Origin: Terriglobia bacterium
GTDB lineage: Bacteria; Acidobacteriota; Terriglobia; Terriglobales; Acidobacteriaceae
DNA length: 64,000 nucleotides
Assembly: GCA_020073495.1 (NCBI GenBank)
Contig: JAIQFD010000001.1
Coordinates: 744,001-808,000 of the forward strand
Direction: 5' to 3'
A model generated the notes under the pieces. The model was not told the DNA's origin and searched no databases. It worked only from the letters and a program-made list of their open reading frames with translations. A program made the translations under genes and the position numbers. Below, piece by piece: positions 1 to 64,000 of this stretch; position 1 is the first letter of the stretch, and the number at the start of each line of letters is the position of its first letter.

Positions 1-776
1 CCATCGGGCGTACGCCGCGCTCCAACCCCGCCACCTACACCGGCGTCTTCACCCAGATCCGCGACCTCTACGCCATGCTTCCGGAATCCCGCGAGCGCGG
101 ATACAAGGCGGGGCGATTCTCCTTCAACGTTCCCGGCGGACGCTGCGAGGCCTGCCAGGGCGAGGGCCAGAAGCGGATCGAGATGAATTTCTTGCCCGAC
201 GTCTACGTGCAGTGCGACATCTGTGGCGGCAAGCGCTACAACCACGAGACCCTGGCGGTGAGGTTCAAGGGCTTCTCCATCGCCGACCTGCTCGAGACCT
301 CGGCCGCCGACGCCCTGCCCGCTCTGGAGAACATCCCCCAGGTCCGCCAGAAGTTGCAGACGCTGGTGGACGTCGGCCTTGGCTACATCCATCTGGGCCA
401 GTCGGCGGTCACGCTCTCCGGCGGCGAGGCGCAGCGCATCAAGCTGGCCCGCGAGCTCTCCAAGCGCCAGACCGGGCGCACCCTCTACCTGCTCGATGAG
501 CCTACCACCGGCCTGCATTTCGACGACGTCAAGAAGCTGCTCGACGTGCTGCACCGCCTGACCGATCTGGGCAACACTATCGTCATCATCGAACACAACA
601 TGGACGTCATCCGCTCCGCTGACTGGATCATCGACCTCGGCCCCGAGGGCGGAGACGGCGGCGGGCGTGTCGTCGTCCAGGGCACCCCCGAGCAGGTCGG
701 CCGCACCCGCAAGTCCTACACTGGCCAGGCGCTCGCCGCAGTCCTCGCCCACACCCGGCCCGGCGCGCGCCAGTGA
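1..776 (+). CDS. uvrA: UvrABC excinuclease subunit A, C-terminal part (5' end outside window)
   Basis: The window opens inside this gene, so only about the last 258 codons are seen; the family is usually about 940 residues. UvrA is the ATP-driven DNA damage sensor of nucleotide excision repair in the cytoplasm and hands lesions to UvrB. Visible in frame: the CEAC and CDIC knuckles of a zinc finger module, the ABC signature [12 protein letters not shown], a Walker B region [12 protein letters not shown] and the H-loop IIEHN. The gene ends with TGA at 774-776, in a normal C-terminal tail. It is followed by an inverted-repeat-bounded unit that looks inserted rather than being part of a uvrA operon. 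Confidence 0.97.
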
Positions 777-825
777 CTGCGCGTCTGCGAACAAGAAGCG
801 CCGTTGACGTGGAGAGGGCAACGGT

Positions 826-1512
826 CACTAGTGAGAAGGTCTGTTATCAACAGCTATGCCCGGGCGAGCCCTTGCTGGTGTCTAACACCGTAGAGAAACA
901 AATAGCCGCCCTTATGACACGAGCGTTCGTCACTCTCATTGCCATGTGCCTCGCTGCTCAGGGTGGTGCGCAAGAAAGCAGTCAGGCCGGGAGTAACAAG
1001 GCTGGCGGTGCACCTGCGGCTTCGTATGAAGTGTACTCAGCCGTGCTTAGCCAGCGGTACTCATCGTGGTTCAAGGCCCACCGGCCGCTTAGGATTGCCG
1101 CGCTGACGAAGGCGATTCCAGCCGGAGCTATCACGAACGATTGTCGTGCTCAGGTTCAACAAGATCAGCAAGAGGTTCAAGTCCTAAGTAGTCTGCTTGC
1201 AGCGAACAGACAAAGGCAGCGCCTCCAGAAGAAGCTTACTGTTCCGGGTGCGTATTCTCTTATTCGGGACAAAACGCAAATCAAGAATGGCGATTTCCCT
1301 GGCATTGTGTGGCTGTCCGCGATTGGTTTCTCGACGGACCAGCGGCATGCGATGGTGTACGTGCAGAGCTACTGTGGCCCACGTTGCGCTAGCGGGTATT
1401 TGTGGAAGCTCGATAAGAAAGATAATACTTGGCGCGTTGTTGGCGGAGGAATTTGCGGTTTCGTCTCGTAGCCGCTGCGTAACTGTTGTGAAATCCCCTT
1501 CTCACCAGTTAC
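826..1512. mobile_element. Inverted-repeat-bounded cargo unit 1
   Basis: A palindromic repeat at 826-856 and a related one in opposite orientation at 1479-1512 flank a single gene. Reverse-complementing the right copy and aligning it with the left gives 28 of 40 matching positions, including GTGAGAAGG and CAACAG. Each copy is itself an imperfect palindrome around a 6-nt loop: GGTCTG on the left, GGGGAT (reverse-complemented) on the right. The same left loop recurs at 19565-19596 and in the unit at 20619-21883. No transposase gene is inside. Mobility is inferred only from the repeated architecture. Confidence 0.5.
914..1471 (+). CDS. Secreted protein of unknown function (cargo of inverted-repeat unit 1)
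   Basis: I do not recognise this 185-residue protein. The frame is open from 773, but ATG 914 starts a convincing signal peptide (MTRAFVTLIAMCLAAQGGAQ), and the upstream extension would cross the palindromic repeat, so 914 is preferred. The mature part is polar, with an HRPLRIAALTKAI segment and a C-terminal region rich in Gly, Trp and Cys (YCGPRCASGYLWKLDKK, VVGGGICGFVS) that could form a small disulphide-stabilised beta domain in the periplasm. Its codon use is less GC-biased than uvrA or the kinase gene that follows, and it is the only gene between the two inverted repeats, which suggests transferred cargo. Confidence 0.6.
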   Translation: MTRAFVTLIAMCLAAQGGAQESSQAGSNKAGGAPAASYEVYSAVLSQRYSSWFKAHRPLRIAALTKAIPAGAITNDCRAQVQQDQQEVQVLSSLLAANRQRQRLQKKLTVPGAYSLIRDKTQIKNGDFPGIVWLSAIGFSTDQRHAMVYVQSYCGPRCASGYLWKLDKKDNTWRVVGGGICGFVS

Positions 1513-1674
1513 GTTTCCGACCCCGCGCCCGCCCGCACCCCTCTTGTGGTCGTTGCTCCGCACGCGCGCGCCCGCCCCCGAGCCATGGGGGTGTAGGAAT
1601 TTTCCCGCGCCAATAGCTATCCCCCAAGGCAGCGTTGACTTGGCGTAGCGGGCCACCTAACATGGCCGCCTATC

Positions 1675-4071
1675 ATGGCGTCGCCCGCTTCCATGGTTGG
1701 GAAGACGCTGGGTCATTACCGGATCCTGGATCAGGTCGGTGCGGGTGGCATGGGCGTGGTGTACCGGGCGCGCGACGAGCGTCTGGAACGCGATGTCGCT
1801 CTGAAGGTTTTGCCGCCCGGCTCCCTGGCCGATGACTCCGCCCGCAAGCGTTTCCGCAAGGAAGCCTTGGCCCTCTCCCGCCTCAACCACCCCAACATCG
1901 CCACCGTATTCGACTTCGACTGTCAGGAGGGGATCGACTTCCTGGTCACGGAGCTGATTCCGGGCATAACGTTGGACGAAAAGCTTGCGGCCGGTCCGCT
2001 GCCGGAAAAGGAGACCCTCCAGATCGGCGTCCAACTTGCCGACGGGTTGGAAGCCGCGCACCGTGAAGGGGTCGTCCACCGCGACCTGAAGCCGGGCAAC
2101 CTGCGGCTCACGCCGGAGGGACGCCTCAAGATCCTGGACTTCGGGCTGGCCACGCGGGTCGGACTCGTCGGCCAGGCGTCGGTGACCCAGAGCGTCCTGG
2201 ACGCTGGCCCGGTGGGCACGCTGGCCTACATGGCCCCGGAACAACTGCGCAACGAAAACGTGGACGCGCGCGCCGACATCTGGGCGGCGGGCGTCGTGCT
2301 CTACGAGCTGGCGACGGGGCGGCGTCCCTTCGACAGCAAGACGGCAACGGCGCTTGCGGACGACATCCTGCATCAACTGCCTCCGGCGCCCCAGCTCCTC
2401 CAACCCAGGCTGTCCCCGCGTCTGGCGGACATCATCGCCAAATGCCTGGAGAAAGACCCGGAGAACCGCTACCAGTCTGCCAAGGAGCTGTTGGTGGACC
2501 TGAGGCGCCTGAGCGGGAGCAGCTCCTCACCGAGCGTGGCCATTGCACCTTCTTCTCCCCCTGCTGTGAGGGGAGTATCGCTACGAGCCGTGTCCGTGGC
2601 GGCCGCTGGGTTAGTCTTGCTGGTCATTATCGGGATGATGGCCAACCTCGGAGGCCTCCGTGATCGGCTCTTCCCAGGGGCAAAGGCCTCGCACATCCGC
2701 TCCATCGCCGTCTTGCCTCTGGAAAACCTCTCCCGTGATCCCGAGCAGGAATACTTCGCCGACGGCATGACCGAAGCGCTCATCGCCGAACTCTCCCGCA
2801 TCAAGGCCCTGAAGGTGATCTCGCGGACCTCGGTGATGCAGTACAAGGGGACGCGCAAGCCGCTCCCCCAGATCGCGCGCGAACTTGGTGTGGACGCCGT
2901 GGTCGAAGGCTCTGTCCTGCGCGAAGGCAATCAGGCCAGGATCACCGTCCAGTTGATCGAGGGCGCCACCGACCAGCACATCTGGGCGGACAGCTTCCAG
3001 AGAGAGCTGCGCAACATTCTCTCCCTTCAGGGAGAGGTCGCCGCCTCCATCGCGCGCGAGATCCGCATCGCGGTCACCCCGGAAGAACAAACCCGCCTGA
3101 CTCACGTCGCGGCCGTCGATCCTGAAGCCCACGAGCTCACTCTCAAGGCCAGATTCCTCATGCAGCAAGAGAGCACCAATCGCGAGTCCCTGGAGAGGGG
3201 ACTGGCCATGCTGCGGCAAGCGCTTCAGCTCGATCCCACCTACGCACCGGCGTATGCTGCGCTCTCCCATGCCTACGAGGCGATCGCCGGGGTTGGGTAC
3301 AAGCCCATGCGGGAAGCCTGCCCCGAGTTCCGCGCCGCCGCCGACAAGGCCATCGAACTCGACCCGGCCCTCGGCGAAGCTTACGCCTCGCGCGCCATGG
3401 CTCACCTCGAGTGTGACTGGGATTGGGCCGGGGCCTTGGCCGACGCGCAACAGGCTGTACAACTCTCCCCTGGGTCTTCCGTCGTCCACAACACGTATGC
3501 CTGGATCCTGAGCCCGCTCGGGCGCCACCAGGAGGCACTCGAGCAGAGCCGCATCGCCGCGCAACTGGATCCCCTGTCCATTTCGTTCGCAGTGGACCGT
3601 GCCTGGTTTCTTTACTACGCCCGCCGCTACGACGAATCGGCCGAAGAATGCCGCCGCGTGCTCGCCTTCGCTCCCGAGAACATCTTTGCCAAGTGGCAGT
3701 TGGGTGTGACATTGACGGCGATGGGTAAGTACGACGAAGCCATCGCCACCTTCCTCAGCCGCAAGGTTCCCACCGCTGGGACGAACTGGGCCCTCGGGTA
3801 TGCCTATGGCCGCGCCGGCAAGCGCGACGAGGCTCGTCGCGTGCTCGACTTCCTGCTCGAGAAGCGCAAGCACCAGTTCATCTGGCCCGGCATCATCGCT
3901 GTCGTCTACATCGGGATGGACGACAAAGACAAGGCTTTCGAGTGGCTGGAGACCACCTACAAGGAGCGGGAGGTCTGGCTCAGCTGGATGAAAGTCAGCC
4001 CCATGTACGACCCCATCCGCTCTGACCCGCGCTTCCAGGATCTGCAGCGCCGCATGAACTTCCCGCCGTAA
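1675..4071 (+). CDS. Membrane-bound serine/threonine protein kinase with TPR sensor half
   Basis: A 798-residue PknB-type kinase. The kinase domain spans about residues 14-278: glycine loop GAGGMGVVY, Lys44 in VALKVL, catalytic loop HRDLKPGN, DFG, and MAPEQ before the P+1 region. A Ser/Pro-rich juxtamembrane stretch is followed by one membrane helix near residues 300-325. Next comes a FlgO/TolB-like N-terminal module (SIAVLPLENLSRDPEQEYF) that often precedes TPRs in such kinases, then several TPR units to the C-terminus, probably periplasmic. ATG 1693 (MVGKTLGHYR) is an alternative start; neither has a clear ribosome binding site. This architecture is common in Acidobacteria and the substrate cannot be read from sequence. 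Confidence 0.93.
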   Translation: MASPASMVGKTLGHYRILDQVGAGGMGVVYRARDERLERDVALKVLPPGSLADDSARKRFRKEALALSRLNHPNIATVFDFDCQEGIDFLVTELIPGITLDEKLAAGPLPEKETLQIGVQLADGLEAAHREGVVHRDLKPGNLRLTPEGRLKILDFGLATRVGLVGQASVTQSVLDAGPVGTLAYMAPEQLRNENVDARADIWAAGVVLYELATGRRPFDSKTATALADDILHQLPPAPQLLQPRLSPRLADIIAKCLEKDPENRYQSAKELLVDLRRLSGSSSSPSVAIAPSSPPAVRGVSLRAVSVAAAGLVLLVIIGMMANLGGLRDRLFPGAKASHIRSIAVLPLENLSRDPEQEYFADGMTEALIAELSRIKALKVISRTSVMQYKGTRKPLPQIARELGVDAVVEGSVLREGNQARITVQLIEGATDQHIWADSFQRELRNILSLQGEVAASIAREIRIAVTPEEQTRLTHVAAVDPEAHELTLKARFLMQQESTNRESLERGLAMLRQALQLDPTYAPAYAALSHAYEAIAGVGYKPMREACPEFRAAADKAIELDPALGEAYASRAMAHLECDWDWAGALADAQQAVQLSPGSSVVHNTYAWILSPLGRHQEALEQSRIAAQLDPLSISFAVDRAWFLYYARRYDESAEECRRVLAFAPENIFAKWQLGVTLTAMGKYDEAIATFLSRKVPTAGTNWALGYAYGRAGKRDEARRVLDFLLEKRKHQFIWPGIIAVVYIGMDDKDKAFEWLETTYKEREVWLSWMKVSPMYDPIRSDPRFQDLQRRMNFPP

Positions 4072-4173
4072 CTCAGGCCGGATCTCTGGGTTCTTCTGAC
4101 CGCCCTGTGCACCCGGGTCATTCTTCCCTCTGCCTTCTCCGCGTCCTCTCCGGGTAGAATCGCTTCCAGTCCC

Positions 4174-4782
4174 ATGAAGGTTCTCACCAGGTTTCTCTTG
4201 TCCGCCACCTCCCCGGCGCAATTCCCCGCTGCCGGGCCGCCGGAGATTGCCTTCCTCGGCCGCTCCAACGTGGGCAAGTCCAGCCTCATCAATTCCCTGC
4301 TCGGCCACAAGGTCGCCCGCACCAGCTCTACCCCGGGGCGCACCCGTGCCATCAATTTTTTCGAGATCCGCTTCCCCGGAAGGCCCCGTCCAGACTTCGT
4401 CTTCGCCGATCTTCCTGGATATGGGTACGCCAAATTGTCGCGCGAAGTATCCGCCGAATGGCCCAAGTTCATCGACCCGTATTTGCGTGACCGTCCCCCG
4501 CTTATCCTCTGCGTTGCGCTTGTGGACATCAACGTTCCTCCGCAGCCCAGCGACCAGCACCTCGTCGAATGGCTCCGGGCGAACCAGCGCCCTTTCGTGG
4601 TCGTCGCCACTAAAGCCGATAAGCTCTCCGGCAACCAGCGGACAAACTCTCTCCGCGCCCTCACCGAGACGCTCGCTACCGATGCGATCCTGGCCTACTC
4701 CGCCCGGACTAGTGATGGCCGCCAGGAGCTCTGGCGCCGCATCCGCGAGTCTGCCCACCCCTCTTCACTCGCGCAGCCCTGA
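4174..4782 (+). CDS. engB: Ribosome biogenesis GTPase EngB/YsxC
   Basis: A 202-residue TrmE-Era-EngA-EngB family GTPase that acts in assembly of the large ribosomal subunit. The G1 loop GRSNVGKSSL, G2 Thr in the STPGRTRA region, G3 DLPGYGYAK, G4 TKADK and G5 YSAR are all present in order. The length fits the family (about 195-210). The start MKVLTRFLLSATSPAQFP matches the usual N-terminal strand that leads to EIAFLGRSNVGK. It stands alone between the kinase gene and a convergent aminopeptidase gene. Confidence 0.96.
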   Translation: MKVLTRFLLSATSPAQFPAAGPPEIAFLGRSNVGKSSLINSLLGHKVARTSSTPGRTRAINFFEIRFPGRPRPDFVFADLPGYGYAKLSREVSAEWPKFIDPYLRDRPPLILCVALVDINVPPQPSDQHLVEWLRANQRPFVVVATKADKLSGNQRTNSLRALTETLATDAILAYSARTSDGRQELWRRIRESAHPSSLAQP

Positions 4783-4789
4783 TTTCCTT

Positions 4790-4920
4790 CGTGCGCCTTC
4801 GTGTCCCTTCGTGACCTTTGTGTTGAGTCTTCCTCTTTTGTCCAAAGACACGTCGGCGGCCGCCAGCTCCTGCTGACGACCGCCGACTGTTCTTAGCCTG
4901 CCCTGAGCGCAGCGAAGGGA
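4790..4920. repeat. Intergenic repeats between convergent engB and pepN
   Basis: The gap holds a CTTCGTG-type simple repeat (4794-4820, three near-copies of CCTTCGTG) and the tail of a CCTGAGCGCAGCGAAGG element (about 4899-4919) that belongs to the hairpin element family found throughout the window. No gene is seen here. Confidence 0.6.
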
Positions 4921-7542
4921 CTACTCTACTGCGTACTGCTGCCCCGACGCCCCGCCCTTCTGCTTCAGCCACGCCGCCAGCCGTTGCTCCTGCTGCTGCT
5001 TCAGGCGCACGCAGTTGTCGATGCTCTCCAGTGTGCGGTTCAGGATGCGAGTCGCATCGGGTGCTTTCTGCGAGAAGAACGACTTCACGTCGTTGCGCAT
5101 CCCCACATCGCAGAAAGTGCGCGCACTTCCGGCGATCTCGCCGGTGGTGTATGTGGCGAATTTCGCTTTGAGCTGTGGCCAGTTCGCCTTCAGGAACTCC
5201 CATCCCGGCTGCATGCCCGCTGGGTTCTGCCACACCGCGCCCACCATCAGGCTGGCATCCTGGTTGCGCACGTTCGGCCCGGCGATGTACCGCAGCGTCC
5301 GCTCCAGCAGCTTGGGATCGCGGAACTCGGTCAGTGCGTACACCCAGGTGTAGTACTCGTTGGGCGGGATCTTGGTGTCGCTCAGCTTGGCCGCGATCTT
5401 GTCGTACAGCGCCGCGTCTCCGTACATGGCGGCGACCTCGACCATGTTCCCGAACAGCGACGGATCCACTTCGTTCGAGCTCTCCAGCGCCTGCTCCGTC
5501 ATCTCGCGCGCTACTTTGAGCACCTTCGGGTCGCGCCCGGCATGGCCCAGCGTCAGCAGTACCGAGGCCCGCAATTGTTTGGTGTCGTCGCTGTCGTTCG
5601 GGGCCGTGTGATATCCGAGGTCCTCCGCCAGCGGGTGCAGCAGGTTGCGCACCCAGCCCTCATACTGCGCCCGGTCGGCATCCGTCACCAGGTAGTCCGA
5701 GACATAGCGCAGGTACGCTCCCTCCAGCGACATCACGCCGTACTCGCGCTCGCCTTCGAGGCCCTGGACCACGGCCAGAAAGTCCTCCGCGTTGTTGCGC
5801 CCGGCACGCACCATCGCCCAGGCGTCGTTCAGCAGTTGCGCCCGCTCCGGCCCGTTCAGGTCCTTCTCAGACGTCGCCGCGACCTTGCGCAGGGTCGCGC
5901 TGTCATAGCCGGTGCGGTAGTAGCCGCGCGCGTCGGCGTTGCCGAACACGTACGATGCGCAGCCCTTCAGCGTCAACGATTGCTTTTTCTCCGTCATCAG
6001 CTCGCAGCGCGCCGCGCTCCCCGGGACCTTCAAACACACCGGGATCTGCCACACCGCATTGGAACTCTCTGTGACCGCGGGGTTGTACGCGAAACGCTCC
6101 TGGGTGAGCGTGACCACCGTGTTCCCGCTCTCGCACTTCGAGGCCACGTTCACCACCGGCACTCCCGGCTGGATCACGAAGCTCGAAATCACCTTGTCCG
6201 CCGGTTTCTTCGACACCCGCGTCAGCGTGTTCCAGAAGTCCTCCGAGGTGGCGTTGCCGTACGCGTGCTCCTTCAGGTACGCGTTCACGCCGTCGCGGAA
6301 TGTTTCCTCGCCTAGGTACGACTCGACCATCCGCAGCACCGCCGCCGACTTCTCATACGCGATGGCGTCGAACTGCTGGCTGATCTCCGCCGTGTTGCTG
6401 GCTGGATTGCGGATGGCTCGGGTGGTTTGCAGCGAGTCCAGATTCATGGCCCGGGCGTTGTTCTTCACCGCGTCCATCTCGACGTGCCACTCGGGCTTCC
6501 ACGCCGCCAGTGGCTTCGGGCTCATCCAGGTCGCGAAGCCTTCGTTCAGCCAGATGTCGTCCCACCACTTCATCGTCACCAGGTCTCCGAACCACTGGTG
6601 CGCCATCTCGTGCGACAGGACATCGGTCACCTCCTTATGCAGGCCGACCGACGAGCGCTGGTCGTCGATGGCCAGCAGCGTCTCGCGGTAGGTGATCGCC
6701 GCGGTGTTCTCCATCGCGCCCGCCGAGAAGTCCGGGAACGCGATCACGTCCAGCTTCCCAAACGGGTACTTGATCGCGTAATACCGGTTGAAGTACTTCA
6801 GGTTCGCCTCCGCCGATTCCAGCGCGAATGTCAGCAGGTGCTTCCGCCCCGGCACGTCGCAGATTCGCACCGGGATGTTGTCCGCGCTTCCCTCGATGCA
6901 CTCGAAGTCCCCCACCGCCATCGCCACCAGGTAGGTGGACATCTTCGGCGTGGTCGAGAATGTCAGCGTGTGCTTGTCCTCCCCCGGCCCCGGCTCGTCC
7001 TGGATGATCTTTCCATTCGAGATCGCCGTATCGCCTTTGTCGATCATCAGACGGATGTCGAACGTCGCCTTCATCGCCGGCTCGTCGAACGACGGGAACG
7101 CCCACCGCGCGTCGGTCGGCTCGAACTGTGTCACCGCATAGTTCCGCTCCTTCGTCTTGCTCAGGTAGAACCCGCGGAGCTGGTCGTTCAGCTTGCCGTG
7201 GAACTTGATGTCGATCTCCGCCGGGCCCGCCGCCAGCGCCTTCTCCACCGTGAGTGTCGCCATTTCTACTTTCGGATCCAGCGACACCTTCGCATCTTGG
7301 GTCATCCCGTTCTGCGTGATCGCCGCGATGTCGAACGCCAGGTCCACCGCGTTAAGCACGATCGTGTTGCCCGGCTTCTTCACTTGGACGTCGATCTTCT
7401 CCGCGCCCGCGAACGTCGCGTTCTTTAGGTCGGGTGCGAAAGTGATGCTGTAATGGCTGGGTATCGCGGTATCCGGCAGGCGCTGGGCCCATGCGCAGGT
7501 TGCGGACAGAATGACCAGGGCCCACATCGCGAGTTTCTTCAT
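4921..7542 (-). CDS. Secreted M1 family aminopeptidase (PepN/ERAP-like)
   Basis: An 873-residue gluzincin metallopeptidase that removes N-terminal residues from peptides. It begins with a Sec signal peptide (MKKLAMWALVILSATCAWA), so it is periplasmic or outer-surface. The exopeptidase motif GAMEN is at residues 275-279, the zinc site HEMAH at 311-315 and the third zinc ligand Glu at 334 (NEGFA), all intact. A long helical ERAP1-like C-terminal domain follows. It is convergent with engB, and 45 bp separate its start from the end of hutI. A second M1-like protein at 38076-39779 has lost the catalytic Glu, in contrast to this one. Confidence 0.95.
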   Translation of the reverse strand: MKKLAMWALVILSATCAWAQRLPDTAIPSHYSITFAPDLKNATFAGAEKIDVQVKKPGNTIVLNAVDLAFDIAAITQNGMTQDAKVSLDPKVEMATLTVEKALAAGPAEIDIKFHGKLNDQLRGFYLSKTKERNYAVTQFEPTDARWAFPSFDEPAMKATFDIRLMIDKGDTAISNGKIIQDEPGPGEDKHTLTFSTTPKMSTYLVAMAVGDFECIEGSADNIPVRICDVPGRKHLLTFALESAEANLKYFNRYYAIKYPFGKLDVIAFPDFSAGAMENTAAITYRETLLAIDDQRSSVGLHKEVTDVLSHEMAHQWFGDLVTMKWWDDIWLNEGFATWMSPKPLAAWKPEWHVEMDAVKNNARAMNLDSLQTTRAIRNPASNTAEISQQFDAIAYEKSAAVLRMVESYLGEETFRDGVNAYLKEHAYGNATSEDFWNTLTRVSKKPADKVISSFVIQPGVPVVNVASKCESGNTVVTLTQERFAYNPAVTESSNAVWQIPVCLKVPGSAARCELMTEKKQSLTLKGCASYVFGNADARGYYRTGYDSATLRKVAATSEKDLNGPERAQLLNDAWAMVRAGRNNAEDFLAVVQGLEGEREYGVMSLEGAYLRYVSDYLVTDADRAQYEGWVRNLLHPLAEDLGYHTAPNDSDDTKQLRASVLLTLGHAGRDPKVLKVAREMTEQALESSNEVDPSLFGNMVEVAAMYGDAALYDKIAAKLSDTKIPPNEYYTWVYALTEFRDPKLLERTLRYIAGPNVRNQDASLMVGAVWQNPAGMQPGWEFLKANWPQLKAKFATYTTGEIAGSARTFCDVGMRNDVKSFFSQKAPDATRILNRTLESIDNCVRLKQQQEQRLAAWLKQKGGASGQQYAVE

Positions 7543-7587
7543 GGAACAGTTTTCTCCCTCAAGAGTTTGATGACGTATCTACGGGAT

Positions 7588-8913
7588 TCAGAAGCGGAAA
7601 GTTCTCCCAGGGCGCACCAGCGCTCCAGCTTGTAGACGCCCCCCACTCGGAATCGTTAGCTGCCCATTGAGCACCGTGGCTTGGCAGCGGTTTCCCGCCA
7701 CCCAGTACGGGATCTCACGGTAATCCCCCACATCGAACACCGCCAGGTCGGCGTCCTTCCCCGTCTCGATCGACCCCTTGCGCTCCCCCAGTCGCAGTGC
7801 GTGCGCTCCATTGATTGTACCTGCCGCGATGGCCTCCGCCGGCGTCATCTTCATTTGCGTGCACGCCAGCGACATCACGAACGCCATGCTGGTGGTCGGC
7901 GACGTCCCCGGGTTGTAATCCGTCGCCAGCGCCACTGGCACGCCCGCCTCTATCATCCGCCGCGCGTCCGGATATTGCTTCAGCCCGAGAAAATAATTCG
8001 CCCCCGGCAGCAGCGTCACCACCGTGTCCCGTCTCGCCAACTGCGGGATGTCCTCATCCCCCACGCAGTCCATGTGATCCAGCGACGCCGGCTTGAACCT
8101 CAGCAGACGCCACACCTCCGACGCCGTGAGCTGGCACATGTGCGCCCGCACCTCCAGCCCATGTTTCTGCGCCGCCTCGAAAATACGCTCCGCATCCTCG
8201 ACCGTGAACGCTCCGCGATCGCAGAAGATGTCCACGAACGCCGCCAGCTTCTTTTTCGCCGCCTGCGGGATCATCTTCTCCGCCACTTCGCGGACATATT
8301 TTTCTGGCTTGCCCTTGAACTCCGGCGGGACGACGTGCGCGCCCAGCAGCGTCGGCACCACCGTCCCCGGCCATTGCGCCGCCGCCTCCCGGATCGCCTC
8401 CAAGGATTTGATCTCCGCCTCCGTACTCAACCCATACCCCGACTTGGCTTCGACCGTCGTCGTCCCCTGCGCTCCCATCTCTTCCAGCGCCGCCAGCGCC
8501 TTTGCCGCCAGCTCTTTCACCGGCGCTTTCCGAACGCCCGCAACACTCGACCGGATCCCCCCACCCGCCTCCGCGATCTCCTCATATGTCGCGCCTGCCA
8601 CCCGCTTCTCGAAATCCACTAGCCGAGGCCCGGCGAAGATCAGGTGCGTGTGCGAATCCACGAACCCGGGCACCACCACTTTCCCCGCGCAGTCGATCTC
8701 CTCGATCTTCTTCCTGTTCTTCTTGATCCACGGATCACGCAGCGCGTCCTTCGTCGTCCCCGCCGACACGATCTTCCCGCCCGCGCACAGCACCGCACCG
8801 TCCTCGACGATGCCGAGCTCACGCAGCTCCGCCCCGCGCCTCGGCCCTTTCGCGCCACGCAGCGTCAGCAACTGCCCGATATTGGTCAGGAGAAGCGTTT
8901 TTTCGGTAGGCAC
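7588..8913 (-). CDS. hutI: Imidazolonepropionase
   Basis: A 441-residue amidohydrolase of histidine degradation that hydrolyses 4-imidazolone-5-propionate to N-formimidoyl-glutamate. The metal-binding VDSHTHLIFAG motif lies in the N-terminal third, and further metal and substrate residues are seen in LGAHVVP, VRAHMCQ and ATDYNPGTSP. The length is slightly above the usual 400-420. Its start is 3 bp after the stop of hutU, so the two are surely co-transcribed. hutH and hutG are not in this window. Confidence 0.95.
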   Translation of the reverse strand: MPTEKTLLLTNIGQLLTLRGAKGPRRGAELRELGIVEDGAVLCAGGKIVSAGTTKDALRDPWIKKNRKKIEEIDCAGKVVVPGFVDSHTHLIFAGPRLVDFEKRVAGATYEEIAEAGGGIRSSVAGVRKAPVKELAAKALAALEEMGAQGTTTVEAKSGYGLSTEAEIKSLEAIREAAAQWPGTVVPTLLGAHVVPPEFKGKPEKYVREVAEKMIPQAAKKKLAAFVDIFCDRGAFTVEDAERIFEAAQKHGLEVRAHMCQLTASEVWRLLRFKPASLDHMDCVGDEDIPQLARRDTVVTLLPGANYFLGLKQYPDARRMIEAGVPVALATDYNPGTSPTTSMAFVMSLACTQMKMTPAEAIAAGTINGAHALRLGERKGSIETGKDADLAVFDVGDYREIPYWVAGNRCQATVLNGQLTIPSGGRLQAGALVRPGRTFRF

Positions 8914-8916
8914 TCG

Positions 8917-10596
8917 TTATTTCTTCATCGGGATCTTCACGCCGGTCTTATCCGCGAACTCCACAGCCTGTTCGTACCCCGCGTCCACGTGCCGCGCCAC
9001 GCCGATCCCGGGATCGTTGGTCAGCACCCGCTCGATGCGTTTGGCCATCGCGTCCGTGCCGTCGGCCACCGTCACCTGTCCCGCGTGCTGCGAGTACCCG
9101 ATGCCCACGCCGCCGCCGTTGTGGATCGACACCCAGCTCGCGCCGCTCGCCGTATTCAGCAACGCATTCAGCAGCGGCCAGTCGGCGACCGCGTCCGAGC
9201 CGTCCTTCATGCCTTCGGTCTCGCGGAACGGCGACGCCACCGAGCCGCAATCCAAATGGTCGCGCCCGATCACGATCGGCGCCTTGATCTTCCCCTTCTT
9301 CACCAGCTCGTTGATCGCCAGCCCGAACTGCGCCCGCTCGCCGTATCCCAGCCAGCAGATGCGCGCCGGCAGCCCCTGGAACTTGATCCTCTTCCGCGCC
9401 AGCTCGATCCACCGCGACAGGATCCGGTTCTCCGGGAACATCTTGAGCACCAGGTCGTCGGTGACCGCGATGTCCGACGCCTCTCCCGACAGCGCCACCC
9501 AGCGGAACGGCCCCCGCCCCTCACAGAACAGCGGACGGATATATGCCGGCACGAATCCCGGAAAGTCGTACGCGTTTTTCACCCCGCGCTGGTAGGCGAA
9601 CGTGCGGATGTTGTTTCCGTAATCGAAGGTGACCGCGCCCATCTTTTGCAGCGCCAGCATGCCCTCGACGTGCCGCGCGATCGCGTCCAGCGACCGCTCT
9701 TCGTACCCCTTTGGATCGCGCCGCCGCAGCTCCAGCGCCTGCTCCAGCGGCATCCCATTCGGCACGTACCCATTCAGCGGATCGTGCGCCGACGTCTGAT
9801 CGGTCAGGATGTCGGGCACCACGCCCCGCGACGCCAGCTCCGGCACCACATCGGCGCAGTTCCCCACCAGCCCCACCGAGACATTCTCTTTCTTGCGCAC
9901 CGCGTTCTTCAGGATGCGCAGCGCTTCGTCCAGGCTGTTGACCATGAAGTCGCAGTAGCCGGTCTTCAGCCGCTTCTTGATCCGCTCCGGATCGACCTCC
10001 ACGCCCAGGAAGCACGCGCCGGTCATGGTTGCGGCCAGCGGCTGCGCTCCACCCATGCCGCCCATCCCGCCCGAGACAATCAATTTCCCGCTCAGCTCGC
10101 CGCCAAAACTCTTCTCCCCCGCCGCCGCAAAGGTCTCGAACGTGCCCTGAATGATCCCCTGAGACCCGATGTAGATCCACGACCCGGCGGTCATCTGGCC
10201 GTACATCATCAGGCCCGCGCGCTCCAGTTCGTTGAACTTTTCCCAGTTCGACCAGTGCCCGACCAGGTTTGAGTTCGCGATCAGCACCCGCGGCGCGTAC
10301 TCGTGCGTCTTGAAGACGCCCACCGGCTTGCCCGACTGCACCAGCAGTGTCTCGTCGTTGGCCAGCGACTTCAGCGCCGCCACGATCGCGTGAAAGCACT
10401 CCCAGCTCCGCGCCGCCCGCCCCGTGCCGCCATACACCACCAGGTCGCGAGGCCGTTCCCCGACCTCCTCGTCCAGGTTGTTCATGAGCATGCGCATCGC
10501 CGCCTCCTGCTGCCAGCTCTTGCAGGAGATCTGGGTGCCGCGCGGCGCTTTCACAGGCGTGTAGGAAGACGCAGTGATGTCTTTCTCAACCGGCAT
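8917..10596 (-). CDS. hutU: Urocanate hydratase
   Basis: A 559-residue NAD-dependent enzyme that converts urocanate to 4-imidazolone-5-propionate, the step before HutI. Diagnostic stretches include [12 protein letters not shown] near the N-terminus, [19 protein letters not shown] (the NAD-binding Gly-rich loop) and [14 protein letters not shown] with [13 protein letters not shown] near the C-terminus. The length fits the family (about 555). It is the first gene of the hutU-hutI pair. No operator can be identified upstream. Confidence 0.96.
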
Positions 10597-10735
10597 TACA
10601 AAAGAATGTTAGATGTTCGCCGATGTGAAGGCAATTCGCTCAGGCTTTAGGCGGCGCAATGGCTGGACTGAAATGATTGCGGCTGTAGGCACTGTGCTTC
10701 CTGATGGCTGATGGCTGACGGCTGACGGCTCTCCC
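10597..10735. repeat. Gap between hutU and pseudopilins with GGCTGA-type simple repeat
   Basis: About 140 bp without a gene. Positions 10699-10728 hold a short tandem of GATGGCTGA/GACGGCTGA units. The same type of repeat recurs at 11257-11279. These look like decayed intergenic repeats. Confidence 0.5.
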
Positions 10736-11197
10736 CTACCACTGGCAGTACGCCCTGCCGTCCCGCCCTCGTTCCGTCGACTTGCTGTGCACGTCCACGA
10801 TCCCGAAATGCCCGCGGTCGATCGACTCCGGCACATCCGCGAAGTCCGGGTCCCAGTCCGCCTTTTCCGTGATCGGATCGACCGGGATCTCGATCATGTA
10901 TCCCTGCTCCACCATGTCCATCAACCGGTGCGGCGCGTGGTGTTCGTCGGCAGTGTACTCGCGGATCGTCGCTCGCAACAGCGCCAGGTCGTTCCGCAGC
11001 ACCGCCTCCCGATGCCGCCGCAGCAGGTACCCCGATGCCTCAACCGTCCCCGCGCACATTGCCACGCACACGGCGACTGCGACCGCGGCTTTCCGCAGAG
11101 GGATCCTTTCCCGTAACCGCCTTCCATTCGCGGCTATCCAGGAGGGGACTCCCTCGGGCCACCCCAGGCGGGGTGGTGTCTGTTGCAGCATTTCCAT
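10736..11197 (-). CDS. Degenerate pseudopilin-like protein (lacks prepilin motif)
   Basis: A 153-residue protein aligned by eye to the two upstream pseudopilins. It shares REAVLRNDLALLRATI, the block around EIPVDPITEKADW and the C-terminal DGRAYCQW. It lacks the type IV prepilin cleavage motif (GFTLIE): the hydrophobic segment is instead preceded by RERIPLRKA and reads as an ordinary membrane anchor (AAVAVAVCVAMCAGTVEASGY). It could therefore not be processed by prepilin peptidase in the usual way. It is the last gene of the secretin-pseudopilin set on this strand and may be a decaying or repurposed copy. Confidence 0.75.
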   Translation of the reverse strand: MEMLQQTPPRLGWPEGVPSWIAANGRRLRERIPLRKAAVAVAVCVAMCAGTVEASGYLLRRHREAVLRNDLALLRATIREYTADEHHAPHRLMDMVEQGYMIEIPVDPITEKADWDPDFADVPESIDRGHFGIVDVHSKSTERGRDGRAYCQW

Positions 11198-11279
11198 GTC
11201 TAGATTGTTCTACGGAGAAGAGGGCGATGAAAGATTACGAACGAGCCTGCCCTGACGGCTGACCGCGGATGGCTGACCG

Positions 11280-11669
11280 TCACCACTCGCTGTACGCCCG
11301 CCCATCGCTCCCCGACCCGTTCGCTCCGCTGTGCACGTCGGTGATCCCCGGCTGGTTCTGGTCGATGCTCTGCATCACGTCTTCCTGGACCACCTGCCAG
11401 GTATCTCGCGAGTTCGTGAACGGGTCCACGGGGATCTCTTTCAGGTACCCGGCCTCGACCACGTCCTGCAACGACTGCGGCGCCCGCTGCTTGTCCAGCG
11501 TGAATTGGTCGATCAGCGAGCGCATGGTGAACAGGTCGTCCCGCAGTACCGCCTCCCGCGCCCGCACGATGGACTGCGAATAGATCGGCACCGCGATCGA
11601 CACCAGGATCAGGATGATCGAGATCACGATCATCAGCTCGATCAGCGTGAATCCGCGCTCTTTTTTCAT
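11280..11669 (-). CDS. Type II secretion/type IV pilin-like major pseudopilin (GspG-like)
   Basis: A 129-residue pseudopilin. The start at 11669 gives MKKERGFTLIELMIV with a canonical prepilin peptidase site (cut after Gly, Phe at +1, Glu at +5) and then a long N-terminal helix. An in-frame extension to 11771 would read through a repeat element, so it is rejected. The globular part has the GspG-like EIPVDPFT block and ends DGRAYSEW. It lies between two other pseudopilin genes downstream of the secretin gene and probably forms the periplasmic pseudopilus. Confidence 0.88.
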   Translation of the reverse strand: MKKERGFTLIELMIVISIILILVSIAVPIYSQSIVRAREAVLRDDLFTMRSLIDQFTLDKQRAPQSLQDVVEAGYLKEIPVDPFTNSRDTWQVVQEDVMQSIDQNQPGITDVHSGANGSGSDGRAYSEW

Positions 11670-11757
11670 ATTGTCATCCCGAGTGAGCGCCGCCTTCTCT
11701 TTGATGGCGTCATCCTGAGCGAGGCGCACTTCGCGCCGAGTCGAAGGACCCCTACCG
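11670..11757. repeat. CATCCTGAGCG/GTCGAAGGACCCC hairpin element upstream of a pseudopilin
   Basis: The sequence from about 11712 to 11755 carries the CATCCTGAGCG start, a GCGCACTTCGCGCC inner region and the GTCGAAGGACCCCTA end seen at 15547-15602 and 24188-24243. A second partial copy (GTCATCCCGAGTGAG) lies at 11674-11688. It sits between two pseudopilin genes, reading away from them on the plus strand. Confidence 0.6.
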
Positions 11758-11801
11758 TGATCCCATACCACGTTGGCTCCGGTTGCCCCGATCGCCCGTT
11801 C

Positions 11802-12263
11802 CTACCAGTCCGAATACTTCGTCCCGTCCATCGCCGTTCCCTCCGACTTCGAGTAAACGTCGAACACGTTCTGCCCGCCCCAGGACTGCGATTTCGGATC
11901 GTCCTGCATCGAGCGCGTCCCCCATTCCGCTTTTCCCGTCATCGGGTCCACCGGGATGCTCCGCAGGAACCGGATTTTCTTTCCCGCCACGTCCACGCCC
12001 TTCACCAGCGTGTCCAGGTCCGGCGGATACCCTTCTGTCCCGATCTTTACCTGGAAAGCGTTGCGGTCCGCTGCGTCTTTGTAGCGGTCGATGGCATCGC
12101 GGATCTGCCACAGGTCATAGCGGAGCTCGTGTTCCTTCGCCCGCTTGATTCGCACCCGCGCGATGGGAATGGCCATCCCGGTCAGGATCAACAGGATCGT
12201 GATCGCCACGATCAGCTCGACCAGCGTCAGCCCGCGCCGCCTGCGCGCACTGCTTCTCTCCAT
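11802..12263 (-). CDS. GspG-like pseudopilin
   Basis: A 153-residue pseudopilin with prepilin motif RRRGLTLVELIVAITILLIL (Leu rather than Phe at +1, Glu at +5), a long N-terminal helix and a globular domain with SIPVDPMTGKAEW and a C-terminal DGTKYSDW. It is directly downstream of the secretin gene on the same strand. The shared C-terminal DG-x-x-Y-x-x-W marks all three pseudopilins here as one paralogous set. Confidence 0.88.
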   Translation of the reverse strand: MERSSARRRRGLTLVELIVAITILLILTGMAIPIARVRIKRAKEHELRYDLWQIRDAIDRYKDAADRNAFQVKIGTEGYPPDLDTLVKGVDVAGKKIRFLRSIPVDPMTGKAEWGTRSMQDDPKSQSWGGQNVFDVYSKSEGTAMDGTKYSDW

Positions 12264-12278
12264 ATTTCGTTATTCTAA

Positions 12279-12320
12279 GCCGATCCCGGCGATCCCCGGA
12301 TCCCGGCGATCTCGGCGATC
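12279..12320. repeat. GATCCCGGCGATC tandem repeat
   Basis: Several imperfect copies of GATCCCGGCGATC lie between the secretin stop codon and the first pseudopilin gene. A related cluster (GATCCC repeated) occurs at 19012-19039. Confidence 0.55.
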
Positions 12321-14725
12321 TATTTCACCGTCACCGTCGCCGCCGCCGGCGTCGCCGGGATCGCCTGCGACGCGCTGTTCCTCGCCGCTGGCCGCGTGAT
12401 CGTGATCATCCCCGTGCCCGGCGCCTTGGCCAGGAAGGTCAGCGTGTACACCGCCCCGCTGCCCGTCACTCCCGCCGTTCCCGGCGGTCGGGTTGCGGAG
12501 ACTTGCAGGGTGCCGCTGGGCGGGTCGTCGCGATGCACCAGCGCCACCGGCTGCCCGTCTTGCGACAGGAATCCCCCGTTCGACACGTTCACCAGTTGCA
12601 TGACCTGCGGGTTGTAGGTGATCTGCAGCGGGACCGTCGCGATGTCCTGACCTCCCGTCAGCACTACGTTCACCGCGAACGTGGAGCCGTTCGTTGGGTT
12701 CACCGCGTTCGGATCGAAGCTCAATCCCACCGGCGTCGGCGGACCCGCAGGCGCCTGGCTCGGTGTCGGCGCTTGCTGCCCGTTGGCCGCCGCGCCCGGC
12801 GCTGCGGCCTGCCCCGTAGGTTGCTGCGGTGCCGCGGGCTGCGCCGCGGCCTGCTGCGGTGCCGCGGCCGGAGCTGTCGCCGGCACCTGCGTCGGTCCGT
12901 TCGGCGGCGAGGCCGGCTGCCTCGGGCGCGACGCTCGACGCAGGTCGATGGCCGTCCCCGTGCCCACGTCGATCGCACGCGCGTTCAGCTCCGTCAGCTC
13001 CTGCGAGCGCACCACGTGCGGGATCAGAACGAACACGATCTCGTTTTGGTGCAGCTCTGTGTGCTGCGATGCGAACAGGTATCGGAAGAACGGGATCTGC
13101 CCCAGCCCCGGGATCCCCGACCATCCTTTCACCGTGTCGTCTTCCAGGATTCCGCCCAGCAGGTTGACTTCGCCTTCCTTCAGGCGGATCTCGTGCTCGA
13201 TCTTGCGCTGTCCGATCACCGGCTGGTCGATGCCCCCGATGCTCACGTGCGACGTTACCGACGACACGTCGATCATCAGCTTCAGCGTCACCTCGTGTCC
13301 CGCGTGCACCCGCGGCGTGATGTCGATGTTCACGCCTACGTCGATGTACTGGAATTGCGTGTTCACCAGCGGGTTGATACCCACGCCGCCGATGCCCGGC
13401 TGGAACGATCCAGTCGCGATCGGCACCCGGTCGCCGATTTTCAGCGACGCCTTCTGTCCGTCCGACGCCCGGATCTGCGGGTTCTGCAGGATCTTGGTGG
13501 TCGTGTCGTTGAACAGGAAGTTGGCCGCCGCCTGCGGGATCGTCACCACGAAGTTAGTCGCGTTGAGATGGGCCAGCGAATTCAGGCTGATCTGGTTCGG
13601 GGTGGTCGTGGGCGTCGAAGTTGTGGTTCCTGTCGTGCCGGTCGTTCCCGTGGTGGTGGTCGTGGTCGTGTTCGGCGCCAGCCCGATGGCAGCGCTGCCC
13701 GGCGGCGCGATCCCCAGGTCCCGCAGCTTGTCGCGCCGTACCTGCATGATCGCCACCTCCACCACCACCTCGGGTTTCGCCTTGTCGATGTCACCGACCA
13801 GCTTCTCCGCCAGCGCCACCTGGTCCGGCGTGCCGCGTACGATGATTGCATTCTGCGACGGTAACTGCTGGATGCGGCTCACTTCCAGGATGGTGCGCAT
13901 CGCGTTCACCATGTCCTGGAGCTCGGTCGGAAGCGACACGTTCGACAGATAAAACGTCTTGATGACGCTCTGTTCCAGTTCCTTGCGCTTGGCCGGCGTG
14001 TCCGACGCCACGAAGATCGTGTTTCCCGTCACCGGCCGCCAGAAGGTCTTCGATTCCAGCGCCAGGATGTCCAGCGCTTCGTTCAGCGTCACCCCGTTCA
14101 GCTCGATCTTCACCCGCCGCGACGTGTAGTCGGGATCGAACAGCACGTTGATTCCCGCCAGCTTTCCGATGGTCTCGTAGATGACCTTGGTGTCTTCCGA
14201 CAGCTTCAGCGTGATTGGCGTCTCGGCGATCGGCGCCAGGTCGATGGGACCGCCCGCTTCCTCCACCCGTTTGCCCAGGCTGGAGGTCGGCGGCGGCCCT
14301 CCGGTCTTCCGCTTTTCGATCAGCGCCTTGGTCCGCTTGATCTCCTGTTGCGCGATGAAGCTCGAGGGATCGACCACCGCCGCCTTCTCGAACAGCAGCA
14401 GGGCCTCATCCAGCTTGCCCTCGTCCTTCAGCTTCTGCCCCCGGTGTACGTATGAAGCCGCGGCCAGGAAGCGCGCCCGCGACGTTGCCGCCCGGTACTT
14501 CAGTTCCTTGGGCTTGTCCTGCCACGCCTGGCTGTAGAAGTCGTAGGCCGACTCGTAGTCCTGCCGTGCCTCCGCGTCTCTCCCCTTGTTGTACAGCGAC
14601 TTCGCCGAGTCGGCGATGGCGGGAGGCAGCGCCACCGTAAGCAGCAGCAGCAGCAGCGCCGCGCCGCGCAACCGTCCACAACTTTTGCTGCCTGCTGGGG
14701 TGAAGCGCCGGATAGATCGGGTCAT
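12320..14725 (-). CDS. GspD-type secretin with C-terminal cohesin-like domain
   Basis: About 801 residues from ATG 14725, which gives an Arg-rich N-region and a hydrophobic signal (LRGAALLLLLLTVALPPAIA). The frame is open further up to 14923, but that part has no signal character. Domains in order: TPR-like helices (res 40-140), an STN-like module (ITLKLSEDTKVIYETIGKLAG), secretin N-domains (IRTILEVSRIQQLPSQNAIIV), the secretin barrel (about 380-600, with LKEGEVNLLGGILEDD), a Pro/Ala/Gln-rich linker, and a C-terminal cohesin-like beta domain (about 665-801). It should form the outer membrane channel of a type II-like system. A TATAAT at 14829-14834 on this strand is a possible -10 box. Confidence 0.9.
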   Translation of the reverse strand: MTRSIRRFTPAGSKSCGRLRGAALLLLLLTVALPPAIADSAKSLYNKGRDAEARQDYESAYDFYSQAWQDKPKELKYRAATSRARFLAAASYVHRGQKLKDEGKLDEALLLFEKAAVVDPSSFIAQQEIKRTKALIEKRKTGGPPPTSSLGKRVEEAGGPIDLAPIAETPITLKLSEDTKVIYETIGKLAGINVLFDPDYTSRRVKIELNGVTLNEALDILALESKTFWRPVTGNTIFVASDTPAKRKELEQSVIKTFYLSNVSLPTELQDMVNAMRTILEVSRIQQLPSQNAIIVRGTPDQVALAEKLVGDIDKAKPEVVVEVAIMQVRRDKLRDLGIAPPGSAAIGLAPNTTTTTTTGTTGTTGTTTSTPTTTPNQISLNSLAHLNATNFVVTIPQAAANFLFNDTTTKILQNPQIRASDGQKASLKIGDRVPIATGSFQPGIGGVGINPLVNTQFQYIDVGVNIDITPRVHAGHEVTLKLMIDVSSVTSHVSIGGIDQPVIGQRKIEHEIRLKEGEVNLLGGILEDDTVKGWSGIPGLGQIPFFRYLFASQHTELHQNEIVFVLIPHVVRSQELTELNARAIDVGTGTAIDLRRASRPRQPASPPNGPTQVPATAPAAAPQQAAAQPAAPQQPTGQAAAPGAAANGQQAPTPSQAPAGPPTPVGLSFDPNAVNPTNGSTFAVNVVLTGGQDIATVPLQITYNPQVMQLVNVSNGGFLSQDGQPVALVHRDDPPSGTLQVSATRPPGTAGVTGSGAVYTLTFLAKAPGTGMITITRPAARNSASQAIPATPAAATVTVK

Positions 14726-14967
14726 CGAACTCCTTGGGACGGTACTGGATTCACTCGCCAACAACACTTCCCCCTGAGGGAACTGTCTTGCCACCGGCGC
14801 CTTCGGCAAGATTCCATGAGAACGCGCGATTATAGCATCTGTAAATTGCTCATTCTTTTGCTTTGTTGGCGCAGACCCTCCCTTGCGACTTGCGACTTGC
14901 GGCCCCGCGGGCTCACGACCCACGACCCGCGGCTCTTCTCGCCGCGTGTTAGCATTTCCATTCGCGC

Positions 14968-15501
14968 ATGCCCCGCCACTCCCATCAGGTCACTCCGAAC
15001 AAGGAGAAGAACCCCCGCCGCGACCCCGTCGCCTCGGGACAGCGCGACGCCACCCAGAACCGCGCCGCCGCCCACAACTACTTCTTGCTGGAAAGATTCG
15101 AGACCGGCATCGTCCTCACCGGCTCCGAGGTTAAATCCATCCGCTCCGGCCGCGCCAACCTCAAGGATGCCTACGGCCTGATCAAGGACGGCGAGCTCTG
15201 GCTGCTGAACGCCCACATCGGCGCTTACGAGAACGCGGGCTACGCCGGCCACGCCCCGCTGCGCACCCGCAAGCTCCTCGTCCACCGCGACGAGCTTCGC
15301 AAGCTGATCGGCAAGACCCAGCAGAAAGGCCTCACCCTTATTCCCACCCGCATGTACTTCAAGAGCGGCAAGATCAAAGTGGAATTGGCCCTGGCCAAAG
15401 GCAAGCAGTTGTGGGACAAGCGCGAGACCGAGCGCCGCCGTACCGCCGACCGCGAGGCCCGCGAGGCCATCCAGCGCTCCCGCAAGGCAGGAAACGTATG
15501 A
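14968..15501 (+). CDS. smpB: SsrA-binding protein SmpB
   Basis: A 177-residue partner of tmRNA in rescue of stalled ribosomes. The conserved core HNYFLLERFETGIVLTGSEV, KSIRSGRANLKDAY and HIGAYENAGY is complete, and the basic C-terminal tail (ERRRTADREAREAIQ) is present. It is about 20 residues longer than the usual 150-160 because of an N-terminal HSHQVTPNKEKNPRRDP extension. The tmRNA gene is not seen in this window. Confidence 0.95.
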   Translation: MPRHSHQVTPNKEKNPRRDPVASGQRDATQNRAAAHNYFLLERFETGIVLTGSEVKSIRSGRANLKDAYGLIKDGELWLLNAHIGAYENAGYAGHAPLRTRKLLVHRDELRKLIGKTQQKGLTLIPTRMYFKSGKIKVELALAKGKQLWDKRETERRRTADREAREAIQRSRKAGNV

Positions 15502-15546
15502 TCTCCTCGCCTTGCTCACAATTCGCGGACAGGAGAATTCTTTTGG

Positions 15547-15602
15547 GTGTCATCCTGAGTGAGGCGCGGCGCGTTCTCCGCCGCGCCAAGTCGAAGGACC
15601 CC
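15547..15602. repeat. Hairpin element between smpB and pepA
   Basis: A copy of the CATCCTGAG...GTCGAAGGACCCCTA family. The middle has an inverted repeat GGCGCGGCG...CGCCGCGCC. It ends 14 bp before the pepA start; here the gene has its own ribosome binding site (TGAGGA at about 15607). Confidence 0.65.
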
Positions 15603-15616
15603 TATCTGAGGAAAAC

Positions 15617-17119
15617 ATGAATCTAAAGCTCTCTTACGAAAATCCCGCCCAACTCGACACCGAATGTCTCGTGATCACCATGGTGGACCAGGGTGAAAAG
15701 GACAAGAACGTCCCCACACTGCACTCCTCCGACCCGGCCATCCAAGCCGCCGCCAAAGAACTGCTCTCCTCCGGCGAGGTCACTGGCAAGAGCTTCGAGA
15801 CCGTCCTGCTCTACCGCCCACAGGGACTCAAGGCCAAGCGCCTTCTCCTCGTCGGCGGCGGCAAGGCCAGGTCTTTCACCCGCCACGAACTGCGCAAGCT
15901 CGCCGGCGCCGCCGTGCGTTTCCTCAAGCCCAGGAACATCCGCGCTTTCGCCTTTGTGCTCCCCGACGCCGCCCCCGACGCTGCCCGCGCCGTCGTCGAA
16001 GGCGCTTTCGTCGGCGGCTTCGAGCCCGACGTCTACAAGAGCGATCGCAAGGACCAGAAGATCGACGCCCTCACCCTCGTCGCCCCTGCCTCCGCCGGCC
16101 CCGCCGGCCTCGAGCGCGCCCTCGAAGAAGGACGCATCTTGGGCGAGTCGCAGAACTTCACCCGCGACCTGGTGAACGAGCCCGGCAACCGCATGACTCC
16201 CACCGTCCTCGCCGCCCGCGCCCAGAAGATGGCCGCCGACGTCGGTCTCAACTGCGAGGTCCTCGGCGCCGATCGCATCCGGGAGCTCAAGATGGGCGCC
16301 TTCTGGAGCGTCGCCCAGGGCTCCGACGAGCCTCCCGCCTTGATCGTGTTGCGATACGATCCTCCCGGCGCCCTGCCCCAGCCCGTCCTCGGCCTGGTCG
16401 GCAAGGGCGTCACCTTCGACTCCGGCGGCATCTCCATCAAGCCCTCCGACGGCATGGAAAAAATGAAATACGATATGGGGGGAGGGGCGGCGATGCTGGG
16501 GGCGATGCGCGCCATCGCCTTGTTGAAGCCGAAGGTCAAAGTCATCTCCATCGTGTGCGCGACGGAGAACATGCCTTCCGGCAAGGCGCAGAAGCCCGGC
16601 GACGTGCAGATCGCCATGTCGGGCAAGTCCATCGAGATCATCAACACCGACGCCGAAGGCCGCCTGGTGCTGGCCGACGGATTGCACTACGCCCGCCAGC
16701 TCGGCTGCACCCACCTGATCGACGCCGCCACCCTCACCGGCGCCTGCGTGGTCGCGCTCGGATACGTCAACGCCGGCGTCTTCGCCAACGACGAAGCCGC
16801 CTACCAGCGATTCCTGCGCGCGCTCGAGCGTTCCGGCGAGAAGATGTGGCGCCTGCCGCTGGACGACGAGTACAAGGAGCTGATCCGCTCCGGCATCGCC
16901 GACATCAAGAACACCGGCGGCCGCTGGGGCGGCGCCATCTCCGCCGCCATGTTCCTCAAGGAATTCGTCGAGGACACGCCCTGGATCCATCTCGACATCG
17001 CCGGCACCGCCTGGATGGAGGAGAGCAAGGCGTGGATCGCGCAGGGACCGTCCGGCATCGCCGTGCGCTCCATCGTCGAATGGGTGCGCGACTTCGACCG
17101 CGACAGCAGCGTGGTCTGA
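15617..17119 (+). CDS. pepA: Leucyl aminopeptidase (M17)
   Basis: A 500-residue cytosolic two-metal aminopeptidase. The catalytic half is intact: GKGVTFDSGGISIKPSDG (first metal Lys/Asp), the family signature NTDAEGRLVLADGL, and ATLTGACVVALG. The N-terminal regulatory half is typical, and the length is normal for hexameric PepA. ATG 15617 has a TGAGGA box upstream. It sits between smpB and a PilZ gene without tight coupling. Confidence 0.96.
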   Translation: MNLKLSYENPAQLDTECLVITMVDQGEKDKNVPTLHSSDPAIQAAAKELLSSGEVTGKSFETVLLYRPQGLKAKRLLLVGGGKARSFTRHELRKLAGAAVRFLKPRNIRAFAFVLPDAAPDAARAVVEGAFVGGFEPDVYKSDRKDQKIDALTLVAPASAGPAGLERALEEGRILGESQNFTRDLVNEPGNRMTPTVLAARAQKMAADVGLNCEVLGADRIRELKMGAFWSVAQGSDEPPALIVLRYDPPGALPQPVLGLVGKGVTFDSGGISIKPSDGMEKMKYDMGGGAAMLGAMRAIALLKPKVKVISIVCATENMPSGKAQKPGDVQIAMSGKSIEIINTDAEGRLVLADGLHYARQLGCTHLIDAATLTGACVVALGYVNAGVFANDEAAYQRFLRALERSGEKMWRLPLDDEYKELIRSGIADIKNTGGRWGGAISAAMFLKEFVEDTPWIHLDIAGTAWMEESKAWIAQGPSGIAVRSIVEWVRDFDRDSSVV

Positions 17120-17239
17120 GCTCGCGCCGCTCCGCCGCGGGTTCTTGGAGTGCACCGCGCTGGCGAATTCCGGGCCACGTCTTTCGTAACCTTATGCGCC
17201 GCGGCATTCCCTGCTAGTCTTCGCCTGCAGGGAGTCCCT

Positions 17240-17611
17240 ATGGGAACCGAAGCGGTGCTGCACGAATCCGGCTACGAGAGCGTCCGCCGCTGGCCGCGAT
17301 ACAAGCTGGAAGTCCCGGTGCGCCTGCTGGCCCAAAAGGGAGACAAGGTCGCCATCGTGCAGGCCCGCGGCAACGAGCTCAACGAGGGCGGGATGGCGGT
17401 CTTCGCCGGCACCGAACTTTCCCTCGACGAAGAGGTCGCGGTCGAATTCACGCCGCCTTACTCCGGCCAGCCCATCCGCGTGCGCTGCCTAGTGCGCGAC
17501 CGCAAAGGCTACTGCTACGGCCTGGAATTCCTCTCCCTCACCATCGACGACCACCAGAACGTCAGCCAGATCCGCACTGTGCTGCGCGGCCTGGGCTCAC
17601 CCATCCGCTGA
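17240..17611 (+). CDS. PilZ domain protein
   Basis: A 123-residue single-domain protein. The RRWPRYKL motif fits the PilZ RxxxR cyclic-di-GMP clamp, and ELNEGGMAVF fits the (D/N)xSxxG element, with Glu in place of Ser. Start ATG 17240 follows a CAGGGAG box; the frame is open from 17150, but that part lacks a binding site. Such stand-alone PilZ proteins are usually cyclic-di-GMP effectors. The imperfect second motif leaves ligand binding uncertain. Confidence 0.8.
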   Translation: MGTEAVLHESGYESVRRWPRYKLEVPVRLLAQKGDKVAIVQARGNELNEGGMAVFAGTELSLDEEVAVEFTPPYSGQPIRVRCLVRDRKGYCYGLEFLSLTIDDHQNVSQIRTVLRGLGSPIR

Positions 17612-17617
17612 GCCCGC

Positions 17618-18604
17618 TCACTTCCATCCACCGGAACCGCCGCCCGCACCTGCCGATTGCATGCGCATGGGGTCCTTCTGCCCGGTGGAGATGAAGTCGC
17701 GGAGGAGTCGCCGGCAGTGGTGGATGACCAGCAGCTTCTCCAGCATCAGAATGCCCAGCACGAGCACCGCCGTGACGAGCATCCCGACGGCCCCCAGGTC
17801 ATCCGGTTTCGCCGGCGGCTTGCCCCAGGTGGCCGCCGCCGCGATAGCGAAAATGACGATCAGCAGAATCAGCCAGGCTTCCCCTATCAAGCCGAGCACG
17901 CCCAGGAGGGTCTGGCCGCAGTAAAAGTACCCGCCGCCGGGGATCAGCAGGGCGCGCTTCTTCATCGTGCCCTCATCCTTGAACACCAGCCCGCAGCCGG
18001 CGCACTGGTACACCTTCTCGGTCAGCGGGGCCAGGCAATCCGGGCACAGTGACGCCATGCCGGCCGCCGGAGTGCTCTCCCCGCCCGAGGCCGGGAGCAG
18101 CGCCGCGAACAGCGCTTTCATCTTCCTGACGCCATCGCCCCTCATGCCCCAGTACTTTTCTTTCTTGCCGTTCTTGTAGGTGAGCCACAGGACGCCGCTG
18201 AGCCAACCCTTCGGTTCGGCCTTCGCGATGTCGCCATAGGCGACGCTCTTGAGGGATCCTTTCCATTTGCCGCTCGCGTCCACCCCCAGGTGCAGGATGC
18301 GCCGGTTGGTGAACACCAGCACCGTCGCGGTGATGCGGTAGACGTACCAGCCGAGGCCATACTGTTCGAACGCGCCGATGGGGGCCTGCAAGCGGACCGC
18401 GTAGAGTACCGCTTCGTCCTGGCCCATCGCCCGTTGCAGCACGTCCCCGAGCTTCTCCAGGGCCTTGTTCACCCGCTTGCGTGTGCCTTTGTCTTCCTCA
18501 CCTTTGGCGTTGGTGAAAGCCACATCCTCCCGAAAGCGCAGCCCGCTCAGCGATGCCGGACGCGGCGCCGTGTTCTCGTGGATCTGTATGTCCGCCTTGG
18601 CCAT
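17618..18604 (-). CDS. Membrane protein with PH-like domain and zinc ribbon, function unknown
   Basis: A 328-residue protein I cannot assign. About residues 35-175 resemble a bacterial PH-like domain (LVFTNRRILHLGVD). Then comes a zinc ribbon CPDC...CAGC (res about 190-207), then four hydrophobic segments (ALLIPGGGYFYCGQTLLGVLGL, AWLILLIVIFAIAAAA, VGMLVTAVLVLGIL). The combination suggests an inner membrane protein with a cytosolic N-terminal part. It converges with the PilZ gene (6 bp between stop codons). Confidence 0.7.
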   Translation of the reverse strand: MAKADIQIHENTAPRPASLSGLRFREDVAFTNAKGEEDKGTRKRVNKALEKLGDVLQRAMGQDEAVLYAVRLQAPIGAFEQYGLGWYVYRITATVLVFTNRRILHLGVDASGKWKGSLKSVAYGDIAKAEPKGWLSGVLWLTYKNGKKEKYWGMRGDGVRKMKALFAALLPASGGESTPAAGMASLCPDCLAPLTEKVYQCAGCGLVFKDEGTMKKRALLIPGGGYFYCGQTLLGVLGLIGEAWLILLIVIFAIAAAATWGKPPAKPDDLGAVGMLVTAVLVLGILMLEKLLVIHHCRRLLRDFISTGQKDPMRMQSAGAGGGSGGWK

Positions 18605-18673
18605 GCGGTCCTCCTGAGGGGAAAATTGCGCGGATTCTATCCCGGAATCATCTCAAAACGAGACAATTTGCAT

Positions 18674-18691
18674 ATCTGGAGCGCCTCCAGA
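18674..18691. other. Perfect short hairpin upstream of the zinc-ribbon protein gene
   Basis: ATCTGGAG and CTCCAGAT form an 8-bp perfect stem around CGC. It is about 70 bp upstream of the start at 18604, which is read on the minus strand. It could be a protein-binding dyad or an RNA hairpin; nothing decides between them. Confidence 0.5.
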
Positions 18692-18774
18692 TTGTTGTCA
18701 AGCCCCCAAAACTGTGGATTTCTCGCTAACCTATTCCTGGAGAAGAAGATATATCTTTGTGGAAAATGGTACTT

Positions 18775-18803
18775 TTGGCCCTATCCGTGTGCTATACTAT
18801 AAT
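18775..18803 (+). promoter_or_regulatory. Strong sigma70-type promoter pointing at a terminator
   Basis: TTGGCC at 18775-18780, a 17-bp spacer, and a consensus TATAAT at 18798-18803 (with TATACT overlapping just upstream). The predicted start is near 18810. The only thing immediately downstream is the terminator at 18821-18845, so the predicted transcript is about 35 nt. Confidence 0.55.
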
Positions 18804-18820
18804 TAGATAGTAAGAAGAAA

Positions 18821-18845
18821 GGCGGGCGCCAGTCGCCCGCCTTTT
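18821..18845 (+). terminator. Intrinsic terminator
   Basis: GGCGGGCG and CGCCCGCC form a perfect 8-bp stem with a 5-nt loop, followed by TTTTCTCTTTCT. An AAGAAGAAA stretch precedes it, so it may also work weakly on the other strand. Confidence 0.8.
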
Positions 18846-18855
18846 CTCTTTCTGG

Positions 18856-19039
18856 CCCTCTAGCCGGAATGGGTGGCGCAGGCCTTTAGGCCTGCATTCG
18901 GGCCGCGCGATAGATACCGGGCTTTAGCCCCTGAGGCATTGTTCCGCCTCAGCGGCTAAAGCCGTTCGTGGTTAGAACCTGTAAATGCAGGGCTGAAGCC
19001 CTGCTCCACCCCGATCCCGATCCCGATCCCGGCGATCCC
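18856..19039. repeat. Composite palindrome array (GCAGGCC/GGGCTTTAGCCC/GGCTAAAGCC type) and GATCCC repeat
   Basis: Consecutive palindromes GCAGGCCTTTAGGCCTGC, GGGCTTTAGCCC, CGGCTAAAGCCG and GCAGGGCTGAAGCCCTGC, bounded by GGTGGCGCAGG at the left and CTGCTCCACC at the right. Two other copies of this composite are at 31179-31313 and 57132-57276. A GATCCC tandem follows at 19012-19039. Apart from the hairpin, promoter and terminator listed separately, nothing else is seen between 18605 and 19068. Confidence 0.7.
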
Positions 19040-19068
19040 ACAATCAGTCGATCCCCCGATCTAAATCT

Positions 19069-19566
19069 ATGCCTCCGAATTTCCGGCAGCCCAAACGCCG
19101 CGGCGAGTGGGCGGAGATCAAGTTCATGCTGCGCGCCACCGAGTGCGGCCTCACCGTGTCCAAACCCTATGGCGATTCGGCGCGTTTCGACTTCGTCGTC
19201 GGCTCGCGCGGCCCTCAATACCGCCTCCAGGTCCGCTCCACGCGCATTTTCACCAACTCCCGCGCCTACGTGACCCGTTTCACTTGGGGCGATCCTCCGC
19301 GCCGCTATTCCCGGCTCGATTTCGATTTCATTGCCGTCTACGTCGTTCCCTGCGACATCTGGTACGTAATCCCCATCTCCGCCATCCGTCCCGCGCCCCT
19401 CTACCTCTGCCTTTACCCTCACATTCGCCGCAGCCGAGGCCGCTTCGAACGCTTCCGCGAGGCGTGGAGTTTGTTGAAGCAGCCGCAAACCCAGCGCCGT
19501 AGGCGCGGAGCATGTGTAGCCCAGGACGGAAGAAAGGTAGTCACGCGATCGGGGACAGGCTGGTAA
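19069..19566 (+). CDS. Group I intron-type PD-(D/E)XK endonuclease-like protein
   Basis: A 165-residue protein resembling the PD-(D/E)XK family first linked to group I introns and frequent as solitary genes in Acidobacteria. The likely catalytic framework is visible: Glu in RRGEWAEIKFMLRA, Asp in ARFDFVVGSR, and a Q-x-R strand (YRLQVRSTR) in place of the usual E-x-K. IWYVIPISA and the PAPLYLCLYP motif are typical of the family. The last 25 residues are low-complexity Arg/Gly sequence encoded by a repeat, and the TAA stop lies inside the left palindrome of the next unit, so the original C-terminus was probably shorter. No intron is visible around it. Confidence 0.7.
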   Translation: MPPNFRQPKRRGEWAEIKFMLRATECGLTVSKPYGDSARFDFVVGSRGPQYRLQVRSTRIFTNSRAYVTRFTWGDPPRRYSRLDFDFIAVYVVPCDIWYVIPISAIRPAPLYLCLYPHIRRSRGRFERFREAWSLLKQPQTQRRRRGACVAQDGRKVVTRSGTGW

Positions 19567-19805
19567 GTGGTGATAAGGTCTGTTATCAACAGTTACGGCT
19601 TATGGGCCATTTTCTCCAAACAGTGATCGAGGAAGCACGACAAGGAATGAAGGAGGGCGGCATCCCCATCGGCTCGGTCATCGCCCATGCAGGCAAGGTC
19701 ATCGGTCGAGGTCACAACCGACGTGTGCGGCAAGGCAGCGCTATCCTGCACGGAGAGATGGACGCGCTGGAGCGTGCTGGTCGCCAGCCCGTGCGCGCCG
19801 TCTGA
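19565..19805 (+). mobile_element. Left end of an inverted-repeat cargo unit, truncated
   Basis: Positions 19565-19596 hold the best-preserved left palindrome: GTGATAAGGTCTGTTATCAA, with CTGGTGATAA/TTATCAACAG-type arms and GGTCTG loop. The deaminase gene starts 6 bp later. No right-end palindrome follows; the unit stops in the deaminase coding sequence before the terminator at 19824-19855. Confidence 0.5.
19602..19805 (+). pseudogene. Truncated cytosine/nucleoside deaminase
   Basis: 67 codons matching the N-terminal part of a fungal-type cytosine deaminase/CDA-fold enzyme: GGIPIGSVIAHAGKVIGRGH, then the zinc-site HGEMDALERAGRQP (His and catalytic Glu). The reading then stops after four unrelated residues, so the second zinc motif (PCxxC) and the rest of the roughly 145-residue protein are missing. 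This looks like a deletion join to the downstream terminator. The fragment cannot be an active deaminase. Confidence 0.75.
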
Positions 19806-19822
19806 ACAAACCCGTCTTCGCC

Positions 19823-19855
19823 CAAAAAAATGGCAGCACGCCGCAGCGCGCTGCC
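19823..19855 (-). terminator. Intrinsic terminator of the Tyr/Gly-rich protein gene
   Basis: Read on the minus strand: GGCAGCGCGC, TGCG loop, GCGTGCTGCC (one mismatch), then ATTTTTTT. It lies 15 bp after the stop codon at 19871. Confidence 0.8.
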
Positions 19856-19870
19856 GAGAAATCGTTCGGC

Positions 19871-20314
19871 TTACCGCCCCCAGGGCACTCGACCATACTG
19901 GCCATAGGGGCCTCCGTAGCCACCCGCGCCGTATCCGCGCTGATAGCCCTGCTCGTAGGCCTGCCTAAAGACCCACTTGTAGTGGTTCTTGTCGCCGTAG
20001 GCGCTTACGTAACCGACGGTGGCGTGTCTGTAGGTTTCGTTACTGGTCGCACGGTAGGAGCGACCAGCTTGCCGGTCGACCTGTCCATCGCGCAGGCCCC
20101 ACTGGTAACCGTTTTGCTGGGCTTGCTGGATGCCCGTGTTGTAATACGGGTTCTGGTCGTACGGGCCTTGGTTATACGGGCCCTGGTTATAGGGGCCGTA
20201 GACGCCCCGGTTGTTGCGATAACCGTCGTTGCCATAGCCTTCCTGCGCGACAGCGAGCCCCGCCGTACCTACGATGAGAGCAAACGCGATCAATAAAGTC
20301 TTCGTCCACTTCAT
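19871..20314 (-). CDS. Secreted Tyr/Gly/Gln-rich low-complexity protein
   Basis: A 147-residue protein of unknown function. ATG 20314 follows a strong GGAGGGA box and begins a clear signal peptide (MKWTKTLLIAFALIVGTAGLAVAQ). The mature N-terminal part has the repeat NQGPYNQGPYDQNPYY, the middle has NGYQWGLRDGQVDRQAGRSY, and the C-terminal tail is GYGAGGYGGPYGQYGR. The middle block is conserved in small acidobacterial exported proteins of unknown role. It has its own terminator and is monocistronic. Confidence 0.8.
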   Translation of the reverse strand: MKWTKTLLIAFALIVGTAGLAVAQEGYGNDGYRNNRGVYGPYNQGPYNQGPYDQNPYYNTGIQQAQQNGYQWGLRDGQVDRQAGRSYRATSNETYRHATVGYVSAYGDKNHYKWVFRQAYEQGYQRGYGAGGYGGPYGQYGRVPWGR

Positions 20315-20618
20315 AGTCCCTCCTTGCCAGCCCCACCCCCCTGGTCCTTCGCGCCTGGGTGCCCGGGGCCCCATCTGTAGGTATCAACCCGCGGCACGCG
20401 AGAATTTCGCGGCCTAAATGGTAAAGATTGGTAAAGAACGCCAGGCAACCATCACGAAAACCAGCTGTGGACGTTGGTTTTCAACAACATCGCGAGAAAA
20501 TCGAGGCTTTTGTCCGAGCCTACCGCCTCATGTGACGCGCGTCGCTGTAGGCCCGTAGAGGCGGCCTCTATGCTTCCTGGCTTCCTGGTTACCACCCTCT
20601 GCTCGCCGCCCAGGACAG
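20315..20618. other. Gap without a recognisable gene
   Basis: About 300 bp upstream of the Tyr/Gly-rich gene. It contains a short direct repeat TGGTAAAGA (20418-20438) and A/T-richer sequence than its neighbours, and should hold the minus-strand promoter for 20314. No RNA gene or conserved frame is seen. Confidence 0.5.
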
Positions 20619-21883
20619 CCGATCAGGCGAACAAACGGCGCACGCTTGTGCTAAGGTCTGTTATCGTAAGTTGACCTGTTCGATAATCTGTGGGATGGCA
20701 TCAACCCTCTGCAATCGACTCTTCCGGGTTGCGCGATTAATGGGCGTAGTATCCTGCCTTTCGCTCTATGCAGCTGCCCAGGCGACAAGTTCCTCTCCCC
20801 CAACCAAAGAGCCGCTCCTCATCGTAAAGGATGGGAAGTACGGCTTCATCGACCACAACGGTGCGGTCGTCATCAAGCCACAATACTACTGGGCGACGGA
20901 TTTCCACGACGGCTTCGCAGAGGTGTTCGTTTGCGGTCGCCTAGTCTCAATCGATGCTTCGGGGAAGTTCCTCCCGCACAGGCCAGGTACGACGCAATTG
21001 GGCGTAAAGCGCGAAGGTGAGAAGGTTGGATTCGTCGATGGAACAGGCAAATTCATAATACAGCCCGTCTACGATCATGCCCTGCCATTCTCAGATGGCC
21101 TTGCTGCCGTCGAAGTGCAGGGCCGTTGGGGGTTCGTTGATACTTCAGGTCACGAGGTGATCCCGCCGACCTTCAAGGCTGCCTATTACTTTCAGCAGGG
21201 CGTTGCGAGTGCGGAAAGCGACGAAGGCGAAGTACTGATTGATAGAGACGGAACCGTCCTTGCCAAAGGCTTCCAACAACTCACGGGTGGCGTGTCGGAG
21301 GGCCGTATACCCGTTAGTCGCAACGATAAATACGGATACTTAGACTTGCGCGGCAAAGTAGCCATACCGCTGATCTACGAACTGGCTCTTTCCTTTGGCA
21401 ATGGGCTGGCTCCGGTCAAGAAATCTGGAAAGTGGGGCTACATCGATCGCGACGGCCAAGTGGTGATCCCGTTTAAGTTCGACGAGGCAGACGTATTCGC
21501 TAGTGGGTTAGCGCCTGCTCGAATCGGTGCAGAGACCGGATTCATAAACCGCTCGGGAGCATTCGCGTTTCATTTGGCGTATCAATCTGCGCCGGGCTTC
21601 TTCGGGTCAGACAATGAGGCTGCGGAGAACGACGTGTCCCGCTTCTTCACGGCAGACAACGGATTTGGATATGTGAATACATCTGGAAAGGTCATTTGGG
21701 GGCCGACGGTCGGCAGTCCAGATCACGCTCCCATCCTCGGCTGGGACGACGAAGATCGTGCAAGGAGCTGCGACGGCATTTCTCAGGACGTGCGCAACAT
21801 GGTCGCCAGCTTTCCTCCCGAATAGGTCAACTTCCGATAAATCGCCTTATCACCAGTTTGCGCCTTTTGTTCGCGAAAATCGG
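20619..21883. mobile_element. Inverted-repeat-bounded cargo unit 2 (WG-repeat gene)
   Basis: The left repeat (20619-20676) and the inverted right repeat (21825-21883) match over nearly 60 bp. The inner 33 positions share 25 identities, including CTAAGG/ATAAGG, TTATCG and AAGTTGACC. The outer part shares GCGAACAAA-GGCGCA and CCGAT. As in unit 1 the left loop is GGTCTG and the right loop reads as G(C)GAT. One gene fills the interior and its stop codon directly touches the right repeat. There is no transposase. Confidence 0.6.
20695..21825 (+). CDS. Secreted WG-repeat (KWG) protein, cargo of inverted-repeat unit 2
   Basis: A 376-residue protein made of consecutive WG beta repeats: KYGFIDHNGAVVIKPQY, KVGFVDGTGKFIIQPVYD, RWGFVDTSGHEVIPPTF, KYGYLDLRGKVAIPLIY, KWGYIDRDGQVVIPFKFD, TGFINRSGAFAF and FGYVNTSGKVIWGP. 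ATG 20695 gives a signal peptide with core LMGVVSCLSLYAAAQA; a TTG at 20671 lies inside the palindrome and is not preferred. WG repeats are thought to mediate protein contacts at the envelope or outside the cell; no partner can be named. Base composition is clearly less GC-rich than argS next door, supporting acquisition. Confidence 0.85.
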   Translation: MASTLCNRLFRVARLMGVVSCLSLYAAAQATSSSPPTKEPLLIVKDGKYGFIDHNGAVVIKPQYYWATDFHDGFAEVFVCGRLVSIDASGKFLPHRPGTTQLGVKREGEKVGFVDGTGKFIIQPVYDHALPFSDGLAAVEVQGRWGFVDTSGHEVIPPTFKAAYYFQQGVASAESDEGEVLIDRDGTVLAKGFQQLTGGVSEGRIPVSRNDKYGYLDLRGKVAIPLIYELALSFGNGLAPVKKSGKWGYIDRDGQVVIPFKFDEADVFASGLAPARIGAETGFINRSGAFAFHLAYQSAPGFFGSDNEAAENDVSRFFTADNGFGYVNTSGKVIWGPTVGSPDHAPILGWDDEDRARSCDGISQDVRNMVASFPPE

Positions 21884-21935
21884 ACGCGCTGATGGCACCG
21901 GGGAGAGATCCTTCGGGGTGCGCCCCTCAGAGCCT

Positions 21936-21994
21936 GTCCTGAGCGCAGCGAAGGAATGACCGCGGCGGGCTCAGACGCCCGCCAGACGCGGTCA
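21936..21994. repeat. TGACCGC hairpin element starting at the argS stop codon
   Basis: On the minus strand the element begins with the TGA stop of argS (TGACCGC), followed by the GGCGGGC/GCCCGCC hairpin and GCGGTCA. Its second half (TTCCTTCGCTGCGCTCAGG) is inverted relative to the copies at dnaK and ndk. Confidence 0.7.
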
Positions 21995-24079
21995 CATCAC
22001 CGGTGGGACGGTGATGCCCATCACATCAAGCGCGCGGATGAGTTCGCGGCGGACCACGGCGGCGGTGGCCAGCAGGAACTTCTTCTTCGACTCGTCAGTT
22101 TCCCCGATGATGTGGTGGCGGTGGTAGAAGTTGTTGAACAACTGCGCCAACTGGAAGGCGTACTTGGCAAGGAACGCGGGCTCGGTGGTCGAGATGCACT
22201 GCTCGATGACGTAGGCCAGCTTCGACGCGGCCAGCCACAGCTCCCAAAGGTCGTCTTTTTCTGAGGGCTCCGCAACGCCGGTGCTGCGCCCCGGCTGCTT
22301 CGCCCTCGCGTCCGGCTCGCGCGCGACAGCGCTCGCCGGCCGCTCACCCGCTCCGCCGCTGCCGAGAAACCGCTCGAACTCGATATCCGCAAGCGGCGTC
22401 TCTACCAGGAACGACTCCGGTTCCAGGCCGGCCTTACGGAAGATGTTGCTGGCGCGGACCACGGCGTACTGCGCGTAGGGTCCGGTCTCGCCCTCGAAGG
22501 CGAGCGCGTCCTTGAAATCGAACGCGATCACGGAATTCTTGGTGAAGCGCAGCATGAAGTAGCGCAGGGCGCCGATGGCGATCTGCATGGCGACGTGCAG
22601 GCGCTCGTCGTCGCTCAACTCGGGGTGGCGCGGGTCCACCTCTTTCCTGGCGGCGTGGATGAGGGCGTCGATCAGGTCGTCGGCCTTGACCCCGAAGCCT
22701 TTGCGCCCCGAGACCTCGATGTACGCCCGCGCCTTGTCTTCCTCGTCGATGTCGTAGCCCAGTTCCAGGGCGCAGCGCGGAGTGAGCGCGACCATCTCGT
22801 AGGAAAAGTGCGTGTAGTGCTCGGCCTGGGCGGTGTAACCCAAAGCGCGGATGGCCTCGACCACGTTGTTCTGCGGATCGCTCTGGCGCGCGTCGATGAC
22901 GTTGTAAATGGCGGCCACGCCGCCGAACTGCGGATGGTCGGGCTCGTTCTGCAAAAGGTCGGTGGAGATCCAGCACTCGAGCCCGTCGGGATAGGTGTAG
23001 AAGCGCCGGTAGCCGAAATCCTTGCCCAGCAAGCCGAACTTCCACAGGTGGTAGGCGATGTCCTTGCCCACGTAGGTGACCGTGCCGTTCGACCGAACAA
23101 TGACTTTCTGATCTTCCTCGGCGTTCTCTGCGGACTCTGCGGCTGGCTTTTCGGCCCCGCCGCGCGACATCACCCAGCAGCCCTTGTTCTTCCCTTCCTC
23201 GACGTACGTGAGCACGCCCTTGTCCTTGAGCTGCTGGAAGGCCGAGTCCCAGAAGTGCAGGTGGAGGATCTCGCTCTCCTGGGGCAGGAAGTCGTAGGTG
23301 ATGCCCAGGCGCAGCATGGTGTCGAGGTGCTTGGCGACGATGGTTTCGGAGATCATGCGCGCGATCTCCGCCAGCTCGTTGCCGCCCTGCTCGATCTGGT
23401 GCAGCGCCTCCAGGCGCGCGTCCACGTGCTTCTTGCCCTCGGTGTACCACTGCGAGACGCGCGCGTAGAGGTCCCAGCAGGTGTAGTCGAAGCGCGGGTC
23501 CTGATCGATGAGCTTCTCGATCTCGGCCTGCGACTTCTTCTCCAGATGGACGAAGCCGACCACCACGTCGGCCACCTGCACGCCGGTGTTGTCGATGTAG
23601 TTCTGCACGTCCACCGGGTAGCCGTCGGCGCGCAGCAGGCGCACGAAAGTGTCGCCCAGGATGGCGTTGCGCAGGTGTCCGATGTGCGCCGCCTTGTTGG
23701 GATTGATGGAGGTGTGCTCGACCAGGATCTTCTCCCGGGCGTGGTGCTCGGCTTCGATAGGGGTGATGTCGTCCTTGTCGGCGGCCAGCGCCGCCGCCAG
23801 CTCGCCGCGCTTGACCCGGGCGTTGATGTATCCCGCGCCCGCAACCTCCAGCCGGTCGAAACCGAGGATGGGCCCGATGCCGGCCACGATCTCTTCGGCG
23901 ATCTTGCGCGGCGCTTTGCGCAGCTTCTTGGCCAGCTCGAAGCAGAGCGGCATGGCGAACTCGCCGAAACCCACGTTCGGCGGCTGCTCCACGATGATCT
24001 CCGGCAGATCGAGCTGGTACTGCCGGTGCAGGAAGGCGCGCACCGTTTCGACCAGCCTGTTTTGGAACTGGCGGTACAA
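21992..24079 (-). CDS. argS: Arginyl-tRNA synthetase with in-frame repeat insertions
   Basis: A 695-residue class I synthetase charging tRNA-Arg. The HIGH-type site is KAAHIGHLRNAILGD, the KMSKS equivalent is VSGRKGFGVKADDL, and an anticodon-binding DALR domain ends the protein. Usual length is about 560-640. The excess comes partly from GGAEKPAAESAENAEEDQ, encoded by a CCGCAGAG-type repeat (about 23105-23150), and from a low-complexity stretch before DLWELWLAASKL (about 22250-22370). Both keep the frame. The stop TGA is the start of a hairpin element. Confidence 0.93.
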   Translation of the reverse strand: MYRQFQNRLVETVRAFLHRQYQLDLPEIIVEQPPNVGFGEFAMPLCFELAKKLRKAPRKIAEEIVAGIGPILGFDRLEVAGAGYINARVKRGELAAALAADKDDITPIEAEHHAREKILVEHTSINPNKAAHIGHLRNAILGDTFVRLLRADGYPVDVQNYIDNTGVQVADVVVGFVHLEKKSQAEIEKLIDQDPRFDYTCWDLYARVSQWYTEGKKHVDARLEALHQIEQGGNELAEIARMISETIVAKHLDTMLRLGITYDFLPQESEILHLHFWDSAFQQLKDKGVLTYVEEGKNKGCWVMSRGGAEKPAAESAENAEEDQKVIVRSNGTVTYVGKDIAYHLWKFGLLGKDFGYRRFYTYPDGLECWISTDLLQNEPDHPQFGGVAAIYNVIDARQSDPQNNVVEAIRALGYTAQAEHYTHFSYEMVALTPRCALELGYDIDEEDKARAYIEVSGRKGFGVKADDLIDALIHAARKEVDPRHPELSDDERLHVAMQIAIGALRYFMLRFTKNSVIAFDFKDALAFEGETGPYAQYAVVRASNIFRKAGLEPESFLVETPLADIEFERFLGSGGAGERPASAVAREPDARAKQPGRSTGVAEPSEKDDLWELWLAASKLAYVIEQCISTTEPAFLAKYAFQLAQLFNNFYHRHHIIGETDESKKKFLLATAAVVRRELIRALDVMGITVPPVM

Positions 24080-24111
24080 GAAAGCTCCCTGGGAGTCAGA
24101 GTTTGCGTGCG

Positions 24112-24139
24112 ATTATAGCAAGCGCCGTTGCCGCGTCAG
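24112..24139 (-). promoter_or_regulatory. Putative argS promoter
   Basis: On the minus strand: CTGACG (-35), 16-bp spacer, TATAAT (-10), 33 bp upstream of the argS start. The -10 box is perfect and the -35 matches TTGACA at four of six positions. Confidence 0.5.
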
Positions 24140-24187
24140 GTTTGACGCCTGTCGTACGCTTCCCTATCATCGAAAGTTTGGAGTGAA

Positions 24188-24243
24188 GGTGTCATCCTGA
24201 GCGAGCGCGCCCGCATGGGGCGCGCGAGTCGAAGGACCCCTAC
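24188..24243. repeat. Hairpin element upstream of larC
   Basis: GTCATCCTGAGCG, an inner inverted repeat GCGCGCCC...GGGCGCGC, and GTCGAAGGACCCCTA. It ends 8 bp before the larC start, so the AAGGA of the element is about 15 bp upstream of ATG. Confidence 0.65.
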
Positions 24244-24251
24244 GGAGTACG

Positions 24252-25595
24252 ATGCGCATCGCTTACCTAGACTGCTTTTCCGGCATCAGCGGCGACATGT
24301 TCCTGGGCGCGCTGGTGGAGGCCGGCGTTCCGCCGCGCCTGCTGGAAGAGACGGTCGCCGCGCTCGATGTCGGCGCGCGCCTGGAGACCCGCCGCGTGGA
24401 CCGCAGCGGCATCTCGGCCACCAAGGTGGACGTCTGGGTCGGCGGCGAGAAAGACCTCCCGCGTGAGGAGTACTGGAAGAGCAAAGAAGACTTGGACAAA
24501 GTAGCCCGCGCGCCCGCGCGCGGGCACGAGCACGGCCATACTCACGAACATCATCATCACGAGCACGACCACGCGCATGATCACCAGCACGATCATCCGC
24601 ATCGCGGCCTGACCGAGATCCGCACCATCATCGCCAAGGCAAAGATCACCGACACCGCCAAGGCCCGCGCCATCGCCATCTTCGAAGCTCTTGCCGACGC
24701 CGAGGCCAAGGTCCACAACTCCACCCGCGACGCCATCCACTTCCACGAGGTCGGGGCGGTGGACGCGATCGTGGACATCGTCTGTGCCGCCGTTGGCAGC
24801 GAGGCGCTGGGCGTGGACGAGTGGGTGTGCTCGCCGCTCAACCTGGGCAGCGGCACCCTGAAGTGCGCGCACGGCGAGTTCCCCGTCCCGGCGCCCGCGG
24901 TGGTCGAGTTGCTGAAGGATGCACCCGTGTTCTCCAGCGGAATCCAAGCGGAATTGGTCACGCCGACTGGCGCTGCCATCGTGAAAGTACTCGCGAACCG
25001 CTTTGCGCCGATCCCCGGCATGAAGATCGAGAAGGTCGGCTACGGCGCGGGGTCGCGCGATTTCAAAGGGCACGCGAATGTGGTCCGCATTCTCGTGGGC
25101 AAGACGGGAGTAGAGGAACAAAAGGCTGACCTGGTCTCGGTCGAGGCGCCGCGCGAGACCATCGCGGTGCTGGAGGCGAATCTCGACGACCTGAACCCGC
25201 AGGTCTTCGGATACGTGATGGACCGTCTGCTGGCGGAGGGCGCGCTCGACGTCTTCGCTACCTCCGTGCAGATGAAGAAGAACCGCCCCGGCCTGCTGCT
25301 GACCGTCTTGTGCAAGCCGGAGCACGCGTCGAAGCTGACCAAGCTGATCTTCACCGAGACGACGACGCTGGGCGTGCGCATGCGCGAGGAGCGCCGCGCC
25401 GCGCTCCTGCGCCGCTCGGTCAGCGTGCAGACGAAGTGGGGCGAGGTCCGCCTGAAGGTCGCGAACCTGAACGGCGCCGTCGCCAACTACGCTCCCGAGT
25501 ACGAGGATTGCCGCCGCATCGCCGAAAAGAATCATGTTCCGCTGAAACGGGTCATGCAGGAAGCCACGCGCCTTTATCTGGAGAAGAATGGCTGA
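24252..25595 (+). CDS. larC: Nickel pincer cofactor biosynthesis protein LarC
   Basis: A 447-residue LarC, the CTP-dependent nickel insertase that completes the nickel-pincer nucleotide cofactor of lactate racemase-type enzymes. The N-terminal motif YLDCFSGISGDMFLGALVEA is diagnostic. A His-rich region (about residues 91-120, HEHHHHEHDHAHDH) probably stores or handles nickel. The C-terminal part (LEANLDDLNPQVFGYVMDRL, TTTLGVRMREERR) is the LarC2 half. Both halves are in one frame, unlike Lactobacillus larC, which needs a programmed frameshift. larA, larB and larE are not in this window. It overlaps metG by 8 bp. Confidence 0.93.
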   Translation: MRIAYLDCFSGISGDMFLGALVEAGVPPRLLEETVAALDVGARLETRRVDRSGISATKVDVWVGGEKDLPREEYWKSKEDLDKVARAPARGHEHGHTHEHHHHEHDHAHDHQHDHPHRGLTEIRTIIAKAKITDTAKARAIAIFEALADAEAKVHNSTRDAIHFHEVGAVDAIVDIVCAAVGSEALGVDEWVCSPLNLGSGTLKCAHGEFPVPAPAVVELLKDAPVFSSGIQAELVTPTGAAIVKVLANRFAPIPGMKIEKVGYGAGSRDFKGHANVVRILVGKTGVEEQKADLVSVEAPRETIAVLEANLDDLNPQVFGYVMDRLLAEGALDVFATSVQMKKNRPGLLLTVLCKPEHASKLTKLIFTETTTLGVRMREERRAALLRRSVSVQTKWGEVRLKVANLNGAVANYAPEYEDCRRIAEKNHVPLKRVMQEATRLYLEKNG

Positions 25596-27606
25596 ACGCT
25601 TTTACATCACGACTCCGATTTTCTACGTCAACGCCCACCCGCATATCGGGCACGCGTACACCACGATCGCGTGCGATGCGGTCGCGCGAAGAAAGAGGAT
25701 GCTGGGCATCGACACCTTCTTCCTGACGGGGACGGACGAGCACGGGCAGAAGATCGGGCGGTCGGCGGAAGCGGCGGGCAAATCGCCGCAGCAGTTCACC
25801 GACGAGGTGGCGGGGGAGTTCCGCGCGCTGTGGGAGCGGATGGGGATCACGAACGACAAGTTCATCCGCACCACCAGCGCCGAACACAAGCGCGGCGTGC
25901 AGGAGATCTTCCGCACGCTGAAGAAGAACGGCTTCATCTATAAAGGCAAGTACACCGGCCAGTACTGCGTCTTCGACGAGCTGTACGTGGATGCGGGCGG
26001 GACGGGCGCGCCCTGCCCGGAGTGCGGACGTCCGACGGAGACGGTCAGCGAAGAGAATTATTACTTCAAGCTGTCGGCGTTCGAAGACAAGCTGCTGAAG
26101 TATTACGCGGAGCACCCGGAGTTCATCCGGCCGGAGACGCGGCGCAACGAGGTGACGGCGTTCGTGCGCGGCGGACTGCGCGACCTCTCGATCTCGCGCA
26201 GCACCTTCAAGTGGGGCGTGCCGGTGCCGGACGATCCCGAGCACGTGGTGTACGTCTGGCTGGATGCGTTAAGCAACTACATCACCGCCATCGGGTACGG
26301 GTCGGCGGAGAAGAAGGACCAGAATCGATTCCACAAATACTGGCCGGCGGATGTGCACATGATCGGGAAAGAGATCGTGCGCTTCCACTGCGTGTACTGG
26401 CCGGCGTTCCTGATGGCGGCGGAACTGCCGCTGCCGCGGTCGGTGATGGTGCACGGGTGGATCCTGTTCGAAGAGAGCAAGATGTCGAAGTCGCGCGGGA
26501 ACATCGTGCGGGCGGAGACCATCGGGGAGACGCTGGGGTACGACGCGCTGCGCTATTTCCTGCTGCGCGAGATCGTGTTCGGACAGGACGGGTCGTTCTC
26601 CTTCGACGCGCTGGTGCAGCGCTTCAACGCCGACCTGGCCAACGACCTGGGAAACCTGTCGAGCCGCACGCTGTCGATGATCACGCGCTACTTCAAGGGC
26701 GAGGTGCCGTACCCGTCGGCGGCGGTGGCACGCACGCCCGGCGATGAGGCGATCGCCAAGCTTGCCGAGGAAACGATCGCGAACTTCGGTTCGCTGTTCG
26801 ACGATTTCCAGTTCTCGCGGGCGCTGGAGAGCGCGTGGTCGCTGGTGGCCGCGGTGAACAAGTACATCGTCGAGAACGAGCCGTGGGCGGTGGCGGAGAA
26901 AAAGGACGAGGCGAGCCGGGCGCGGCTGGCGACCGTCCTTTATACCTGCGCCGAGGCGCTGCGCATCGTGACCGCGCTGGCGCACCCAGTGATGCCCGAG
27001 TCCACGGCAAGAATCTGGTCGCAGCTTGGGCTGGGCAACATCGGGAAATTCAAACTGGCGGGATTGAAGTGGGGACAACTGGAGCTGGGCACAAAGCTGG
27101 GCAAAGTCGAGGGCGTGTTCCCGCGCGCCGACAAATCCGCTATCGAGGGGATGCAGAAAATGGAAGAGCAGCGCACGCAGGCGGCGGCGACGAAGAAAGA
27201 GCCGACTACGGCCGAGGGAGGCGGTGCCACACAGGGGGCGCCGGGAGCGGCGGAATCGGCACCCGCGCCGGCGGAGCCGGCAAAGATCACGATCGATGAC
27301 TTCACGAAGGTCGAGTTGCGCGTGGCACAGGTGAAGGTGGCGGAGAAGGTGAAGGGCGCGGACAAGCTGCTGCGTCTTGAAGTGGACCTCGGCACCGAGG
27401 TGCGGCAGATCGTGGCCGGGATCGCGCTGGCGTATGAGCCGGAGAAGCTGGTCGGGCGGAAGATCATCGTGGTGACGAACCTGGCGCCGCGAAAGCTGCG
27501 CGGGCTGGAGTCGAATGGCATGCTGCTGGCGGCTTCGGTCGGAGATGGGCAGCCGGTGCTGGCGGGATTCCTGGAGGACGTGCCCATCGGGGCGAGATTG
27601 AAGTGA
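25588..27606 (+). CDS. metG: Methionyl-tRNA synthetase with C-terminal tRNA-binding domain
   Basis: A 672-residue class I synthetase. HPHIGHAYT is the HIGH motif, KMSKSRGN the KMSKS loop. There is a single zinc knuckle CPECG in the connective peptide. After the anticodon domain comes an Ala/Pro-rich linker (about 520-565) and a TRBP111-like OB-fold (KVELRVAQV ... NLAPRKLRGLESNGM) that boosts tRNA affinity and dimerises. The start overlaps the end of larC, so translation is probably coupled. Confidence 0.96.
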   Translation: MAERFYITTPIFYVNAHPHIGHAYTTIACDAVARRKRMLGIDTFFLTGTDEHGQKIGRSAEAAGKSPQQFTDEVAGEFRALWERMGITNDKFIRTTSAEHKRGVQEIFRTLKKNGFIYKGKYTGQYCVFDELYVDAGGTGAPCPECGRPTETVSEENYYFKLSAFEDKLLKYYAEHPEFIRPETRRNEVTAFVRGGLRDLSISRSTFKWGVPVPDDPEHVVYVWLDALSNYITAIGYGSAEKKDQNRFHKYWPADVHMIGKEIVRFHCVYWPAFLMAAELPLPRSVMVHGWILFEESKMSKSRGNIVRAETIGETLGYDALRYFLLREIVFGQDGSFSFDALVQRFNADLANDLGNLSSRTLSMITRYFKGEVPYPSAAVARTPGDEAIAKLAEETIANFGSLFDDFQFSRALESAWSLVAAVNKYIVENEPWAVAEKKDEASRARLATVLYTCAEALRIVTALAHPVMPESTARIWSQLGLGNIGKFKLAGLKWGQLELGTKLGKVEGVFPRADKSAIEGMQKMEEQRTQAAATKKEPTTAEGGGATQGAPGAAESAPAPAEPAKITIDDFTKVELRVAQVKVAEKVKGADKLLRLEVDLGTEVRQIVAGIALAYEPEKLVGRKIIVVTNLAPRKLRGLESNGMLLAASVGDGQPVLAGFLEDVPIGARLK

Positions 27607-27745
27607 TTTAGCTCGGGCTCACGCCCTCGCAGACTTGTGTCGCCCCTGACGGGGCTCAGGATCATTTTGGACAGCTAACCCCGGGCTTACGCCCGGGGCT
27701 AAATTCTTTCGCCCGCTGAAGCGGGCTGGCGACCGGCGACTTACA
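27607..27745. repeat. Composite palindrome family B, copy 1
   Basis: Consecutive palindromes: GGGCTCACGCCC, GCCCCTGACGGGGC, CCCCGGGCTTACGCCCGGGG followed by CTAAATTCTT, and GCCCGCTGAAGCGGGC. The same order appears at 28564-28670, 29400-29530 and 31506-31610, always between genes. Confidence 0.75.
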
Positions 27746-27762
27746 AGGTCTGGTGTTCCCGT

Positions 27763-28563
27763 ATGTTTGTAGATTCGCACTGCCATCTCGACGGGCCGAA
27801 GTACGCACAGGATCGCGGAGGGGTGTTGTTCCGGGCGCAGGAGGCGGGGTTGGAGGCAATGGTGGCCATCGGGAACGGCGAGGGGCCCGAATCGATGGAC
27901 TGCGGTATCCGGCTGGCCGAGGGACACGACTGGATCTGGGCGACCGTGGGGGTGCATCCGCACGAGGCGCGGCTGGCGGACGAGGCCGCGTACCAGAGGC
28001 TGGACGCGCTGGTGCAGCATCCCAGGGTGATCGCGGTAGGTGAGACAGGGCTGGACTATCACTACGACCACTCGCCACGCGAGGTGCAGCGCGCGGTGTT
28101 CGTGCGGCAGATGGAGATCGCGCGGGCGCGGAAAAAACCGATCGTCATCCACAACCGGCCGAGCGACAACAGCGAGAACGCGTGGGTGGAGCTGCTGGAT
28201 CTTTTGAGTAAGCATTGGGCGATGAGCGGGCTGGGCGGGGTCCTGCATTGTTTTACCGGCGAGCTGAAGCATGCGAACGCAGCGCTGGACATGGGATTCA
28301 TGATCTCGTTCGCGGGGAACATCACCTATCCCAAGGCGCAAAACATACGGGAGACGGCGCGGGAGATCCCGTTGGAACGGATGTTGATCGAGACGGATTC
28401 GCCGTACCTGGCGCCGATCCCCCACCGCGGAAAAAGAAATGAGCCCGCGTACGTGGTGGAGACGGCGAGGACGATAGCCGAGGTGCGCGGGATGGGGCGG
28501 GACGAGGTGGGACGGGCGACGACAGAGAATTTCTATCGGTTTTTCAACCTGCGCTTGGGCTAG
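27763..28563 (+). CDS. tatD: TatD family metal-dependent DNase
   Basis: A 266-residue TIM-barrel hydrolase. FVDSHCHLDGP carries the first metal His pair, VGETGLDYHYDHSP the bridging Glu, VIHNRP and LHCFTG further His ligands, and ETDSPYLAP the catalytic Asp. Members act as 3'-5' exonucleases/deoxyribonucleases or D-aminoacyl-tRNA deacylase-like enzymes. It follows metG across a repeat array, a frequent bacterial arrangement. Confidence 0.93.
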   Translation: MFVDSHCHLDGPKYAQDRGGVLFRAQEAGLEAMVAIGNGEGPESMDCGIRLAEGHDWIWATVGVHPHEARLADEAAYQRLDALVQHPRVIAVGETGLDYHYDHSPREVQRAVFVRQMEIARARKKPIVIHNRPSDNSENAWVELLDLLSKHWAMSGLGGVLHCFTGELKHANAALDMGFMISFAGNITYPKAQNIRETAREIPLERMLIETDSPYLAPIPHRGKRNEPAYVVETARTIAEVRGMGRDEVGRATTENFYRFFNLRLG

Positions 28564-28670
28564 CGCCTCGCGCGCGTTGTGTCGCCCCTGAAGGGGCTCA
28601 GGATGGTTCTTGGGGGGCTAACCCCGGGCTTACGCCCGGGGCTAAATTCTTGCGCCCGCCGGAGCGGGCT
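28564..28670. repeat. Composite palindrome family B, copy 2
   Basis: Same order as copy 1: GCCCCTGAAGGGGC, CCCCGGGCTTACGCCCGGGG with CTAAATTCTT, GCCCGCCGGAGCGGGC. It abuts the stop codon of the 39-residue basic protein gene. Confidence 0.75.
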
Positions 28671-28790
28671 TTAAGACTTCGGATTCGACACTCGGGCGCC
28701 CTTGCGCAGGGCGCGGTTACGCGCGCGTTGGGCGATCTTCTTGCGGCGTTGGCGTCCGTAGCGGGATTTGTCGCCGTTGCGAGCAGACAT
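28671..28790 (-). CDS. Very small, highly basic protein (39 aa)
   Basis: A 39-residue frame with a strong GGAGGAG box 5 bp before ATG (28790). The protein starts MSARNGDKSRYGRQRRKKIA and ends ARVSNPKS; 14 of 39 residues are Arg or Lys. It resembles, from memory, short conserved acidobacterial proteins of unknown role, with a general similarity to small ribosome-associated basic peptides. RNA binding is inference only. It is preceded by the sixA-like gene on the same strand. Confidence 0.7.
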   Translation of the reverse strand: MSARNGDKSRYGRQRRKKIAQRARNRALRKGARVSNPKS

Positions 28791-28847
28791 CTGGTCTCCT
28801 CCGTAAGAATGGCTGTGAACAGGATACGCTAACCGCGCGAAATCAGC

Positions 28848-29390
28848 CTAGATGGCCTGCGTCTTGCCTTCGGAGCCGAGTGCGACGATGCGGAAATCCT
28901 TGCCGTCGGAATCGAGGACAGTGCAAGAGCCGTTGTCGGGGCGGAAGCAGGAAACGCGATCGTCGTGGCGCGCGTGACCGACGGCGACGTTGATGGCGAC
29001 GAAGTGGGTGACGACGACGGTGTCGCGCGCGATCTCGAGGAGCGCCTCCAAAACCCGGTCCCGCCACAGACGCAGTGGGCGATCCAGATCGGGCCAGCGG
29101 CGCTGGCGGACGAATTTCAGCCACTCCGCGCGGGACATCGAGACGCCTGGTGGCACCGGGATCTCGCCGATGCGCGGGTCAGTCTGGATCGACACGCCCC
29201 AGAGGCGCTCGAGAGGCGCCGCGGTTTCGCGGGTGCGGCGAAAGGGACTGGTCAGGAGCGGCAAGGGGCCCTTGGGCGCGAGAGCCAAGGCCATCGCTTC
29301 GGCCTGGGCGCGGCCGGTGTCGGTAAGACCGGGATCCTCCTCAGAGTCTTCCGTGGCTTTGCCGTGGCGAACGAGGTAGAGGCGCGGCAT
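28848..29390 (-). CDS. SixA-like histidine phosphatase
   Basis: A 180-residue member of the histidine phosphatase superfamily. MPRLYLVRHGKAT gives the catalytic RHG motif at residues 8-10, with second-site Arg in TSPFRRTRETA and His in VVTHFVAINV. ATG 29390 is chosen because the family starts right at this strand; the frame is open to 29459. SixA removes phosphate from phosphohistidine in HPt domains, but small members of this branch may have other substrates. Confidence 0.8.
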   Translation of the reverse strand: MPRLYLVRHGKATEDSEEDPGLTDTGRAQAEAMALALAPKGPLPLLTSPFRRTRETAAPLERLWGVSIQTDPRIGEIPVPPGVSMSRAEWLKFVRQRRWPDLDRPLRLWRDRVLEALLEIARDTVVVTHFVAINVAVGHARHDDRVSCFRPDNGSCTVLDSDGKDFRIVALGSEGKTQAI

Positions 29391-29399
29391 ATGCGTGTC

Positions 29400-29600
29400 T
29401 GTTCCCGACGCAGGGCTCACGCCCTGGCGCGATTCTGTCGCCCGCTGAAGCGGGCTCAAGGTTCATTTTGCGAACGGTACCCCGGGCTTACGCCCGGGGC
29501 TAAATTCTTGCGCCCGCCTCGCGGGCTGCCTGCGCTTCCACCGCCGCGGCGCTGCGCGCCGCCTCGACAGGTGGGAACGCCCGCCGCTACACCAGTCGCG
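29400..29600. repeat. Composite palindrome family B, copy 3, with GCGCCGCGCGCC-type tail
   Basis: GGGCTCACGCCC, GCCCGCTGAAGCGGGC, CCCCGGGCTTACGCCCGGGG with CTAAATTCTTGCGCCC, GCCCGCCTCGCGGGC, then GCGGCGCTGCGCGCCGCC. About 100 bp of the 250-bp gap between sixA and yajQ are palindromes. Confidence 0.7.
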
Positions 29601-29645
29601 CGGGTTGCGGGGGTTTACGGCGAACCTATAGCATAGTCGGACGTC

Positions 29646-30143
29646 ATGCCTGAGAACACGTTCGACATCGTCAGCAAGGTGGACCTGCAGGAGGTATCGA
29701 ACGCCATCCAGCAGGCGCTGAAGGAAGTCCACACGCGCTTCGACCTGAAGGACGCGAAATGCAACATCGCGCTGGAGGAGAAAGACGCGATCAACCTGGC
29801 GGCGGTGGACGAATACAAGCTGAAGGCGGTCAACGACGTGCTCCAGACCAAGCTGGTCAAGCGCGGCGTGCCGCTCAAGGCGCTGACTTACGGCGTGGTG
29901 GAGCCGGCGGCCAGTGCCACCGTCAAGCAGAAAATCACGATGCAGCAAGGCATCCCCATCGAGAAGGCGCGCGAAATCGTGAAATTGATCAAGAACTCGA
30001 AGAAGAAAGTGCAGGCGTCGATCCAGGGAGACCTGGTGCGGGTGAGCGGGAAAGACCGCGACACGCTGCAGGAAATCATCGCGCTGCTGCGGCAGCAGGA
30101 TTTTGGGATCGATATGCAGTTCGTGAACTACCGAACGCAGTAG
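29646..30143 (+). CDS. YajQ family nucleotide-binding protein
   Basis: A 165-residue DUF520 protein, the usual length. Characteristic parts are FDIVSKVDLQEVSNAIQQA at the start, TRFDLKDAKCNI, and KKKVQASIQGDLVRVSGKDRD with a C-terminal QQDFGIDMQFVNYR. Some homologues bind cyclic-di-GMP and act as transcription cofactors; in others the ligand is tRNA or GTP. It is followed 39 bp later by the polyprenyl synthase gene. Confidence 0.93.
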   Translation: MPENTFDIVSKVDLQEVSNAIQQALKEVHTRFDLKDAKCNIALEEKDAINLAAVDEYKLKAVNDVLQTKLVKRGVPLKALTYGVVEPAASATVKQKITMQQGIPIEKAREIVKLIKNSKKKVQASIQGDLVRVSGKDRDTLQEIIALLRQQDFGIDMQFVNYRTQ

Positions 30144-30182
30144 CTTGTAGCTGGTAGTTAGTAGTTAGGAAAAGCCCAAGAA

Positions 30183-31178
30183 ATGAGCACACCGGCCACA
30201 ACGTCGGCGATGGCGAAAGAGGTCTTTGACCTGTTGCGGGACGATCTCTCGGCGATCGAGCGGGAGTTCGGACGCGACACGGTGTCGAACGTCGCGGCCA
30301 TCACCGACATCGGGGAGCACCTGCGAGGCGGCGGGGGCAAGCGCATCCGGCCAGCGCTGCTGCTGCTCTCGTCCAAGCTGTTCCAGTGCAACGAGCGGAG
30401 CGTGATCCGGCTGGGCGCGGTAGTGGAAATCATCCACACCGCGACCCTGGTGCACGACGACATCATCGACGAAGCGCAGACGCGGCGCGGCCGTCCATCG
30501 GCGAACACGCAATGGGGAAACTCGAAGTGCGTGCTGGCGGGCGACTGGCTCTACATGCAGGCGTTCAAGATCGCGGTGCAGGAGCGGAATTTCCGCGTGC
30601 TGGACGCGCTGATCGAGCTGACCCAGGCGATGGTCGAGGGCGAACTGCTGCAAATGGAGAAGCTGGGCAAGAGCATCACGCAGGAAGAGCATTTCGACCT
30701 GATCTACCGCAAGACGGCGTGCCTGTTCTCCACCTGCATGCGGATGGGCGCGATCCTGGGCAAAGCCAGCAAAGAAGAGGAAGAGAAGCTGGCGAAGTAT
30801 GGGCGCGACGTGGGCATGGCGTTCCAGATCGTGGACGACGTGCTGGACCTGACGGCATCGGAAGAGGTGCTGGGCAAACCGGTGGCCAGCGATCTGCGCG
30901 AAGGCAAGGCGACGCTGGCGGTGATCCATGCGCTGGAGCGATGCACGCCGGAAGATCGGCGGCAGATCGAGACCGTGCTGCGGGAGCAAGCGTTCAAGGG
31001 CGTGACCCACCAGGAGATCCTCGACATCCTGAGCCGCTACGGGTCAGTCGATGCGTCGCTGGCACGCGCGTCGGAGTATGCGGCGGAGGCGCGGGAGTTG
31101 ATCCGCGAGTTTCCCGACTCGGAGATCAAGCGGGCGTTGCTGTGGGTGCCGGATTTCGTGGTGTCGAGAGAAAAGTAG
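30183..31178 (+). CDS. Long-chain polyprenyl diphosphate synthase
   Basis: A 331-residue trans-isoprenyl diphosphate synthase that makes the side chain of the respiratory quinone. GGGKRIRPALLLL, the first Asp-rich motif HDDIIDEA (DDxxD) and the second FQIVDDVLDL (DDxxD) are complete. Chain length cannot be read with certainty; the small residues before the first motif (TATLV) permit a long chain, such as octaprenyl. It sits alone downstream of yajQ. Confidence 0.92.
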   Translation: MSTPATTSAMAKEVFDLLRDDLSAIEREFGRDTVSNVAAITDIGEHLRGGGGKRIRPALLLLSSKLFQCNERSVIRLGAVVEIIHTATLVHDDIIDEAQTRRGRPSANTQWGNSKCVLAGDWLYMQAFKIAVQERNFRVLDALIELTQAMVEGELLQMEKLGKSITQEEHFDLIYRKTACLFSTCMRMGAILGKASKEEEEKLAKYGRDVGMAFQIVDDVLDLTASEEVLGKPVASDLREGKATLAVIHALERCTPEDRRQIETVLREQAFKGVTHQEILDILSRYGSVDASLARASEYAAEARELIREFPDSEIKRALLWVPDFVVSREK

Positions 31179-31313
31179 GGTGGAGCAGCGCTTCAGCGCT
31201 GCATTGTAGAGGTCCAGACCTATGCGGCTTTAGCCTCTGAGGTACCTCAGCGGCTAAAGCCGATTTCATTCCATGGCAGGAACGCAGGCCTTAAGGCCTG
31301 CTCCACCCTTCGC
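31179..31313. repeat. Composite palindrome family C, copy 2
   Basis: GGTGGAGCAGCGC...GCGCTGC, GCGGCTTTAGCC, CTCAGCGGCTAAAGCCG and GCAGGCCTTAAGGCCTGC closed by CTCCACCC. Compare 18856-19016 and 57132-57276. Confidence 0.75.
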
Positions 31314-31316
31314 CGG

Positions 31317-31505
31317 TCATTTTCGATCCGCGACGAGCGTGCCGCCGCGGGCGAAGTCTTCCTTCGGGACCTCGACGATGGCGACGGTGATGGCATCGCG
31401 GGTGGCGTTACATTCTTCGACCAGCGCGTCGGTGATGCGGGTGACGAGTTTGCGTTTCTGGTCGGTGGAGCGGCCCTGAAGCAAAGTAACTTGAACATGC
31501 GGCAT
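31317..31505 (-). CDS. 4-oxalocrotonate tautomerase family protein
   Basis: A 62-residue single-domain protein whose second residue is Pro (MPHVQVTLLQGRS), which becomes the catalytic N-terminal proline after Met removal. Arg in QGRSTDQKRKLV and the VAIVEVPKEDFARGG loop fit the family. Members use keto-enol tautomerisation; the substrate is unknown. It lies between two palindrome arrays. Confidence 0.88.
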   Translation of the reverse strand: MPHVQVTLLQGRSTDQKRKLVTRITDALVEECNATRDAITVAIVEVPKEDFARGGTLVADRK

Positions 31506-31763
31506 ATTCTTACGCCCCTTAAGGGGCTCGGGAATCTCTCCTCGAGCCTACCCCGGGCTTGCGCCCGGGGCTAAATTCTCACGCCCGCTGAAGCGGGCTT
31601 GCGCGGCCGAGGGCGACCGCTCCACACCGGGGCTAAAGCCCCGATTCATTTCCAATCCCGTTTCGCAGGCCTAAAGGCCTGCGCTTCCACCGGAGCGGCG
31701 CCGCGCGCCGCCTGATGGCTGAGAGACACCAATCGGGACAGCCGAGGGCGGCTGTCCCACACA
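31506..31763. repeat. Palindrome cluster: family B copy 4, GGGGCTAAAGCCCC, GCAGGCC, GGGACAGCC
   Basis: The 314-bp gap between the tautomerase gene and ndk is almost entirely repeats: GCCCCTTAAGGGGC, CCCCGGGCTTGCGCCCGGGG with CTAAATTCT, GCCCGCTGAAGCGGGC, GGGGCTAAAGCCCC, GCAGGCCTAAAGGCCTGC, and GGGACAGCC...GGCTGTCCC with ACACA (31735-31763). The last family also occurs inside two coding genes. Confidence 0.75.
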
Positions 31764-31822
31764 GATCCTTCGCTCCGCTCAGGATGACCGCGGCGGGCTC
31801 GGACGCCCGCCAAAAGCGGTCA
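31762..31822. repeat. TGACCGC hairpin element starting at the ndk stop codon
   Basis: On the minus strand it starts with the TGA stop of ndk (TGACCGC), then GGCGGGC...GCCCGCC, GCGGTCATCCTGAGCG and GCGAAGGATCT. Same layout and same phase to the stop codon as at dnaK and ffh. Confidence 0.75.
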
Positions 31823-32248
31823 TTTCGTCAGCTCGTAGCCGGCGAAGAAATAGCTGATCTCGAAGTGGGCGGTGTCCTCGGCGTCGGAGCCGTGGACGGC
31901 GTTCTGCTCGATGTTGGCAGCGTACTTCTTGCGAATGGTACCGGGCTCGGCGTTGGCCGGGTTGGTGGCGCCCATCAGCTTGCGCCAGGCGGCGATGGCA
32001 TCCTCGGGCTTCTCCAGCGCCATGACGATGATGGGGCCGCTGGACATGAACTTGGTCAGCGACTCGAAGAAGGGCTTGCCGGCGTGCACGGCGTAGAAAC
32101 CCTCGGCCTGATCCTTGGTGATATGCAGCATCTTCATGCCGATGATGGAGAAGCCGTTGTTCAGAATCACTTCGATGATCTCGCCGTGGACTTTCTTCTT
32201 CACGGCGTCGGGCTTGATGATGGCGAGCGTGCGTTGTAGGGTCTTCAT
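31820..32248 (-). CDS. ndk: Nucleoside diphosphate kinase
   Basis: A 142-residue enzyme that equilibrates nucleoside di- and triphosphates by a phosphohistidine. [13 protein letters not shown] opens the protein and [12 protein letters not shown] contains the active-site His. Length is normal. The stop TGA is shared with the hairpin element downstream. Between it and sucD upstream lies a GTAGCTAGTAGCTGGTAG-type simple repeat. Confidence 0.96.
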
Positions 32249-32288
32249 TCGTTCCTAGTAGCTAGTAGCTGGTAGTCAGTAGTTAGGT

Positions 32289-32320
32289 CGGGAGCGACGC
32301 AGCAAACTGCGTCGCTCCCG
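32289..32320. terminator. Long perfect hairpin just after sucD
   Basis: A 14-bp perfect stem (CGGGAGCGACGCAG and its complement) with a 4-nt CAAA loop, ending 4 bp from the sucD stop codon. There is no T-run, so it may act as an mRNA 3'-end stabiliser or a Rho-assisted terminator. Confidence 0.6.
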
Positions 32321-32324
32321 AAGA

Positions 32325-33209
<885 letters not shown>

Positions 33210-33215
33210 GTTTTT

Positions 33216-33281
33216 CCTCAGGGGCTAAAGCCCCCGTTCAATAAAGCTCTGACGGCACGGCTGAAGCCGTGCCCCTTCTAA
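33216..33281. repeat. Family D palindrome pair between sucC and sucD
   Basis: CAGGGGCTAAAGCCCCC, then GGCACGGCTGAAGCCGTGCC. The same pair with similar spacing occurs at 36437-36501 and 41860-41928. Confidence 0.7.
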
Positions 33282-34454
<1,173 letters not shown>

Positions 34455-34601
34455 AATCGTATGTAGGACCACTGCTTCAGATTGCTTGCTGCTTACCGGG
34501 GGTAACAACCGATGGGCAGGAAACGAACGATTTTATAACCGCGGCTCGCTTTTGGCTATTAGCTTTTGGCAGCTAAATCAATGCGGTAAGCTTGGGAACC
34601 C

Positions 34602-35651
34602 ATGATCCTCGACGCCCTTCATCGTGTCGCCAACCACCGCGAGCCGCTTTCCCGGGAGCAGGCGCGGGAGGTGATGAGCGAGATCCTGCGCGGAGAGTGC
34701 ACTGACGCGCAGATCGCCGCGTTGCTGGTCGCGCTGCACATGAAGGGCGAAACGGTGGAGGAGATCGTCGGGTTCGCGGAGGCGATCCGGGCAGCGGCCA
34801 CGCCGCTCACCATCCCGGAAAATTCCACGGTGGATGTTAGCGACACGGAACGCGATGCGCTGGTGGATACCTGCGGCACCGGCGGCGATGCGTCGGGGAC
34901 GTTCAACATCTCGACCGCGACGGCGCTGGCGGTGGCGGGGGCGGGCGTGCGCGTCGCCAAGCACGGCAACCGCAGCGTGACCTCAAAATGCGGGTCGGCG
35001 GACGTGATGGAAGCCCTCGGAGTGAATATCTCCCTGCCCGTGGCGCGGCTGGCGCAGTGCCTGGGCGAGGTAGGGATCGCGTTCCTGTACGCGCCGGCGA
35101 TGCACTCGGCGACCAAGTACGTGCAGCCCGCGCGACGCGAGCTGCGGCTGCGTACGGTCTTCAATCTTCTCGGGCCGCTGACGAATCCGGCACACGCATC
35201 GGCGCAGGTGGTGGGCGTCTATTCCGAAGATCTGGTCGAGAAGCTGGCAGAGGCGCTGTCGCTGCTAGGAGTACGGCGCGCGCTGGTGGTGCACGGCAAC
35301 GACGGGCTGGACGAGATCACCGTCACCGGGCCGACAAGGGTGGCGGAGGTGCGCGACGGGCGGGTACGCGCCTATGAAGTCGCGCCGGAGGATTTCGGCA
35401 TCGAGCGCGCGACCTTGGAGGACATCTCGGGCGGAGACGCCGGGATGAATGCGGGGATCATCCGGGATGTGCTGCGGGGGAAGAAATCAGCGCGGCGGGA
35501 TGTGGTGCTGCTGAATTCCGCGGCGGCGCTGGTGGCGGCGGGACGAGCGGACCATATTGGCGATGCGATCCCGATCGCCGCGAAGTCGCTCGATTCGGGC
35601 GCGGCGATGGAGAAGCTAGAGGCGCTGGTGAGGTTTACCAACCAGCACTGA
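34602..35651 (+). CDS. trpD: Anthranilate phosphoribosyltransferase
   Basis: A 349-residue enzyme of tryptophan synthesis that joins anthranilate to [21 protein letters not shown] is the PRPP loop, [16 protein letters not shown] the anthranilate site, and [14 protein letters not shown] follows. Length is normal. No other trp genes are adjacent, so the pathway is dispersed. Confidence 0.95.
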
Positions 35652-35695
35652 GCACGAAAATGCGGGGTGATTGTTGCAAGCAAAGGAGGTGGCAT

Positions 35696-36436
35696 TTGAA
35701 ATCAATTACATTGGGAACTTTACTATTCCTGACGCTTACTTCTCTATTGCTCACAGCGCAGGAACTCCAAATCAGTCGTTCCAGCCGGACGATTTACGTT
35801 TCGGCGGAAGATTCTGTGAAGGTCGACGCGGAGCTGGCCGAAGTGCATTTCGGATACCTGAACTTTGCTCCGACGGAAGATCAGACGTTTACCGATAACG
35901 CGCGTGCAGCCGACCGAATCATCAAGGCCATCCTCGATTCCGGCGTGAAAGAGGAAGAAATTGAGACAGAAACAATGGCTGTCTTCCGGACGAACTTCTC
36001 TGACAAGGTGCCGGAGGCGACGCAGCAGCAACGACGGTTCACAGCACGGCAAATGTGGCGCGTCCGCGTACCGGTCGCGCAGGCACAGGGAGTGATCAAC
36101 ACAGCAATGAATGCTGGGGCCAATGTCGTGGATCCGGTCAGCTGGACGGTTCGCGACCGGAACGCACTGCAATCCAAGGCGACAGCGGCGGCGATGATCA
36201 AAGCTCACAGGGTCGCGGAGCAAGTCGCAATTTCACTGGGAATCAAACTCGGTGCGCTGCTCTACTCGAGCAATTTCGCCGGCGTTGCCTCGAGTCGCGG
36301 CTACCCAGCCGGTGTCGCGGGCGGCATGGTTGGCGGAATCATGGGAGATGAGAATATTCCAAGGCCGCACATCCGATTGTTCCCACAAAAGGTCGAGCAG
36401 GAGGCGACGGCGTACGCGGTGTACGCAATCGAATAG
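35696..36436 (+). CDS. Secreted SIMPL domain protein
   Basis: A 246-residue DUF541/SIMPL protein. The TTG start at 35696 is chosen because an AAGGAGGT box lies 6 bp upstream and it begins a good signal peptide (KSITLGTLLFLTLTSLLLTAQ). The body (VDAELAEVHFGYLNF, DRIIKAILDSGVKEEEIETE, KATAAAMIKAHRVAEQVAISLG) matches the periplasmic/outer-membrane SIMPL family, whose function is poorly known. It lies just after trpD but probably has its own translation signals. Confidence 0.85.
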   Translation: MKSITLGTLLFLTLTSLLLTAQELQISRSSRTIYVSAEDSVKVDAELAEVHFGYLNFAPTEDQTFTDNARAADRIIKAILDSGVKEEEIETETMAVFRTNFSDKVPEATQQQRRFTARQMWRVRVPVAQAQGVINTAMNAGANVVDPVSWTVRDRNALQSKATAAAMIKAHRVAEQVAISLGIKLGALLYSSNFAGVASSRGYPAGVAGGMVGGIMGDENIPRPHIRLFPQKVEQEATAYAVYAIE

Positions 36437-36533
36437 GGACCTCAGGGGCTGAAGCCCCTTCAATAGATTGTGATGAAAGGCACGGCTGAAGCCGTGCCCT
36501 TTCGCCCGACAGCCGAGGCGGCTGTCCCACACA
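36437..36533. repeat. Family D palindromes plus GACAGCC palindrome
   Basis: CAGGGGCTGAAGCCCCTT and GGCACGGCTGAAGCCGTGCC, then GACAGCCGAGGCGGCTGTCC with CACACA (36508-36533). The last is the intergenic form of the repeat found inside trmD. Confidence 0.75.
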
Positions 36534-36534
36534 A

Positions 36535-37965
36535 TCAGGCTTGCACGCGCTCCATGTACTCGGCGATCTCGATGGTCCAGCCCAATTCCTTCTTCATGGC
36601 ATCGCGTAGTTGCGAAGACGCCTGGGGCTCGCCGTGGACCAGGTAGGTGGTCTTGGGCGGGCGTGGAAAGGTGCGCAGCCAGTACAGGAGTTCGGGGGTG
36701 TCGGCGTGGTCGGAGAACTGCTCCAGCGCAGCGACCTGGGCGCGGATAGGGACGATCTGGCCGAATATTTTCACATCCGAAGCGCCGCTCTTGATGATGA
36801 AGCCGCGTGTGCCCGGCGCCTGGAATCCGATGAAAAGCACGAGATTGCGCGGGTCGGGCAATCGTTGGATGAGATGGTGCTGGATACGCCCGCCGGTCAC
36901 CATGCCGCTCGATGACACGATGATGCAGGGGTAGCGCGATTCGTTGATCTTCTTTGAATCTTCCACGTTCGTCGCGAACTGGAAGCCCGGCCACTGGAGC
37001 GGAGAACCGTACTTGGCGATGAGGTTGCGCGTGTCCTGGCTGAACTCCTCGGAGTGCTTCAGAAAGACGTCCACCGCCTTGCAGGACATGGGGCTGTCGG
37101 TATAGACGGGCAGACGCGGGATGTCGCCGGCTTCCATCAGCTCCTTGACCAGGAAGAGGAACTTCTGGGTGCGTTCGACGGCGAAGGCGGGCACGACGAT
37201 GGAGCCGCCGCGTTTGGCGGTGTCGCGGATCAGGCGGGCGAGTTCCGGGCGAGGGTCGGTGGTGGGATGGTTGCGGCTGCCGTAGGTGGACTCCATCACC
37301 AGAATGTCGGCCTGCTCGCCCTCGGTGGGCCCCTCCTGCATGACCTTGCCGGGGTTGGCGCGGACGTTGCGCACACGCCCGATGTCCCCGGTGAAAAGCA
37401 TGCGGCGGGTGGCGCCGTCGGCGTTCACCGTCACCTCCACCATGGAGGCGCCCAGGATGTGCGCCGAGCGCACGAAGCGGAAGGAGAACTCGGGGCCAAG
37501 CTGCGTGACCTCACCAAAATCCACCGGACTGAACAGGCGCAGACAGTCCTGCGCCTCCTCCTCGGTGTAGAGCGGGAGGGCGGGCGTGTGCTTCGACGTC
37601 TTCTTCTTATTGGCGAATTCCGCGTCTTCTTCCTGGAGGTGGCCGGAATCGGGCAGGAGGATGGAGCAGAGGTCAATCGTTGCCGGTGTGCAAAAGATCT
37701 TTCCGGTGAATCCTTCCTTCACCAGGCGCGGTACCCAGCCGGAGTGGTCGAGATGCGCGTGGGTGAGGATGACGAAATCGATCTCGCGCGCCGGGACGGG
37801 CGTGTCCTGCCAGTTGCGCTCGCGCCATTCCTTCTGTCCTTGGAAGAGTCCGCAGTCGATGAGCACCTGGAGACCGCGCTTGCCGGTGGTGTCGCCGGAG
37901 ACGTTGATCAGGTGCTTGGAGCCGGTGACGGTGCCGGCGGCACCAAGGAATTGGATGTAGGCCAT
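36535..37965 (-). CDS. MBL-fold beta-CASP RNA hydrolase-like protein
   Basis: A 476-residue metallo-beta-lactamase fold protein with beta-CASP insert, related to archaeal/bacterial CPSF-type nucleases. THAHLDHSG is motif 2. SAHILGAS, FTGDIG and ESTYGSRNH give further metal ligands. SSSGMVTGGRIQHHL and FSDHADTPELL carry the beta-CASP motif and the last His. ATG 37965 (MAYIQFLGAAGTVTGS) is the canonical start; the frame is open to 37986. RNA endo- or exonuclease activity is inferred from the family. Confidence 0.9.
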   Translation of the reverse strand: MAYIQFLGAAGTVTGSKHLINVSGDTTGKRGLQVLIDCGLFQGQKEWRERNWQDTPVPAREIDFVILTHAHLDHSGWVPRLVKEGFTGKIFCTPATIDLCSILLPDSGHLQEEDAEFANKKKTSKHTPALPLYTEEEAQDCLRLFSPVDFGEVTQLGPEFSFRFVRSAHILGASMVEVTVNADGATRRMLFTGDIGRVRNVRANPGKVMQEGPTEGEQADILVMESTYGSRNHPTTDPRPELARLIRDTAKRGGSIVVPAFAVERTQKFLFLVKELMEAGDIPRLPVYTDSPMSCKAVDVFLKHSEEFSQDTRNLIAKYGSPLQWPGFQFATNVEDSKKINESRYPCIIVSSSGMVTGGRIQHHLIQRLPDPRNLVLFIGFQAPGTRGFIIKSGASDVKIFGQIVPIRAQVAALEQFSDHADTPELLYWLRTFPRPPKTTYLVHGEPQASSQLRDAMKKELGWTIEIAEYMERVQA

Positions 37966-37986
37966 GGGCGTAGTGGAGAACCGCAT

Positions 37987-38075
37987 ATTGTAGCGGAAGA
38001 AGTACTCAGTACTCGGTACTCAGTACTCGGTTCGCTTCGCGAGATGTGGGAATTCGGAGTGCCGAGTGCTGAGTA
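37987..38075. repeat. AGTACTC-type simple repeats
   Basis: Tandem ACTCAGTACTCGGT units (37999-38030) and an inverted GAGTGCCGAGTGCTGAGTAC (38056-38076). They form a short inverted repeat array downstream of the M1-like gene. Confidence 0.55.
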
Positions 38076-39779
38076 CTAGCTCCCCGGGAGCTTCACCTCG
38101 AAGACGTTGTCCTTGCGCAGGACCTCGGGGACGCTGCCGTCGTTGACGATGACGCGCCGTGGGGCTTCGGGCACTTCGATACGGACGAAGGCTTTGTCGT
38201 GCGCGTGGACCTCGAGGCGGCGGGTGACGGCGCCGTGTGCGGTCTCGACGGTGACCGGCACTTCGGCGCCGGCGTCGCCGCGGTCCTCGACGGCGATGGT
38301 GAGGATGTATCCGCCGGCCAGCGTGGCGCGTGGATACGCCGAGTCGACGTGGAAGTCGGGCAGGCCGCGGTCGCGATAGATCCAGTCGTCGAAGAACCAC
38401 TCGAGCTTGCGTTTGGACTCGGCCTCGATGAGGCGCTGCATGTAGGACGGCTCGCGGTCGTCGTCGGCCTTGTAGGCATGAAGCGCGCGCTGGAGGGGGG
38501 CGTCGCCGACCATGTCGCGCAACATCCACCACACCCACATCGCTTTCGTGCGGTAGAAGAGCTCGTCGGTCGTAGTGGCCAGCGGCTGTTGACGCCGCGC
38601 CTCGGCCGGCTCCTTCCTCCCCGGAGCATTGGGCACGTCGGGCTGCTGCGCTGTCAGCAGCAAGTCCGACTGCGCCTGCATGTACGCGATCGCGTCTTTG
38701 CGCCCGTCCACCCGCTCGCGGTCGAGCACCTGTGCGAAGTGCGCCAGCCCTTCGTATATCCACTGACGCGGCGACTCGAAGGCCGCATGCGTGAGTTGGT
38801 GCACCAGCGCCAGCTCCAGCTTGCTGTGGCTTTCCTGCTCGAGCGGCGTCAGCAGCATGGGCCCGCTCTCCCAGGGCGCCGCAACCGCCCACGGCAATTC
38901 AACCACGTGCACCGCCTGCTTCGGCGCCCCGAACCATTCGGTCACGAAGGGCGCCAGGTCGGTGATGGCGCGGGCGTAATCCTCCGCGAGCTGCTGCCGG
39001 CCGGCGAGGTAGTCGATGTCCACATTCGGATGGTCGGCTGGCATCCCCGACCTTTTCAAATGTTGATATTCGCCGGTCGCAAAAGCAGGTGTACTGAAAC
39101 CGAGAGGTCGCCGATCAAACACATTGAGCGTTCCAACCACCTCGCGTTTGGCAGCATCGACTGCTCGCAGAATTGTGACGTCCATGGTCGCTTCCGTTTC
39201 CCGCTGCTTCCACGCCCCGATCTCGTCGAATAACTGGCTCCCGAAGGTCAGGCTCGCAGCCTCGGTCGAAATGGGATACCAGGTCACGTACCCGACGCCC
39301 CGCAGCGCCGTGAATGGATCTCCGATGCGGTCCCAGTCACTTGCCAGAGCGGTCTTCTCCGGGACGCCGGCCGCGGTCAGGCGGTAGGCATCTTGGCGGA
39401 TGGTGCCGCTGTATTGGAATTCGACCTCCACCGTTCCCTTCGGCGCTACCGCCGCCGGCAGGGTGACGATGGCTTCGTTCAGTGAGCCGGTGTGGTCGAT
39501 GTCTGAGATGTAGGGCTGGGAGACGAACTGCACCCGCTTCCCGCCGACGGTAATCGATCTCCAATCCAGCGAAGAGGAGATCTGGAGGACGGCAACCTTC
39601 TGCGGCTCGGTGGTGTCGTTGCGCAGGGTCACGCTGCCTTCGGCGGTGAGACCCGACTTCGGCGGATCGAGGGTGATGGTCAGGTTGTAGTCGGTGAAAG
39701 TGAACGCGTGGCGATCGAGGGCGGACGAAGAAAGAACTGAACCGCAGAGAACGCAGAGAACGCAGAGAAACTTTTTCAT
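38076..39779 (-). CDS. M1-like protein lacking the catalytic glutamate, secreted
   Basis: A 567-residue protein with the beta-rich N-terminal domain and gluzincin-like middle of M1 aminopeptidases. The zinc motif reads VHQLTHAAF, so HExxH is HQxxH, followed by YEGLAHF in place of NEGFA. Without the general base it is probably not a peptidase. The C-terminal part (IAVEDRGDAGAEVPVTVETA) is an Ig-like beta domain. The signal peptide MKKFLCVLCVLCGSVLSSS is encoded entirely by a CTCTGCGTT repeat (39730-39775). Its ATG overlaps the stop of rlmB (TAATG), so the two are translationally coupled. Confidence 0.85.
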   Translation of the reverse strand: MKKFLCVLCVLCGSVLSSSALDRHAFTFTDYNLTITLDPPKSGLTAEGSVTLRNDTTEPQKVAVLQISSSLDWRSITVGGKRVQFVSQPYISDIDHTGSLNEAIVTLPAAVAPKGTVEVEFQYSGTIRQDAYRLTAAGVPEKTALASDWDRIGDPFTALRGVGYVTWYPISTEAASLTFGSQLFDEIGAWKQRETEATMDVTILRAVDAAKREVVGTLNVFDRRPLGFSTPAFATGEYQHLKRSGMPADHPNVDIDYLAGRQQLAEDYARAITDLAPFVTEWFGAPKQAVHVVELPWAVAAPWESGPMLLTPLEQESHSKLELALVHQLTHAAFESPRQWIYEGLAHFAQVLDRERVDGRKDAIAYMQAQSDLLLTAQQPDVPNAPGRKEPAEARRQQPLATTTDELFYRTKAMWVWWMLRDMVGDAPLQRALHAYKADDDREPSYMQRLIEAESKRKLEWFFDDWIYRDRGLPDFHVDSAYPRATLAGGYILTIAVEDRGDAGAEVPVTVETAHGAVTRRLEVHAHDKAFVRIEVPEAPRRVIVNDGSVPEVLRKDNVFEVKLPGS

Positions 39780-40519
39780 TATTTCTTGTTCCCTGCTCTG
39801 CGCTGGCGGGCGATCTCGTACATGACCACGGCGGCGGCGACGGAGACGTTCAACGACGGCACCTGGCCGAGCATGGGGATCGACACCACCAAATCGCAGT
39901 GTTTGCGGACCTGCTCGTGCAGGCCCTTGCCCTCGGCGCCGAGGACGAGGGCGCAGTCCATCTTGTAGTCGAGCTGGTCGTAGGGCTGGGTGCCGCGCTC
40001 GTCGAGGCCGACGGTCCAGATGTTCTGCTTTTTCAGTTCTTCGACGGCGCGGGAAACGTTGGTGACCCTGGCGATGGGCAGATGCTCGCTGGCGCCGGCG
40101 GAAGCCTTGGCGACGGTGCCGGTGACGCCCACGGCGCGGCGCTCAGGGATGACGATGCCGTCGGCGCCGGCGGCGTCGGCGGTGCGGATGATGGCGCCGA
40201 GATTGTGCGGGTCTTCGACGCCGTCGAGGACGATGAGGAAAGCGTGCGCGCCGCGGCGGTGGGCCAGCAGGTCATCAAGGTCGCCGTACTGCTTGGCGGC
40301 GGCGACCGCCACCACGCCCTGGTGGGCGGCGCGGTTGGCCAGCCGGTCGAGGTCCTGGCGGGAGACGAATCGCACAGGCACGCGCGACTCGCGGCAGTCG
40401 TCCACGATGCGCTGCAGCTTGGCGTCGTGGCGCTCGCGCGAGATGGCGACGTACTCGAAGGCGCGGCCGCGCGATTTCAGCGCTTCGGCGACGGCGTGAA
40501 TGCCGTAGATGACGTCCAT
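39779..40519 (-). CDS. rlmB: 23S rRNA/tRNA 2'-O-methyltransferase of the SpoU/TrmH family (RlmB-like)
   Basis: A 246-residue SPOUT methyltransferase. An L30e-like N-terminal substrate-binding domain (IYGIHAVAEALKSRG) precedes the knotted domain with DGVEDPHNLGAIIRTADA, GADGIVIPERRAVG, LVLGAEGKGL and SIPMLGQVPSLNVSVA. The last three are the SPOUT motifs. Length fits RlmB, which methylates G2251 of 23S rRNA in E. coli. TAATG overlap with the M1-like gene downstream. Confidence 0.92.
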   Translation of the reverse strand: MDVIYGIHAVAEALKSRGRAFEYVAISRERHDAKLQRIVDDCRESRVPVRFVSRQDLDRLANRAAHQGVVAVAAAKQYGDLDDLLAHRRGAHAFLIVLDGVEDPHNLGAIIRTADAAGADGIVIPERRAVGVTGTVAKASAGASEHLPIARVTNVSRAVEELKKQNIWTVGLDERGTQPYDQLDYKMDCALVLGAEGKGLHEQVRKHCDLVVSIPMLGQVPSLNVSVAAAVVMYEIARQRRAGNKK

Positions 40520-40559
40520 CGGGAACAGTGTAACAACTTCGATTCCGCGGATTCACCCA

Positions 40560-40610
40560 CATCGAAACCATTTGACCGCAGAGAGCGCAGAGAAGCCATG
40601 CGATAAAGTA
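40560..40610. repeat. CCGCAGAGAGCGCAGAG repeat
   Basis: A short copy (40570-40590) of the CCGCAGAG family that also occurs at 39735-39775, 52775-52800 and 58924-58942, and inside argS. Confidence 0.55.
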
Positions 40611-40674
40611 CGGGGGAGGACGCCCGTCTCAACGCAAACCTGGATGCTAGACTTAACGGTTCGGGGGTGCTGCT

Positions 40675-41856
40675 TTGCAGGACGTATTCATCCTTTCGGC
40701 GGTGCGCACGGCGATCGGGAAGTTCGGCGGATCGCTTATGTCGCAGACGGCCGCGGACATGGGCGTGGTCGCGGCCAAGGCGGCGATGGAGCGCGCCGGG
40801 GTCGAGCCCGGGCAGGTCGAGGAAACGATCTTCGGCAACGCGCGGCAGGCGGGCGGCGGGCCCAACGTAGCGCGGCAGATCTCCATCCGCAGCGGGGTGC
40901 CACAGGAGGTGCCGGCGTACACCGTGAACCAGGCGTGCGCGTCGGGCATGAAGACGATCGCGCTCGGCTACCTGGAGATCCTGCAGGGCAACATGGAGTG
41001 CGTGCTGGCGGGCGGGACGGAGTCGATGTCGCGGCTTCCCTACTACCTCGAGGGCGCGCGCTGGGGATACCGGCTGGGCAACAGCGAGCTGGTGGATGGG
41101 ATGTATCGCGATGGCTTCTTCTGCCCCGTGGCCAAAATGGTGATGGGCGAGACCGCGGAGCTGCTGGCCGAGCAGTACAAGATCGGACGCGAAGAGCAGG
41201 ACCAGTACGCGCTGTGCTCGCAGCAGAGGGCGGAGCGCGCCATCAATAGCGGGCGCTTCGAGGACGAGATCGTGCCGGTGACCATCGAGAGCAAGAAAGG
41301 CGCGACCACGTTCGCCAGGGACGAGCACCCGTTCCTGGGAGCGTCGCTGGAGAAGATGGCGAAGCTGGCGCCGGCGTTCGACAAGAAGACCGGAACGATC
41401 ACCGCAGGAAATGCATCGGGGATCACCGACGGAGCGGCGGCGGTAGTGGTGGCGGGCGAGTCGTTGGTCAAGAAGCACAACCTGAAACCTCTGGCGCGGA
41501 TCGTGGGAGCGGCGTCAGCGGGCGTGGACCCGCGGACCATGGGGATCGGGCCGGTGCCGGCAGTCAGAAAACTAGAGCGGAAGACCGGGATTAAGTTAGA
41601 GCAGTACGACGTGGTCGAGTTGAACGAGGCGTTTGCGGCGCAGGTGTTGGCGTGCGACCGCGAGCTGCATTTCGATAGGTCGAAGCTGAATGTGAATGGC
41701 GGGGCGATCGCGCTGGGGCATCCCATCGGCTGCACGGGAACACGGATCACGGTCACTTTGTTGCACGAAATGATGAAGCGCAAAGCGCAGCGCGGGCTGG
41801 CGACGTTGTGCGTGAGCGGCGGGATGGGGATGGCGCTGGCGGTGGAGCGGGTATGA
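40675..41856 (+). CDS. Acetyl-CoA C-acetyltransferase (thiolase)
   Basis: A 393-residue thiolase, either biosynthetic (acetoacetyl-CoA formation) or degradative. NQACASGMKTIALG contains the nucleophilic Cys, NGGAIALGHPIGCTG the His, and LCVSGGMGMALA the second Cys. A TTG start at 40675 gives QDVFILSAVRTAIGKFGG, which aligns exactly with the family N-terminus; no ATG fits. It is monocistronic between repeats. Confidence 0.94.
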   Translation: MQDVFILSAVRTAIGKFGGSLMSQTAADMGVVAAKAAMERAGVEPGQVEETIFGNARQAGGGPNVARQISIRSGVPQEVPAYTVNQACASGMKTIALGYLEILQGNMECVLAGGTESMSRLPYYLEGARWGYRLGNSELVDGMYRDGFFCPVAKMVMGETAELLAEQYKIGREEQDQYALCSQQRAERAINSGRFEDEIVPVTIESKKGATTFARDEHPFLGASLEKMAKLAPAFDKKTGTITAGNASGITDGAAAVVVAGESLVKKHNLKPLARIVGAASAGVDPRTMGIGPVPAVRKLERKTGIKLEQYDVVELNEAFAAQVLACDRELHFDRSKLNVNGGAIALGHPIGCTGTRITVTLLHEMMKRKAQRGLATLCVSGGMGMALAVERV

Positions 41857-41930
41857 GGTTTGCCTCAGGGGCTAAAAGCCCTTATCGTTCTTGTCTCTAA
41901 TCGGCGCGGCTGAAGCCGCGCCCCTTCAAA
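41857..41930. repeat. Family D palindrome pair
   Basis: TCAGGGGCTAAAAGCCC and GGCGCGGCTGAAGCCGCGCC. Same order as 33216-33281 and 36437-36501. Confidence 0.7.
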
Positions 41931-41939
41931 GCAGGTTCG

Positions 41940-41969
41940 TTGACGGTCTGCAAACGGCGTCAATATACT
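41940..41969 (+). promoter_or_regulatory. Putative promoter of the LytTR response regulator gene
   Basis: TTGACG (41940-41945), 18-bp spacer, TATACT (41964-41969), 33 bp upstream of the start codon. Confidence 0.6.
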
Positions 41970-42002
41970 TATAGGATTGGACTCAAGATGTCAGGAGTGT
42001 AG

Positions 42003-42773
42003 ATGTCCCTTTCCGCAGTGATCGTGGATGATGAGCAGTTGGCGCGGGACGAGCTCGCCTACCTGCTGAAGTCGGTGGACGGCGTCGACATCGTCGCCCA
42101 GGGCAAGAACGGCGTGGAGGCGGTGAACCTGATCAAGGAACACGCGCCCGACCTGGTCTTCCTGGACGTGCAGATGCCGGGGCTGGATGGCTTTGGAGTC
42201 ATCAAGAGGCTGATCGACAAGAAGGTCAGCATGCCGCAGATCGTCTTTGCCACGGCCTTCGACCAGTACGCGGTCAAGGCGTTCGAGGTCAACGCGGTCG
42301 ACTACCTGCTGAAGCCGTTCGACAAGAAACGCGTGGCGCAGTCGGTGCAGAAGGCCAGGCAGCGCATCCAAAGCCCCGCGGCGCCCACGGACAAGCTGGA
42401 AACGCTGGTCAAGATGCTGGAGCAGCAGAAGACGGCGGCGTCAAAGATCGTGATCAAGGCCGGAGGGCGGCTGTTCCTGGTGGACCAGAAGGACATCTGC
42501 TACGCCTCGATCGAGGACGGCGTGATCACGGTGTTCACCGCCACCACGGATGGCCAGTCGAACTGCCGCACGCTGGAAGAACTGCTGGATTCGCTCGATC
42601 CCAGCCTGTTCTGGCGGGCGCACCGCTCTTTCCTGGTGAACATCAACCGGATCAAGGAAGTGGTGCCCTGGTTCAAGAGCTCGTACCAGCTCCGCATGGA
42701 CGACAAGAAGCAGTCGGAGATCCCGGTGAGCCGGGCGCAGACCAAGAGGCTGCGGGAGCTGTTCGGGTTGTAG
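42003..42773 (+). CDS. LytTR family response regulator
   Basis: A 256-residue regulator. The receiver domain spans 1-125, with acidic pair DDE at 9-11, phosphorylation site Asp55 in VFLDVQMPG, Thr in FATAFDQYA and Lys in LLKPFDK. A linker of about 25 residues follows, then a LytTR DNA-binding domain (about 155-256, IVIKAGGRLFLVDQKDICYA ... FWRAHRSFLVNINRIKEV). LytTR domains bind direct repeats of about 9 bp. A partner kinase is not next to it. Confidence 0.94.
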   Translation: MSLSAVIVDDEQLARDELAYLLKSVDGVDIVAQGKNGVEAVNLIKEHAPDLVFLDVQMPGLDGFGVIKRLIDKKVSMPQIVFATAFDQYAVKAFEVNAVDYLLKPFDKKRVAQSVQKARQRIQSPAAPTDKLETLVKMLEQQKTAASKIVIKAGGRLFLVDQKDICYASIEDGVITVFTATTDGQSNCRTLEELLDSLDPSLFWRAHRSFLVNINRIKEVVPWFKSSYQLRMDDKKQSEIPVSRAQTKRLRELFGL

Positions 42774-42775
42774 CA

Positions 42776-42830
42776 GTGGTCAGTTGGCAGTTGGCAGTTG
42801 GCAGCGAAGATTAAAGATGACCGCAGAGGG
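42776..42830. repeat. GTTGGCA simple repeat
   Basis: Three AGTTGGC units (42781-42803) followed by a GACCGCAGAGG fragment. No gene is seen. Confidence 0.5.
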
Positions 42831-42930
42831 GTGACTTCGGTCACTGTCTTGAAAATGGGGACTGTGGTGTAATGCGGTCTCGTCCGGCCCAAGTAGTCCC
42901 AGCCATTGTCACCGGTAACAGGAGGGGAAC

Positions 42931-43206
42931 ATGGAAGCCACAACCGTAAAGAAGATGGTGAATGAGCGGATCGCCGACACGGCGGAGGAGGCGGCGCGCC
43001 TGCGCGAGGCCGTCGTCCACGCCATCGATGACAGCCTGGACGCCGCCCGGAAGGCGGCAAAACGCGGCCAGAAAGTGGCCGAAGAAGTCATGGAAGACGC
43101 CGAGCACAGCGTACGGCATCATCCGCTGACCACCGTGGGGCTCGCCACACTGGGCGCGTTCACGATCGGCACCGTGGTGGGATTCCTGCTCGGACGCAAG
43201 AGATAA
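42931..43206 (+). CDS. DUF883/ElaB-like membrane-anchored small protein
   Basis: A 91-residue protein with a long amphipathic Ala/Glu/Lys-rich helix (res 10-60, coiled-coil-like: EEAARLREAVVHAIDDSLDA) and one C-terminal membrane helix (TTVGLATLGAFTIGTVVGFLLG) closed by RKR. This layout matches ElaB/YqjD-type tail-anchored proteins that associate with ribosomes in stationary phase in E. coli; family membership is inferred from architecture. AGGAGGGGA lies just upstream of ATG. Confidence 0.8.
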   Translation: MEATTVKKMVNERIADTAEEAARLREAVVHAIDDSLDAARKAAKRGQKVAEEVMEDAEHSVRHHPLTTVGLATLGAFTIGTVVGFLLGRKR

Positions 43207-43241
43207 CACCGCCCGGTTGGGCGCTCGCCGTCAACAAAACC

Positions 43242-43271
43242 GGCCCGGCACGCAGGTGTCGGGCCTTGTTG
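43242..43271 (+). terminator. Intrinsic terminator before purS
   Basis: GGCCCGGCAC and GTGTCGGGCC pair (one G-T) around GCAG, then TTGTTG. It separates the DUF883-like gene from purS. Confidence 0.65.
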
Positions 43272-43300
43272 CGTCCCGAGGATTTATAATCATCGTTCCC

Positions 43301-43543
43301 ATGAAAGCCTACGTCTATGTCTCCCTGAAGAAGACTGTCCTCGATCCCCAAGGCAAGACCATCCACGGCGCGCTGAAGAAGATGGGCTACGCCGACATCC
43401 ATGACGTGCGTCAGGGGAAGTACTTCGAGATCACGCTGGCCAACGGCGACCGCGAGGCGGCCAAGGCCGAGGTGGAACGCATTGCGCGCGAGGTGCTGAC
43501 CAACCCGGTGATCGAAGAGTTTCGGTACTCGCTCGAAGATTAG
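43301..43543 (+). CDS. purS: Phosphoribosylformylglycinamidine synthase subunit PurS
   Basis: An 80-residue subunit of the three-part FGAM synthetase (PurS-PurQ-PurL) of purine synthesis, which helps the ammonia-transfer complex to assemble. MKAYVYVSLKKTVLDPQGKT and LTNPVIEEFRYSLE are characteristic. ATG 43301 is the family start; the frame is open from 43217. purQ and purL are not adjacent. Confidence 0.94.
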   Translation: MKAYVYVSLKKTVLDPQGKTIHGALKKMGYADIHDVRQGKYFEITLANGDREAAKAEVERIAREVLTNPVIEEFRYSLED

Positions 43544-43687
43544 TTCCCGCGACCGAGGGGGGCCGCGCTGCAAGTAACCTTACTTCTTGCACCGCGGTAA
43601 CGGCGGCGGACATCCACAGAACCAGGTTTGTGGCGCATAATTACAGGGATTTCCTGAGAGTCTGATTCCCTTTGAAGGCGGTGGGTC

Positions 43688-45562
<1,875 letters not shown>

Positions 45563-45633
45563 AGATCCTTCGCGCGGGCTCTGCCCGCTCAGGATGGCCG
45601 CGCCGAGGCTCTGACGCCTCGGCAAGCGCGGCG
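45563..45633 (-). repeat. Hairpin element between the two glmS tails
   Basis: Read on the minus strand: CGCCGCGCTT, the hairpin GCCGAGGC...GCCTCGGC, GCGGCCATCCTGAGCG and GCGAAGGATCT, the last touching the glmS stop codon. It is a normal family member in reverse orientation to the gene. The glmS end is duplicated on both sides. Confidence 0.8.
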
Positions 45634-45704
45634 ACATCGCGGTGCGTCGCGGGTGCGACGTGGACCAGCCGAGAAACCTGGCAAAATCGGTGACTGTCGA
45701 ATAA
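45634..45704 (+). pseudogene. Second copy of the glmS 3' end (relic tail)
   Basis: A 71-bp segment encoding [19 protein letters not shown] plus TVE and stop, the same peptide as the glmS C-terminus. Its first 37 bp are identical to 45492-45528. In the remaining 34 bp 10 of 12 codons, including the stop (TAG to TAA), are changed without changing the protein. It lacks a start and is not in frame with glmS. The transcription terminator lies just after it, so this copy probably keeps the original 3' context. Confidence 0.85.
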
Positions 45705-45732
45705 CGATTTCACCGCCCAGAACGCAGCGATC

Positions 45733-45760
45733 GCCGAGGAAATGATTCCTCGGCTTTCTT
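45733..45760 (+). terminator. Intrinsic terminator of glmS
   Basis: GCCGAGGAA and TTCCTCGGC form a perfect 9-bp stem with an ATGA loop, then TTTCTT. It follows the relic glmS tail by 28 bp and could also serve the convergent gene. Confidence 0.85.
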
Positions 45761-45783
45761 GCTTCTACGCCGTGGATTGGCGG

Positions 45784-46260
45784 TCAGGAACCGGCCGGCT
45801 TGGCCGCCTGCGTAGCCTCGGAGTTTCCGCCGAATTTCTGGGTGGCGCGATGCATGACGCGATTTCCCAGCAGGCAGATGACTCCGGTCACAATCAGGAA
45901 GGAGCCGGCGAGTCCCACGGTGAGGGCAGTCAGCGAAATCGGCTTGTTCCAGTGTCCCAGCGCGATGTAGAGAACCGCGAAGGCCCCGCACGAAGAACAC
46001 ACCAGAGCGAACAGGTGCCAGAGCCTGGCCTCGCGCGGCTGATAGCCATCAATCAGTGCGTTCATGACGCGTCCGAAAACGGTGCCGGCGATGCCCGCCA
46101 GCATCATGAAGGAGGCTGCCAGGCCGTTGCTGAGGGTGGCGGCGTCCGAAACCTTGATCACGCCGTTCTGTTTGAACAGAACCAGCAGCATGCCCGCTCC
46201 CGCCGCCCAGGCGATGATGCCGATGGTCTGCCACACGTGAGCTTCTTCTTCCAGTTGCAT
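45784..46260 (-). CDS. Small integral membrane protein, function unknown
   Basis: A 158-residue protein with four hydrophobic segments (TIGIIAWAAGAGMLLVLF, LAASFMMLAGIAGTVFG, LFALVCSSCGAFAVLYIALG, LTALTVGLAGSFLIVTGVI) and a polar C-terminal tail. A GGAGGAG box precedes ATG 46260. I do not recognise the family. It is convergent with glmS and divergent from dnaK. Confidence 0.7.
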   Translation of the reverse strand: MQLEEEAHVWQTIGIIAWAAGAGMLLVLFKQNGVIKVSDAATLSNGLAASFMMLAGIAGTVFGRVMNALIDGYQPREARLWHLFALVCSSCGAFAVLYIALGHWNKPISLTALTVGLAGSFLIVTGVICLLGNRVMHRATQKFGGNSEATQAAKPAGS

Positions 46261-46379
46261 AAGCTCCTCCGCTTAGCTGCGCAGTTTATCTCCGAGCCTT
46301 GCGCCGCGCCAGCAGCAATTCACGCCAGAACCACAGCGAAAACTGGTGCAGCGCACAGCCTCGGAGGCACATCTAACGA

Positions 46380-46409
46380 CTTGACAACAACTCACTCAAG
46401 TCTTATTCT
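46380..46409 (+). promoter_or_regulatory. dnaK promoter overlapped by a HAIR-type HspR operator
   Basis: TTGACA (46381-46386), 17-bp spacer, TATTCT (46404-46409). CTTGACA-N7-ACTCAAG at 46380-46400 matches the HAIR consensus CTTGAGT-N7-ACTCAAG at 12 of 14 positions and covers the -35 box and most of the spacer. HspR, encoded at the end of this operon, should repress here; with DnaK as corepressor this gives the known feedback loop. Confidence 0.75.
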
Positions 46410-46482
46410 AGGCTTGTTGTAAGACGAAAGTTGACGGACAACATCATAGGAATCAAGCACTTATAAGCAGGAGGCTGGGTCA

Positions 46483-48411
<1,929 letters not shown>

Positions 48412-48414
<3 letters not shown>

Positions 48415-48482
48415 CCGCGCATGGCGGGGCGTCTGAGCCCCGCCGCGGTCATCCTGAGCGGCCGAAGGCCGCGAAGGATCTC
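48412..48482 (+). repeat. TGACCGC hairpin element starting at the dnaK stop codon
   Basis: TGACCGC, GGCGGGGCgtctgaGCCCCGCC, GCGGTCATCCTGAGCG, an inner GGCCgaaGGCC, GCGAAGGATCT. The first three bases are the dnaK stop. Confidence 0.8.
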
Positions 48483-48555
48483 TGAATGCTTTTGTGGGGG
48501 CGAATGATCTTTTGGGGGTCTTCGCCTCGTTTGTTTTAGACTCGCGGTACTTGCA

Positions 48556-48600
48556 ATGGCCACACAGAGCAAGGACTACTACGGCGTGCTGGACGTGAAG
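48556..48600 (+). pseudogene. Relic first 15 codons of dnaJ
   Basis: ATG plus 14 codons encoding MATQSKDYYGVLDVK. The real dnaJ start, 131 bp downstream, encodes [15 protein letters not shown]. Eleven of the 14 codons after ATG differ, nine of them synonymously. The frame runs on into the element (LSRLAGVSEAGARRR) and stops at 48664-48666, a 36-codon mini-frame. No good ribosome binding site precedes this ATG. Confidence 0.85.
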
Positions 48601-48686
48601 TTGAGCCGCTTGGCGGGCGTGAGCGAAGCGGGAGCCCGCCGGCGAAATCCTGAGCGAGGAGCGTAGCGACGAGTCGAAGGAACCCT
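48601..48686 (+). repeat. Hairpin element that supplies the dnaJ ribosome binding site
   Basis: Begins TTGAGCCGCTTGGCGGGCG and has the hairpin GGCGGGC...GCCCGCC, then AAATCCTGAGCG and GTCGAAGGAACCCT directly before the dnaJ ATG. AAGGA sits 5-6 bp from the start codon. The upstream ATCCT can pair with AGGA(A), so the binding site may be sequestered in a second hairpin. Confidence 0.8.
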
Positions 48687-49877
48687 ATGGCTACGCAGAC
48701 CAAAGATTATTACGGCGTTCTTGGCGTAAAAAAGACTGCGTCCGCAGACGACATCCGCAAGGCGTTCCGCAAACTCGCGCGCAAGTACCATCCCGACGTC
48801 AATCCCAGCGACAAGAAGGCGGAGGAGAAGTTCAAGGAGCTCTCCGAGGCCCACGACGTCCTTTCCGATCCCAAGAAGCGCAAGATCTACGACCAGCTCG
48901 GGTTCTACTCGGACAACATCGATCCGGCGGCGGCCGCAGCGTACGCGCGTGGCGGCGGATTCGCGGGCTTTCCCGGCGGCGGGCAAGGCCACGCCCAGGA
49001 AGTGCCGTTCGATTTCAGCGGCTTCGATTTTTCCGATTTCACCGGAGGCGGCGCGCAGCCGGGCGGTGGCGGGTTCCGCGACATTTTCTCTTCCATCTTC
49101 GGCGGCGGACGCGGCGCGCAGCCGCACGGTCCCGAGCCGGGATCCGACCTCGAATACCAGGTGAGTGTTCCCTTCTGGACGGCGATCCGCGGCGGGGTGA
49201 TGCGGATCAACGTGCAGCACGGCGAGCAATGCGCCAACTGCCGCGGCACGGGCGTGCTGCAAGCGAGTGGGCCATGCCCGGAGTGCGGCGGCAAAGGGCA
49301 GGTCCAGCAGACGGCCAACCGTATGAAGTTCAACCTGCAATGCCCGCGCTGCCACGGAACAGGCAAGGCGCAGTCGGGATGCCACGTGTGCGGCGGACAG
49401 GGGTCGGTGAGCCGGACCGAGCCGCTGGAGGTGCGCATCAAGGCGGGCACGCGCGACGGTCAGCGCATCCGGCTGGGCGGAAAAGGGAATGTGGGGCGCA
49501 ACGGCGGGCCGAACGGCGATCTGTACATCATCGTCCGTATCGGCGAGCACCCGGTGTTCAAGCGCGACGGCGACGACATCCACGTGGTAGTGCCGGTCAC
49601 CGCGACCGAGGCCGCACTGGGAGCGAAGATCGAAGTCCCCACCGTCGACGGGCGCACCCAGATGAAGGTGCCGCCGGGCACGCAGAGCGGACAGAAGCTG
49701 CGCCTGCGGGAGAAGGGCGTGTCCTCGGCGACCAGGGACGGAGTGCGCGGCGACCAGATCGTGGAAGTGAAGGTCGTGGTTCCGCAGGTGCACGACGAAC
49801 GCTCCAAGGAGATCCTGCGCGAGCTGGCCAAGCTGAACCCGGACGACCCGAGGGCGGAGCTGTTCGCGAAAGTGTGA
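48687..49877 (+). CDS. dnaJ: Co-chaperone DnaJ (Hsp40)
   Basis: A 396-residue type I DnaJ. The J domain has the HPD motif ([10 protein letters not shown]), followed by a Gly/Phe-rich region (about 75-150). The zinc domain has four CxxCxGxG repeats ([32 protein letters not shown]), and two C-terminal beta domains follow. It stimulates DnaK ATPase and delivers clients. The first 15 codons carry many A/T third positions (AAA GAT TAT, GTT CTT, GTA AAA), unlike the GC-ending codons just downstream, and duplicate an upstream relic start. Confidence 0.96.
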
Positions 49878-49878
49878 G

Positions 49879-49943
49879 GCGATTAGCTATTAGCGATTGG
49901 CGTTTAGCTGTCCATTGATGGCTAATCGCTAATAGCAAATCGC
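49879..49943. other. Long inverted repeat between dnaJ and hspR
   Basis: GCGATTAGCTATTAGCGATT (49879-49898) pairs with 49924-49943 at 19 of 20 positions around a 25-nt loop. It begins one base after the dnaJ stop codon. It may attenuate or process the dnaJ-hspR transcript. Similar GCTATTAGC simple repeats occur at 34553-34570. Confidence 0.65.
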
Positions 49944-49956
49944 TAAGTGCTCAATC

Positions 49957-49989
49957 ATGGCGAAGCGTAAGACCAAAGGCGCGTACATG
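49957..49989 (+). pseudogene. Relic first 11 codons of hspR
   Basis: Encodes MAKRKTKGAYM, identical in protein to the start of hspR 112 bp downstream, but 6 of the 9 variable codons differ at the third base. The frame continues into the element (LSRFAGVSEAESS) and ends at 50050-50052. The relic again stops exactly where the element's TTGAGCCGCTT begins. Confidence 0.85.
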
Positions 49990-50068
49990 TTGAGCCGCTT
50001 TGCGGGCGTGAGCGAGGCGGAGTCGAGCGGGAGCCCGCAGGCGAAATCCTGAGCGACGCGAAGGAACT
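49990..50068 (+). repeat. Hairpin element that supplies the hspR ribosome binding site
   Basis: TTGAGCCGCTTTGCGGGCG, GCGGGC...GCCCGC hairpin, GGCGAAATCCTGAGCG, CGCGAAGGAACT, then the hspR ATG. Nearly the same as the dnaJ copy apart from the inner loop (GGCGGAGTCGAGC here) and a 15-bp gap near the end. Confidence 0.8.
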
Positions 50069-50467
50069 ATGGCCAAGCGGAAAACAAAAGGTGCCTACAT
50101 GATTAGCGCGGTGGCCGAGATGTACGGCATCCATCCGCAGACGCTGCGGCTGTACGAGCGCGAAGGGCTGCTGAAGCCGTCGCGCACCGAGGGCAACACG
50201 CGGCTGTACACGGATGAGGACCTGCAGCGGCTGGAGTTCATCCTCTCGCTGGCGCGCGAGCTGGGGGTGAACATCTCGGGCATCGCCATCATCCTGCAAA
50301 TGCGCGAGCGCATGGAGGAGATGCAGCGGCAGATCCAGGAATTCATCCTGCAATTGCAGAGAGAGATGATCGCGCACGCGCAGGCGCCGGCCGACGCGTC
50401 CAAGGGCGCCATCATCCCCATCCGCCGGCCGGTGCCGCCGCCCGCCGCGCCTCCGAAGCGCAAGTAG
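50069..50467 (+). CDS. hspR: Heat shock repressor HspR (MerR family)
   Basis: A 132-residue MerR-type regulator. The helix-turn-helix region is ISAVAEMYGIHPQTLRLYER, followed by EGLLKPSRTEGNTRLYTDED (wing) and a dimerisation coiled coil (MRERMEEMQRQIQEFILQLQ) with a Pro-rich tail. Position after dnaK and dnaJ and the HAIR-like operator at 46380 identify it as HspR, which represses the operon until DnaK is titrated by unfolded protein. AAGGA of the preceding hairpin element is its ribosome binding site. Confidence 0.92.
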   Translation: MAKRKTKGAYMISAVAEMYGIHPQTLRLYEREGLLKPSRTEGNTRLYTDEDLQRLEFILSLARELGVNISGIAIILQMRERMEEMQRQIQEFILQLQREMIAHAQAPADASKGAIIPIRRPVPPPAAPPKRK

Positions 50468-50558
50468 CGAAATCGGCGTCGAGCACCTGCTGCGAGAGCG
50501 ACGGTAATGACGAGCGGCCACCGGGTGGGCTATTCTGACGGTTCGCCCGCAGGGCCGT

Positions 50559-51566
50559 ATGCTTCCCTTCAAGCTGATCTACAGCGACGGGTATTACCTG
50601 CCGATCGGGGAGCACGTGTTCCCGGCGCACAAGTTCCGGCTGATCCACAACCAGCTGCTGCAAGAAGGGATCGCCGGCGCCGAGGACTTCCTCGAGCCGG
50701 AGCCGGCCTCGGACGACGACGTCCGGCTGGCGCACACGTCTGACTACGTGGGCAAGCTGAAGAACGGGACGCTCTCGCCGCGGGAAGAGCTGCAGATGGA
50801 GGTCCCGTACTCGCTGGCGCTGGTGCAGTCCTTCTGGCTGGCGGCGGGAGGCACCATCTCGGCAGCGGAGCACGCGCTGCGCGACCGTGTCGCCTTCCAG
50901 ATCGGAGGCGGCTTTCACCACGCCTTCCCCGACCATGGTGAAGGATTTTGCATGATCAACGACATCGCCATCGCCATCCGGCGGATGCAGAAGGACAGGA
51001 AGATCAAGCGGGCCATGACCGTGGACTGCGACGTTCACCAGGGCAATGGGACGGCAGTCATCTTCGCGCCGCAGGATTCGCAGGCGCAGCCGCTGCCCGC
51101 GTGGTCGCGGGCCACCATGAGCCGCATCGGGCCCACCTCCGACATGGAGTCCTTCGAGGGCGATGTGTTCACCATCTCGCTGCACCAGGAGAACAACTAC
51201 CCGGCGTGGAAGCCGCCCTCGACCATCGACGTGAACCTGCCGGACGGCACCACCGACGACGAGTACCTCTCCTGGCTGGAGAATGCGCTCAGCGCCGGGC
51301 TGCGGCAATTCGATCCCGAACTGCTCTGCTACGTGGCGGGCGCCGACCCCTACAAGGAAGACCAGTTGGGCGGATTAATGCTGACCATCGAAGGCCTGAA
51401 ACAGCGCGACCTGCTGGTGTTCAAGGCGGCCAAGGCGCGCGGCATCCCGGTGATGGTCACCTTTGCGGGCGGGTATGCGCAGAACGTGCTCGACACGATC
51501 ACCATCCACTGCAACACCGTACTGGCGGCCCAGGGGGTCTTCGCGCCCGTGGCCAGCAAGCGGTGA
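50559..51566 (+). CDS. Histone deacetylase superfamily protein
   Basis: A 335-residue arginase/deacetylase-fold hydrolase. FQIGGGFHHAFPDHGEGFCM contains the catalytic His pair, VDCDVHQGNGTA the zinc Asp/His, and YVAGADPYKEDQLGG the second Asp. TFAGGYAQ replaces the usual GGGY. Bacterial members deacetylate acetyl-lysine, acetylpolyamines or related amides; the substrate is not determined. A stretch of about 30 residues (PQDSQAQPLPAWSRATMSRI) between VIFA and DVFTISLHQ is longer than in most family members. Confidence 0.9.
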   Translation: MLPFKLIYSDGYYLPIGEHVFPAHKFRLIHNQLLQEGIAGAEDFLEPEPASDDDVRLAHTSDYVGKLKNGTLSPREELQMEVPYSLALVQSFWLAAGGTISAAEHALRDRVAFQIGGGFHHAFPDHGEGFCMINDIAIAIRRMQKDRKIKRAMTVDCDVHQGNGTAVIFAPQDSQAQPLPAWSRATMSRIGPTSDMESFEGDVFTISLHQENNYPAWKPPSTIDVNLPDGTTDDEYLSWLENALSAGLRQFDPELLCYVAGADPYKEDQLGGLMLTIEGLKQRDLLVFKAAKARGIPVMVTFAGGYAQNVLDTITIHCNTVLAAQGVFAPVASKR

Positions 51567-51630
51567 TGTCCGCCCTTGCCTGGAGCCGTGCGCAGGACTA
51601 CAGTTTCCGCGAAATCACCCGGAGGTCCGT

Positions 51631-51825
51631 ATGGCTGCTATTGCCATGAAAGCGCCGAAATTGAAGCCGTACCGCGTGTTGGCGCCGCGCGTCACCGAGA
51701 TCCACCTGGAAGATGAGTTGAACCGCGCCTGGGAAGAAGGCTACCAACTGCAATTCGTGGTGCCGAGCGCCGGTGCGCACGACCGCAACGTGTTCCTGAT
51801 CATGGTGCCGAAGAAGAAGAAATAA
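51631..51825 (+). CDS. Small conserved-looking protein of 64 aa, unknown function
   Basis: 64 residues from ATG 51631, which has a GGAGGT box 5 bp upstream. The sequence (YRVLAPRVTEIHLEDELNRA, EEGYQLQFVVPSAGAHDRNV, FLIMVPKKKK) has the pattern of a short beta-alpha-beta fold with a basic tail, similar to DUF4177-like small proteins. No function can be assigned. Confidence 0.7.
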   Translation: MAAIAMKAPKLKPYRVLAPRVTEIHLEDELNRAWEEGYQLQFVVPSAGAHDRNVFLIMVPKKKK

Positions 51826-51835
51826 CATCCTCCAC

Positions 51836-51960
51836 GGAGGCAACAGAAGCTGAATCGAAGATCGAAGAAGTCAGATCGCAGATGGAAGAAGTGACTTCTG
51901 CATTCTTCGTTCTTCGCTCTTTGTTCTGCCTTCCTCCGTATCTCCGCGTCTCCGTGGTAG
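51836..51960. repeat. GAAGATCGAAGAA/TTCTTCGTTCTTC repeats and TCCGCGTCTCCGTGG
   Basis: Simple repeats in both orientations (51854-51890, 51898-51925) that can fold on each other, then CCTCCGTATCTCCGCGTCTC. No gene is seen; a similar cluster is at 57285-57340. Confidence 0.55.
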
Positions 51961-51970
51961 GGTTTCTTCC

Positions 51971-52774
51971 ATGAAGATCCGACTCATCCGTCACGCCACG
52001 CTGAAGCTGGAGTATGCCGGGCACAGGCTGCTGGTCGATCCCATGTTGAGCCGGGCCGGGGCCATGACAGCGATCGACAACTCGCCGAACCCGCGGCCCA
52101 ACCCGCTGGTGGAGCTGCCCGAGCCGGTCGAGGACGTGCTGCGCGGGGTGGAGGCGGTGCTGGTGACGCACACCCATCGCGATCACTGGGACGCAGCGGC
52201 GGCCGAGATCATCCCCAAGAACATGCCACTGCTGGGGCAACCGGAAGATGAGCCGAAATTCCGCGCCGCCGGGTTCACGAACGTGACGCCGATCGTCAAG
52301 ACAGCCGCAGGCGGCTATCCCACACATACTTGGGGCGGAATCACCATCCACCGCACCGGCGGGCGGCATGGCACCGGAGAGATTGGGAAGAAGATGGCGC
52401 CGGTGTCAGGATTCGTGCTGCGCGCGTCGGGTGAGCCGACGCTCTATATCGCCGGCGACACCATCTGGTGCGAGGAGGTCGCCGGGCCTCTGCACGAGTT
52501 CCATCCGGCGACGACCGTGGTCAATGCGGGCGGGGCGCGGTTCCTGCAAGGCGATCCCATCACCATGACGCCGGAAGACGTGATCCGGGTGTGCCAGGCG
52601 GCGCCCAAGACTCAGGTGGTCGCGGTGCACATGGACGCCATCAACCACTGCATCGTCACGCGCGAGGACCTGGCGTTCCAGCTCGAAGCGGAACGACTGC
52701 GCGAGCGCGTAGCGCTCCCGGCGGACGGTGAGTGGGTGGACGTCGGCATCTCGGAAGCGCCAAGAAAGAGCTGA
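51971..52774 (+). CDS. UPF0173-like metal-dependent hydrolase (MBL fold) with a repeat inside
   Basis: A 267-residue metallo-beta-lactamase fold protein. LIRHATLKLEYAGHRLLVDP opens the fold and THTHRDHWD is the metal motif. HRTGGRHGTGEIGKKM, YIAGDTIW and VVAVHMDAINHC supply later ligands. TAAGGYPTHT at about residues 111-120 is encoded by a GACAGCC/GGCT palindrome with CCCACACA (52300-52326) that also exists between genes and inside trmD. It keeps the reading frame and falls in a surface loop. Substrate unknown. Confidence 0.85.
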   Translation: MKIRLIRHATLKLEYAGHRLLVDPMLSRAGAMTAIDNSPNPRPNPLVELPEPVEDVLRGVEAVLVTHTHRDHWDAAAAEIIPKNMPLLGQPEDEPKFRAAGFTNVTPIVKTAAGGYPTHTWGGITIHRTGGRHGTGEIGKKMAPVSGFVLRASGEPTLYIAGDTIWCEEVAGPLHEFHPATTVVNAGGARFLQGDPITMTPEDVIRVCQAAPKTQVVAVHMDAINHCIVTREDLAFQLEAERLRERVALPADGEWVDVGISEAPRKS

Positions 52775-52860
52775 ACCGCAGAGAGCGCCGAGATCGCAGA
52801 GAATCTTCTGAATTCCGTTCCTCTGCGTACTGTGCGGTTAAATCTTCTGTGCAGCGCAGC
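52775..52860. repeat. CCGCAGAGAGCGCCGAGATC repeat
   Basis: CCGCAGAG-type units (52776-52802) followed by an inverted CCTCTGCGTACTGTGCGGTT (52820-52839). They form a loose hairpin between the hydrolase and ffh. Confidence 0.55.
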
Positions 52861-52919
52861 TACAGAAAAGCCCACCCAAGCGGCTGATACAATAGAGGTT
52901 TCGAGCGGGCTTTCTGCTT

Positions 52920-54281
52920 ATGTTTGAGAACCTTTCCGAAAAACTACAACGGGCATTCAAGAACCTCCGCGGCCAGGGCACGCTGAACGAGGAGAACATC
53001 GGCGAAGCGCTGCGCGAGCTCCGCCTGGCGCTGCTGGAAGCCGACGTCCACTTCAAGGTGGTCAAGGAGCTGATCGACCGCATCCGGGAGAAGGCGGTCG
53101 GCCAGGAAGTGATGACTGCGCTCTCGCCCGCCGAGCAGGTGGTGAAGATCGTCCGCGACGAGCTCATCAACGTCCTGGGCAAGGACACCGCCAAGCTGAA
53201 GTTCGCCTCGCAGCCGCCGACCGTGATCCTGATGGCCGGCCTCCAAGGCTCCGGCAAGACCACCACTTCGGGCAAGCTGGCGCATTGGCTCAAGGCCGGG
53301 GGGCACCGCCCGATGCTGGTGTCGGTGGACGTCTACCGCCCCGCCGCGCGCGAGCAGTTGAAGGTGGTGGCGGGCGCGATCAAGGGCAATCTTTACGAGG
53401 GCCAGGTCACGGAAGCGAACACGGCGACGGTGGAGCGACTGGCGAAAGAGGCGCGGCGCGAGGCCATCAACACCGGCTGCGATGTGCTGATCGTGGACAC
53501 CGCCGGCCGCCTGCACATCGACGAGCAGCTCATGGAGGAGATGCAGTCGCTCAAGAAGCTGCTCAACCCGCAGGAGATCCTGTTTGTCGCAGACTCCATG
53601 ACCGGCCAGGACGCGGTCAAGTCCGCCGACGAGTTCCACAAAAAGCTCACGCTCACCGGCGTGGTGCTGACCAAGATGGACGGCGACGCGCGCGGTGGCG
53701 CAGCGCTCTCCATCCGTAACGTCACCGGCCAGCCCATCAAGTTCATCGGCGTGGGCGAGAAGTACGACGCGCTCGAGCCCTTCCACCCCGACCGCATCGT
53801 GGGCCGCATCCTGGGCATGGGCGACATCCTCTCGCTGATCGAGAAGGCCGAGCAGCAGGTGGACAAGAAGAAGTCGGCGGAGTTCGCGGCCAAGGCGCTC
53901 TCCGGCGACGGCTTCTCGCTCGAAGACTTCCGCGACCAGCTCCGGCAGGTGAAGAAGATGGGCTCGCTGCAGAGCATCATGGGCATGCTGCCGCGCATCG
54001 GGCCGTTCGCGCAGCTCCAGGCGCATTCCGACAAGGTGGACGAGAAGCAACTGGTGCGCGTGGAGGCCATCATCAATTCCATGACCTCCTACGAGCGCGA
54101 GCACCACGAGGCCATCAACGGCTCGCGCCGCAAGCGCATCGCGCGCGGCTCCGGCACCAGCGTGCAGGAGGTCAACCAGCTCCTCCGCCAGTACGCCCAG
54201 ATGCGCAAAATGTTCAAGAGCATGTCGAAATCCAGCTTCATGAACAAGCGCCTGGCGGGAATGAAGCTGCCGGGAATGTGA
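52920..54281 (+). CDS. ffh: Signal recognition particle protein Ffh
   Basis: A 453-residue SRP54 GTPase that targets nascent membrane proteins. N domain at the start (MFENLSEKLQRAFKNLRGQG), G domain with GLQGSGKTTTSGKLA, VDVYRPAAREQL, DTAGRLHIDEQL and TKMDGDARGGAALS, then the Met-rich M domain ending in RQYAQMRKMFKSMS and MKLPGM. ATACAATAG at 52888-52896 may be its -10 box. The TGA stop starts a hairpin element. First gene of the ribosome-associated cluster. Confidence 0.97.
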   Translation: MFENLSEKLQRAFKNLRGQGTLNEENIGEALRELRLALLEADVHFKVVKELIDRIREKAVGQEVMTALSPAEQVVKIVRDELINVLGKDTAKLKFASQPPTVILMAGLQGSGKTTTSGKLAHWLKAGGHRPMLVSVDVYRPAAREQLKVVAGAIKGNLYEGQVTEANTATVERLAKEARREAINTGCDVLIVDTAGRLHIDEQLMEEMQSLKKLLNPQEILFVADSMTGQDAVKSADEFHKKLTLTGVVLTKMDGDARGGAALSIRNVTGQPIKFIGVGEKYDALEPFHPDRIVGRILGMGDILSLIEKAEQQVDKKKSAEFAAKALSGDGFSLEDFRDQLRQVKKMGSLQSIMGMLPRIGPFAQLQAHSDKVDEKQLVRVEAIINSMTSYEREHHEAINGSRRKRIARGSGTSVQEVNQLLRQYAQMRKMFKSMSKSSFMNKRLAGMKLPGM

Positions 54282-54376
54282 CGGCGCTTGGCGGGCGTGA
54301 GCGACCGGAGCGCGTTGCGCGACGGGAGCGGGAGCCCGCCGCCGTCATCCTGAGCGGCCCTGCCGCGAAGGATCTC
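54279..54376 (+). repeat. TGACGGC hairpin element starting at the ffh stop codon
   Basis: TGACGGC, GGCGGGCGTGAGCG...GGGAGCCCGCC with a longer GC-rich loop, GCCGTCATCCTGAGCG, GCGAAGGATCTC. The AAGGA end is 9 bp from the GTG of the next small gene and could be its ribosome binding site. Confidence 0.75.
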
Positions 54377-54378
54377 GC

Positions 54379-54612
54379 GTGCGAGTCAGACCCTTCATCT
54401 TCGTGGCGGTTGGTATCGCGTGGTTTGCGGGCGTACTTTGGCTTGTCATCGGGAACGTCATCCTCCGAGAGACACGCATTGGCCCACTGGCTCAATGGCT
54501 AGACCGAATCCCGGAACCGCTCTCAAACGTGATTTTTTCTGTACTCTGGACTGCTTTACTACTCGGCTGGTTGGTGCCGATTGTGATTGGTTTCAGGTCT
54601 CTGAAGCGCTAG
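54379..54612 (+). CDS. Small two-helix membrane protein, unknown function
   Basis: A 77-residue frame with a GTG start 9 bp after the AAGGA of the hairpin element. Two hydrophobic segments (FIFVAVGIAWFAGVLWLVIG and NVIFSVLWTALLLGWLVPIV) flank a polar loop. Codon use is less GC-biased than ffh. It might be a genuine small membrane protein or an orphan insertion together with the element. Confidence 0.55.
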   Translation: MRVRPFIFVAVGIAWFAGVLWLVIGNVILRETRIGPLAQWLDRIPEPLSNVIFSVLWTALLLGWLVPIVIGFRSLKR

Positions 54613-54631
54613 GTCAGCCTAGCCTTCCCGG

Positions 54632-54661
54632 TTGTCAAAACCCCGCCAGATACGCGATAAT
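54632..54661 (+). promoter_or_regulatory. Putative promoter of rpsP operon
   Basis: TTGTCA (54632-54637), 18-bp spacer, GATAAT (54656-54661), 51 bp upstream of the rpsP start. Confidence 0.5.
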
Positions 54662-54711
54662 ACTGGATTGTCCGCACATCAGCGGAAAGATAAGAAAGGA
54701 CAACTGTTTAC

Positions 54712-54963
54712 GTGTTAATGATCCGTCTGGCGCGCATAGGTGCGCCCAAGAAACCGTACTACCGCATCGTGGTGATCGAGAAAGAGCGCGCCCGTAACGG
54801 CCGCCCGGTGGAGGTCGTGGGAACCTACAATCCCCGCACCAGCCCAGCCTCCGTGGATTTGAAGCGCGACCGCATCGATTATTGGAAGTCGAAGGGCGCG
54901 CAGGTATCCGAGACCGTTGGCAAGCTCCTGGCCAGGAACGCGCCGGCAGGAACCGCGGCTTAA
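54712..54963 (+). CDS. rpsP: Ribosomal protein bS16
   Basis: An 83-residue small-subunit protein: MIRLARIGAPKKPYYRIVVI, then GTYNPRTSPASVDLKRDRID. GTG 54712 is taken as the start because the AAGGA at about 54697 is nearer to it; ATG 54718 is the alternative. It leads the rpsP-khpA-rimM-trmD-rplS set found in many bacteria. Confidence 0.95.
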   Translation: MLMIRLARIGAPKKPYYRIVVIEKERARNGRPVEVVGTYNPRTSPASVDLKRDRIDYWKSKGAQVSETVGKLLARNAPAGTAA

Positions 54964-55018
54964 TACTGCCTGTTCTTAGGGTTGCAGGAATTCAGGCCCC
55001 ACACCACTCAGGAGCTCG

Positions 55019-55276
55019 ATGATGACGACGGAGCCGGGTGGGGACATGCGCGCGTTGGTCGAGCAGATCGCGAAGGCGCTGGTCGACGAACCCGAAAAAG
55101 TCTCCGTACAGGCGGTTGACGGTGAGCAGATCACGGTGCTCGAGTTGCGGGTTTCGCCCGCAGACCTGGGCAAGGTGATCGGCAAGCAGGGGCGCACGGC
55201 GCGGTCCATCCGCACCATCCTGGGCGCCGCCGGCATGAAGCTAAAAAAGCGCTACACGCTGGAGATTCTGGAATAA
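55019..55276 (+). CDS. khpA: KH domain RNA-binding protein KhpA
   Basis: An 85-residue single KH domain. [20 protein letters not shown] contains the GxxG loop (GKQG), and [20 protein letters not shown] completes the fold. KhpA works with KhpB in RNA control and cell elongation in Gram-positives; in this position, between rpsP and rimM, it is widely conserved. The stop TAA overlaps the probable beginning of rimM. Confidence 0.92.
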
Positions 55277-55302
55277 CGGACGCGTTCATCACCATCGCCC
55301 GC

Positions 55303-55833
55303 GTGACCCGTACCCAGGGACGTCGCGGCGAGGTCGCCGCCGAGATCCACACCGATTTCCCGGAGCGCTTCCGCGAGCGGAAACGATTGTTCGCGCTCGC
55401 CGCCGACGGGTCGCGCCGACAGCTCGAGCTGGAAACGAGCTGGGAGCACAAGGGCGGCATCGTGCTGAAGTTCCGCGGCGTGGATTCGATTTCGGACGCC
55501 GAGGGGTTGATCGGCTGCGAGATCCAGATCCCGCAGGAAGAGCGGGCGCCGCTGAAGCCGGGCGCGGCGTACATCGCCGACCTGGTGGGATGCGCGGTGA
55601 TCGCGGACGGCAAAGAGATCGGGCGCATCGAGGACGTGCAGCCGGGCGCGGGAGAGGCGCCGCTGCTGGTGGTGAAGAAAGAAGACAAGGAATACCTGGT
55701 CCCCTTCGCCGCCGAGTTCGTGAAGTCGCTTGATATCGAGCGCAAGCGCCTGGAGATGGCGCTGCCCGAAGGGCTTTTGGAATTGGACGCGCCGCTGAGC
55801 GAGGAAGAAAAACGCCGGCAGCGCGGCGAGTAG
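55303..55833 (+). CDS. rimM: Ribosome maturation factor RimM
   Basis: A 176-residue frame from GTG 55303; RimM assists 30S head assembly by binding uS19. RTQGRRGEVAAEIHTDFPER is the N-terminal barrel, and LVGCAVIADGKEIGRIEDV with LLVVKKEDKEYLVPFAAEFV is the PRC domain. Just upstream in the same frame the sequence reads TDAFITIAR, which matches the normal first strand of RimM, yet no ATG, GTG or TTG precedes it; an ATA at 55273 overlaps the khpA stop. The true start may therefore be non-canonical. Confidence 0.9.
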   Translation: MTRTQGRRGEVAAEIHTDFPERFRERKRLFALAADGSRRQLELETSWEHKGGIVLKFRGVDSISDAEGLIGCEIQIPQEERAPLKPGAAYIADLVGCAVIADGKEIGRIEDVQPGAGEAPLLVVKKEDKEYLVPFAAEFVKSLDIERKRLEMALPEGLLELDAPLSEEEKRRQRGE

Positions 55834-55849
55834 GTTGGCAGGCACGGGA

Positions 55850-55917
55850 ATGAAGTGCCGCCGTTTAGCGGGCGTCTGAGCCCGCTGGCGGCATCCCGAG
55901 CGAAGCGAGGGATCTCG
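55850..55917 (+). repeat. Hairpin element between rimM and trmD
   Basis: GCCGCC-gttt-AGCGGGCgtctgaGCCCGCT-GGCGGC, ATCCCGAGCGAAGCGAGGGATCTC. Double-nested stem. The trmD start is 19 bp further on. Confidence 0.75.
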
Positions 55918-55935
55918 AGCGGCGGGATCGTTCGG

Positions 55936-56745
55936 ATGAAATTCGAAATTTTCACGATTTTTCCGGACTTTTTCCGCGGGCCGCTGGAACACGGCATCGT
56001 GCGCCGGGCGCGCGAAGCCGGGCTCATTGACATCGGAGTGCACGACCTGCGGGGGTTCACGCGCGACAAGCATCGCACCGTGGACGACCGGCCGTTCGGC
56101 GGCGGCGAGGGCATGGTCTTCAAGCCCGAGCCTATCTTCGAATGCGCCGAGTCGCTGAAGATCGCGCCGCGCGGGCACCGCCGGGAGAACAAGGAGTCGG
56201 TGATCCTGCTCTCGGCCGGCGGACAGATCTTCCGCCAAAGCGTGGCCGAGGAGCTGGCGGGGCTGGAGCGCATCGTGCTCATCTGCGGCCGTTACGAGGG
56301 CGTGGACGAGCGCGTGGCTGAGCACCTGGCCGACCGCGAGCTGTCGATCGGCGATTTCGTGCTGAGCGGCGGCGAGCTGGGCGCGGCCATCGTGCTGGAC
56401 GCGGTGACGCGGCTCATCCCCGGCGCGCTGGGAAATGAGGCGTCGGCACAGCAGGAATCGTTCACGTGTGGGACAGCCGCCTCGGCTGTCAGGGGCGATG
56501 GTCCAATAGCGACCTGCGCTTCCGGCGGGCTGCTGGATTACCCGCACTACACGCGTCCGGCGGAATACCGCGGGATGCCGGTGCCCGAGGTCCTGGTGAA
56601 CGGGAACCACGAGCAGATCCGGCGCTGGCGGCGGCGCAAGGCGCTGGAAAAGACACTCCGCAATCGCCCCGACCTGCTGGAGCAGGTCGCGTTGAGCGAG
56701 GAAGACAAAAGTTTGATCGCTTCCATACGAAGCGGTAAGGATTAG
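55936..56745 (+). CDS. trmD: tRNA (guanine-37-N1)-methyltransferase with in-frame palindrome insertion
   Basis: A 269-residue SPOUT enzyme that methylates G37 of tRNAs. [50 protein letters not shown] and [20 protein letters not shown] are all intact, with knot residues present. Between QQESF and [13 protein letters not shown] there are about 19 extra residues ([19 protein letters not shown]), encoded by 56464-56520, containing the GACAGCC...GGCTGTC palindrome. This is the flexible linker between the knotted and C-terminal domains, so the enzyme may tolerate it. Confidence 0.94.
56467..56490. repeat. GACAGCC palindrome inside trmD
   Basis: TGTGGGACAGCCGCC-TCGGCTGTC. The same repeat lies between genes at 31735-31763 and 36508-36533 and inside the hydrolase gene at 52300-52326. 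Confidence 0.85.
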
Positions 56746-56789
56746 AATCCTGCGGGCCCAGGCGCTCCGCATCTGGAAGGAAAAAGGCT

Positions 56790-57131
56790 ATGAGCACAGT
56801 AATGGAAAAGTTGACCGCCAAGCTGCAGCGCACGGACCTCCCGGCCATGAAGCCGGGCGACACGGTGCGCGTGCACGTGAAGATCAAGGAAGGCGACAAG
56901 GAGCGCTTGCAGGCCTTCGAGGGCACGGTTATCGCCAGCCGCAACGGCCCCCAGGGCAGCTTCACGGTGCGCAAGATGAGCTTCGGCCACGGCGTGGAGC
57001 GCATCTTCCCCCGAAATTCGAAAGTCATCGACAAGGTGGAAGTGGTGCGTTCCGGCAAGGTCCGCCGCGCCAAGCTCTTCTACCTGCGCGAGCTGCGCGG
57101 CAAGGCCGCACGCCTGCGCGAAGCGGAGTAA
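56790..57131 (+). CDS. rplS: Ribosomal protein bL19
   Basis: A 113-residue large-subunit protein at the subunit interface: [79 protein letters not shown]. Length and position after trmD are canonical. Confidence 0.97.
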
Positions 57132-57276
57132 GGGTGGAGCAGGCCTTCAGGCCTGCGGAAGATATTGGCAGGATCATCGGCTTTAGCCGCTGCGGCGCAT
57201 TGAGTTATGTACCTCAGCGGCTAAAGCCGTCTTCATTGGCGGACTGGACTGCAGGGCTAAAGCCCTGCGCCACCCT
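57132..57276. repeat. Composite palindrome family C, copy 3
   Basis: GGGTGGAGCAGGCCTTCAGGCCTGC, CGGCTTTAGCCG, CTCAGCGGCTAAAGCCG, GCAGGGCTAAAGCCCTGC and GCCACCC. Starts one base after the rplS stop. Confidence 0.75.
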
Positions 57277-57365
57277 TCTTACTTCTGCATTCTTCGTTCT
57301 AACTTCTTCGTTCTGCCGTGTGTCTTCGTGCTAGGTTTTCCGGTTAGAATCGTCGCAATCCTCCC

Positions 57366-58112
57366 GTGCCCGCAAAAGCGAAACCGGCGAAAGAGCTCTC
57401 CCCTGCCGCGGCAAAAATGCGCCTGCTCAAGCGGCTGAAGTGCACGACGAAATACGAGAAGCAGCTTTGGGCGCAGGGTCTGCGGCTGGTGGCGGGGGTG
57501 GACGAAGTGGGGCGCGGGTCTCTGTTCGGGCCGGTGGTGGCGGCGGCGGTGATCCTGGATCCCGCGTACCGCATCCGCGGGCTGCGCGACTCCAAGCTGC
57601 TGCCGGAGAAAGATCGCGACCGGCTGGCGGAGAAGGTCCGCGAGCACGCGCTGGCCATCGCCTTCGCCGCGGTGGACGCGGCGCGCATCGACCAGATCAA
57701 CATCTATCACGCCTCACGGCTGGCCATGCTGGAAGCGGTGGCGCAACTGAGTCCCCGCCCCGAGCACCTGCTGATCGACGCGTTGCGCATCGAGTTCGAC
57801 TGCCCGCAGACGCCCATCATCCACGGCGACGCGCTCTCCGCCTCGATCGCCGCCGCCTCCGTCATCGCCAAGGTGGAGCGCGACCGAATGGTGCGGGAAT
57901 GGGACGCGGTGTTCCCCATCTACGGCCTGCGCACCAACAAGGGGTACTCCACGCCCCAGCACATCCGGGTGCTGCGCGAGCACGGGCCGTCGCCGCTGCA
58001 TCGGCTGTCATTCGCACCGGTTTGGCAGACCTCGCAGGCGGTGCTGGAGTTCATGCTGGAGGAGTCTGTGCCCCCGGCGCCGGAGGCGGCTTCGATCTCG
58101 TCCGACGACTGA
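57366..58112 (+). CDS. rnhB: Ribonuclease HII
   Basis: A 248-residue endonuclease that removes RNA from RNA-DNA hybrids. LVAGVDEVGRGSLFGPVV holds the DEDD Asp/Glu pair, DSKLLPEKDRDRLAE follows, IDALRI the third Asp, and SASIAAASVIAKVERDRMV the fourth region. GTG 57366 is the longest start. ATG 57417 (MRLLKRLKCTTKYEKQLWAQ) is an alternative that gives a more usual length. Confidence 0.94.
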   Translation: MPAKAKPAKELSPAAAKMRLLKRLKCTTKYEKQLWAQGLRLVAGVDEVGRGSLFGPVVAAAVILDPAYRIRGLRDSKLLPEKDRDRLAEKVREHALAIAFAAVDAARIDQINIYHASRLAMLEAVAQLSPRPEHLLIDALRIEFDCPQTPIIHGDALSASIAAASVIAKVERDRMVREWDAVFPIYGLRTNKGYSTPQHIRVLREHGPSPLHRLSFAPVWQTSQAVLEFMLEESVPPAPEAASISSDD

Positions 58113-58172
58113 CGACTCGCTTCTCCCCGTGTTACACATGAAGAATCTCCATCCCCGGAGGACGACCGAAAC

Positions 58173-58925
58173 ATGCTTCACCTGCTCTGTGTGACCGCCC
58201 ATCCCGACGACGAAGCCGGCGGGTTCGGCGGATCGCTGCTGCACTATGCCTCGCGCGGGGTACAGACCCACTTGCTTTGCCTGACCCCCGGGCAGGCGGC
58301 CACGCATAGGGGCAGCGCCCGCTCGGACCAGGATCTCGGGACGCTGCGGCGCCAGGAACTTGCTCGCGCCTGCCAGATCCTGAACATCCGGCAGCACGAG
58401 TGCATGGATTATCCGGATGCCGGACTCGACCGCGTGGACTTCAACGAAGTCGTCGGCCAGGTGGCGCGCCGCATCCGGCAGATCCAGCCCCACGTGATCG
58501 TCACCATAGGTCCGGAGGGGGCCATCACCGCCCATCCCGACCACTCGATGGTTTCTCTGTTCACGACACTGGCCTACCACTGGGCGGGGCGCTCGAACCG
58601 TTACCCCGAGCAGCTCAATGGAGGGCTGGAGCCGCACCGGACCCAGAAGCTGTACTACGCGACCGCGCTGTTCACGCTCCCGGACCGTCAACCAGTGTCG
58701 CTCTCGCCGGTCACGGCCGTGATCGAGGTCGGCAAAGACCTGCTGGAGAGGAAGATCGCCGCCTTCAAGGCGCACACATCGCAGTCACCGCTCTTCTCGA
58801 TCTTCGAGAATGCGGTGCGGCAGCGCGGGACGCAGGAAACTTTCCACCTGGCGGCGTCCACCCGGCCGCGCCATGTGGAACCCGAAACCGACCTGTTCGC
58901 GGGCGTGGAAGAAAAAGAGAATTAA
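58173..58925 (+). CDS. PIG-L/LmbE family deacetylase
   Basis: A 250-residue zinc-dependent N-acetylglucosaminyl deacetylase-like protein. CVTAHPDDEAGGFGGSL is the signature (His and Asp metal ligands and catalytic Asp). RRQELARACQILNI and TAHPDHSMVS complete the zinc site. Relatives act in mycothiol, bacillithiol or glycolipid synthesis; with no neighbouring pathway genes the substrate is open. GGAGGAC box before ATG. Confidence 0.9.
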   Translation: MLHLLCVTAHPDDEAGGFGGSLLHYASRGVQTHLLCLTPGQAATHRGSARSDQDLGTLRRQELARACQILNIRQHECMDYPDAGLDRVDFNEVVGQVARRIRQIQPHVIVTIGPEGAITAHPDHSMVSLFTTLAYHWAGRSNRYPEQLNGGLEPHRTQKLYYATALFTLPDRQPVSLSPVTAVIEVGKDLLERKIAAFKAHTSQSPLFSIFENAVRQRGTQETFHLAASTRPRHVEPETDLFAGVEEKEN

Positions 58926-58945
58926 CCGCAGAGAACGCAGAGGAT
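58922..58945. repeat. CCGCAGAGAACGCAGAGG repeat
   Basis: Copy of the CCGCAGAG family overlapping the stop region of the PIG-L gene. It is the intergenic counterpart of the argS insertion and of the signal-peptide-coding copy at 39730-39775. Confidence 0.6.
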
Positions 58946-59007
58946 GCGGGGGAGGAATGGGGATAGGAAATTCTCAGCCTGCTTGGCGACGTCGCTCGTG
59001 AACCGGC

Positions 59008-59235
59008 TTATTTCTTTCCGCCGCCGAGCTGCTCCTTGGCAGTGGCCAGCAGCTTGTCGAAGGCTTCCTGCTTGGTCATCTGCTTGCCGCCCTTGTTCTT
59101 GCGGTAGTTGTGCTCGTAGCTACAGGTGCGGCAGCGGACCTTCTTGACCTCCTCGCCGACCATGGACACGATGGCGTGGTCGGTGGAGAGCTTGCAGCGG
59201 GAACAGTAATCGTCGATGTAGTCGCCGAGGCGCAT
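59008..59235 (-). CDS. Small zinc-ribbon protein
   Basis: A 75-residue protein with two CxxC knuckles (CSRC and CRTC, 19 residues between) forming a zinc ribbon, followed by a basic stretch (YEHNYRKNKGGK) and a short C-terminal helix. GGAGGCC box upstream of ATG 59235. Probably nucleic acid- or protein-binding, function unknown. Divergent from tmk. Confidence 0.75.
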   Translation of the reverse strand: MRLGDYIDDYCSRCKLSTDHAIVSMVGEEVKKVRCRTCSYEHNYRKNKGGKQMTKQEAFDKLLATAKEQLGGGKK

Positions 59236-59333
59236 GACTGGCCTCCTTCAGCAAGGGTCAGGGCTCCCAGGGATGGGAATTTTGGGGGACGTGCAGCCGG
59301 AGTGTAGCACAGGTCGGATGATATGATTTCCGC

Positions 59334-60017
59334 GTGTCTGGCAGGAAAACGCGCGGGAAGTTCATCACCATCGAGGGGCTCGACGGTTGCGGGAAGAGCA
59401 CGCAACTGGAGAAGCTGGCGGCCGTCCTGCGCGCCGAAGGAGTCGAGGTGGTGGTGACGCGCGAGCCCGGCGGCACGCCCGCAGGCGAGAAGATCCGCGC
59501 CGTACTGCTCGATTCCCACACCGGCGACCTCTCGCCGTGGGCCGAGCTGGCCATGATGTTCGCCTCGCGGGCGCAGCATATCCACGAGGTCATCCTCCCT
59601 GCCTTGAACGCCGGCAAGTTCGTCCTGTGCGACCGCTTCACCGACTCCAGCGAGGCCTACCAGGGCGGCGGTCGCAAATTGGGCAGCGAGCCCGTCCTGC
59701 GACTCCATGAAATCCTTTGCCAGGGGCTGCAACCGGACATGACCATCCTGATGGTCTCCGACGTCGCCAAGAGCGTAGCCCGCGCGCGCAAGCGCAATCT
59801 GGCGAAAGATCCGAACTCCATCGCCGACGAGAACCGCTTCGAGCAGGAGAACCGGGCGTTCTTCCAGCGCGTGCTCGACAAGTATCTCGAGATCGCCAAG
59901 CGCGAGCCCGACCGCGTCTTCGCCGTGGACGCCAAGCCGCCCGCCGAGGTCGTGCACCCGCAGATCGTGGCCGAAGTGCGGCGGAGGCTGACGGGCAAGA
60001 AGGCGTCCGGATTCTAG
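59334..60017 (+). CDS. tmk: Thymidylate kinase
   Basis: A 227-residue dTMP kinase of DNA precursor synthesis. FITIEGLDGCGKSTQ is the P-loop, TREPGGTPAGEKIR the DRX/TR region, and DRFTDSSEAYQG the dTMP-binding motif. GTG start at 59334. The following holB gene starts 2 bp after the stop, a common tmk-holB coupling. Confidence 0.95.
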   Translation: MSGRKTRGKFITIEGLDGCGKSTQLEKLAAVLRAEGVEVVVTREPGGTPAGEKIRAVLLDSHTGDLSPWAELAMMFASRAQHIHEVILPALNAGKFVLCDRFTDSSEAYQGGGRKLGSEPVLRLHEILCQGLQPDMTILMVSDVAKSVARARKRNLAKDPNSIADENRFEQENRAFFQRVLDKYLEIAKREPDRVFAVDAKPPAEVVHPQIVAEVRRRLTGKKASGF

Positions 60018-60019
60018 TC

Positions 60020-61114
60020 ATGGGCTTCCGCGATTTCCACGGCAACGAGCGGGTCGTCACGCAGCTTCGGCAAATGTTGCAGGGCGGGCGTCTGCCGCAG
60101 GGCATCATCCTCGCCGGGCCTGCGGGCGCGGGCAAGTACACGCTGGCGCAGATGATGGCCAAAGCGCTGAACTGCCTTCAGCCGCCGGCCGGCGACCTGC
60201 CCGACTTCTGCGGCAAGTGCTCGAACTGCACCCGCATCGCCGAGGCCGACGACCTCGACGCGCGCTTCGCTGAAGCGGTGGAAGCCCGCGAAGGCCTGCG
60301 CGATGCCGACAAGAAGGATACCCGCATCTTTCTCCAGACCCATCCGGACGTGCTGGTCATCCCGCCCGACCCCCCGCAGATGATGATCAAGGTTGGGCAG
60401 GTGCGGCACGTGGTCGGAAGCATCTACTACCGGCCCAGCGACGGCCGGGAGCGCGTGTACATCTTCACCGACTCGGTATTCATGAAAGAGGCGGCCAATT
60501 CCCTGCTCAAAGTGCTGGAGGAGCCGCCGGAGTTCGCCACGCTCTTTCTGCTGACCACCAACCCGGGCGAACTGCTGCCTACCATCCGCTCGCGCTGCAT
60601 GACGCTGACCCTGGCCGCGCTTCCGGCGCGCGAGATCGAGCAGGACCTGGCCAAGCGCCGTCCGGAGTGGAACGCCAAGCAACGCGCACTGGTGGCGCGG
60701 CTGAGCGGCGGCGCCGTCGGCTGCGCTCGCACCTTCGACCTGGCTGCCTACATGAGCGCGCGCAAGGACGCGCTCACCCTGCTGGCCACCGCCATCGAGG
60801 CCAAGGAACACAGCGACCTGTTCCGCACCACCGAAACCTACCGCGCCGGTGCTGACGGCAAAGAAAAGACCGACGACCTGCTCCACGCGACATATCTGCT
60901 TCTGGAAGACCTGCTGTTCGTGAAATCGGGGACCAAGGACCTGGTGCGAAACACGGATATTGCCGCCGAACTGGAACGACTGTCGGGACCGGTGGACTTT
61001 GACTGGATCGCCGCGGCGGCCCAGCGCCTGGACGAGGTTCAGGCCGGCATGCGGCGCAACCTGCTGCGGTCGCTCTCGCTAGACGCCTTCGCCACATCGC
61101 TGGAGAGGACCTAG
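60020..61114 (+). CDS. holB: DNA polymerase III delta' subunit
   Basis: A 364-residue clamp-loader AAA+ subunit. ILAGPAGAGKYTLAQMMAKA is the Walker A region and CGKCSNC part of the zinc module. KVGQVRHVVGSI, EAANSLLKVLEEPPEFATLF (sensor-1 area) and IRSRCMTLTLAALP are typical of delta'/tau. ATG 60020 is chosen since it follows tmk directly and begins the typical N-terminus (GFRDFHGNERVV). Length and gene order favour delta' over DnaX. Confidence 0.92.
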   Translation: MGFRDFHGNERVVTQLRQMLQGGRLPQGIILAGPAGAGKYTLAQMMAKALNCLQPPAGDLPDFCGKCSNCTRIAEADDLDARFAEAVEAREGLRDADKKDTRIFLQTHPDVLVIPPDPPQMMIKVGQVRHVVGSIYYRPSDGRERVYIFTDSVFMKEAANSLLKVLEEPPEFATLFLLTTNPGELLPTIRSRCMTLTLAALPAREIEQDLAKRRPEWNAKQRALVARLSGGAVGCARTFDLAAYMSARKDALTLLATAIEAKEHSDLFRTTETYRAGADGKEKTDDLLHATYLLLEDLLFVKSGTKDLVRNTDIAAELERLSGPVDFDWIAAAAQRLDEVQAGMRRNLLRSLSLDAFATSLERT

Positions 61115-61270
61115 CCGAACGTTTACTCACTGGTAAATCGGTCCATCAACAAAGGTCTGACCACTACCCACTGTCCACTGCCCACTCATTGTCACTCCGT
61201 CCTCGCCTGTGATACCGTTAACCCAAGTTCAGCCCACAAAAGGTCGTCCTGGGGTCAATCCTGGAAAGTT
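61115..61270. repeat. Gap with CCACTGCCCACT-type simple repeat
   Basis: Contains an ACTACCCACTGTCCACTGCC repeat (61164-61190). A GATACC-like -10 lies at about 61210. No gene is seen. Confidence 0.5.
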
Positions 61271-61753
61271 TTGCCGCGCGAGGTGTTCGTGTCGCGTCCA
61301 GCAAGTTCGACCGCGCCGGAACCGCAAGCGAAGGAATTGTCCCAAGGGCGGACGGAGCACGGTATCGAGATGAAGGAAATAGAATCCACCGCGCCGCGTC
61401 GTGCTCCTGAGACGGACGATTTCGCGAATCGCAAACTGATCCGCCCCACGCTGACCCGTCCCGAGGGAAATGGCGGCCAGGTCTTGATGGAGCGCCGGGA
61501 GCGCCCCGCCAAGAAGACCCCGCCGGCCGAGCAGACCCACGCCGAGAACTTCTATTACCAGAAGCAGATGCAGTCCAAGACCCCGATGGTCATCGTGCTC
61601 AAAGATGGCGAACTGGTGCACGGCTACATCGAGTGGTACGACAAGACCTGCATCAAAGTCACGCGCAGCGGGCAGGCAAACCTGCTCATCTACAAGCCAT
61701 CCATCAAATACATGTACAAGGAAGGCGAGAACGGCGGGCAGAACAACCGCTAG
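61271..61753 (+). CDS. Hfq-like RNA chaperone with long N-terminal extension
   Basis: A 160-residue protein whose last 70 residues are an Sm/Hfq-like domain: AENFYYQKQMQSKTPMVIVL, KDGELVHGYIEWYDKTCIKV, LIYKPSIKYMYKEGE (the Sm2-like YKHA region reads YKPS). The first 90 residues are polar, Pro/Glu/Arg-rich and probably disordered. The start is uncertain: TTG 61271 is the longest, ATG 61370 would cut the tail to 60 residues. Hfq pairs small RNAs with mRNAs; the key His of YKHA is changed, so the RNA surface may differ. Confidence 0.82.
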   Translation: MPREVFVSRPASSTAPEPQAKELSQGRTEHGIEMKEIESTAPRRAPETDDFANRKLIRPTLTRPEGNGGQVLMERRERPAKKTPPAEQTHAENFYYQKQMQSKTPMVIVLKDGELVHGYIEWYDKTCIKVTRSGQANLLIYKPSIKYMYKEGENGGQNNR

Positions 61754-61769
61754 CCGTTGGTCGCTTGTC

Positions 61770-61800
61770 GTTAGCCGGCACGGCAGACGCCGTGCCATTT
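61770..61800. repeat. GGCACGGCAGACGCCGTGCC palindrome
   Basis: An 8-bp stem GGCACGGC/GCCGTGCC (61778-61797) between convergent hfq-like and dcd genes, with TTTGCTTTTG following. May act as a terminator for the Hfq-like gene. Confidence 0.55.
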
Positions 61801-61858
61801 GCTTTTGCCCGCAAAGAAACAGGCGCGGCTTGTGCCCCGCCTTCTGAGCGACTTATAT

Positions 61859-62413
61859 CTAGAGTTTCGGCAGCACGATGCCCTTCTGTGCCTGGTACTT
61901 GCCGTTGCGGTCTTTGTAGCTGACTTCGCACATCTCGTCGGACTGGAAGAAGACGATCTGGCACAGGCCCTCGTTGGCGTAGATCTTGGCCGGCAGGGGC
62001 GTGGTGTTGGAGATCTCCAGGGTCACGAAGCCCTCCCACTCCGGCTCGAAGGGAGTGACGTTCACGATGATGCCGCAGCGCGCGTAGGTGCTTTTGCCCA
62101 CGCAGATGGTCAGGATGTCGCGCGGGATCTTGAAGTACTCGATGGAGCGCGCCAGGGCGAAGGAGTTGGGCGGGATGATGGCGCATTCTGAGCGAATGGT
62201 AACGAAGGAGCGCTCGTCGAAAGCCTTGGGATCCACGATGGTGCAGTTGACGTTGGTAAAGATCTTGAACTCGTCGGCCACCCGCAGGTCGTAGCCGTAG
62301 CTGGACACCCCGTAGCTGATCACACCCTGGCTCATCTGCTTCTCGGAGAAGGGGTTGATCATGTCGTGCTCCAGCGCCATCTTGCGGATCCAGCGGTCAC
62401 TCTTAATGGACAT
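61859..62413 (-). CDS. dcd: dCTP deaminase
   Basis: A 184-residue trimeric enzyme making dUTP from dCTP for thymidylate synthesis. [19 protein letters not shown] is the family start, so ATG 62413 is used (frame open to 62524). [54 protein letters not shown] and [12 protein letters not shown] are the conserved blocks with the catalytic Glu in EPEWEG. Divergent from the HU-like gene. Confidence 0.95.
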
Positions 62414-62517
62414 TTCGCTCCTCGGGATTGCTAGGTTCTTGTCCGGCAGGGACTTATCGCCGTGCGACCCTGCGGCAGGCTGGAACGGTGTGCCCATCTT
62501 AATCGCAACCCCCGTCG

Positions 62518-62547
62518 TTGACAAATAGGGGCTAAAGTCCGTAGTAT
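62518..62547 (+). promoter_or_regulatory. Putative promoter of the HU-like gene
   Basis: TTGACA (62518-62523), 18-bp spacer, TAGTAT (62542-62547). The start codon is about 70 bp downstream. Confidence 0.6.
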
Positions 62548-62616
62548 CCGTGCTTTACAGGTATTTCAACAGTGTGCGTCGGGCGGGCTCAGCGCGACGC
62601 CGGTCTGGAGCTGCTT

Positions 62617-62886
62617 GTGATCAAGCTGGACATCATCAATGAAGTGGTGAGTAAAACGGGCATCACCAAGACCAAGGCGGAGCTGGCGGTCGAGACCGTC
62701 TTCGACAGCATGAAGAAGGCGCTGGCCCACGGCGACCGCATCGAGCTGCGCGGCTTCGGCGTCTTTAACGTGCGCCCGCGCAAGACCGGCATCGGACGCA
62801 ACCCGCGCACCGGCGCCGAGGTCAACATCCCTCCCGGCAAGGCGGTCCGCTTCAAGCCGGGGAAAGAATTGCAGTCTATCGACTAG
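62617..62886 (+). CDS. HU/IHF family DNA-binding protein
   Basis: An 89-residue nucleoid protein. It dimerises by the N-terminal helices (KLDIINEVVSKTGITKTKAE); the beta arm GIGRNPRTGAEVNIPPGKAV contains the Pro that intercalates in bent DNA, and FKPGKELQSID ends it. GTG 62617, preceded by a GGAG box, gives normal HU length; a GTG at 62572 would add 15 unusual residues. HU and IHF cannot be separated with certainty. Confidence 0.92.
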   Translation: MIKLDIINEVVSKTGITKTKAELAVETVFDSMKKALAHGDRIELRGFGVFNVRPRKTGIGRNPRTGAEVNIPPGKAVRFKPGKELQSID

Positions 62887-62934
62887 GTTCGGCCGGTCGC
62901 GCGCGCACGCCGTACCCCCGAGTATTTGTGCCCC

Positions 62935-63984
62935 ATGTCTGAGCCGAACCCGCCCCTCTCGCCGCCCGAACCACCCGTCCCGTCCTCGACGTTCGAGCTC
63001 TATCGTCCGCTCGAGGTGTATGCGGTGGAGCCTCCGCGCCGGCGTTACTGGCTGCACGCGCTGCTGTTCCTGCTGACGATCTTCACCACGCTGGTGGTGG
63101 GGGCGCGCCTCGAATACAACTTCCACGCCAACCTGCCGGCGTTTCCGCCCATCCCGGACGATGCCACCTCCAGCCAGGTGCTGTTCTGGTGGTTTCCGTT
63201 GCGGTGGGTGTTGGCACAGCCGTCGCGGCTGCTGCTGGGCGTGCCCTTCTCGGCGACGCTGCTGCTGATCCTGTTCTGCCATGAGATGGGGCATTACCTC
63301 TACTGCGTGCGCTACCGCGTGTTCGCGACGCTTCCCTACTTCATCCCGGCGCCGACCCTGATCGGGACGCTGGGGGCGGTGATCCGCATCAAGTCGCCCA
63401 TCCGCAACCGCGCGCAACTCTTCGATATCGGCATTGCCGGCCCCATCGCCGGATTCGTGGTGGCGGTGGTGACGCTGGCGGTCTCGCTGCTGCTGTCGAA
63501 AAAGATGCCGACGGGAGTGGTGGCATCTGCCATACCGCTGGGGTACCCCGAAATCTTCTACTACGTCCAGTACGCGCTGAGGGCCCTGGGCAGCCATGCG
63601 GACGTTGCGCGCGTCCCGTTGCAGGCCCTCTATCTGCATCCCACGGCGCTCGCTGCCTGGGTGGGGATGTTTGCCACGGCGCTGAACCTGTTGCCCGGCG
63701 GACAGCTCGATGGCGGGCACATCGTCTATGCCGTGAAGCCGCACCTGCACCGCTGGGTGTCGCTGCTCACGGTCGTGGTGCTCGTTTACCTGACCAAGTA
63801 CTGGTCGGGTTGGGGACTCTGGTCGATGTTGCTGCTGATCACCGGAATGCGGCATCCGAATGTGCAGCGCGGACCCGATCTCTCCCCCGGACGCTACGCG
63901 CTCGCCGTGCTGGGCCTGGTCATGTTCCTGCTGACGTTCATGCCGTCGCCGTTCCCGGGTACGGGCATCTCGGAACTGAGATAG
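62935..63984 (+). CDS. Site-2 protease family (M50) membrane metallopeptidase
   Basis: A 349-residue polytopic protein with an N-terminal Pro-rich cytosolic tail and about seven to eight membrane segments. LFCHEMGHYLYCVRY gives HExxH inside a membrane helix, and NLLPGGQLDGGHIVY gives the NxxPxxxLDGG motif with the third zinc ligand Asp, so the active site is complete. Members perform intramembrane proteolysis; the target is unknown. ATG 62935 or 62926; the former is used. The window ends just after it. Confidence 0.92.
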   Translation: MSEPNPPLSPPEPPVPSSTFELYRPLEVYAVEPPRRRYWLHALLFLLTIFTTLVVGARLEYNFHANLPAFPPIPDDATSSQVLFWWFPLRWVLAQPSRLLLGVPFSATLLLILFCHEMGHYLYCVRYRVFATLPYFIPAPTLIGTLGAVIRIKSPIRNRAQLFDIGIAGPIAGFVVAVVTLAVSLLLSKKMPTGVVASAIPLGYPEIFYYVQYALRALGSHADVARVPLQALYLHPTALAAWVGMFATALNLLPGGQLDGGHIVYAVKPHLHRWVSLLTVVVLVYLTKYWSGWGLWSMLLLITGMRHPNVQRGPDLSPGRYALAVLGLVMFLLTFMPSPFPGTGISELR

Positions 63985-64000
63985 GACTCAGCAGTCAGCT

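Follow-up and report, generated by a model that had tools for sequence, protein, structure and literature searches.

On balance, and with a confidence just above even, we read the WG-repeat gene in the 64,000-nucleotide stretch of Terriglobia DNA analysed here (the window) as the cargo of a mobile single-gene chromosomal cassette, bounded by two inverse core sites of the tyrosine-recombinase type. The cassette nature of this and the related modules is well supported; for the mechanism and the enzyme we infer a recombinase, probably of the tyrosine class, that would act in trans within a chromosomal system resembling dif modules or integrons.

The cargo gene (20695..21825, forward strand) starts with ATG at 20695, an alternative TTG start being possible at 20671, and encodes a 376 aa protein matching PF14903 (E 1e-59), which carries a signal peptide predicted by reading of the sequence and is probably exported. 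It is the sole gene between inverted arms at 20627-20682 and 21819-21874, which are 56 nt long and match at 45 positions (80%); the chance of such a match is about 5e-11 by a simple binomial estimate for a 1.9-kb region. The initial annotation had described these repeats with coordinates a few bases off, and it was correct about their outer blocks GCGAACAAA-GGCGCA, about the gene filling the space between them up to a stop codon that touches the right repeat (at 21825, it lies inside), about the lack of a transposase in between and about a composition unlike that of the neighbours: the GC content of the element is 0.551 versus 0.636 for the window, in which no other 1.2-kb stretch is as low. 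The left repeat (forward strand, covariance-model E 6e-5) contains a 34-bp core at 20641-20674 with the 29-mer GCTTGTGCTAA-GGTCTG-TTATCGTAAGTT at 20644-20672, besides an outer block GCGAACAAACGGCGCAC and an inner extension GACCTGTTCG; the right repeat (reverse strand, covariance-model E 1.9e-6) contains the core 29-mer ACTGGTGATAA-GGCGAT-TTATCGGAAGTT at 21829-21857 and the outer block GCGAACAAAAGGCGCAA. Mismatches between the arms concentrate in the 4-nt centre, TCTG versus CGAT (6-bp centres GGTCTG versus GGCGAT), and this difference turned out to define two types of end, B on the left and A on the right. The left end is a hybrid, as it combines a B centre with an A1-type outer block, which is otherwise characteristic of A ends.

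Searches of the source genome (G000; 3.70 Mb in 8 contigs) with each arm of the module returned more copies, in inverted pairs. Its methionyl-tRNA synthetase places this genome closest, among named relatives, to MAGs of Acidobacteriota (70-74% identity), Candidatus Korobacter versatilis being one of them. A pattern search allowing up to 3 mismatches found 41 sites, with none for the reversed-pattern control, and a covariance model found about 70; approximately 600 kb of the genome surrounding the sites was read directly. The site is a near-palindrome of 29-34 bp (consensus GTAACTGGTGAKAAG-N5-TTMTCAACAGTTAC) with inverted arms of 11-14 bp and a constant 6-bp centre, a layout comparable to that of the lox/dif core. 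Two types of centre exist, A (..NGAT; GGGGAT, GAGGAT, GGCGAT) and B (..NCTG; GGTCTG, GGGCTG), and the sites occur in inverted pairs around cargo that is mostly a single gene, solo, or in tandem arrays. The genome search advised by the initial annotation thus gave about 70 recurrences whose pairs enclose differing cargo, and its extension to relatives showed the same ends around cargo in other genera and families. The arms differ in G033, a genome of another genus in the same family, and the A and B centres are unchanged there. Under strict filters and with rough E-values, at least one site was found in 25 of 200 genomes of the class, several families among them; some of the compared genomes are fragmented drafts. 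Neither the named contigs of GTDB r220 nor viral contigs contained a match to the exact site pattern, and therefore few named hosts of the sites are given here.

The outer blocks vary, falling into several unrelated classes and being frequently absent. Eight B sites (C1:294873, C1:363301, C2:323401, C2:714959, C2:530855, C6:42860 and C8:5831 in the source genome, and L145:518) have the palindrome TTGTGGTCGCTGANATCACGACCACAA at a distance of exactly 48 nt on their outer side, with no full copy elsewhere in the DNA examined. We asked whether this cap is a REP or an insertion target in its own right and rejected the idea: its position is fixed in all eight full copies, and the cap thus belongs to that end class. 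Two other kinds of short repeat were seen in the window, namely a dispersed repeat at 24190-24242, of which G033 has dozens of copies (~80-87%) and G001, a genome of the same genus as the source, has several, and a separate dispersed palindromic repeat at 18870-18936 and 18947-19012 with many copies in the genome G024.

The pairing of the sites follows a strict rule, which was observed with a site detection that is blind to pairing. In three genomes, 29 of the 31 facing neighbour pairs consist of one A and one B site, while A/A and B/B pairs number zero; the remaining two include an unclassified centre, one being GGTCTA, a variant of B. All ten clear pairs in other Terriglobia genomes are likewise A with B, and two weaker pairs are compatible with it. 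The modules measure mostly 0.6-3 kb and are usually filled by one gene, and the cargo families include WG repeats, PEP-CTERM, glycosyltransferase, HEAT, TPR, STAS, protein kinases, TonB-type receptor and ABC transporter; some 7.9 kb between a B and an A site (C2:715007-722923) are taken up by an operon that is hydrogenase-like, as judged only from reading its sequence. The PEP-CTERM modules at C4:177142 and at the ends of C5 and C7 have nearly identical DNA in common at contig ends, which one would expect of repeated modules. A module at L298:4997-8149 carries a possible defence gene: its product of 1050 aa has an N-terminus resembling a TIR domain, as judged by reading.

A second module stands in the window itself: a B-type site at 824..857 (forward strand, covariance-model E 4e-7), a gene at 872..1471 (forward strand) for a protein of 199 aa without a confident Pfam family, and an A-type site at 1479..1512 (reverse strand, covariance-model E 8e-9). 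Related cargo is found again in separate modules, since the product of this gene shares 41% identity over 152 aa with the cargo of an array module (C6:40138-40689), and the WG-repeat protein of the window shares 34% with that of a WG module in G033. An unpaired B-type site (19563..19596, forward strand, E 8e-9) lies directly 3' of a PD-(D/E)XK endonuclease-like ORF (19069-19566, PF11645), which ends at the site; an ORF of similar appearance stands before the A site at C2:529273. In arrays the order is A-gene-B', linker, A-gene-B', with a B'-to-A start-to-start spacing of 59-60 nt at most junctions of the source genome and 49-50 nt in G033 (exceptions 37-66 nt), so that a junction comprises two sites and a linker, usually of 30 nt in the former and 20 nt in the latter. 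In the source genome, the genes point either way with respect to A and B.

The comparison with relatives adds an empty locus, which the initial annotation had advised to look for: the module at C6:136523-137148 is absent from both G001 and G033, where the matching intergenic region is intact, short and site-free. The absence in both relatives polarises the event as a gain in the source genome. No convincing target duplication was seen at this insertion, where the intergenic DNA (~80% identity) is too diverged for a base-exact boundary. Larger accessory insertions with modules were found at C1:744782-748173, C7:110541-113429 and C6:38314-43087. The flanks of the WG module of the window fall on two contigs of G001, a synteny break at which an empty site is not readable.

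Independent witnesses of the sites as a conserved target are the insertion sequences that have entered them. An IS110/IS1111-family element of 1421 bp (PF01548, PF02371) interrupts three A sites of G033 exactly at their centres (L148:5679-7099, forward strand; L147, ending near 7623, reverse strand; L150:586-2006, forward strand), and related copies occupy three A sites of the source genome (C4:3326, C4:6464, C2:325063). No such insertion was seen in B sites, compared with these six in A sites of two genera; the preference for the A centre could be readable from a guide RNA, if the element has one. Elements of the IS1595 family sit inside TGCTAAGG of A1-type outer arms in three places (L021:12303-14467; L024:3600-8760; L029:18513 to L032:978), and this 8-bp sequence (TGCTAAGG/TGCTCAGG) is present on both sides wherever both ends could be read. 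These elements are not the engine of the modules. A multi-copy sequence beginning ATTAATGAGATGGTCCGC and joined to A half-sites was considered as such an engine and rejected, as it is the IS110/IS1111-family element at the A centre. Insertion sequences that target pdif sites have already been described (PMC10132070).

The mechanism that we propose for the cassettes is as follows. A recombinase supplied in trans would bind the arms of the site, and strands would be exchanged within the 6-bp centre. Exchange by tyrosine recombinases requires matching centres. For this reason A would recombine only with A and B only with B, and since each module has one end of either type, it would be acquired, lost or exchanged among loci, if the system is active at present, yet its own two ends would not invert it, in line with what has been inferred for Acinetobacter dif modules. 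In dif modules, too, it is the identity of the spacers that controls exchange (PMC13141974). Successive modules would stack in the order seen in the arrays. The type of the outer arm varies almost independently of both the centre class (p 0.02) and the inner arm (p 0.12), and the inner arm tracks the centre class (p < 0.0002). Together with the hybrid left end of the WG module, this assortment of half-sites would be the expected, if indirect, trace of exchange near the centre. Compensatory pairing between the arms is at most weak (77.0% versus 75.5% in shuffles, and 72.6% versus 70.4% in a wider set, where the counts of pair types are no higher than in shuffles), which indicates that the sites are probably recognized as duplex DNA and not as hairpins.

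The nearest known systems are the dif/pdif modules of Acinetobacter plasmids and chromosomes (PMC13141974, PMC6449649, PMC12907356), in which accessory genes also lie between inverse near-palindromic sites with a 6-bp spacer. Serial modules, alternating site orientation and sites targeted by insertion sequences (PMC10132070) are common to both, and the Terriglobia sites have the same geometry of approximately 11-6-11 bp with inverted arms. Unlike in dif/pdif modules, however, the arms are near-symmetric and do not match the host dif, exactly two spacer classes exist, one per end, adjacent modules are joined by two sites with a 20-30-nt linker and do not share a site, and the modules are chromosomal and spread over an Acidobacteriota class, with XerCD not implicated. 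The two sites and linker between neighbours, where one shared site would be expected, speak against the cassette model itself, as do the long conserved outer blocks on some ends (the 48-nt palindrome of eight B sites), which exceed a plain core site. So do the empty loci that carry no residual site: the model leaves entry into a site-free locus unexplained, as is likewise the case for dif modules.

The enzyme was sought in several places. The cargo of about 43 modules contains neither a recombinase nor a transposase, and none of the recombinases of the source genome could be tied to the sites. The host dif is ATGTCCGATAA-GAAGTA-TTATGTTAACT, with which the arms of the site consensus agree at about 6 of 11 positions each; host XerCD is therefore unlikely, and the idea that the sites are host dif was rejected, as both arms differ from it. 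On C3, a gene for a tyrosine recombinase lies some 1.7 kb away from a weak site; it was dismissed as module cargo because no partner site turned up downstream. Two adjacent Xer-like tyrosine recombinase genes lie at C2:773669-775053, a layout unexpected for xerC and xerD. No excised or circular module and no rearrangement with an identical centre was observed. Thus, of the cassette mobilised in trans that the initial annotation had proposed, the cassette part stands on recurrent paired ends with varied cargo, and mobilisation in trans may be retained as a conjecture, the autonomous element with the same ends and the enzyme having been looked for and not found.

One would argue that the modules are non-autonomous DDE transposons, whose terminal inverted repeats would be the 55-75-bp ends, with A and B as left and right ends and a transposase acting in trans. 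We consider this unlikely, yet it deserves the most attention among the alternatives. It would account for related but non-identical ends in fixed pairing, which many transposons have, for conserved outer blocks beyond the core (GCGAANNAAAAGCGC; the cap palindrome), for insertion into site-free intergenic DNA without a residual site and for the non-homologous locations of the modules. However, transposon tips should be constant within a family, whereas the outer blocks form several classes, are often missing and assort nearly independently of the inner halves; also, no target duplication was evident at the C6 insertion, within the limits of its boundary, and autonomous copies are lacking among the modules examined. 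Transposons of the MITE-like or passenger-gene type share with the modules inverted termini, the lack of a transposase and insertion polymorphism, but the modules differ from them by a near-palindromic core and by outer blocks that can be exchanged, and neither an autonomous relative nor a target duplication was seen.

A less probable explanation, which we would give only a small chance, is that a single-strand HUH (Y1) transposase of the RAYT/TIRYT type uses the palindromes as its REP- or TIRtron-like ends and that genes were captured between two inverted copies. Y1 transposase genes are indeed present (8 in the source genome, 11 in G001, 4 in G033), one of them about 350 bp from a B site, and K. 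versatilis has Y1 genes flanked by terminal inverted repeats, one with a repeated family of them (PMC3733652); this family, known here by description only, was reported as unidentified. TIRtrons and REPtrons, including those of Koribacter versatilis, resemble our sites: they too form a family of palindromic repeats, belong to this bacterial group and frequently stand as inverted pairs (PMC3733652). On the other hand, Y1 genes also occur in genomes without detected sites, 28 of 30 Y1 loci are without a strong site, two have one in range and none of the 30 is flanked by a pair. Y1/RAYT enzymes were rejected as the engine, as the Y1 genes examined carry their own, unrelated inverted repeats. Moreover, in contrast to TIRtrons and REPtrons, the Terriglobia sites stand in fixed A/B pairs around genes of any kind, and their arms do not covary as hairpin stems would be expected to.

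It is still more improbable that the modules form an integron-like array, in which the B'-linker-A junction would be an attC-like double site and the cassettes would be moved by an integron integrase. Some IS1111-type elements target attC. The insertion of such elements in the sites, the diverse single-gene cargo and the arrays with junctions of about 80-90 bp, made of two inverted simple sites with 6-bp spacers, are features that attC cassettes and the Terriglobia modules share. Nevertheless, no integrase was found among the recombinases scanned: four tyrosine recombinases other than the two Xer-like ones score 31-56 bits against the TIGR02249 cut-off of 265. Gene orientation is mixed, while attC always stands 3' in a uniform direction; both ends of each module are marked, and arrays terminate in a single half-unit (A or B') and not in a full junction. 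The attC boxes RYYYAAC/GTTRRRY were not seen in a comparison by eye only, and the site arms end in AGTTA(C/T/G). A classical integron is already mostly refuted. A role of the repeats as regulatory operators, terminators or insulators beside acquired genes, which the initial annotation had named as the opposing case in the form of unpaired terminators or regulators, is hardly credible: the palindromes adjoin genes and some stop codons touch a site, but the strict inverted A/B pairing, the tandem arrays, the joint loss of both sites and the gene in relatives, the targeting by insertion sequences and the lack of a poly-T tract contradict it.

Returning to the cassette reading, we found no prior description of such units in Acidobacteriota in the open-access literature, and the A/B-paired single-gene modules of soil Acidobacteria look like a previously unnoticed gene-moving system. 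Gene-cassette systems speed the gain of accessory functions, and few kinds of them are known. Tentatively, and with clearly less confidence than we place in the cassette itself, the modules might represent a third kind of bacterial gene cassette beside integrons and dif modules, spread over the Terriglobia, served by a dedicated recombinase in trans and able to bring nearly any gene into site-free DNA. The question posed by these findings is which enzyme acts on the A and B sites. Acidobacteriota are a dominant and poorly tractable group of soil bacteria; a class-wide system of this kind, if true, would explain a part of their accessory genome, and the A/B site pairs would offer a simple marker for listing mobile genes of unknown function.
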